Below, piece after piece: positions 1 to 37,827 of a stretch of DNA of 37,827 nt. The number at the start of each line of letters is the position of its first letter. Position 1 is the stretch's first letter. Source of the stretch: Candidatus Hydrogenedentota bacterium (GTDB taxonomy: Bacteria > Hydrogenedentota > Hydrogenedentia > Hydrogenedentales > CAITNO01). The notes under the pieces were generated by a model, which was not told the DNA's origin, made no database searches, and saw only the letters and a list, made by a program, of their open reading frames with translations. The stretch spans positions 1 to 37,827 of the forward strand of contig JAAYBJ010000044.1 in the NCBI GenBank assembly GCA_012730105.1, read 5' to 3'. The translations under genes were made by a program, and so were the position numbers.

Positions 1-34
1 CGTCCTGTATACTGGAGCGGCGAAAGGGTCTCTC

Positions 35-2209
35 ATGAAGACGCTTCCTATTCATTTTCTTGTCGCCATGTTACTGATGCTTGTGTGGGCCGCGGGTGTA
101 CCGGCGCAGCAACCCCGGCTTATCATGTCAGGCGCACCTGAATTTGTGGGTCTCTGCATTGACGCGAATCTGTATATCGTCAAGCAGGAAAATACAATCG
201 TCGCTTACGACATGAACTCCGGGGGAACACGCTGGAGCTATGATGCCTGGCCGCCCGACATGTATCTTCAGGCGCAACAGGGAAAAAACCGGGTGGTTTT
301 GTATGGCAAAGACGAGGAACGGTATAGGGTCGTGGTGTTGGAGAAGGCCTCCGGGAAAGAACTCTGGGAACACACGGAGCGTGCTCCCGATGCTTTCCGG
401 GGTGTGATGGTCCTGCCGGATAGCGACTGGTTCCTGCTGCGGTATGCCCGGGACAAGGCAAGGAACGAGAATCGTGAGGAGGACTACTTCCTGCTTTTTT
501 CACCCGACGGCGCTGGGCGGTACCGCCTGCCGGAGGACTTGTGGCCCCGGGAATGGCAGGAAGAGGGGAAGACGCTCGTGCTGACCGGACCGGGGAAGGA
601 GGGCATCCGCCTGGTGCATTGGGACCTGGAAACCAATACCACGAGGGACATCGGCACTTACAGCGACGGGCTCTATAGTGGCCGCCTGCATTCCGGCCGC
701 CTCCTGCTGTACCGCTATCTTAAGGAGAAGCAACCGCAGCATACCCTGAAGGTGGTGGACGGTGATTCGGGCCGCCTGTTGCGCCAGGTAGCACTGCCGG
801 GCGACATCGGGAGCCCACCGATACTGGCCGGGGACGGGAAAGCGATGCTGGCCCTCGCCAACACCGGGGACCGCCTGTGGATGCTCGACACTGGGGATGA
901 CAAGGTACTGGCGACACTCCATCAACCCGGCCACGAATTTCTCCTCACCTCTGTCGACACGGACGCATCGGGCCGCATTTGGGTAGTCTCCCGTGACGAC
1001 CAAAACCAAATCTACTTGTGGCCGGTGGAACCGGGTACGGCTCCCCGAAAGATTTTCGACCGGGGGCCGTTTCTTTCCGGATATCCCATTAAAATTATTC
1101 CACCCCACGTCATTACCGTGACCCACAGCGACAACGGCATCACCACACTTCACGCCTACAATTTTGAGGAGCGGCGTGTTGCTGCAGTATGGAAACCTTC
1201 GTCGACCGGCTATCTTCATAATGCGTTGCCCTGCGCTTCCATGCGGCGCTGCGCCGTGATGTTGCCGGGCAGCGACCAGGCCCAGCGTTATGGCGGTTAT
1301 AAGTGGGAAATTCTCGAGTCGGGCGCTTCTGAACCGCTTGTGAACGTTGAGAACACCTGGGCACTGACCTTGTCACCAGACGGCGAATACGCGGTAGCAC
1401 CGCCCCCGGAAAAAGCCGCCGTACTTATCCGGGTTTCCACGGGCGAAAAAATCTACGAATTTCCCCTGGATGATGAGGCCACCTGGATCTGGGCCGCATT
1501 TGCATCGGACAGCAGGACGGTGGCCGTATATGGCGGTTTCGACGCCTATACGGTCGTCCGCATCACGGAAGACGGTGTTCGGGAAACGCCGCTGGAGTTC
1601 CACAGAGGAACCTGGCTTTCCGCCCAGTGTTTTTCCCTGGACGGCACGCGCCTGCTAAGCGCCACGCGCGGCGAAGCGTGGCTGCACGACACCACCACCG
1701 GCCGCCTGCTCCATACCTTCGTCGAACCGCAACAACTGCGTTCAGAATATGTGCATACCCCCGAAGTATTCGGCATCAAGATGCCCTTTGTGAATTACCT
1801 CGGCGATCTTGCGGGCAACTTTACCAACCTGGCCAACAGTAAACCCGAGCTGGACGCCGCGTTCATCGGGAACGGCGCGTGGCTGGTGACATTGGCGGAA
1901 TCCCAGTTGATGCGGGTGTGGGACGCCCAGACAGGCCAATCCGTGCACGTTATCGACGTGGGTTTATCCAACACGAGAGACGAACAGGGATTCATGAGAA
2001 ATAGTATAATGCTCAGCGGGAACGGCGCCTACGCGCTGGCGTCCAACAGATTCGATACCCGCGCCACCTTATGGGACCTCAAGACCGGGACGGCCATTAA
2101 AAAGTGGTCCGATTGGAAGGGCCTTTATCAGCCTTGGCATGTCTCTGATGACGGAAAATCCATCTACCTGACCATTGGCAACTCTATGTACTGGCTGGAA
2201 GGAAAATAA
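35..2209 (+). CDS. Secreted WD40/PQQ-like beta-propeller protein
   Basis: A 724-residue exported protein with no enzyme motif; probably a scaffold or sensor working outside the cytoplasm. Residues 1-25 are a typical signal peptide (basic start, hydrophobic core, Ala-x-Ala just before Gln-Gln). The mature part is built of propeller-blade repeats: a PQQ-like blade near residues 53-72 (AYDMNSGGTRW) and WD40-like blades near 548-560 (LHDTTTGRLLHTF), 626-638 (VWDAQTGQSVHVI) and 678-690 (LWDLKTGTAIKKW). The family is known for binding rather than catalysis. The ATG at 35 follows an AAAGGG Shine-Dalgarno-like stretch, and only 34 bases of upstream sequence are in the window, so operon membership is unknown. 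It converges on the minus-strand gene ending at 2225. Gene and propeller fold are secure; the binding partner is unknown. Confidence 0.85.
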   Translation: MKTLPIHFLVAMLLMLVWAAGVPAQQPRLIMSGAPEFVGLCIDANLYIVKQENTIVAYDMNSGGTRWSYDAWPPDMYLQAQQGKNRVVLYGKDEERYRVVVLEKASGKELWEHTERAPDAFRGVMVLPDSDWFLLRYARDKARNENREEDYFLLFSPDGAGRYRLPEDLWPREWQEEGKTLVLTGPGKEGIRLVHWDLETNTTRDIGTYSDGLYSGRLHSGRLLLYRYLKEKQPQHTLKVVDGDSGRLLRQVALPGDIGSPPILAGDGKAMLALANTGDRLWMLDTGDDKVLATLHQPGHEFLLTSVDTDASGRIWVVSRDDQNQIYLWPVEPGTAPRKIFDRGPFLSGYPIKIIPPHVITVTHSDNGITTLHAYNFEERRVAAVWKPSSTGYLHNALPCASMRRCAVMLPGSDQAQRYGGYKWEILESGASEPLVNVENTWALTLSPDGEYAVAPPPEKAAVLIRVSTGEKIYEFPLDDEATWIWAAFASDSRTVAVYGGFDAYTVVRITEDGVRETPLEFHRGTWLSAQCFSLDGTRLLSATRGEAWLHDTTTGRLLHTFVEPQQLRSEYVHTPEVFGIKMPFVNYLGDLAGNFTNLANSKPELDAAFIGNGAWLVTLAESQLMRVWDAQTGQSVHVIDVGLSNTRDEQGFMRNSIMLSGNGAYALASNRFDTRATLWDLKTGTAIKKWSDWKGLYQPWHVSDDGKSIYLTIGNSMYWLEGK

Positions 2210-2224
2210 CGGTCCAGCCGGGGT

Positions 2225-3154
2225 TCAGCGGGCCTTTCGGACACGGTCCAGCATGCCCGCAAAGGAGAATTCCGGTTCCTGGACGCCCAGCCGCAGGCCG
2301 ATGGTGCGCTCCAAGACCACCCAGGTGCCGTCACGCTTGACCGCGTTGTCCCAGCGGACAATGCCGTAACAGTCCTCCCCCTTCCGCGCGAAAAAAAACC
2401 GCTCGCGCCCGGCATCCTGCTGCATGCACTGGTTGATCACGATGGCCTCGTCAAAAGCAGTAAAAGCGGTATCAGGCGCATACCCGTCCGGACAAGGGCC
2501 GTCAAAGAACGTGCTGAAGGACGCCTGCCGCTCAAGAAACACCGCATTATCGAGGAAGCGCTCCTGCCACCGGGGCGCGGTCCGGTCATGATACCCGTTC
2601 CAGGTGTTGCAGATATAGGTGTTGATGCAGCCACTGTGCCGCCACGCAGTGGAGGCCTCGAGGGGGGCGAAAACGCGGCCCAGGCGCCAGTCCTCCCGTT
2701 CCCCCGCTTCCACAAAAAGCCGGAACCTGTCGGGACGCGGGTCCCAGACGAGGCTATCGGGCCCATCCACGGGCGTACGCGGCGGAAAGGTTTCCATATG
2801 CAGGCGGACCAGCGTGTCGTCATAGGTGAAAATCTCCCCATAATAGTCCGCGTTCAGGGCGTCCTTGCGCCACAGGACCACCTTGTATTCGGGAACAACC
2901 CATGTGCGAAAACACTGGGTATCGGGAATTACAGCCTGCCACGGCGCACCGTCTCCATCGCGACGCTGTGCGTGGGTAACGATGTACTGTTCCAGCGGGA
3001 GGGTACAGTCCATGAACCGGAGCATTTCCGGCAGCGGATCGGCAACGGCGGCAACGCACAACAGCAACGCCGCACACAAAGGTCTCAAAAACGGGGCGTG
3101 AAAACAGGCGTTGCTGGTTCCCGCAGAACGTATTTCCCCTGAAACGATCAGCAT
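2225..3154 (-). CDS. Secreted protein of unknown function
   Basis: I do not recognise this 309-residue protein. Codons 17-39 encode a hydrophobic stretch (PLCAALLLCVAAVADP) that looks like a signal peptide, preceded by an unusually long polar start, so translation may begin later, for example at an in-frame TTG just before that stretch. The mature part is rich in Trp, Asp and Phe and has scattered cysteines (CINTYICNTWNGYHD near its middle), as expected for an extracytoplasmic beta-rich protein with possible disulfides. The annotated ATG overlaps the end of the isomerase-like gene upstream by 7 bases (ATGCTGA), so the two genes are probably translationally coupled. It is the last gene of the long minus-strand block. 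Confidence is good that it is a gene and poor for function. Confidence 0.7.
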   Translation of the reverse strand: MLIVSGEIRSAGTSNACFHAPFLRPLCAALLLCVAAVADPLPEMLRFMDCTLPLEQYIVTHAQRRDGDGAPWQAVIPDTQCFRTWVVPEYKVVLWRKDALNADYYGEIFTYDDTLVRLHMETFPPRTPVDGPDSLVWDPRPDRFRLFVEAGEREDWRLGRVFAPLEASTAWRHSGCINTYICNTWNGYHDRTAPRWQERFLDNAVFLERQASFSTFFDGPCPDGYAPDTAFTAFDEAIVINQCMQQDAGRERFFFARKGEDCYGIVRWDNAVKRDGTWVVLERTIGLRLGVQEPEFSFAGMLDRVRKAR

Positions 3155-3978
3155 GCCGCCAGAGATTTTAAGTGCTCAATACTTCTCGCGGCCTGCTCCA
3201 CAGTGCCGCATTCGACGGACAGCACGATATCGCGCGGGGCGTGCCGGCAGCGTTCGATGACGCCGGCCCAGTCAATGACGCCGTCGCCGCAAGCGCAGCC
3301 GACGGGCGTGCCGGTCACCTTGCCCCGTTCCGAGGAAGACTGCTGAACGGAAATATCCTTGCCGTGCAGGTGCACCAGCCGGTCCAGCACATGATCCAGC
3401 CAGACGAGGGGATCTTCACCGGACAGGTAGCTGTTCCCGGTGTCAAAGTTGATGCCAATCATGGGTGAATCCACCAGCGCATAGATACGGTCCAGCCCGG
3501 CCGGGCTCTTGCTGTACTGCTGATGCGGTTCCAGGCCGATGAAGATGCCCCGGGGCTCGGCGACCAGGGCGGCCTCCTGCAACACGTAACGCATCAGCAC
3601 GTGGTCCTCTTCCACGGTGGTCCACGCGGGCTTGGGGCCTTCATCCGTGTTTATCACGGGCGCGCCGCATTCCGCCGCGAAACGGACCGCCTGCTTGAGG
3701 TACTCCACGCTGATCTCGGGCTTGCAGAGAGGGCAGTGTGCGGACAACCCGGAAAGTTTGACGCCGGCGTTGTCGCAGGCGCGCTTGATGCGCAGCGGGT
3801 CGTCCAGCATGGACACGCTGTGGAAGTACCCCGCTTCACTCAGCAATTCACGCCCCAGATGCACCATGGGCTCCACGTATTCGTAACCCAGTTCCGCGGC
3901 CTTGTTCACGCCCCATTCAAAGGATTTATCTTCGTGGCGGACAAATTCAAGATTGACGCCAAATCCTATCTTTCCCAT
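3148..3978 (-). CDS. Sugar phosphate isomerase/epimerase-like TIM barrel
   Basis: A 276-residue xylose-isomerase-like TIM-barrel protein, the superfamily that includes D-tagatose/D-psicose 3-epimerase, hydroxypyruvate isomerase and endonuclease IV. Hallmarks follow in order: a cluster with Glu in VEPMVH near residue 37, GLEPHQQ (first metal Glu) in the middle, NFDTGNS (metal Asp), HLHGKD (metal His) and SVECG (second metal Glu). These would bind one divalent metal used in aldose-ketose isomerisation or epimerisation. The reading frame extends upstream to 4080, but the ATG at 3978 starts directly at the barrel's first strand (MGKIGFGVN) and has an AAAGGA ribosome-binding site, so I start it there. 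It overlaps the next gene by 7 bases. Substrate cannot be read from sequence; a carbohydrate role is likely. Confidence 0.85.
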   Translation of the reverse strand: MGKIGFGVNLEFVRHEDKSFEWGVNKAAELGYEYVEPMVHLGRELLSEAGYFHSVSMLDDPLRIKRACDNAGVKLSGLSAHCPLCKPEISVEYLKQAVRFAAECGAPVINTDEGPKPAWTTVEEDHVLMRYVLQEAALVAEPRGIFIGLEPHQQYSKSPAGLDRIYALVDSPMIGINFDTGNSYLSGEDPLVWLDHVLDRLVHLHGKDISVQQSSSERGKVTGTPVGCACGDGVIDWAGVIERCRHAPRDIVLSVECGTVEQAARSIEHLKSLAAC

Positions 3979-4140
3979 GGTCGGTTTCCTTTTCTGGTGG
4001 TTGTTTGAATTCCCGCGACATATTCGAATGGTATTGACTTGACACCTAGTCACCCAATAACGACTTAACGTTAGATCCATGACTTACTGTTGTTCAAAGC
4101 ATCCGCGCCCGCTCACAAGCATAAGGCTTATGAATCGTGT

Positions 4141-4193
4141 CTCGTGCATCGTAATCGTGTATTTGCTTCTCTTTTTCGATTACGAGATACGAG
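4141..4193. repeat. Intergenic inverted repeat (hairpin)
   Basis: Arms at 4141-4157 and 4177-4193 pair as CTCGT-gca-TCGTAATCG with CGATTACGA-gat-ACGAG, leaving a three-base internal bulge and a 19-base loop. On the minus strand the motif GTGCTCGTA occurs twice just before the hairpin (within about 4189-4210). It lies in the gap between the HD gene (ending 4222) and the isomerase gene (starting 3978). No T-run follows on the minus strand, so it is not a classical terminator. It resembles dispersed intergenic palindromes more than an operator. Confidence 0.6.
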
Positions 4194-4221
4194 CACAATC
4201 TACGAGCACGAAAAATATAGG

Positions 4222-4800
4222 TCAACGCGGACGTTGTTTTCCCGCCTTATGGCAAATCGCGTCAAAGAGCGCCGACACGGGTGCGATGCCCATATCATTA
4301 AAATTGCCGGGTTTCTGCCAGAACTCTTCCAGGCAGCCGCGCTGTTCCTTCTCGTAACACAGCACCTTGAGCATCATCTGCGCCTTGTCCAGCGCACGCA
4401 GCAGACGGGCCTCGCTGGTCTTCCCCGCGAGAAATTCGTCGTGCAACGCGGAATAATAGGCGGGAAACTTTTCAAACAGTTCGTTGAAAACGCCCTGTTC
4501 GGCCTTTTCCTTGGCGTCGCCCAGCCATGCGTTGGCCACGGGCATGGGAATATCCATCAATTTCGCTTCGGACAAATCATGCACCAGCGCCATGGCCAGC
4601 ACTTTGCCCTGGTCATAGTCTTCGGGATGTTCACGAACGAACATCAGCGCCAGAGTGGCCAGGAAATGGCTGTGGGCGGCGACGGATTCGGGGTCGGGCA
4701 CCCCCCGGAGCAGAAAGCCGGCCCGGGGTACCCGATCCAGAGAATGAATACGCCAAAATAGCTGCAGCACGTCTTCAGCAAAGTTCGTAAAATCCCTCAA
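4222..4800 (-). CDS. HD-domain phosphohydrolase (YfbR/HDDC2-like)
   Basis: A 192-residue HD-superfamily protein of the 5'-deoxynucleotidase YfbR/HDDC2 type, which removes phosphate from deoxynucleoside monophosphates using a divalent metal. The metal-binding residues are visible: His43 in ESVAAHSHFLA, the His74-Asp75 pair in ALVHDLSEA with Glu78, and a later Asp in RALDKAQMML. Length matches the family. The start is a TTG at 4800, sharing the four bases TTGA with the stop of the DnaA-like gene; an AGAGGAG Shine-Dalgarno eight bases upstream supports this non-ATG start and implies tight translational coupling. The exact substrate (dNMP or another phosphate ester) is inferred from family only. 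Confidence 0.85.
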   Translation of the reverse strand: MRDFTNFAEDVLQLFWRIHSLDRVPRAGFLLRGVPDPESVAAHSHFLATLALMFVREHPEDYDQGKVLAMALVHDLSEAKLMDIPMPVANAWLGDAKEKAEQGVFNELFEKFPAYYSALHDEFLAGKTSEARLLRALDKAQMMLKVLCYEKEQRGCLEEFWQKPGNFNDMGIAPVSALFDAICHKAGKQRPR

Positions 4801-6023
4801 GACGGCCGCTCCTCTTCCAGGTTTGGAGTTGTCAGGAATTCCTCCTGGGATTGCCGCTCTTCCTGCAGCCCAGGGTCGTCGGAAAATTCGTCAAGCAAGG
4901 GGGGCAGCTCCGCCCCCTGCGTCACGGGAACCTTGCTTTCAAGGGCTTCCAGTTGTCCGGCAATGGCATCCAGTGTTTTCCTGGACTCCGCGTACAGCGC
5001 CTCATCCTGTGCGCCCGATTCCACACGCACGGCGTTTTTGGCCAGCCCCGCCACGGTTTCACGGATCCCGCTGATCACGCTGTTCACCTCCAACTCCTGC
5101 TTTTCCAGCGCTTCGGCGAGCTTTTGTGATGTGTCGCGCAGATGCCTGATTTCCTCATCCTTTACGGCGATAACCCGCCTGGCCTCATCCAGGTCTTCCA
5201 GATCGCCGTTTATGGCGGTGTTGCCGATCAGGGAAACGGTACCGCGACCCTCCCCCCCGGCGGTCGCTGCGGCCAACACATGATCCGCCGCCTTCGACAG
5301 GGCTTCAAAACGTTCCTCATACAGGGCCTTCTGCTTTTCAAAGCGTTGCAGGATCTGGGCAACGCCATTTTGCCAGGCTTCGACCTCTTCGGGAGATACG
5401 ACAGGTTCCTGTCCACGCCAGGGGCCTTCCCCCTGCGCGCCCTTCGGCAGGCCCGCGCCGCTTTCCTCCAACGTGGCAATTTTGCGCTTGAGCATGACAA
5501 TCTGCTGCAGGGCCGCTTCCGGAATGGCGGAGTCGTTGTTCTTCGGCAGCGCTTTCATGCCGATGATGACGCCGCTGTTCAAAAAGGCCTTCAGTTTTCC
5601 GCTGAGCATGGGCAGCACGTTGGGATGAATCTGGGTGGCCAGCACGGCGGTATGGCCGTACTCATTCACAACATAGAGAACCCGCTCCAAATCAGCGATG
5701 TCCCTGGGTGAAAAGAGGTGCAGGTCGTCCACCAGCAACACCACGGGCATGCCCGAGGTCAATTTGTCGGGAACCACGGCCAGGTCCTTAACCTTGGCAG
5801 GGAAATCAGAGGCGGAAATCAGGGCCACGCCCACGTTCACCTTGTTCGTGCGGTAATGATTCACAAGCGCCCACAAGAGGTGGCTTTTGCCCGCACCCGA
5901 TTCACCCAACAGCACAATCGGGGATTTGCGCTCCCCTTCGAAATGGGCCAACCTGAAACAACTGTCATAGGCGTTCTGGTTGGACGCGTGATTGATGAAA
6001 TTATCGAAGGTCAAGCCTTTCAT
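4797..6023 (-). CDS. DnaA-like P-loop ATPase with coiled-coil C-terminus
   Basis: A 408-residue cytoplasmic ATPase. Residues 4-20 (LTFDNFINHASNQNAYD) resemble the start of the DnaA AAA+ module, followed by Walker A GESGAGKS (40-47) and Walker B VVLLVDD (94-100). After the P-loop core the DnaA box-VII region is altered: where DnaA has an SRF motif carrying an arginine, this protein reads KAFLNSGVIIGM. No DnaA DNA-binding domain IV is seen. From about residue 170 the chain becomes charged and heptad-like (MLKRKIATLEE; RRVIAVKDEEIRHLRDTSQK), indicating long coiled coils up to about residue 370, ending in an acidic tail. So it is not the replication initiator itself; a scaffold, localisation or loader-type role is possible. 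The ATG at 6023 has an AGGAG site and fits the family start better than the upstream ATG at 6068. It overlaps the HD gene by one TTGA. Confidence 0.85.
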   Translation of the reverse strand: MKGLTFDNFINHASNQNAYDSCFRLAHFEGERKSPIVLLGESGAGKSHLLWALVNHYRTNKVNVGVALISASDFPAKVKDLAVVPDKLTSGMPVVLLVDDLHLFSPRDIADLERVLYVVNEYGHTAVLATQIHPNVLPMLSGKLKAFLNSGVIIGMKALPKNNDSAIPEAALQQIVMLKRKIATLEESGAGLPKGAQGEGPWRGQEPVVSPEEVEAWQNGVAQILQRFEKQKALYEERFEALSKAADHVLAAATAGGEGRGTVSLIGNTAINGDLEDLDEARRVIAVKDEEIRHLRDTSQKLAEALEKQELEVNSVISGIRETVAGLAKNAVRVESGAQDEALYAESRKTLDAIAGQLEALESKVPVTQGAELPPLLDEFSDDPGLQEERQSQEEFLTTPNLEEERPS

Positions 6024-6148
6024 GGCAGTACTCCTGTGCCTGGCGCCGGATACCGGGCTTCTTTCCATGCCTTCCCAGCCCTGCCTGCGCCTTTAAAGCG
6101 GCAAGGCTGTTTCTGTGCGATTGTATCCGGATTGCGGCCCGTAGTCAA

Positions 6149-6925
6149 CTAGAGCTTCAGTCCCGCACCGTTGTCGCGGTCCTGCCGCAGTTTCCATAAT
6201 TTCGCGTATTTGGTGAAAACGGAAAATGCGGACAGGCCGCAAAGCACCGCGCCATGATACCCGTCCAGGAAACCACGGCGCAGCACATACATTTTCAGGA
6301 ACCGCAGCCCGGGGCGCAGGATCAAATCAGAGAGACCGGCGCGCTTCCCCCGGTCAAAGGCGTCTTGGGCGCCCCAGCTGGTAAATCGCCGCATGGTCGC
6401 GAAATATTCATCGAAGCTGCGGTAGGTGTCGTGATACATGACCTCGTTGATGGTCCCCACTTGCCCGTCCACAATCACTTTGGAATGCACCCGCTTGTCC
6501 AGGTATTTCCCTTTCTCCGTTCTGAACAGACGGAGGTTATAGTCGTGATGCCAACCGCAATGCTGAATCAGTTTGCCAAGGAAATAGGAATGGCGCAGGA
6601 TCTGGTAGCCATCCGGGCCCCCGTCCACGCGGACGATTTCACGAATACGGTTCGCCAGGGCTTCGGAAACCCATTCATCGGCATCCAGCACAAGGGTCCA
6701 TTCCGTGGTTACCTGGGGAAGCGCCCAGTTGCGCTGGGCGGCCGCGTTTTCATATTCGTGAACCGCGACATGGTCCGTGTACCCGCGCGCCGCGACGACG
6801 GCCTCCTCCGGGGCGCGGGCGTCCACCACGCAGAAGATATCGTCCGCCCAGCGCACGCTGTCCAGACACTTGGGCAGGCGGTCATACTGCGGCGGGACCA
6901 GTGTCAATACGGTAACATCATGCAT
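6149..6925 (-). CDS. Family 2 glycosyltransferase (WaaE-like)
   Basis: A 258-residue cytoplasmic or membrane-associated inverting glycosyltransferase of the WaaE/KdtX subgroup, which adds a hexose to a lipopolysaccharide core or related glycan from an NDP-sugar. The subgroup signature is clear: CLDSVRWADDIFCVVD near residues 20-35, RNWALPQVTTEWTLVLDADEW near 65-85 with the metal-binding DAD, and YNLRLFRTEKGKYLDKRVHSK in the acceptor half. The ATG at 6925 is preferred over 6964 because it lies seven bases after AGGAG and opens directly on the first Rossmann strand. It sits downstream of an asparagine synthase and a GT4 enzyme with a repeat-filled 376-bp gap between. Donor and acceptor are unknown. 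Confidence 0.87.
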   Translation of the reverse strand: MHDVTVLTLVPPQYDRLPKCLDSVRWADDIFCVVDARAPEEAVVAARGYTDHVAVHEYENAAAQRNWALPQVTTEWTLVLDADEWVSEALANRIREIVRVDGGPDGYQILRHSYFLGKLIQHCGWHHDYNLRLFRTEKGKYLDKRVHSKVIVDGQVGTINEVMYHDTYRSFDEYFATMRRFTSWGAQDAFDRGKRAGLSDLILRPGLRFLKMYVLRRGFLDGYHGAVLCGLSAFSVFTKYAKLWKLRQDRDNGAGLKL

Positions 6926-6971
6926 CAATACACTCCTGAACGGGACTGTTGAATGGATTGCCATTCTGTAC

Positions 6972-7054
6972 GTTGTTCACGCTTCAGCGTGCCGGGTTTA
7001 GCGGTAAGGCCCAAGTTTACCATGTTGAGCCCGACACACTGAAGTGTGAACAAC
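6972..7054. repeat. REP-like nested inverted repeat
   Basis: The 25-bp arm at 6972-6996 (beginning GTTGTTCACGCTTCAGCGTG) is matched in reverse complement by 7030-7054 (ending CACTGAAGTGTGAACAAC) with about three mismatches. Each arm contains its own small palindrome (CACGCT/AGCGTG and CACACT/AGTGTG), so either one long or two short hairpins can form. The pattern is typical of REP or other small non-autonomous palindromic elements. No transposase is in the window. Confidence 0.65.
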
Positions 7055-7117
7055 ACACAACGCTTCAGAGCGCGACACACCCTGAGGACCGGGTTGTTTG
7101 TAATGAGAAATAATTTT

Positions 7118-7258
7118 GTAGGCCGGGTAGAGCGGGCCTTAACGATTCAAACCGTGATATTTCTATTTCTCCAAAAAATACGTTCAGCACCAGCGACATG
7201 ATCTATCCAAAGCGGAACCCGCCTTTGCGTTGCATGCACAGACGGTGAAGGCGGGTTA
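7118..7258. repeat. Composite intergenic repeat, copy A
   Basis: Begins with GTAGGCCGGGTAGAGCGGG (7118-7136) and ends with a hairpin of AACCCGCCTT (7216-7225) and AAGGCGGGTT (7248-7257). The same two blocks occur at nearly the same spacing (98 versus 97 bases between block starts) at 25260-25400, so these are two diverged copies of one element of about 140 bp. It lies immediately 3' of asnB. Confidence 0.7.
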
Positions 7259-7301
7259 CGCTCTGCTATTTCTACAAGTCCTGTTTTTTTATACCCGGAA
7301 T

Positions 7302-9179
7302 TCACCCTGTTCCATACAACCTGCGCCATTGTTCAAACACGATGAGCGCCCACAGGTGCCACGTGTAATCCCGGCGCGCACGGCGGTGGTCCTCGAGCAT
7401 GCGCGCCACGGCGGCGGGATTGAACAGTCCGCCCTGTATCAACGCTTCCGGGGACAGAAAATCTTGAACCACTTCCCGCAGCGGGCCGTTCAGCCAGACG
7501 CCCATGGGTGGATTAAACCCGGCCTTCCTGCGGTTCACTACTTCCGGCGGGAGATATTTCGACAACACACCGCGCAGAAGGCGCTTGCCGCGGCCGCCTT
7601 TTATTTTGAGCCTGCCGGGCACGCCCAGGAGAAACGACAACAGATCCGGGTCGGCCAGGGGCACGCGCACTTCCAGCGAATGGGCCATGCTCATGCGGTC
7701 GCCGTACTGAAGCACATTGTTGGGCAGGAAAGACATGCAGTCGACATACATCGCCCGGGAAACGGGATCGTCCGCGCCGGATTCCAGTGCGAGGCCCCGG
7801 ATATAATCGCGGGAATCGCGCCCGGTCAACGCGGCTGATACCTCGCCGATATAGAGTTCCCCGCGCTCCTGCAGGCTGTAGTAACCGACCCAGCCGGCAT
7901 ACATGTCCACCGGGTCGGAAAGGGTGCCCGCCGAGAATTCCCGAAGGCGCCTCAGGGTGTGGAACCCGGAAACGCTTTCCGGAAGGCACTGCACCAAGGG
8001 GTTGAGGAGCGTCCGCCGCAACAGCGCCGGCACCCTGCGGTACTGCTCCGCCCAGGCCGCGCCCCGGTAGCGCGGATAGCCGCCGAAAGCCTCGTCGCCC
8101 CCGTCCCCGGACAATACAACGGTGACATGCGTGCGCACCAGTTCACAGATCGACCAGGTCAGCAGGGCCGTAGGGTTTCCGAAAGGCTCGTCGAAGTGAC
8201 CGACCATACGTGGCAAGAGTTCCGCCACGGCAGGTGTCACAGTGAGTTCTTGATGACGCGCGCCCAGCAAGGCAGCCAGCGCGCGGGCTTCGGCGCTTTC
8301 ATCGTACAGGGCCCCTTCCGCGCCAAAGCCGACCGTGAAGGTCATCGGCGCGGCGCCCTGCGCGGCCAGGTAGCGGGTAATGGCCGCCGAGTCCAGCCCG
8401 CCGCTGAGAAACGCGCCCAGGGGCACATCCGCGACACGGTACAGCGCCAGGATAGTGGCGAGCCGCGTGTCAATCTCTTCGATCAGGTCCGCCTCGGAAC
8501 GGCTTTCCTCGTCTTTCCCAGGGCATGGTTTCCAATACCGACGGACTGTCAGTTGTCCGTTGTTCCAGGAGGCGCAATGGCCGGGCGGCAGCTGCTTGAT
8601 GCCCCGGTAAATAGTCCGCGGCGGCACGGTGTACAGATAGGTCAGATAATCGTCCAGGCTTTCCAGGTCAAGGGCGCGGTCAATACCGGGACAGATCAGC
8701 AGGGCCTTCATTTCAGAAGCAAAATACAGGGCCCCTCCCGTTTCGGCGTAATACAGCGGTTTCACGCCCACGGGATCCCGCGCCAGGAAAAGCCGTTTCT
8801 CATGGCGGTCCCAAAGGGCGAAGGCGAACATGCCCCGGAACCGTTCCACGCAGGCCTCGCCCCATTGGGCGTACGCGGCCAGCAGGACTTCCGTGTCCGA
8901 ACGGGTCTGAAACACATGGCCGCAGCCTTCGAGCTCCCGGCGCAATACCTGAAAGTTGTAGACTTCGCCGTTATAGACAATTTGGTAGCGGCCGCCGGCA
9001 TAGGCCATGGGCTGGGCGCCGCCCGCGAGATCAATAATGGAAAGGCGCCGATGACCGAGGGAGACGGCATCATCCGTGTACTGCCCCTCCCCGTCCGGGC
9101 CGCGATGGACCAGGGTGTCCGTCATGGCCCGTATCAGCGCCGCGTCGGGGCGGCCCGCTATGCCCGCAATCCCGCACAT
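7302..9179 (-). CDS. asnB: Asparagine synthase (glutamine-hydrolysing)
   Basis: A 625-residue AsnB-type enzyme. It hydrolyses glutamine in an N-terminal class-II amidotransferase domain (nucleophile Cys2 in MCGIAG; NGEVYN near residue 70; SDTEVLL near 94) and passes ammonia to a C-terminal ATP-dependent synthetase domain (PP-loop SGGLDS at 259-264; SGDGGDEAFGGY further on). In free asparagine synthesis the substrate is aspartate, but homologues in polysaccharide loci are thought to amidate sugar acids or act in exopolysaccharide assembly. The start ATG at 9179 is fixed by the need for Cys2. It begins three bases after the stop of the GT4 gene, so the two are co-transcribed. This placement between glycosyltransferases suggests the surface-glycan role, without excluding ordinary asparagine supply. 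Confidence 0.93.
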   Translation of the reverse strand: MCGIAGIAGRPDAALIRAMTDTLVHRGPDGEGQYTDDAVSLGHRRLSIIDLAGGAQPMAYAGGRYQIVYNGEVYNFQVLRRELEGCGHVFQTRSDTEVLLAAYAQWGEACVERFRGMFAFALWDRHEKRLFLARDPVGVKPLYYAETGGALYFASEMKALLICPGIDRALDLESLDDYLTYLYTVPPRTIYRGIKQLPPGHCASWNNGQLTVRRYWKPCPGKDEESRSEADLIEEIDTRLATILALYRVADVPLGAFLSGGLDSAAITRYLAAQGAAPMTFTVGFGAEGALYDESAEARALAALLGARHQELTVTPAVAELLPRMVGHFDEPFGNPTALLTWSICELVRTHVTVVLSGDGGDEAFGGYPRYRGAAWAEQYRRVPALLRRTLLNPLVQCLPESVSGFHTLRRLREFSAGTLSDPVDMYAGWVGYYSLQERGELYIGEVSAALTGRDSRDYIRGLALESGADDPVSRAMYVDCMSFLPNNVLQYGDRMSMAHSLEVRVPLADPDLLSFLLGVPGRLKIKGGRGKRLLRGVLSKYLPPEVVNRRKAGFNPPMGVWLNGPLREVVQDFLSPEALIQGGLFNPAAVARMLEDHRRARRDYTWHLWALIVFEQWRRLYGTG

Positions 9180-9182
9180 ACA

Positions 9183-10319
9183 CTATTCCAACCGGTTAAT
9201 GGCTTCGATGAGCCGCCGCTCATCCTGCTGCCAGTTGTATTTTTCTTCCACCGCCCGGCGCCCGTTTTGCCCGAGCCGCGCCGCCTTTTCCGAATCCCGC
9301 AGCAGCTCCAGCACGGCCCCGGCAATGGCATCGGGCGAGGTAATATCCACCAGGATGCCGCAGTCCGCCTCCCCCACGATCCGGGACACTTCGATGGAAA
9401 AGGCGGGCGCAATCACGGGCTTCGCCTCGCGCATGTAATCGAACAGTTTATGGGGCATGGCCAGCGTGTGGTTGGGCAGGCCCGGCTGGAACAGGATCAG
9501 TCCGATCCGGGCAACGGCGATGTAGGCGGGCACCTGCTCATAAGGCACGGCGTCCAGCAGGACGATATGCTGTTCCAGCCCCGCATCGCGAATGGCCCGC
9601 CGGTAGGCACTCTCGTCGCCATAGGCGTAACGGCCCAGCACAATGCACCGAATGTCCGGCAGTTCCACCGCCACTTGTTTCATGGCCTCGAGCAATTGAT
9701 AAGAACCACGAATGTCGCCGAAGATGCCCTGATGGATCAGCGTAGGACGAGAAGCATAAGCGTCCTTTAGAAATTCGGGAATGGAGGCACACTGCGGCTG
9801 CAGGTGATTTGTGTTGATAACGGTCACGCGCGGCGTTTTCAGCCCAGTCCAGAAAACATCAAAACTGTCCCGGGTCAGGATAATTAGGTCCGTGAAACGC
9901 GCGAAGAGGCGCATGAAACGCAGGGTGAGCCACGCGACGATCCCCCGGAAACAGGCCGGAAAGAATTTCGCGAATTCGCTGGGGATATGCTCGTGCATGT
10001 CCAGCACCACTTTGCCGCCGCCCGTCATTTTGATCACCAGCGCGGCCACCCAGGATTCCGGTTCCGGGGCGATATAAAGGTCGGCCCGTTCCCGCCGCCC
10101 CAGCCGCGCCAACCGCGCCACGGACCAAAACCGCGCTGCGAAACTGAGCGCTTCCGGAACGGAAATGAAGCGCACCCCGCCTTCCCCGTCCGGCGCCGCA
10201 CCGGTCCCAGGTGCGATGGAAACGACTTCATGCCCGGCCGCAACCAGGCTCCGGGCAACCTTGTGGTACATGCGCTTGTCCAGCGCGTCATGAAGCACAT
10301 TGAGCAGGCAGATTTTCAT
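9183..10319 (-). CDS. Family 4 glycosyltransferase
   Basis: A 378-residue retaining glycosyltransferase with GT-B fold. The N-terminal acceptor half starts at MKICLLNVLHDALDKRMYHK and contains GHEVVSIAPG and VVLDMHEHIPSEF; the C-terminal nucleotide-sugar half contains HQGIFGDIRGSYQLLEAM and the conserved E-x7-E region (EAKPVIAPAFSIEVSRIVGE) followed by CGILVD. The ATG at 10319 is chosen over the upstream frame opening (10466) because the family always starts at this beta strand. It ends three bases before asnB and follows the bi-domain oxidoreductase by 153 bp. Function: addition of a sugar during surface polysaccharide or glycolipid synthesis; donor unknown. Confidence 0.88.
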   Translation of the reverse strand: MKICLLNVLHDALDKRMYHKVARSLVAAGHEVVSIAPGTGAAPDGEGGVRFISVPEALSFAARFWSVARLARLGRRERADLYIAPEPESWVAALVIKMTGGGKVVLDMHEHIPSEFAKFFPACFRGIVAWLTLRFMRLFARFTDLIILTRDSFDVFWTGLKTPRVTVINTNHLQPQCASIPEFLKDAYASRPTLIHQGIFGDIRGSYQLLEAMKQVAVELPDIRCIVLGRYAYGDESAYRRAIRDAGLEQHIVLLDAVPYEQVPAYIAVARIGLILFQPGLPNHTLAMPHKLFDYMREAKPVIAPAFSIEVSRIVGEADCGILVDITSPDAIAGAVLELLRDSEKAARLGQNGRRAVEEKYNWQQDERRLIEAINRLE

Positions 10320-10472
10320 GGGTGAACAACACTTCCCGGTACGAATACCCAGCGACACAGAATCCGCAGGCAGTATAGCACAGCGGGATTGTTCCGGCTT
10401 AGAACGGTTAAGCCCTCTGTACGCCGATTCTATCGGGATACATCCCCCGGCGTTTCGCGCCATCACGCCCTG

Positions 10473-12605
10473 CTATTGTCCCCCCGCACTCCTGATTGCC
10501 TCCTCGGCGATGTAGGTGGCCCAGCGCCCGTCGAGGCCGGTGACCGACAGGGTTTCCCTGCCCTTGACGGCGGCGATGAAATGGGCCAGCAGTTCGCCCA
10601 AGCCTTTGTTCACATGCCGGGCTTTGAGGTTCCGCGCGGAAAGGCCGTAGCAGGACAGGGTCCTGAAATCATCCAGTACAAGACTCGCGCCGCCGCCGAA
10701 GACTTCGACGCGCTCCTTGTCCATGGCGCTGCTGCCCGCACCCGTATACACGATCGTGGCGAGCGAGCCCTGGGCGAAACGCAACAGCACGGTGAGGGAA
10801 TCATTCGCGTAGGCCGCCTGGTCCGTGTCCATGCGCTGCGCCTGGATGTGCACGGGATCATCGTCCAACATCCACCGCGCGAAATCGAAAAAATGGACGG
10901 CTTCTCCGCGAATCCGGCCACCGCCTTCCACGGGGTCCAGCGCCCAATGATTGGCCGGTAGGGGGCCGGCATTGCAGCGGTATACCACTGTTTTGACGCC
11001 CGCGATTCTCCCCAGGGCTTCCTTGGCAGCCACGGCAAGGGGCGCGAAGCGTCGGTTGAAGCCCACGGCAAGCAGCACGCCCTGTTTTTCGGCGGCGTCA
11101 CAGATTTCATCGCAATCCGCCACGGTCAGGGCGAGCGGTTTTTCCACGAGCACATGCTTGCCCGCCGCGATGGCGGCCAGGGCCATTTCCTTATGCAGAT
11201 GATGACGCGTCGCAATGATCACGGCATCCACCGCGGCGTCTTTGAGGATGTCCCGGTAATCCGTCGTACAATAGGCGGCGCCAAAGCGTCCGCCCCACTG
11301 TTTGGCTTTCTGGCCGGAACGGTTGGCCACCGCGACCAACCTGCACCCGGGGATGCGTGCGAGATTCGGCAGGTGAAATCCGGTGGCGATGGCGCCCGTA
11401 CCGATAACGGCCACACCGGTTTCCCCGCCCGCTTTCGGCTTGCCTTGAAGGGCGAAAACACGCGGCGGCGGCGCAGGCGCCGCTTCCCCGGACACCTCGC
11501 CGTACCGGATCAGGGCGGCGATGGTGTCCCCGCCGCCCATGACGGCGGCATAGGCCTGTTCCGCCCGCTCCACGGGCTCCGCGACGCTGATCAGCGCTTT
11601 CACCCGGACCCGTTCCGCGTCCACCATGCGCAGAAACTCGGCCATGTTGCGGCCCTGGGTCCAGCGCACATAGCCAATGGGATAATCGAGGCCGCGCTCC
11701 TCGTACTGGCGGTCGTAGCGCCCCGGCCCGTAGGAACAGGACAGCATAAAATCCAGTTCATTCGCGTAAAGAGCGCCTCGTTCCAGGTGCATGCCCACCG
11801 CGCCCACCACCACAACGCGTCCTTTGCGGCGGCATAGTTCCAACGCCTGATTGGCGACGGTGCTGTTCTTCGACGCCGCGCAGACAATGACGCCGTCCGC
11901 ACCGTACCCCGCGGTGCGTTCCGCAACGATCTGTTCCAGGTCTTCCGGCGCGCAGACCACCTCGGCGCCCAGCGTCTCGGCCAAGGCCCGCCGGGAGGCC
12001 ACCGGATCGCAGCCGATGACATGACAGCCGGCGGCGCGCAGGATCTGGGCCACCAGCTGGCCCACGAGCCCCAGGCCGGAAACGACAAAGGTCTCGCCGA
12101 AGGCTGGCTGTGCCCGGCGCACGCCCTGCACCGCGATGGCGCCGAGACTCACGAACGCCGCCTCGTCATAGGACACGTTTTCGGGGATGGGCGTCAGCAG
12201 TTGATGGGGCACCACGTTGTATTCCGCGTGGCAGGCATAGCCCACGCCGGAGCAGGCGACCCGGTCGCCGACGCGGAACAGGGGCGTATCGGGCCCCAGT
12301 TCCACGATGACGCCGGCCGTGCTGTAACCCGGCGCCTGGAACTCCAGCAGTTTGTTGCGGACCAGTTCCAGGGTGCCCTTGACGCCGACCGTCGCCAGTT
12401 TGCGCTTCACCTTTTCGATATTCAGCGGATCGCCCGCTTTCTTGAGCAGGTACCCGGTCGTGCCCCCTTCGGACAGGAATCCCGATTCCGTTCCGGAACT
12501 GATCAGCGAGGCGGCCACGCGCACCACGGCCGTACCGGGTTCCACCGACGGCGCCGGCACCTCCTCAACGGTGACACTGCCGCCTTTAACCAGCACTTGT
12601 TTCAT
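10473..12605 (-). CDS. Bi-domain oxidoreductase: zinc-type alcohol dehydrogenase + Gfo/Idh/MocA
   Basis: A 710-residue fusion of two NAD(P)-dependent enzymes. Residues 1 to about 370 form a medium-chain alcohol dehydrogenase-like unit (GroES-like start EVPAPSVEPGTAVVRVAAS; nucleotide motif SGLGLVGQLVAQ near 173). From about 390 a Gfo/Idh/MocA unit follows (VAVIGTGAIATGFHLPNLARI shortened to its GTGAIA core near 398; VEKPLALT near 487; GRIRGEAVHFFDFARWM later). This exact fusion is a known type in polysaccharide biosynthesis loci, where it probably oxidises and re-reduces a sugar or sugar nucleotide. The ATG at 12605 begins the dehydrogenase proper; the longer frame to 12752 adds a sequence of no family character. 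It is the first gene of the glycan block; a possible promoter (TTGCGG, 18-bp gap, TATGCT on the minus strand, 12705-12676) precedes it. Confidence 0.9.
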   Translation of the reverse strand: MKQVLVKGGSVTVEEVPAPSVEPGTAVVRVAASLISSGTESGFLSEGGTTGYLLKKAGDPLNIEKVKRKLATVGVKGTLELVRNKLLEFQAPGYSTAGVIVELGPDTPLFRVGDRVACSGVGYACHAEYNVVPHQLLTPIPENVSYDEAAFVSLGAIAVQGVRRAQPAFGETFVVSGLGLVGQLVAQILRAAGCHVIGCDPVASRRALAETLGAEVVCAPEDLEQIVAERTAGYGADGVIVCAASKNSTVANQALELCRRKGRVVVVGAVGMHLERGALYANELDFMLSCSYGPGRYDRQYEERGLDYPIGYVRWTQGRNMAEFLRMVDAERVRVKALISVAEPVERAEQAYAAVMGGGDTIAALIRYGEVSGEAAPAPPPRVFALQGKPKAGGETGVAVIGTGAIATGFHLPNLARIPGCRLVAVANRSGQKAKQWGGRFGAAYCTTDYRDILKDAAVDAVIIATRHHLHKEMALAAIAAGKHVLVEKPLALTVADCDEICDAAEKQGVLLAVGFNRRFAPLAVAAKEALGRIAGVKTVVYRCNAGPLPANHWALDPVEGGGRIRGEAVHFFDFARWMLDDDPVHIQAQRMDTDQAAYANDSLTVLLRFAQGSLATIVYTGAGSSAMDKERVEVFGGGASLVLDDFRTLSCYGLSARNLKARHVNKGLGELLAHFIAAVKGRETLSVTGLDGRWATYIAEEAIRSAGGQ

Positions 12606-12812
12606 AGGTCCATTTCCATTCCCGGTTGACACGGCGTTTCCCGCCGCATACCCTGCGCAGGTCTGTTTCCCATTCAGCATACACCATGTCCCGACACGGC
12701 CGCAAAGCCTTGACGGAAACGCTCCGGCATCGTGTGATATCCGGAACGACAACGGAGCGGCGAAATTCGTGGAGGATATTGATCACTGTTTATTGCGCAC
12801 GTGCCCGACAAA

Positions 12813-12891
12813 GGTCATTCCGGTTTTTTCGCGACCTGCGCCGTGTGCCAAAGAACGCTCCTGAAATAACGCGAAAAATACCGGAATCCAG
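12813..12891. repeat. Palindromic repeat family R1, copy 1
   Basis: Left arm GGTCATTCCGGTTTTTTCGC and right arm CGCGAAAAATACCGGAATCC are imperfect reverse complements flanking about 38 bp. The sequence after the right arm (to about 12912, ending CAAGGAAAG) also matches copy 3 at 17902. The ends (GTCATTCC...GGAATCCAG) are like those of a widespread class of bacterial intergenic palindromes. Confidence 0.75.
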
Positions 12892-12944
12892 GTTAAAGCC
12901 ACTCAAGGAAAGATGCCCCGCCTCTGCCCACGGCTTATGAAGAT

Positions 12945-13018
12945 GGGTTCCGGTCTTTTCGCGGCCCGGTCAAACCCTTCGACGCCAGTCCTTCTCACCG
13001 CGAAAAACCGGAATGACC
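12945..13018. repeat. Palindromic repeat family R1, copy 2 (inverted)
   Basis: Same element as 12813-12891 in opposite orientation: it starts GGGTTCCGGTCTTTTCGCGG and ends CCGCGAAAAACCGGAATGAC, matching the right and left arms of copy 1 in reverse complement. Copies 1 and 2 are 53 bp apart, so they can also pair with each other. Confidence 0.7.
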
Positions 13019-13050
13019 CTTTGGTTCTAAGGTGTGATCATGAACCAAAG
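13019..13050. repeat. Short perfect hairpin
   Basis: CTTTGGTTC (13019-13027) and GAACCAAAG (13042-13050) are perfect 9-bp reverse complements with a 14-base loop containing TAAGGTGTGATCAT. The loop and right arm hold the Shine-Dalgarno and start codon of the small ORF at 13040, so the hairpin could mask or expose that start. Confidence 0.5.
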
Positions 13051-13126
13051 CGTAACAATCTCCTTCATCGTCTGCGTGATTCTTGGTGCGCCTGGCATCT
13101 TGATTATCGCTGTTCATCAAATATAG
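13040..13126 (+). CDS. Possible small membrane peptide (28 residues)
   Basis: ATG at 13040 opens a 28-codon frame ending at TAG 13124-13126. The peptide has a polar start (MNQSVT) followed by about 20 almost uninterrupted hydrophobic residues (ISFIVCVILGAPGILIIAV) and a short polar end, the shape of a single transmembrane helix. An AAGG Shine-Dalgarno-like stretch lies seven bases upstream. Against it: it is very short, lies beside repeat elements and has no neighbour linkage. No function is proposed. Confidence 0.3.
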   Translation: MNQSVTISFIVCVILGAPGILIIAVHQI

Positions 13127-13283
13127 CCCTTTTTATCCGGCGATCACGTCGCAAGCGTTATACTTGAATCGCAGCACGCGATGGTTTTATGGTAGGATAT
13201 GCTGGTTCTGTTTTCAGCGGAGCTGACTTTATCGGGCAAAACGTCGGGCGGTTCGCGTTACTACCGCCCCAAGGATACACACC

Positions 13284-14303
13284 ATGAAACTGACGGTCAT
13301 GAAACTTATCTGCCTGCTGGTACTGCTGGGCGGTATTTTTATTCTGGCGCTGACCTTTGACCTGGAACAGGCGCAACTGGTTCAGGACAAGGTGATCAGC
13401 CTCTGGCCCAAGCAGAACGACGGCGCGTTGAACCTCCGTCTGCCGGGCGGCATTGCCGGCGCCCTTCTGGTCCTCCTGGGCGGCTACGGGCTACTTCCGC
13501 GCCTGCCCCGGGGCAAGGACAAGGCCATTACCTTCCGCGGCCCCCAGGGTGACATTTCCGTGCAATTGAAACCCGTGCACAAGGTGCTCCTGAAGGTCAT
13601 GCGTAAAATGCCCGAGGTCTACTCCATTAAAATTGCGGTCAAACCCGACGCCGACAAACGCCGTGCTTCGATAACGGCCGACGTGGTCTTGAAGAATTGC
13701 GCCGCCCTGGGCGCGCGCCGATGCGCCAAAATGGTTGCGGACTGCCTTGCGGCGACGGCCAAAGAGGTGCTGGGGCTGGACGACCTGAGCGCCATACGGG
13801 TCAATATTAAGGGCGTACATGTGGACATCGGCGCGACGGGACGGCAAATGCGCGAATTGGTGGCCCTGAATACGGAAGAGGCGGAATCGACCGCCTACGC
13901 CCTGGCCCATCCCCCCGTGGCCTCGGTAACCCTGGATGAACATTCCACGGATAACCGCCCTGTCGCGATGGCGGAACCGGCGGAAGATCCAGAGGACCTG
14001 GCAGCGCCCCTTTCCGAGCCCGCCGCACCGTATGACAGCGCGCCGGAGGTGGAGGAGGCGGATGCCCTCGAGAACGACGTTGTGGTTTTCGAAGCGCCTG
14101 CCGCAGAAGCGCCCGAAGACTCGCCGCTTCCGGATGAGACCGCCGGGCAGGATATGGAAGACATGCTCCCCCCGCTGCAACAGCATGATGACGGCGCCCT
14201 TTCGCCGTCCTTTGACGAGGAAGTTCCGGAGGCACAACCGGCGGAAGATACAAGCGACGATTCCCGGCCGGAAACGCAGAACGAAAATGACCGATGGCGT
14301 TGA
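13284..14303 (+). CDS. AmaP/Asp23-like membrane protein with acidic tail
   Basis: A 339-residue protein with two predicted membrane helices (about residues 7-24 and 54-72) closely spaced, then a compact alpha/beta domain (about 82-185: [49 protein letters not shown]), then a long Pro/Glu/Asp-rich, probably disordered tail (200-339). Two N-terminal helices followed by an Asp23-like domain is the plan of AmaP, the membrane anchor of alkaline-shock protein Asp23 in Firmicutes; the match here is by architecture and pattern only. Start ATG at 13284 follows AAGGA. It precedes hisF by 69 bp on the same strand. The acidic tail may be a protein-docking extension. Moderate confidence in the family, none in a specific role. 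Confidence 0.7.
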
Positions 14304-14372
14304 CCGCCGATCCCCGTCCCCCCTCTTACATTCAACATTCCCGAACTGGAATTTTCGAGAGAGTATAGCCCC

Positions 14373-15149
14373 ATGTTAGCAAAGCGAATCATCCCCTGCC
14401 TGGACGTTGCGGACGGCAGGGTGGTAAAAGGCGTCAAGTTCCTGGGCCTGCGCGACGCGGGCGACCCAGTGGAAATCGCGCGGCGGTACGACGAAGAGAA
14501 GGCCGATGAAATCGTCTTCCTCGACATACGCGCCTCCACGGATAACCGTGACACCATGGTGGACGTGGTCCGCCGCACGGCGGAACAAGTGTTCATGCCC
14601 CTTTGCGTGGGCGGCGGCATCCGCAACATGGAAGACATCCGGCGCATGCTGAACGCCGGCGCGGACAAGGTGTCCGTCAACACGCCCGCCATAGAAAACC
14701 CGGACTTCATCAACGCCTCCTCGGCGCGCTTCGGCGCCCAGTGCATCGTGGTCGCCATAGACGCCATGAAATACAAGCCCGGCGAGGGCGAAGGCTATTA
14801 CGTGAAGAGCCACGGCGGCCGTGACGGCGGCCGGGTGACACCGCTGGAGCCCGTGGCCTGGGCGAAGGAGGCGGAACAGCGCGGCGCGGGCGAAATCCTG
14901 CTCACCGCCATGGACTGCGACGGTACCAAAGACGGTTATGACATTGAGCTGACGCGCGCCGTTTCAGACGCGGTCGGCATTCCGGTCATCGCCAGCGGCG
15001 GCGCGGGCAGCCTGGAGCACCTGCGCGCGGCCCTGCAGGAGGGCGGCGCGGATGCGGCGCTGGCGGCGTCCATTTTCCATTTCCAGGAATACAGTATCCT
15101 GGAAGCCAAGGCGTATCTGGCCGAGCGGGGCGTACCGGTGCGATGCTGA
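14373..15149 (+). CDS. hisF: Imidazole glycerol phosphate synthase cyclase subunit HisF
   Basis: A full-length 258-residue HisF. With HisH it condenses PRFAR with ammonia to give imidazole glycerol phosphate and AICAR in histidine synthesis. The fold is a (beta/alpha)8 barrel with the two catalytic aspartates in place: Asp11 ([15 protein letters not shown]) and Asp130 (CIVVAIDAM). Phosphate-binding loops CVGGGIRN (78-85) and [11 protein letters not shown] near the C-terminus are intact. The other his genes, including the partner hisH, are not in the window, so hisF is detached from a his operon here. It follows the AmaP-like gene by 69 bp and precedes trpE by 170 bp. Confidence 0.97.
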
Positions 15150-15319
15150 TCCGAACCACCCACATAAACAAGGACTCTATCCGCAAAACGCGGGAACTCG
15201 AGCGTCACGTGCGGCGTTGGCGACGCTGAGATCTCTTTTGCGCCCGAATCCCGTAATTCTGGCGCGTTCCCCTTTTGTGTTTCATTAAACTTTAAGTTTT
15301 CAGTTAAGGAGTCCCTGCA

Positions 15320-16803
15320 ATGATAGTCCCGTCTCTTGACGATTTTCGCAAGATGGCCCACGACAACGCCCTGGTCCCCGTGTACAAGGAAATCCTGGCG
15401 GACCTGGAAACGCCGGTCACGGCCTATTTAAAAATTGCCCGCAACTGCCCCTACGCCTTCCTGCTTGAAAGCGTGGAAAAAGCCGACACCATCGGCCAGT
15501 ATTCCCTGATAGGGGCCAACCCGTCCGTGGTGTTCCGCGCCCGGGGAACGGAGGGCGTCATTATCCGCGACGGCGTGGAAGAACCCTTTACCTCCGACAA
15601 CACGCTGGACAAACTGCGTGAACTCATGGCGCAGTACGAACCCATGTCCGTGCCGGGGCTGCCCGCCTTCCACGGCGGCGCCGTGGGCTATGTTTCCTAT
15701 GACCAGGTGCGGCAGTTCGAGCAGTTGCCGGACAACAACCCGGACCTGCTGAACCTGCCCGACCTGTACTTCATGATTACGGACACGCTGCTGGTCTTCG
15801 ACCACGTAAACAACAAGATCAAGATCGTGTCCAACGCCCATGTGACCGACCACCCGGACGCGGTATACAACGAGGCGCTGCGCAAAATCCATGAAATCGA
15901 GGAACGGCTGCGCGGGCCGCTGGTGGTGGCGACGGAACGCCTGCACAGCGCCCCGGAAGAACCCCGGATTGAATCCAACTTCACGAAGGAGGACTTCTGC
16001 GAAGCCGTGCGCAAGGCGCGCGAGTACATCTGCGCGGGCGACATTTTCCAGGTGGTGCTGTCGCAGCGCTTCAAGCGGCAGGTCGGCGTGGGCCCCGTGA
16101 CCCTCTACCGCGCCCTGCGCTGCATCAACCCCTCGCCGTACATGCTGTTGCTCCAGTTTCCCGACTTCGCGCTGGTCGGCTCCAGCCCGGAGGTCATGAC
16201 CCAGGTGAAGGGCACGCGCGCCATGGTCCGCCCCATCGCCGGCACCCGCAAGCGGGGCGCCACGCAGGAGGAAGACCTGCAACTGGAACAGGATCTGCTG
16301 GCCGATGAAAAAGAACTCGCGGAACACATCATGCTGGTGGACCTGGGACGCAACGACATCGGGCGCATCAGCGTGGCCGGCACCGTGGCGCCCGTGCCGC
16401 AGAAACTGATGGTCATCGAGCGCTACTCCCACGTCATGCACATTGTCAGCGAAGTGGCCGGCACGCTGAAGCCGGACTGCAGCGCCTACGACGCCATCGC
16501 GGCCACCTTCCCCATGGGCACGGTGAGCGGCGCGCCGAAGATTCGCGCCATGGAGATCATCGATGAACTGGAACCGGAGCGGCGCGGCCCCTACGCGGGC
16601 GGCTGCGGCTACATTTCCTATTCGGGCGACATGGACACCTGCATTCTTATACGCACGATGATCCTGAAAGACGGCTACGCCTACGTACAGGCGGGCGCCG
16701 GCATCGTGTACGACAGCGATCCGGAGCGGGAATACGAGGAAACGGTAAACAAGGCGAAGGCCCTGATGAAGGCCGTGGAATATGCGGAGAAAGGGTTGGA
16801 ATC

Positions 16804-16807
<4 letters not shown>
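15320..16807 (+). CDS. trpE: Anthranilate synthase component I
   Basis: A 495-residue TrpE, which converts chorismate plus ammonia to anthranilate, the first committed step of tryptophan synthesis. The LLES element near residue 50 ([14 protein letters not shown]) is the known tryptophan feedback site, favouring TrpE over PabB. The catalytic chorismate-binding half contains [46 protein letters not shown], and [16 protein letters not shown], all conserved. Its ATG at 15320 has a strong TAAGGAG site. The stop overlaps the trpG start by four bases (ATGA), so the two subunits are translated together. Confidence 0.96.
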
Positions 16808-17367
<560 letters not shown>

Positions 17368-17400
17368 CGGGAGCGACAGAACCGTACTACCGTCACGCAC

Positions 17401-17440
17401 GACCGCCGAACAGGACCCTGCCCCGTTCGGCGGTCTTTAT
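17401..17440 (+). terminator. Rho-independent terminator after trpG
   Basis: Perfect 11-bp GC-rich stem GACCGCCGAAC (17401-17411) with GTTCGGCGGTC (17425-17435), 13-base loop, followed by TTTAT. It lies 33 bp after the trpG stop codon and reads in its direction. Confidence 0.85.
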
Positions 17441-17465
17441 ATGCCCCTCGTTCACAAATTTCATT

Positions 17466-17822
17466 CTTGTCATTACCCACAAATGTTAAGTCACTATTTT
17501 GTGGCGAACTGAATGTAAAACGTGGTACGTTATTCCATAAATGCCCCGAAGGGGCTACATAACACAGCCCAAGGTTGCGGTACTCCGCTACCCTAGGTAA
17601 GTGATGACCACCACCCATCTACCCCAAAGGGGTTACGTCCAACCGGTCGCTCAACCGCTTATGTTGACGCAACCCTTTCAGGGTAGACTTGTTTTTCCGA
17701 CTTGTCCCGGGGTAGCGGAGTACCGCAACCCCGGGCTGTGAGAAGGAATCCCTTCAGGATTCAATAGAATCCTTGTGGCATGTTGCATGATTCTTCGGCA
17801 AATATTTGTGGGTAATGACAAG
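17466..17822. mobile_element. Nested inverted-repeat element (non-autonomous, MITE-like)
   Basis: Bounded by perfect 19-bp inverted repeats, CTTGTCATTACCCACAAAT at 17466-17484 and its reverse complement at 17804-17822, 357 bp outside to outside. Inside is a second inverted pair of about 31 bp: 17563-17593 (containing GGTTGCGGTACTCCGCTACC) and 17710-17740 (its reverse complement with two or three mismatches). It has no open frame with protein character. The nesting suggests a small non-autonomous transposable element, or a repeat that inserted into an older one. It fills most of the space between trpG and rsmA. Confidence 0.65.
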
Positions 17823-17901
17823 AGTGCAACTTGGGAACGAGCCGCGAATTTGCGCGAATGTCAAAGGAATGCACGTTTCATTGCCAATAATCTCAACGAA
17901 C

Positions 17902-17978
17902 GTCATTCCGGTTTTTTCGCGACTCATGACTGCCGGCAAAGTGCGCTGCCCGATAACGCGAAAAAGACCGGAATCCAG
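17902..17978. repeat. Palindromic repeat family R1, copy 3
   Basis: Same orientation as the copy at 12813-12891: left arm CGTCATTCCGGTTTTTTCGC, right arm ACGCGAAAAAGACCGGAATC, with homology continuing to about 17999 (CTAAAGGAAAG). It begins about 80 bp beyond the nested element and ends 45 bp from the rsmA stop codon. The central part differs from copy 1 while the arms are conserved, suggesting selection or recent spread of the ends. Confidence 0.75.
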
Positions 17979-18022
17979 ATTCATGCCGCTAAAGGAAAGA
18001 ATTACAGCCCGTTCGGTGCCCG

Positions 18023-18937
18023 TCAAACGCTGTTGTCCGTCGATTCCTGCTTTACCCGGCGCACAGCCTCGGCAAGGGCCGCGAATTCCTTCCAGTCCAG
18101 GGTTTGCGGGCGGCGGCCGTGGTCAATGCCGGCCTGTTCGAGCGCGCTCAGGGCCTCTTCCTTCGACAGGCCAAGGGCATTTCCGGACAAGGTGTTGCGC
18201 AGGGTCTTGCGCCGCTGCTGAAAAGCCGCCCGGACAACCTTCATGGTCCAGGCGACGTCCATTCCCGGAAGGGGCGGCTCGCGCCGGCACCGGAACCGCA
18301 CAATACAACTGTCCACCTTGGGCTTCGGCAGAAAACAGGAGGCCGGCACCCGGTGCACAATGTCCGTTTCCGCGTAGAGCCGCGCGGCCAGGCTCAGGGC
18401 CCCGTAGTTCTCGGCGTTTACCCGCGCAGTGAGGCGTTCGCCCACTTCCAGCTGGGTCATGACCACCAGCCGCTCGAAATAAACCGGGGATTCCAGGAAA
18501 TGAAAAAGAACCGGCGTCGTGATGTAATAGGGCAGGTTCGACACCATTTTCAGGCGGCCCGCGCCGGGCAGGAACTCTTCGATAAGCCGGTCCAGATCGT
18601 GATTCAGGATGTCGCCCCGAAAGAGACGGACCTTCGGATACGAGGCGAATTGTTCTTCCAGACAGGGCATGAAAGAAGGATCGATTTCCACCGATAGGAT
18701 CCTGCCCGCCTTGTTTACCATACGTTTGGTCAACGCGCCGAGCCCCGCACCGACTTCAATGACACTGTCCTCTTCGGTCAGGCCCGCGGCATCCACCATA
18801 ATGGCATTGATATTGTCGTCGAGCAGCAGATTCTGACCGAGGGATTTTTTGAAGCGAATATTGTGCCGCCGGCACAATTCGCGCAGGCTTGGAAACCCCG
18901 GAGACGCCGACGGCGTCCTTTCTTTATCGTGTTCCAT
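18023..18937 (-). CDS. rsmA: 16S rRNA (adenine1518/1519-N6) dimethyltransferase RsmA
   Basis: A 304-residue RsmA/KsgA. It transfers four methyl groups from S-adenosylmethionine to two adjacent adenines in the 3' hairpin of 16S rRNA during late small-subunit assembly. The family start FKKSLGQNLLLDD (29-41), the SAM-binding loop EVGAGLGALT (61-70), the acidic SVEID (82-86), GDIL, and the catalytic SNLPYYIT (133-140) are all intact; the C-terminal AFQQRRKTLRNTL is the RNA-binding helix. ATG at 18937 is the only start giving the full family N-terminus. It stands alone on the minus strand, with repeat elements on both sides. Confidence 0.95.
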   Translation of the reverse strand: MEHDKERTPSASPGFPSLRELCRRHNIRFKKSLGQNLLLDDNINAIMVDAAGLTEEDSVIEVGAGLGALTKRMVNKAGRILSVEIDPSFMPCLEEQFASYPKVRLFRGDILNHDLDRLIEEFLPGAGRLKMVSNLPYYITTPVLFHFLESPVYFERLVVMTQLEVGERLTARVNAENYGALSLAARLYAETDIVHRVPASCFLPKPKVDSCIVRFRCRREPPLPGMDVAWTMKVVRAAFQQRRKTLRNTLSGNALGLSKEEALSALEQAGIDHGRRPQTLDWKEFAALAEAVRRVKQESTDNSV

Positions 18938-19111
18938 GGCGTGTTCTTAGTACCTTTTGAAAATTTTCTACCCACTAAAACAAGACGTATTCCGAATTCC
19001 GAGGACACGGTTCCCAATTACCCACGAGGCCGGAGTCGCTACCCTCTTGAAAAAGCGTGATTCCGAATGGCGCTAATATGGGGCATTTATGAATCCGAAA
19101 TCGCAGTAGAA

Positions 19112-19201
19112 GCAAAGGAGGGACCGACCCCAAAAAAACTTACTCAAACCCTTATCTTCACCACCAACAAGGTTCTTTGTTGGGGTCTGTCCCTCCTTTG
19201 C
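19112..19201. mobile_element. 90-bp hairpin element (GGGGTCTGTCCC type)
   Basis: Arms of 22 bp at 19112-19133 (GCAAAGGAGGGACCGACCCC...) and 19180-19201 (...GGGGTCTGTCCCTCCTTTGC) pair with a single mismatch around a 46-base AT-richer centre. This GGGACNGACCCC end is familiar from small palindromic repeats that accompany Y1/REP-type transposases in many bacteria, but no transposase is nearby. It lies 15 bp past the stop of the minus-strand lipoprotein gene and upstream of rsmA, where it could also stop or stabilise transcripts. Confidence 0.7.
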
Positions 19202-19216
19202 GAAACCAAACCCGCG

Positions 19217-19855
19217 CTAGAAGGGGGTCAGCATAATATTAAAGGCGGCGTCATCGGGCGCTTCAAAATCAAAGTTGAAAGGAATGGTCTTGGGCTGCGG
19301 CAGTTTAGGCGCATCCGCGGGAGGCATGGGCGCGGGAAAGAAAATCATCATGCCCCGGTCCGCGCCGGTAAATTTCAGGAGGCCGTCTTCCCCTTTTTCC
19401 GTGGCGCCCAGCGCCTGTACGGTAGGCTGCCCGGGAGCAAAGGCGTCCGTATTGGAGCTAAACTGTCCGGACAACACCCATTTGCCTGGCCCCGTCAGCA
19501 TAACCGTGCCTTCCATGGAAAGGCCTTCCACCGGAAACCGGCTTTGGATTCGATACCCTTTGGCCCCTTCAATCGGCACCAGGGACACTATCGGCAAGGG
19601 AATGGCGCCTTCCGGAATTGTGTCCGAATCCAAAGATATCTGCAGATTGGACTTTCCGTCTTCACCCTCCGCCGCTTCCGGGGCGGGCGCAGCAGTGTCC
19701 GCTGCGGGAACAGCGGCCGGAGTGGGCTCCGGAGCAGGGGGCGGCGCAGGCTGGACAGGGGCTTCCTCTTCCGCAGGCGGCGTGGAGGGTATGCACCCGC
19801 CGGCAAAAATTACGCAACAAGCGACGCTCACCGCCAGGATCAACATATTTTTCAT
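19217..19855 (-). CDS. Putative lipoprotein with Pro/Ala-rich linker
   Basis: A 212-residue predicted lipoprotein of unknown function. Residues 1-20 form a lipoprotein signal with lipobox FAGGC (Cys21 to be lipidated), then a Pro/Ala/Glu-rich flexible linker (about 22-65), then a beta-rich domain (about 68-212: NLQISLDSDTIPEGAIPLPI, MLTGPGKWVLSGQF, MMIFFPAPMPP). AGAGGAA precedes the ATG at 19855. Linker plus small beta domain suggests an envelope protein that reaches away from the membrane. I recognise no enzyme motif. It is read alone, 139 bp after the yggT gene upstream of it. Confidence 0.8.
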   Translation of the reverse strand: MKNMLILAVSVACCVIFAGGCIPSTPPAEEEAPVQPAPPPAPEPTPAAVPAADTAAPAPEAAEGEDGKSNLQISLDSDTIPEGAIPLPIVSLVPIEGAKGYRIQSRFPVEGLSMEGTVMLTGPGKWVLSGQFSSNTDAFAPGQPTVQALGATEKGEDGLLKFTGADRGMMIFFPAPMPPADAPKLPQPKTIPFNFDFEAPDDAAFNIMLTPF

Positions 19856-19994
19856 GCTCTATTCCTCTGGTCTATTGAAGAAGGTTAAAGACAATACACA
19901 ATGCTGTCCGCCGCGCCCATTATAACAAAGGAAGGCTCTCCTTGCATCAAGGAAGGTTCCGGAAGCGATCACGCACACCCCGGAGGCCGGCGCT

Positions 19995-20264
19995 TTATTG
20001 CTGCACCAGCAGCACCCGGGCCACCCAAAGCAGGAGCAACGCCGCCACCGGGGTCCAATCGGCGAAACCCATCGGCGGCAGGGTACGGCGGATAAGATCC
20101 AGGAGCGGATCCGTAAGGGGGGGAATCCACCGGAACCACCATTTATTTGCGTTGATGGAAAGAAAAGGCGAAGTCCACCGCAATAAAATCATCATCATGT
20201 ACAAGGTGACCGCGCTGTAGATCACCTCCCGGATCACACCGGGCGCAGCGTACACTTCGTTCAT
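19995..20264 (-). CDS. YggT family membrane protein
   Basis: An 89-residue integral membrane protein of the YggT family (DUF/PF02325 type). Two hydrophobic helices are visible, one near residues 12-30 (VIYSAVTLYMMMILLRW) and one near 70-88 (PVAALLLLWVARVLL), separated by the family-typical loop with TDPLLDLIRRTLPPMGFADWTP. The family is linked to osmotic tolerance and cell division or shape in several bacteria and plastids, but its biochemical role is not settled. The gene is the downstream partner of thpR and overlaps it by four bases (ATGA). Confidence 0.88.
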   Translation of the reverse strand: MNEVYAAPGVIREVIYSAVTLYMMMILLRWTSPFLSINANKWWFRWIPPLTDPLLDLIRRTLPPMGFADWTPVAALLLLWVARVLLVQQ

Positions 20265-20833
20265 TTCAGTCGCATCTCCCGTAACACCTTATATACCGGA
20301 CCGCGCGGTGTCAACGCGCTGCTAAACAATACCACACTTTCCGCGTGGAATTCCCGCCCGAACTCCGGGACATGTCCGTTTTCCTGAAACGAGGCCAGCA
20401 GTCCCGCACAGGCGGTGCCCTTCCCGGGCCTGCGCAGACGGGCAAGGGTGATATGGGGATGAAAGGGCTTCGTCTCCGCGGGCAGCCCGATTTCCAGGGC
20501 GGCCAGTTCCGTATCCTGCTGCAAAAAATCCAGGTTGCCGGACAGCGTGTCCAGCCCCACCCACAAAACAGACGGGCGGGTAATGGACGGAAAGGCGCCC
20601 ACGCTCCGGGCCAGCAACAGGGGGCGCTCATGGCGCGGCAGGCGCTCCGACAGCCAGTCTGCCAGTCGTTTTACCTTTTCCTCGGGCACCTCCCCATAAA
20701 AACGCAGGGTAAGGTGCATATTCTCCGGCCGCACCCAGCTGGCGGGATCGCCCTTTTCCCGCAATTTCAACGCGACCATGTATATCGCCCTCCGAACCTC
20801 CTCCGGCAGGGATATGGCGGCAAATACTCTCAT
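20261..20833 (-). CDS. thpR: RNA 2',3'-cyclic phosphodiesterase (LigT/ThpR family)
   Basis: A 190-residue 2H phosphoesterase that opens 2',3'-cyclic phosphate ends of RNA to 2'-phosphates. Both family HxTx motifs are present: HLTL with His40 (PENMHLTLRFYGEVPE) and HITL with His127 (PFHPHITLARL). Length and start (MRVFAAISLPEEV) are standard. It overlaps the yggT start by four bases, implying a two-gene unit. It lies just downstream of the giant papain-like gene on the same strand with a 23-bp gap, so read-through is possible. Confidence 0.92.
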   Translation of the reverse strand: MRVFAAISLPEEVRRAIYMVALKLREKGDPASWVRPENMHLTLRFYGEVPEEKVKRLADWLSERLPRHERPLLLARSVGAFPSITRPSVLWVGLDTLSGNLDFLQQDTELAALEIGLPAETKPFHPHITLARLRRPGKGTACAGLLASFQENGHVPEFGREFHAESVVLFSSALTPRGPVYKVLREMRLK

Positions 20834-20856
20834 AAAATGGAAAGATGCTTATTCGT

Positions 20857-25089
<4,233 letters not shown>

Positions 25090-25259
25090 TCGATACGACG
25101 CCTTATCTTGTGAGTGCCGGACAGCCTTCAGGAAAACCTGCTCTTAGGGCACAGCGGGGATATTCTCTACACACTACGCATATGAACCATACCATAAATA
25201 TGATACCACAAAGCGAAAGGCGCAACCGCATAAATTACCGATTACTGCGCATTTTGACA

Positions 25260-25400
25260 GTAGGCCGGGTAGAGCGGGGTCCCGCGTTTTATCCGGCATC
25301 ATAGTTGATACTTTCCAAAAATTTCAGGCGCCCGGAACCTGTAAATGGCTAAGCGAAACCCGCCTTCATAACCTCTATAGAAAACGCAAAGGCGGGTTTT
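25260..25400. repeat. Composite intergenic repeat, copy B
   Basis: Second copy of the element at 7118-7258: GTAGGCCGGGTAGAGCGGG at 25260-25278 (itself the left part of an imperfect 34-bp palindrome, 25264-25297) and the hairpin AAACCCGCCTT (25356-25366) with AAGGCGGGTTT (25389-25399), followed by T residues on the plus strand. The middle parts align with copy A only loosely (shared TTTCTCCAAAAA-like and AGCG(G/A)AACCCGCCTT segments). The terminal hairpin could work as a transcription terminator. Confidence 0.7.
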
Positions 25401-25425
25401 GTTACCTAAACTCCAAGTCCATGCT

Positions 25426-25451
25426 CGTTCCCAAATTCCTATTTGGGAACG
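25426..25451. repeat. Perfect hairpin H1 (CGTTCCCAAAT arms)
   Basis: CGTTCCCAAAT and ATTTGGGAACG form a perfect 11-bp stem with a four-base loop (TCCT). The same arms occur 126 bp further at 25552-25576; a partial match, TTGGGAACGAG, lies at 17831-17841. Confidence 0.8.
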
Positions 25452-25551
25452 CTCTTGCCCGAGAAGTACCACTTCGCAAACCCGGGATACGGCGCTTGCA
25501 CATGGAAGCGAACGGAAGATGAAAGAAGAAATGGAATTTCAAGAGAGGATG

Positions 25552-25576
25552 CGTTCCCAAATGGAATTTGGGAACG
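25552..25576. repeat. Perfect hairpin H2 (same arms as H1)
   Basis: CGTTCCCAAAT, three-base loop GGA, ATTTGGGAACG: arms identical to those of H1. The pair brackets a purine-rich stretch and abuts the hexanucleotide array, which starts nine bases later. Confidence 0.8.
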
Positions 25577-25584
25577 AGATTAAA

Positions 25585-25805
25585 GGCTATCGGCATCGGC
25601 ATCGCTATCGGCATCGCTATCGCTATCGGCATCGCTATCGGCATCGGTATCGCAATCGCTATCGGCATCGCTATCGCTATCGGCATCGCTATCGCTATCG
25701 CTATCGGCATCGCTATCGGCATCGCTATCGCTATCGGCATCGCTATCGGCATCGGTATCGCAATCGCTATCGGTATCGGTACCGCTATCGCTATCGGTAC
25801 CGATG
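25585..25805. repeat. Hexanucleotide tandem array (CGCTAT/CGGCAT units)
   Basis: About 36 tandem hexamers, almost all CGCTAT or CGGCAT with a few CGGTAT, CGCAAT and CGGTAC. There is a higher order: 45 bases starting at 25621 recur starting at 25729, an offset of 108 bp or 18 units. The order of variant units is not random, so segmental duplication has occurred inside the array. No protein frame is credible across it. Confidence 0.9.
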
Positions 25806-26045
25806 GCAACTGAGTACAGGGTATAGGAAATACTCTGCTGGATCTAGCTTTAAAACGCTATAATGGTTTGACAATGCCCCGCCCTATGGGTTACAACCAT
25901 TCGCGGTTTCCGGACTGGTTGCGCATCGGGCGCCGTATTCGGACTATTCAGGCTGTTTCCCCAAAGCCGTGGGCACGCGCAACGGGGAAACCGCTCCGCT
26001 TCCGGGAATCTCATCGCTATTCACCAGACACGAGGAGAGATATCA

Positions 26046-27359
26046 ATGAACAAACTTACATGCCTGATACTTATGGTTTTATCGTGCTGTCTCCTGGGCG
26101 CCTGCGCGTCCCTGCCGACGCCGCCCGGCAAGGATGATCTGAAGATTGTGGACAACCAGATTTACCGGAGCGACAAGAGTTTCACGGTTCAGGCGGTCCA
26201 CGTCCCGGGGCTCCTGGAAAAGGGGGCGGGCCTGGAATTCATGGTGCCCGCCATGGCGCGCATCGCGGAAGTCGGCGGCAACGCAATCTGCCTGGACCTG
26301 GCCGGCTTCAGCCCGGACGGCAAGAGCCTTGACCCCGCCGCCGTAACTACGGTTGCCACCTACGCGGAGCGCGCCAAGGACCAGCGTATGGTGCTGGTCG
26401 TGCGCGTGGTCGGTGCGTCGGGCGATGCCGCCTTCCGCCAGAACGCCGTGGAAACAGCGGCACGCGCCCTGGGCGGACAGCGCATGGCCCTCTTCTGGAT
26501 CGACGGGCCGGATGCGGCGGAACTGGCGGCGCGATTCAAGGAACTGGCGCCAAACCCCGTGCTGGCCGCCCCGGAAAACGGGGATGTGCAGGTCGTATCC
26601 GACCCCGCACAAGCGGGCGATAACGGGCTCATGCTGCTGAACGGGGCGCTACCGTTGGACCCCTGGGGCAAAACCAATTACGTAATGCCCGGCGCGGATG
26701 AGACGTACGCGAAACTGGAGGAGGCGTATACCAATCCCGTGGAGCGCGCGCCCTGGACGCCGGACAACAGCATGCTCTCTGAAGAGGAACGCAACGAGGG
26801 ATTTATATCCCTTTTCAACGGGAAAGACCTGAACAACTGGTGGCGTTTCTACCACGGCAAGGAATCTTTCCGCGTCAGTCCCGAAGGTTTCATCGAGAAC
26901 TACCAGGCAGGGGCGGGCGGCCTGGTGACCCGGGACCGGTACGAAAATTTTATCCTGCGCCTGGAATATAAATTGAACGCGCCTGACACCAACAGCGGCA
27001 TCCACCTGTGGGTGCCCCGCGCGGCGCGGCAATCCAAAATCGGGTTTGAATTCCAGATCATGGGCGACTCCGCCCTGAAGGAACCCCATGCCACCAGTAC
27101 CGGCGCGATTTACGATGTGCTGCCGGCATTGACCGTGGCGACGCGGCCCGAAGGGGAGTGGAACGAACTGGAGATTATCCTGCAGGGATCCCATTTGAAA
27201 GCCACCCTGAACGGCGTTGTCGTGCAGGATGTCAACATGGACGAAATCGAGGAACTGCGTTACCGGCTGCGGCGCGGGTTCATCGACCTGCAGGACCATG
27301 ACGACTATGCCGCGTTCCGGAATGTCCGTATAAAGGTGCTCGAGCCCGGCAATGAATAA
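26046..27359 (+). CDS. Lipoprotein with C-terminal DUF1080 (3-keto-disaccharide hydrolase fold)
   Basis: A 437-residue predicted lipoprotein: signal with lipobox LLGAC (Cys20), an N-terminal domain (about 30-190) with a barrel-like pattern (MVPAMARIAEVGGNAICLDLAGF; MALFWIDGP) that recalls cellulase-type sugar hydrolases without clear catalytic residues, and a C-terminal DUF1080/3-keto-disaccharide hydrolase domain (about 255-435). That domain shows FISLFNGKDLNNWW, FILRLEYKLNAPDTNSGIHLWVP, FEFQIMGDS, GEWNELEIILQG and LRRGFIDLQDHDDYAAFRNVRIK, the family's sandwich core. Family members act on sugars or 3-keto-glycosides outside the cell. ATG at 26046 is preceded by a GAGGAGA site. The following gene overlaps by eight bases, so the two are coupled. 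Confidence 0.87.
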   Translation: MNKLTCLILMVLSCCLLGACASLPTPPGKDDLKIVDNQIYRSDKSFTVQAVHVPGLLEKGAGLEFMVPAMARIAEVGGNAICLDLAGFSPDGKSLDPAAVTTVATYAERAKDQRMVLVVRVVGASGDAAFRQNAVETAARALGGQRMALFWIDGPDAAELAARFKELAPNPVLAAPENGDVQVVSDPAQAGDNGLMLLNGALPLDPWGKTNYVMPGADETYAKLEEAYTNPVERAPWTPDNSMLSEEERNEGFISLFNGKDLNNWWRFYHGKESFRVSPEGFIENYQAGAGGLVTRDRYENFILRLEYKLNAPDTNSGIHLWVPRAARQSKIGFEFQIMGDSALKEPHATSTGAIYDVLPALTVATRPEGEWNELEIILQGSHLKATLNGVVVQDVNMDEIEELRYRLRRGFIDLQDHDDYAAFRNVRIKVLEPGNE

Positions 27360-28833
27360 CACTTCATTCTCCCGCTTTGTTCGCATCCCGCTGCGCTTCG
27401 CACTGGTTGGGTGTTTCCTGTGCGTGCTGGCGGGATGCGACACGTTTATCCGGGATTTCGTGCCCGATGAATCCGGGTTTGACGGCGCGGTAACGGTCAT
27501 TGAGGCCCGCCGTGACGGCCTCTGCGGCGTTGTCACGGTTCGCGTACCCTTCCTGGACATCTATGGCGCTCCCCGCGTTGGCAAGGCGCGGATGGTCATC
27601 CACCGCATCCAGACGAAGCAAGCGGCGACCGTGCCGGCCTTCTGTCACGTCCACTACGAAATGGGCGTGGACGGCGCGAAGAAATGGGCGGAACGGGGCT
27701 GGGCGGTATTCACCGCCGTCTACGACGAAGAGGCGCCCATCGCCGTATCCATGGGCGACGGCAACAATCAGGCCCGCGCCATTATCCAATGGGCGCAGCG
27801 CCTGCCCTTCATCGACGGAGCACGCCTGCACCTGGACGGCGGCAGCCAGGGCGGCTACATGGCCCTGGCCATGAGCGCGGACCTGTTCCCCGTGACTTCA
27901 ACCACCGCGGACGCGCCCGTCGCCAACTGGGCTTACAACTTCGCCTATTTCGAGGCAAACCGCTCGCTGGTCGCAGGATACCCGAGCCCGATGGAATCCC
28001 CCTTGCCCGTGATGGCCTCCGTGCTGCAACTCGCGGATATGTCCTACGAACATTTCCCCCGGGATCTTGCCCACGACACCTGGTTCCACCTCAGCCCCAT
28101 TTCGCAGACGGCGCGCATCGCCAATCCCGTGATGGTCACCATCGCCACCGGCGATATGCTGGTGCCCATGGAACAGATCACCGCCGAACACCTGCATCCC
28201 CACGATCCCGCCAAGTTTCCGGAAGGCTACGCGCGGGATTTTGAAGGGCTTGCCCCCTCGGACAAGACCCGGGCGCGCCTGCAGGACCTGCCACCACCGG
28301 AAAGCGTGTTCAGCGCCGTCATGCCCCTGCAGGAAAACAGTTATGTGGTCACCACCGCCATGCGGCTGGGTGCCGAAGAGCGGCCGGATAAAAGGCCCGA
28401 ATCCACGGACCGCCCCTGGAGCCGGGAACACCAGTGGAATTTCTGTTACCTGGATGAAGGATCACCGGAACCTTTTGCGGACCACACCACCTGGGCTTGG
28501 GACACCGTGCCCGACAGTTTTGTGGCGTATTATCAAGAAACGCCCCCGGGGACGGAGATTTTAAATGCCGCCAAACTCGAACGGCTGCTGGAACGCTATA
28601 CGGGTAACCTGAGCAATCTGCCGGCCCTCAACAACGGCGCCCCCGTAAACCGCCGCAATTTTGAGTATGTCGAGAAACGGGACGTCCTGCACGGCCTGAT
28701 TGCCTATGCGGAATTGGGCCCGGTCTATGAGGAACGGCTGATAGCCCTGTATAACGAAGCCTCATTGAAACCTTTCGGCGCGCAAGTCACCCTGGACGCC
28801 CTGCGCCACACATTTTCGGAACTCAAGCCATGA
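27352..28833 (+). CDS. Lipoprotein alpha/beta hydrolase
   Basis: A 493-residue predicted lipoprotein: signal peptide with lipobox LAGC (Cys29), then an alpha/beta-hydrolase fold. The nucleophile elbow is GGSQGG with Ser165 (LHLDGGSQGGYMAL), preceded by the strand AERGWAVFTAVYDEEAP and a DGNNQARAIIQWAQRLPFID segment typical of esterase and peptidase families. A later DMLVPMEQ may carry the acid residue; I cannot place the His with certainty (candidates in the HLHPHDP or DHTT regions). Its substrate is unknown; the neighbour with a DUF1080 domain suggests deacylation of glycans or a similar ester. Start ATG at 27352 overlaps the preceding stop by eight bases. Confidence 0.82.
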   Translation: MNNTSFSRFVRIPLRFALVGCFLCVLAGCDTFIRDFVPDESGFDGAVTVIEARRDGLCGVVTVRVPFLDIYGAPRVGKARMVIHRIQTKQAATVPAFCHVHYEMGVDGAKKWAERGWAVFTAVYDEEAPIAVSMGDGNNQARAIIQWAQRLPFIDGARLHLDGGSQGGYMALAMSADLFPVTSTTADAPVANWAYNFAYFEANRSLVAGYPSPMESPLPVMASVLQLADMSYEHFPRDLAHDTWFHLSPISQTARIANPVMVTIATGDMLVPMEQITAEHLHPHDPAKFPEGYARDFEGLAPSDKTRARLQDLPPPESVFSAVMPLQENSYVVTTAMRLGAEERPDKRPESTDRPWSREHQWNFCYLDEGSPEPFADHTTWAWDTVPDSFVAYYQETPPGTEILNAAKLERLLERYTGNLSNLPALNNGAPVNRRNFEYVEKRDVLHGLIAYAELGPVYEERLIALYNEASLKPFGAQVTLDALRHTFSELKP

Positions 28834-28879
28834 GTTCCCTTTTCGTGAAACGGATAACGCAACGCGTGAGATACCTCCC

Positions 28880-29941
28880 ATGAAAGGCAGCCGGCGCGCA
28901 TTTCAGCAGGCATTACTGGCCTGGTTCGACACAGAGGCCCGTGACCTGCCTTGGCGACGGACCAAAGACCCCTATCGCGTATACCTCTCCGAAATCATGC
29001 TTCAGCAAACCCGGGTAGACCAGGGGACACCGTATTACGAACGTTTTTTGAAACGCTTTCCCACCCTCGAAGCGCTGGCTGCCGCAGAGGAAGAGGCGGT
29101 GCTCAAACAATGGGAGGGTCTGGGCTATTACACCCGCGCCCGCAATCTGCACCGTACCGCCCGTATCCTGATGGAACAGTACGGGGGCCGGTTTCCCGAA
29201 TCGGCGGAACTGCTGCAACTACTGCCGGGCATCGGGAAGTATACCGCCGGAGCCGTGGCCAGCATCGCCTTTGACATATCCGCACCCGTGGTGGACGGCA
29301 ACGTAAAACGTGTCCTGGCCCGGATCAATGCCATAACCGAGGCGGTGGACCTGCCGGCGGTTGAACAACAGCTATGGGCAACGGCAACCGCGCTGCTCCC
29401 GGCCCAAAAACCGGGCGACTTCAACCAGGCCATGATGGAACTGGGTGCGCGCATCTGCACCCCGAAAACACCGAACTGCGGCGAATGCCCCGTGCAGCGC
29501 CATTGTGAAGCCTACGCCAGGAATATGCAGGAAAGCCTGCCCAACAAAACGGCAAAAAAAGCCGTTCCCCATTACGAAGTTGTGGTGGCCGCCATCTATC
29601 GGGACGGCAACTATCTCATCGGCAAGCGGCCCTCCACCGGTTTCCTGGGCGGCTTGTGGGAATTCCCCGGCGGCAAACTGCAGCCGGGCGAAACCCACCA
29701 GCAGGCGCTGATCCGGGAATGCCGCGAGGAACTCGGCATCACGATCAAGGTGGGCGGCCTGGTCGCCGTGGCGAAACACGCCTACACCCACTTCAAAGTC
29801 ACATTGAATGTGTACCGCTGCACCTTGCTGAGCGGCACACCCGAGGCGCAAGCGCATACCGAACTGCGCTGGGTCACGCCGGAGGAATTTGACGCCTACC
29901 CCTTCCCAAAGGGAAACCACAAATTTTTACCGTTGTTATAA
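28880..29941 (+). CDS. mutY: A/G-specific adenine glycosylase MutY
   Basis: A 353-residue MutY that removes adenine mispaired with 8-oxoguanine. Catalytic Glu38 (LSEIMLQQT) and Asp139 (VVDGNVKRVLARI) are in place, the helix-hairpin-helix is LLPGIGKYTAGAV (115-127), and the [4Fe-4S] ligands Cys193, Cys200, Cys203 and Cys209 follow the C-x6-C-x2-C-x5-C pattern. Residues about 230-353 are the Nudix-like 8-oxoG recognition domain, with GGLWEFPGGKLQPGE and RECREELGI resembling a Nudix box. Start ATG at 28880 has no strong Shine-Dalgarno (GAGATACC). The gene lies 46 bp after the hydrolase and converges on comF. Confidence 0.96.
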   Translation: MKGSRRAFQQALLAWFDTEARDLPWRRTKDPYRVYLSEIMLQQTRVDQGTPYYERFLKRFPTLEALAAAEEEAVLKQWEGLGYYTRARNLHRTARILMEQYGGRFPESAELLQLLPGIGKYTAGAVASIAFDISAPVVDGNVKRVLARINAITEAVDLPAVEQQLWATATALLPAQKPGDFNQAMMELGARICTPKTPNCGECPVQRHCEAYARNMQESLPNKTAKKAVPHYEVVVAAIYRDGNYLIGKRPSTGFLGGLWEFPGGKLQPGETHQQALIRECREELGITIKVGGLVAVAKHAYTHFKVTLNVYRCTLLSGTPEAQAHTELRWVTPEEFDAYPFPKGNHKFLPLL

Positions 29942-29971
29942 ATTTTCGAAAACGCACACACAGTAACAGGC

Positions 29972-30772
29972 CTACACATCAAAGCGAGTCGATTTGAACG
30001 CCAGGGCAACGGCGAAGGCGTCCACCTCGGCAGCCCCGGCGCGACGCATGGTTTTCGCGCATTCGGTGATCGTATCGCCGGTGGTGATCACATCATCTAT
30101 CAACAACACCCGTTTCCCTTTCAACGCATCCCCCTGGACGGCGAACGCCCCACGCACGTTCATGGCCCGTTCCTCGGTTTTCAGACGACTCTGGGCGCGG
30201 GTGGGGCGTATCCGTCTGAGCGAGGTATCCTCAAGCACGGCCCCGGTAAATAGGTCGCGTACCAGCACCTCCGCCAACAGTTGGGACTGATTGAACCCGC
30301 GTTCCCGTTTCCGAACCTTATACAAGGGCACCGGCACGATACAATCGTACTGGTCCGGATCCATCTCGCGCTGCGCAAATTCAACCATGAGCGCAGCCAG
30401 GGGCTCACACAGTTTTGTCTTGCCCTGAAACTTAAACAGCCGTATCGCCAAACTGATCGCCCCGTCGTACTGCACCGCGCCCCAAATGCGCCGAACCTGC
30501 CGGTTGGGCTTCTCGCGGCAGGCGGCGCAGGGAAAGTTGGAAGCGGAACCCAGGCCGACCATTTTCTGGTGGGGCTTGCCGCAGCAGATGCAGAAGGGGC
30601 GTTCGATCCGCGGGGTGCCCTCCCAGCAGTCCGGACAGAAAAAGTGGTTTTCTTCCGTGAGCAGACGCGCGCCGCATTGCTTACAGTACATCGGCAGTAG
30701 CAGGTTCATTACCAGCGGCCGCCATTCCTCCCGAAGATGCCGTCGAATCTCGCTTAAAGACAGGAATGCCAT
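29972..30772 (-). CDS. ComF family phosphoribosyltransferase-like protein
   Basis: A 266-residue ComF-type protein. The N-terminal zinc-finger region has four Cys pairs (YCKQCGARLL; FFCPDCW; CICCGKPH; CAACREKP, residues about 30-95), followed by a type I phosphoribosyltransferase core with RERGFNQSQLLAEVL and VLLIDDVITTGDTI (PRPP loop, near residue 225). In naturally competent bacteria ComF helps DNA uptake or later handling of single-stranded DNA; in others the role is unclear. No other competence gene is in the window. Start ATG at 30772 has an AAGGA site nine bases upstream; the longer frame to 30805 would overlap the preceding membrane-protein gene. The real start could be either. Confidence 0.87.
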   Translation of the reverse strand: MAFLSLSEIRRHLREEWRPLVMNLLLPMYCKQCGARLLTEENHFFCPDCWEGTPRIERPFCICCGKPHQKMVGLGSASNFPCAACREKPNRQVRRIWGAVQYDGAISLAIRLFKFQGKTKLCEPLAALMVEFAQREMDPDQYDCIVPVPLYKVRKRERGFNQSQLLAEVLVRDLFTGAVLEDTSLRRIRPTRAQSRLKTEERAMNVRGAFAVQGDALKGKRVLLIDDVITTGDTITECAKTMRRAGAAEVDAFAVALAFKSTRFDV

Positions 30773-30794
30773 GCCTCCCTTTCCTTCTTTTGTC

Positions 30795-32591
30795 CTAGCG
30801 CACATAGCGGTTTCTCACCGCCCGGAAGGCATACCAGAACTTGCGGAGGCGGTCTTCGAGGCGGGCGTTCATTTCTTCCGTGGAATAGGAGGCGATCACG
30901 TGGAGCCGGATGATCTCCTCCGCCTCCTCACGGATGCTCGCCAGTCCTTCCGGGAAGTTGGCCAGAAACTCGTAGGGGGTCTGGCTCGCCTTGGGCGGCG
31001 CGCCGATATCCGTGGCCAGGGCGCGCAGCGCGTCATAGGCGTAAGCGATATGGTCCCGCGTGGACAGTTTCGCCCCCTCCGCCCTTCCCAGCGGATTGTC
31101 GTAGCGGCTGCTCAAGGCGATGCTCCGCTGAATGCGGATACGCCCCCCGGAAAAGGCCCAGCGGAACAGGGCGGGCCACCATTTGAACAAGAGCCACGTA
31201 AGGGCGTTAATGAGCCAGGACATGGGCCCCGACAATTCAGACTTGTTGGCGGCGCCCAGGCTAATCAGGTATCCAAGCCCTTTCAGCGCCCCATACAACA
31301 CGGCTATCCCGATGACCACCAGACCCGCAAGCTCCATACGTTCCCGGACGCGATACTGCTCCAGGAAAGACATGGTGGGGGGCGTTACATCCAGCAACTG
31401 GATAGGGGTGGCCTGCTTCGTATACAGATCCACCTGCTGTTCATCGACATACACGGCCGGGGGCAGGGCCGGCAGGGGCAGGCTGGCGGCCAGCCACAGG
31501 ATCAACAGCACCATTACAAGACCGGTCCCCATCCAGAGCCAGGAAAGGGCGGCGGGCATGGTGACGCCCCGAACGTTGAAATACGCGCGCAGCTGGCGCA
31601 GGCTGGTCAGGCACAGCAGGAACAGCGCGCAGAACGTATACAGGGCCATATAGTAACCGCCCATGCGCACGGCGGACATGCCCATGTGCTGAATGACACG
31701 CAGGCCGAGCGTAAAAACAAGCATCACCGGGATGGAAAAATAAAACAGGGCCATGCCCGGATGCCTGGCGGGCAGCCGGGAGGTGTAGTCCAACCCGCCT
31801 GTCCCTTGTTGTGGCGCGGCCTTCGGCAGAGGCGCCGTGGGGTCAAAGGCGCTGATATTAAGCCAGGCATCGTTCACTCCGGCCGCCGTCATGCGTTCCG
31901 CTCGCGAAGGGCCGGCGGGCTCCGCCATGCGCCGCAGGGTGGTGCGCATGCGCACCGCCGTGGCGGTGAAAATGCCGATATCGCCCGCGACGGAACTCTC
32001 GTCCACGCAGCATTCGTGGGTGAGCCGGTTCACCATCCACCAGATGCCAATGATCACCGACATGTTGAAAAGCAGGGCAAGCCAGATATTCTCGTTCAGG
32101 TATTGGCGCGCCACCGATCCGACATCATATCCCCCCGTGGTGGTCAGCGTGTACAGCCCGACCGCCATGAACAGCCCGAAGATATACAGGTAGGACTCCT
32201 CGGAGCCCTGGCGTGCGATGAGCCGGTTAAGCGCCACAATGCCAAGGACAAACGAAACGGCGAAAAAACGCAGGTTGGTATCGAACACGGCCGTATAGAT
32301 GAAACGAACATTCAGCAGAAACAGGAGCACCACGTTTGCCAGAATAAAAATCAGGCAGGGCGTCAAAATATTCACCGCGTGGTCGGCCAGGGTGTTGTTC
32401 AGGATAACCCGGGGCCGCGCGGACATGCCGGACTGAAGGGAGGCGAAATCCGTCCGCTGCCGCCCGCCCACCTCGGGCAGCGCCGACGGCTCAGGCGGCG
32501 CGGCGGTCAGCGAAAAGAAATCCGTGGGACCGGCATGGGGCGCCTGTCCCATCTTGTCGTCCGTTTCAGGTTCTATATAAGGTCCGATCAT
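30795..32591 (-). CDS. Multi-spanning membrane protein with C-terminal DUF4129
   Basis: A 598-residue membrane protein. At least seven hydrophobic segments are visible, including LIFILANVVLLFLLNVRF, FFAVSFVLGIVALNRL, ALLFNMSVIIGIWWM, LFYFSIPVMLVFTLGL, FCALFLLCLTSL, WLWMGTGLVMVLLILWL and LAGLVVIGIAVLYGAL. The C-terminal about 80 residues (HIAYAYDALRALATDIGAPPKASQTPYEFLANFPEG..EEIIRLHVIASYS) match DUF4129, usually found at the end of transglutaminase-like or von Willebrand-type envelope proteins. No transglutaminase core is seen here. ATG at 32591 is preferred; the frame extends to 32738 but adds non-membrane sequence over the divergent promoter region. It is transcribed into comF with the genes 22 bp apart. 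Function unknown. Confidence 0.8.
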   Translation of the reverse strand: MIGPYIEPETDDKMGQAPHAGPTDFFSLTAAPPEPSALPEVGGRQRTDFASLQSGMSARPRVILNNTLADHAVNILTPCLIFILANVVLLFLLNVRFIYTAVFDTNLRFFAVSFVLGIVALNRLIARQGSEESYLYIFGLFMAVGLYTLTTTGGYDVGSVARQYLNENIWLALLFNMSVIIGIWWMVNRLTHECCVDESSVAGDIGIFTATAVRMRTTLRRMAEPAGPSRAERMTAAGVNDAWLNISAFDPTAPLPKAAPQQGTGGLDYTSRLPARHPGMALFYFSIPVMLVFTLGLRVIQHMGMSAVRMGGYYMALYTFCALFLLCLTSLRQLRAYFNVRGVTMPAALSWLWMGTGLVMVLLILWLAASLPLPALPPAVYVDEQQVDLYTKQATPIQLLDVTPPTMSFLEQYRVRERMELAGLVVIGIAVLYGALKGLGYLISLGAANKSELSGPMSWLINALTWLLFKWWPALFRWAFSGGRIRIQRSIALSSRYDNPLGRAEGAKLSTRDHIAYAYDALRALATDIGAPPKASQTPYEFLANFPEGLASIREEAEEIIRLHVIASYSTEEMNARLEDRLRKFWYAFRAVRNRYVR

Positions 32592-32743
32592 GATCCTGGC
32601 ATCACCGTGTGGTCCGCGCGGCGACGCAGTTTCGCCATACCCGGACCCGTTATCATTCTGAAACCAAAATTTTCTATAGTATACATAATCGCCCCGTCTT
32701 TGGTGTGTTCCGCACGGGGCCGCAACCAGAACGGGCATGCCTC

Positions 32744-33685
32744 ATGATACTTACCGTCACCCCGAATCCCTGCGTGGACAAAACCCTGTTCACCGGCCCG
32801 ATACGCCTGGGGTCCAAAATCCGCGCGCCCCGCTCCACCTGCATCGCCGGCGGGAAGGGTTGCAACGTGTCCCGGGCGGTCAAAGCCATGGGCGGCGAAA
32901 CCACGGCCATGATCCTGGCCGGCGGCCCGACCGGTCGGCAAGTAATCGACATGCTTGAGCGGCAGGACGGCGTAAAGGTGATCCCGGTATGGGTAGAGGG
33001 ACTCACACGCACCATCACCACAGTGCTCGAAGAAGAGGCGCACCGGCAGACCGCCTTTTTTGAACCCGGCCCGCTAACCACGGAAGCGGAGCGCGCCGGT
33101 TTCCTGGATCTGTTTCGGGAACATGTGGCGGGAGCATCCCTGGCCACCTTCAACGGATCCGCGCCCGACCCCACTCTGGACATGCTTTACCGCGATCTGC
33201 TGGATATCGCCCATGCCACCGGGGTTCTTGTCATCCTGGACGCCTACGGGCCGATTTTCGCGAATGCCCTCGACGGGCGGCCCCATATGGTCAAACCGAA
33301 CGTGGAAGAACTGGAACAACTGCTTGGCCATACACTTGACACACGGGAAAAACAATGGCAGGCGGTGGACGAACTGCGCGGACGGGGCATACCATTAGTC
33401 GTGCTGTCCCTGGGTAAAGAGGGCGCGCTCATTGCTACGGAACAAGAGTGTTTCCACGCAGTGCCGCCTGCGATCAAGGAGATCAACCCGGTGGGTTCGG
33501 GCGACGCCCTGGTCGCGGGATTCGCCCTGGGACTGATGCGGGGCATGAATCTGGAGGACACCGCCCGGCTGGGCATCGCCATGGGCACGGCTAATGCCAT
33601 GTCCTGGGATATCGGCTCCTTCTCCCGGGATCAGGTGGAAGCGCTGCTGCCGCAGGTGCGGATACTCCCCCGGACCGATTCCTGA
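32744..33685 (+). CDS. 1-phosphofructokinase family (PfkB) sugar kinase
   Basis: A 313-residue ribokinase-fold kinase of the FruK/LacC subgroup, which phosphorylates hexose phosphates such as fructose-1-phosphate or tagatose-6-phosphate with ATP. The subgroup start MILTVTPNPCVDKTLF is diagnostic, with GGKGCNVSRAV near residue 36-46 and the catalytic NPVGSGDALVAGFALGL with Asp254 as base. ATG at 32744 is the family start; the open frame begins earlier at 32609 but the added residues are not conserved. The gene is divergent from the DUF4129 gene and its 3' end overlaps the YheT-like gene end by 55 bp on the opposite strand. Exact substrate is unassigned. Confidence 0.9.
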   Translation: MILTVTPNPCVDKTLFTGPIRLGSKIRAPRSTCIAGGKGCNVSRAVKAMGGETTAMILAGGPTGRQVIDMLERQDGVKVIPVWVEGLTRTITTVLEEEAHRQTAFFEPGPLTTEAERAGFLDLFREHVAGASLATFNGSAPDPTLDMLYRDLLDIAHATGVLVILDAYGPIFANALDGRPHMVKPNVEELEQLLGHTLDTREKQWQAVDELRGRGIPLVVLSLGKEGALIATEQECFHAVPPAIKEINPVGSGDALVAGFALGLMRGMNLEDTARLGIAMGTANAMSWDIGSFSRDQVEALLPQVRILPRTDS

Positions 33686-34743
33686 GCATCTGGGACGGCT
33701 CCGGCACACCGCTGCAATTGAGCCTTCAGAAAGCGCAGGGACTGTTCCTCATACCAGTAGCGGGCGGAGCAGGGCAACGGTCCCGAAACAAATGCGGCGT
33801 GGCCGCCCTTGTCCGTAAACTGCGGATAAAGATACGGCGAGTTATCCGATGTTTCCCGTGGCATACACGCAGGCAGTATGAATTGATCGTCACCGGAAAT
33901 AATCAACAGGGTAGGCACCCGGATGTCCGCCAGAAATCGCCCGCAGTCGTTCTGCTCCCAATAATCCACGGCATCTTTGTAACCGTTCAATTTGGAAGTC
34001 ACGGCATCGTCAAAAGTGTAAAAGTTATAGGCCTTTTTCACGGCTTCCTCGTCAAGCAGTCCCGGGTACCGCCGCAAGACATCCAAAGCCTTGGGTTTCA
34101 GGGTCCGCACAAAATGATAGGCATAAAATCCCCATAGGAGTTTATGAAACGTGGGCGCAACGGTCACCGGCTCCACGGGCGGGGATATGACCACGGCGGC
34201 ATCGAGGAATTCCCGGGCCGCATCCCCCTGCTGGCCCATCCACTTCGAAAGCACATTGCCGCCGAGCGAAATGCCTATGGCGAAACGGGGCTGGTTCGGA
34301 TAGCGTTCCCGTAATTTCTGCAGCACGAATTCCGGGTCTTCCGTGCTGCCCAAGTGGTACAGTTTGGACGTGCGGTTCATTTCAAAACCGCAGGACCGGA
34401 AAAACATGACCACAAAATTCCAGCCCAGACGCGCGAACTGCTTGGCATATCCGGGGATGTAGTAGGAGCGATGCGATCCTTCCATGCCGTGAAACAATAC
34501 CACCAAAGGCGCGTCTTTGCGCCCGTCCAGGAATATCAGGTCCAGAAAGTCGCCGTCCGGCGTGTCCCAGCGTTCCCGCCGCATCTTCGGCGCGCCGATG
34601 TGCCCCAGCTGCTTGCGCACCAGGCCGACATAAATGGTCTGGGCGTGGCGGTTGCGCAGCCACCACGCAGGGCGAAACGGATGCCGGTTCAATTCCTTCA
34701 TAATTTTATTTTTAACGGAGGCTTCCTCCGCCGCTGTGGGCAT
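33631..34743 (-). CDS. YheT-family alpha/beta hydrolase
   Basis: A 370-residue alpha/beta hydrolase of the YheT (AB-hydrolase-4) group, cytoplasmic enzymes of uncertain ester or lipid substrate. Hallmarks: FRPAWWLRNRHAQTIY near 24-38, FHGMEGSHRSYYI (84-96), NFVVMFFRSCGFEMNR (109-124), and the nucleophile elbow GISLGGNV with Ser159; the acid is probably Asp in ISGDDQFI and the His in KGGHAAF. The ATG at 34743 follows AAGGAA. The last 18 codons lie over the end of the PfkB gene on the opposite strand, so this terminus is probably not conserved. Confidence 0.88.
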   Translation of the reverse strand: MPTAAEEASVKNKIMKELNRHPFRPAWWLRNRHAQTIYVGLVRKQLGHIGAPKMRRERWDTPDGDFLDLIFLDGRKDAPLVVLFHGMEGSHRSYYIPGYAKQFARLGWNFVVMFFRSCGFEMNRTSKLYHLGSTEDPEFVLQKLRERYPNQPRFAIGISLGGNVLSKWMGQQGDAAREFLDAAVVISPPVEPVTVAPTFHKLLWGFYAYHFVRTLKPKALDVLRRYPGLLDEEAVKKAYNFYTFDDAVTSKLNGYKDAVDYWEQNDCGRFLADIRVPTLLIISGDDQFILPACMPRETSDNSPYLYPQFTDKGGHAAFVSGPLPCSARYWYEEQSLRFLKAQLQRCAGAVPDAQESVRGSIRTCGSSAST

Positions 34744-35044
34744 GGCTGTTCCTTTCCAAACAACAGTTCGCAGGCCGCCCTTTCCTTTCGGAAAGCACAA
34801 ATAATAACCCTTCCTTTTAATGATTACTGTACCTTAAAAGACAACGCCATTTCCAGCCCTTTTCCTGCAAAGAAAATGGCTCATATTACCTACAGTTTTG
34901 ACACCAACACAGGTTATCAGAGGTCAAATATACGCGGTCGGGAGCTACGAATCCCATTGTTTTTTGCGTACTTCCATCAAACAGGATTTTTTCTGAATAG
35001 CGTTTTTTTTCGTTATCGTGATAGAGGAAATTAGGACACAGCAC

Positions 35045-36718
35045 ATGAAATCAAAACGACTCCTACTTGTGGTCATTTTTCTGTTGGCAGGATTGCTTTT
35101 CCCTTCCGGCGCCCGGGCGCGGGGCCCCTTTGAAGACCGTACCACGGCGGGAATACACAGTTTTCATAGGGTACCCATGACGGACGGAACCCTCCTGGCC
35201 ACGGATGTATACCTGCCCGAAGGCGAGGGACCCTGGCCGGTGGTCCTGGAACGAAGCCTGTACAGCCGCAACCAGGGTATGAACGGTTTTATCAATGACG
35301 GGTATGCCGCGGTGATCCAGGACGTGCGCGGATTCGGTACCAGCGGGGGCGACAGCCACGTGTTCTATGCCGACGGGTGGCGACCCGGCCTGACCGACGG
35401 CGCGGACACGGTGGCCTGGATCAAGGCGCAGCCCTGGTGCAACGGCAAAATCGCCACATCGGGGACTTCGGCCCTCGCCATGACGCAAATGCTGCTGGCA
35501 CCCGCCACAAAGGACATCTGCGCTCAATACATCAACAAGGTGCCCGCGAATTTTTATTTTGACGTGATCTACCTGGGCGGCGTGTTCCGCAAGAACCTGA
35601 CGGAAGGCTGGCTGACCGCGCTGGGCCAGGTGCCTACCATCGCCTTTTACCGGGATCTTCCCCGCTACGAGGAGTACTGGACCTATTACAATACCGTGGC
35701 GCAGGCGGGCAACATCACCGCACCGGGCGTGTTTGCGGGCGGGTGGTTCGATATCTTCCTGCAGGGTACCCTGGATGGCTTTGTGGCCCGGGAAACGGGG
35801 GGCGGCCCCGGCGCGCGAGGCAGAAACTACCTGGTCATGGAGTGGGGCACCCACGGAAGGGACACCACCCGTGACTACAAGTACAAAGCGAACCGGCACG
35901 ATTTCTCGGATTCGGACCTGCGCAGGAGATTCTTCGAGTACCATCTCAAGGGCAACACGAGCGCTCTCGACGGAATCGCCAAGGTGAATTATTATATCCT
36001 GGGGGACGACACCGACCCCAACGCGCCCGGCAACGAATGGCGCACGGCGGACACCTGGCCGCCCTATCCCGTCCGGGAAACGCCCTTATATCTGGGCACT
36101 GACGGGTTGCTGGCGGCGAACCCGGCGCCGGACGGCGGCGCCTTCCTGGAATTCACTTTTGACCCCAACGATCCCTATCCCACCTGGGGCGGCGCGAACC
36201 TGCTGCCCAACCTGGTGTCCGGGCCCTACGACCAGCGCAAACACAGCACATCGCGCACCGACCTGCTCAAGTTCGCGACCGCGCCCCTCGACGCGCCCCT
36301 GGAAATCTTGGGCAAAGTAAAGGCGCGCCTCTTCGTGTCTTCCGATGCGCCGGACACGGACTTTACCGCGAAACTGGTGGACATCTACCCGAACGGCGAC
36401 GGCCGCGAAATTATTGTGCTCGACAATATCCGCCGCGTGAAGACCCGCCAGGGATTTGACCGGGAAGCCCCGCCGCTGCAGGGTCCGGACGAGATTGTCG
36501 AACTCGAGATCGACCTGTGGAGCACCGCCTGGGTGTTCAACCGCGGACACCGCATCGGCCTGCACGTCTCCAGCAGCAATTACCCGCGTTTTGAGGTCAA
36601 CGCCAATACCGGCGCCGATCATCCCGTTGAAGGCGGGGAAATGCGCGTCGCCCGCAACCGCGTCCATTGCTCGGCGGCGTATCCCAGCGCCCTGCTGCTT
36701 CCAATGCCGCAAAAATAG
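35045..36718 (+). CDS. CocE/NonD family secreted hydrolase
   Basis: A 557-residue exported serine hydrolase of the CocE/NonD (peptidase S15-like) family, whose members cleave esters, glutaryl amides or X-Pro dipeptides. After a signal peptide (about 1-27) come the family start FHRVPMTDGTLLATDVYLPEG, RGFGTSGGDS, the nucleophile region IATSGTSALAMTQ with Ser142, a cap segment, the mid region GVFAGGWFDIFLQGTLDGF, and MEWGTHGRDTTR with the likely catalytic His. The C-terminal third is the beta-sandwich domain of the family (FVSSDAPDTDFTAKLVDIYPNG; NRGHRIGLHVSSSNYPRFEVN). The nucleophile context GTSALAM lacks the usual Gly-x-Ser-Tyr-x-Gly look, which is atypical. ATG at 35045 gives a proper signal sequence and has an AGGA site. 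Confidence 0.88.
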   Translation: MKSKRLLLVVIFLLAGLLFPSGARARGPFEDRTTAGIHSFHRVPMTDGTLLATDVYLPEGEGPWPVVLERSLYSRNQGMNGFINDGYAAVIQDVRGFGTSGGDSHVFYADGWRPGLTDGADTVAWIKAQPWCNGKIATSGTSALAMTQMLLAPATKDICAQYINKVPANFYFDVIYLGGVFRKNLTEGWLTALGQVPTIAFYRDLPRYEEYWTYYNTVAQAGNITAPGVFAGGWFDIFLQGTLDGFVARETGGGPGARGRNYLVMEWGTHGRDTTRDYKYKANRHDFSDSDLRRRFFEYHLKGNTSALDGIAKVNYYILGDDTDPNAPGNEWRTADTWPPYPVRETPLYLGTDGLLAANPAPDGGAFLEFTFDPNDPYPTWGGANLLPNLVSGPYDQRKHSTSRTDLLKFATAPLDAPLEILGKVKARLFVSSDAPDTDFTAKLVDIYPNGDGREIIVLDNIRRVKTRQGFDREAPPLQGPDEIVELEIDLWSTAWVFNRGHRIGLHVSSSNYPRFEVNANTGADHPVEGGEMRVARNRVHCSAAYPSALLLPMPQK

Positions 36719-36791
36719 ACTTTGCTTCAATCCTGTCCTCACTATGGACTGATTATCGTGCCGAACACTTTCCGAGTGAAGAAAGGAAGCC

Positions 36792-37827
36792 ATGTCCAGA
36801 CGAGTCGCATCCGTTGTTCTGATTCTCTTTTCGTTATTCATTCCACAACCCGGACATGCCCGGGAAAGCGGTGTATGGATAGGCGCCGAGTCCCAGATAT
36901 TTATTGATGATTCGCTGGTATCGGCCAAGTCTGGAATGGAAAGACACACCCATCCCTGCACGAAACCGCCACGACCCGTCTTGGGACCCGAAATGAATTG
37001 GGAGCGGGACGGAGACGATCAGCGCGTTTATGTTTACGGTACGGTCCTGCGCGATCCTGAAACGGGCGCGTTCCGCATGTGGTACAACCGGCTTAGCGGC
37101 GTCCTTTACGCCACCTCGGAGGATGGTCTCCGCTGGAACCGGCCGAGGCTCAATCTGGCCGAGTTCCAAGGCACAAGGGAAAACAACTGCGTTTTGACGT
37201 CCCTGCACAGCCCGAGTGTCGTTTACAATCCGGACGCCGCCCCGAAAGAACGCTACGCCATGCTCGGGTATAAAGGCGGCAACGAACGGGGGTACCGGGC
37301 CGCTTATTCCGAAGACGGCCTGCACTGGCATCTCTATCTGAAAAACCCGGTACTGCCCTCGGGGGATACCTGTACTCTGATGTATGACCCGAAAAGTGGC
37401 GCGTATCTGGCTTTCCATAAACGGAACGTGAAATGGCGCGGTCACGAACGGCGCACCGTCTATCTGGCCGAGAGCCGCGACATGCAGGCGTGGTCCAAGC
37501 CGCTTCTGGTCATGGCGCCTGATGAAATCGACGATGCACAAATCGAAAAGGAAGGCGGTCGTTTCGGCCAGTTCTATAACATGTCCGCCTTTCCCTACGG
37601 AGACCAGTATCTTGGTTTTGTGACACTTTTTCACTTTACCGGACCGCCCGAGCGTAAAGGTCCCCTGCAAAGCAATGATGATGGCCCCATAGACGTGCAG
37701 CTCGTTCACAGTCGGGATGGCCGTTCCTGGGAACGGTGTGAAGACCGCACCCCCGTTATCCCCAACGGGCCCTATGCCTATGACGCAGGCTGTATACTCG
37801 GCGTGGCCAACGGTGTGGTCGCCACAG
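36792..37827 (+). CDS. Secreted beta-propeller glycosidase-like protein (3' truncated)
   Basis: An open frame from ATG 36792 (AAAGGAAG Shine-Dalgarno) runs 345 codons to the window edge without a stop, so the 3' end is missing. Residues 1-24 form a signal peptide (VVLILFSLFIPQPGHA). The mature part has repeated strand motifs of five-bladed GH32/GH43/GH68-like propellers: DSLVSAKSGMER, TVLRDPETGAFRMWYNRLSG, YATSEDGLRWNRPRL, YNPDAAPKERYAMLGYKG, YRAAYSEDGLHWHLY and HSRDGRSWERCED. This style of protein is common as an uncharacterised family in Planctomycetes, Lentisphaerae and relatives. Catalytic acids cannot be assigned without the rest. It follows the CocE-like gene by 73 bp on the same strand, so the two may be co-transcribed. 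Confidence 0.8.
   Translation, partial: MSRRVASVVLILFSLFIPQPGHARESGVWIGAESQIFIDDSLVSAKSGMERHTHPCTKPPRPVLGPEMNWERDGDDQRVYVYGTVLRDPETGAFRMWYNRLSGVLYATSEDGLRWNRPRLNLAEFQGTRENNCVLTSLHSPSVVYNPDAAPKERYAMLGYKGGNERGYRAAYSEDGLHWHLYLKNPVLPSGDTCTLMYDPKSGAYLAFHKRNVKWRGHERRTVYLAESRDMQAWSKPLLVMAPDEIDDAQIEKEGGRFGQFYNMSAFPYGDQYLGFVTLFHFTGPPERKGPLQSNDDGPIDVQLVHSRDGRSWERCEDRTPVIPNGPYAYDAGCILGVANGVVAT

Follow-up and report, generated by a model that had tools for sequence, protein, structure and literature searches.

Why should a bacterium place a DnaA-like ATPase, with a coiled coil behind its AAA domain, directly before the gene of an HD phosphohydrolase? The question is raised by a stretch of 37,827 nucleotides ("the window" in what follows, meaning that whole stretch) from a member of Hydrogenedentota, a poorly studied bacterial phylum. 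A first, sequence-only reading had proposed that the locus is a two-gene unit coupling an oligomerising or loader ATPase to nucleotide turnover. Both open reading frames are indeed found at 4222-6023 on the minus strand, ATPase first and HD gene second: the former (4797..6023, with its ATG at 6023 and its stop at 4799-4797) encodes a DnaA-like coiled-coil P-loop protein of 408 aa, the latter (4222..4800, with a TTG start at 4800-4798) an HD_3 / HDDC2-type phosphohydrolase of 192 aa whose catalytic residues are intact. The junction is also as described, since stop and TTG start overlap by 4 bp in the sequence TTGA (4800-4797, minus strand) and the announced Shine-Dalgarno is recognisable as a GAGGAG-like stretch (4809..4814, minus strand) lying 8 nt 5' of the TTG.

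The head of the 408-aa protein is a DnaA-clade AAA core joined to a coiled coil. This core, residues 1-160 (5544..6023, minus strand), contains all the elements that had been recognised by eye, i.e. the DnaA-type N-terminal strand (LTFDNF), Walker A (GESGAGKS, residues 40-47) and Walker B (VVLLVDD, residues 94-100), and whether one compares profiles, PDB sequences or predicted folds, its top match is DnaA. In Pfam, Bac_DnaA (PF00308) matches residues 4-154 with 58 bits against a cut-off of 23; the protein reaches neither the full-length DnaA equivalog TIGR00362 (55 bits, cut-off 343.9) nor the Hda equivalog TIGR03420 (39 bits, cut-off 194.8). A fold search with a model of the AAA domain only (mean pLDDT 90.8) retrieved DnaA (1l8q) at E 1e-10, with other DnaA structures next, followed at about 1e-6 by Hda and subunits of clamp loaders. 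The full-length AlphaFold2 model likewise has a confident AAA core at residues 1-160 (pLDDT about 95), within a model whose pTM is only 0.47; the alignments under the models are shallow (23-33 sequences). Between Walker A and Walker B it places two short helices (76-82 and 85-90), and two helices at this position are the mark of the initiator clade (review, PMC5742627). The profile search and structure prediction that had been suggested for deciding between DnaA, DnaC, IstB and Hda come out best for the DnaA clade, with DnaC and IstB weaker, and the profile search (Pfam, NCBIfam) assigned no known scaffold family.

This core has not kept everything that an initiator has. The Arg finger of head-to-tail DnaA contacts is Arg285 (review, PMC5742627); in the window's protein, the alignments put box VII at residues 141-151 of the AAA core (within 5544..6023, minus strand) with no Arg finger in it, the SRF position reading A146-F147-L148, which is the SRF to AFL change noticed from the start. 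Of the 32 family members scored, 29 have a hydrophobic residue (L, F, I or M) in the finger column, two have R and one has Q. K46 and the Mg-binding D99 are unchanged in 33/33 aligned members, and the second (catalytic) Walker-B acid column has D or E in 15/33, Q in 14/33 and N, G or H in 4/33; the window's own protein retains D100, so some hydrolysis is possible in this case. Five DnaA genes of Hydrogenedentota have SRF and both Walker-B acids intact, and the loss of the finger is therefore a trait of the ATPase family and not of the DnaA of this phylum. Finally, the lid with sensor 2 and the helix-turn-helix of domain IV are absent: the core stops near residue 160, and the coil comes after it. 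The claim that a coiled coil replaces the DNA-binding domain thus holds for domain IV, but told only part of the story, as the lid subdomain of the AAA+ module is displaced as well. Judged by alignments and models, we are dealing with a tether that has retained the ATP pocket of DnaA and lost Arg finger, lid with sensor 2 and DNA-binding domain, many members having lost the catalytic Walker-B acid too. From these residues we consider it quite likely that proteins of the family are ATP-binding, hydrolysis-impaired scaffolds.

We looked for the family in 68 Hydrogenedentota genomes, all of one order, and in 318 other genomes; these are MAGs of varying completeness, so that absences are soft. It was found in 59 of the 68, at 184-274 bits in nearly all carriers (DnaA and the other DnaA paralogue score 93 at most), and had no convincing match among the 318 genomes outside the phylum. 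Four partial or second copies score 130-163 bits (G018:C100, G026:C41, G057:C622 and G045:C46). Three candidates from elsewhere were rejected: the one in G209 (98.8 bits) is a DnaA-sized frame of 460 aa, and those in L112 (named Nitrospiraceae) and L126 (named Rhodothermaeota), which could have passed for transfers, have contig numbers and coordinates identical to those of G057 and G041 of the Hydrogenedentota order, which means that these public MAGs are misnamed or misbinned.

The HD gene is present in 57/68 genomes of the phylum (E up to 1e-12), being detected by tblastn at several loci where a longer antisense ORF overlies it. In 39 genomes, representing 25 genera and 8 families, it directly follows the ATPase gene and shares its strand; the two-gene unit is thus conserved and its pairing not unique to this contig. 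The two genes are on different contigs or apart in 12 genomes, of which four are limited by contig ends (G002, G049, G060, G061) and one, G017, is excluded for its diverged 468-aa relative beside the HD gene; the separation is clear in the other seven (G019, G020, G038, G042, G051, G056 and G064). The HD gene also occurs with no ATPase detected (family f7, G025 and G037); taken with the seven clear separations, this shows that the partnership is not obligatory. The other flanking genes have been reshuffled, any homologous flank within 3 kb being seen in only 10/434 cross-family locus pairs, and 14/34 loci allow a start codon (TTG, GTG or ATG) to be set within a 4-bp NTGA overlap. The simplest reading is that the arrangement itself is under selection. 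A fusion of the two genes was considered and none was seen; G047 and G038 have long HD frames (going by frame length only), and in G047 the ATPase has its own frame on the contig that carries HD. Literature searches, covering open-licence papers only, produced no publication on the pair, and the PADLOC library gave no match, whereupon an anti-phage reading was set aside. Within this scope the pair looks undescribed, as had been suspected.

The second partner, the 192-aa protein, is matched by HD_3 with 90.7 bits against a Pfam cut-off of 22.5, and among solved structures its nearest relatives are HDDC2-type proteins of archaea and human HDDC2 (PDB 4dmb, 2cqz, 1xx7). Seven residues (R26, H43, H74, D75, E78, D83 and D138) are conserved in at least 95% of 48 sequences, and we take these, from YfbR and the spacing of the motifs, to be the metal-binding and catalytic positions of the family (the H, HD, D site plus Glu). 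The protein thus shares with HDDC2/YfbR-like HD_3 5'-nucleotidases the entire domain and every metal-binding and catalytic residue, and differs from them in sitting in an operon with a coiled-coil gene and in having a conserved C-terminal extension (L178, F179, C183) outside the Pfam match. It does not reach the YfbR 5'-deoxynucleotidase equivalog NF003009 (25.8 versus 122 bits). In a trypanosome, a homologue of YfbR and HDDC2 proved to be a metal-dependent 5'-nucleotidase (PMC5098729). By analogy, the HD protein is likely a (d)NMP nucleotidase, and the nucleotide turnover proposed for the locus is plausible as far as membership of the HDDC2/YfbR family goes, tested members being 5'-nucleotidases.

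In the ATPase, the helical coiled-coil region covers residues 211-364 (4932..5393, minus strand; AlphaFold2 helices 211-255, 263-335 and 341-364) and is followed by an acidic C-terminal tail, residues 377-408 (4800..4895, minus strand). Full-length members of the family range from 295 to 1576 aa, most of this variation being in the coil, and the tails vary from family to family across the phylum. Those of families f2, f8, f10 and f11 bear QxxLF, in the form QPSLF, QIPLF, QGTLF, QPILF, QPPLF or QGVLF. The motif is present in 8/48 tails, in 7/8 cases 44-57 residues before the C-terminal end, and is about nine-fold commoner in tails than in the rest of the same proteins (Fisher p = 5e-4, a value that ignores kinship); strict matches in the last 60 residues number 6, versus a mean of 0.2 in shuffled tails. 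In bacteria, sequences that bind the clamp follow the consensus QL[S/D]LF, or in a looser form QxxLF (PMC12309361), and in four genomes of the phylum the replicative DnaE has QFSLF or QTSLF at 911-928. The tails of families f2, f8, f10 and f11 suggest, at the level of a sequence motif, that the protein may link DnaA with the sliding clamp in the manner of Hda or YabA. The window's own protein was searched for QxxLF without success, and the motif is absent from all f1 relatives and from nearly all f5 relatives. In several tails QxxLF is followed by a short helix-like motif, LxxVVxxAL or AF; f1 tails also hold such a motif, as LTDVVKKAFGDP, and to the eye the window's tail (LPPLLDEFSDDP...EEFLTTP) looks like the f1 tail LTDVVKKAFGDP...DDFTYAEP in weakened form. 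As a separate observation, genome G017 has two members of the family, a solo one of 1576 aa (L049:7907-12634) and the strongly diverged one of 468 aa (L074:5359-6762), the latter adjoining HD and retaining both tail motifs (QPILF and LLDVIEEAF).

How could such a pair work? We tentatively favour, with rather less than even confidence, a phylum-wide operon that is linked to replication and combines a DnaA-derived nucleotide-binding tether with an HDDC2-type HD phosphohydrolase. The tether would bind ATP, hydrolysing it poorly or not at all, and would be dimerised by its coil. The idea of an oligomerising ATPase survives in this form, i.e. via the coil, whereas a DnaA-style filament made by its own AAA domain through ATP and Arg finger looks disabled. 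The AAA core would be one-sided, with an ATP face that could receive the finger of a DnaA protomer and no finger of its own to donate, so that the tether could cap or capture DnaA. The tail would hold the far end at another partner, in f2, f8, f10 and f11 probably the sliding clamp via QxxLF; in the window's family only the C-terminal helix-like motif would remain in the tail, and any clamp link of the window's protein, in which QxxLF is missing, would be hypothetical. The tether would act like YabA or Hda, either keeping DnaA off the origin or restricting how far it assembles, and the HD enzyme, translated together with the tether, would trim (deoxy)nucleoside monophosphates in the same setting. 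These components do not all deserve the same trust. That the scaffold acts on DnaA or on the replisome is a fair guess with a little less than an even chance of being right; that the two gene products touch each other directly is possible, and we would put it slightly lower. Replication control in its complete form, in which a hydrolysis-dead DnaA mimic on a coiled coil would cap or capture DnaA and link it to the clamp while the operon's nucleotidase tunes local deoxynucleotides, we regard as rather unlikely.

Bacteria differ in the way they restrain DnaA: Hda leads to ATP hydrolysis by DnaA, YabA to tethering. The former promotes hydrolysis of DnaA-ATP via its Arg finger, and the latter is a coiled-coil tetramer that binds DnaA and DnaN without promoting this hydrolysis (PMC5295017). 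With domain III of DnaA itself, our tether shares the P-loop core, the N-terminal strand, Walker A and B and the two intervening helices; unlike DnaA, it has no Arg finger, no lid with sensor 2 and no domains I and IV, and has a long coiled coil. It resembles Hda in the DnaA-type AAA core without a DNA-binding domain and, in f2, f8, f10 and f11, in the clamp-like motif, but differs from it in the loss of finger and lid, in a coil of 100 to >1000 aa, and in the C-terminal position of the motif; in the window's protein, the sliding-clamp motif of Hda has no counterpart. The likeness to YabA of Firmicutes concerns the proposed mode only (an oligomer held by a coil, with a DnaA end and a clamp end, stimulating no hydrolysis of DnaA-ATP); there is no relation in sequence, and the tether has an AAA head in place of zinc domains. 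The YabA profile PF06156 had no match above cut-off in the 68 genomes of the phylum, hence none in the window's genome. Since the family has no Arg finger and no YabA profile, the proposal is that the tether would "work like" Hda or YabA, and not that it "is" one of them.

The most serious alternative, though in our opinion a somewhat unlikely one, is that of a cytoskeletal or polar scaffold with ATP-dependent assembly at the pole, the envelope or the division site, the head being an ancestral dimer switch and the HD protein a client or operon partner. A length that varies so widely between conserved ends is indeed typical of scaffolds, and tails that differ among families, with no clamp motif in f1 and f5, agree with this idea. 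However, the head falls in the replication initiator clade by both sequence and fold, QxxLF sits at a nearly fixed position in four families and matches the motif of the phylum's DnaE, and the Pfam scan showed no membrane or pole-targeting domain.

One may also reverse the roles and see in the ATPase a nucleotide-sensing regulator of the HD enzyme, whose degenerate pocket senses adenine nucleotides and whose coil or tail holds and gates the HD protein, the main output being control of the (deoxy)nucleotide pool and not of DnaA. The HD gene is the best conserved partner (39 genomes), often with start/stop overlap, and its product keeps all catalytic residues as well as the conserved C-terminal residues described above. 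The HD gene, however, is retained without the ATPase in f7 and other genomes and is separate in 7 genomes, and its product is far more conserved among relatives (49-85% identity) than the ATPase (roughly 27-57%), so that we find this reading distinctly unlikely.

The loader ATPase of the DnaC/IstB type, the other half of the earlier suggestion, finds no support: IstB, PRK06921 and a phage DnaC-like family do match weakly, and the fold also matches DnaC 3ecc, but DnaA is clearly better in profile, PDB-sequence and fold comparisons, and a protein without Arg finger and lid with sensor 2, its catalytic acid often replaced by Q, makes a very improbable loader. It is equally hard to believe in an operon of convenience, i.e. 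unrelated housekeeping genes together by chance or for expression, for although the genes are also found apart, the pair has held in 25 genera from 8 families, amid flanks that have otherwise nearly all changed, and the overlap has been retained with different start codons.

Some other observations can be recorded here. The second DnaA paralogue of the phylum (L070:5771-8497, i.e. G000:C340; frames of 700-1100 aa in many of its genomes) consists of an MshEN domain (residues 78-159), a long middle part and a DnaA AAA core with lid, SRF and DD intact, and has no DNA-binding domain. In known cases, the MshEN domain binds c-di-GMP. This paralogue could act in the manner of Hda and be controlled by c-di-GMP; a search of it for the QxxLF clamp motif found none. 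In the window, the minus-strand genes upstream of the pair (6149-12752), encoding a glycosyltransferase, an asparagine synthase, a second glycosyltransferase and a fused dehydrogenase/Gfo-Idh protein, resemble an exopolysaccharide cluster, the first genes of which are common only within the genus. Also on the minus strand are a papain-family cysteine protease of 1410 aa with PKD repeats (20857-25089) and a 309-aa ORF (2225-3154) with no Pfam match at E 1e-4.

To return to the replication-linked operon, it is unusual to find a DnaA-clade AAA domain heading a coiled-coil protein, even if no link with replication should exist. If the link is true, a phylum-wide DnaA look-alike that has the ATP pocket and no Arg finger would be naturally suited to cap DnaA from one side, and replication control in Hydrogenedentota would unite a head of the Hda type with tethering in the manner of YabA. 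The stable operon with a nucleotidase, finally, would offer a testable tie between the control of initiation and the supply of nucleotides.
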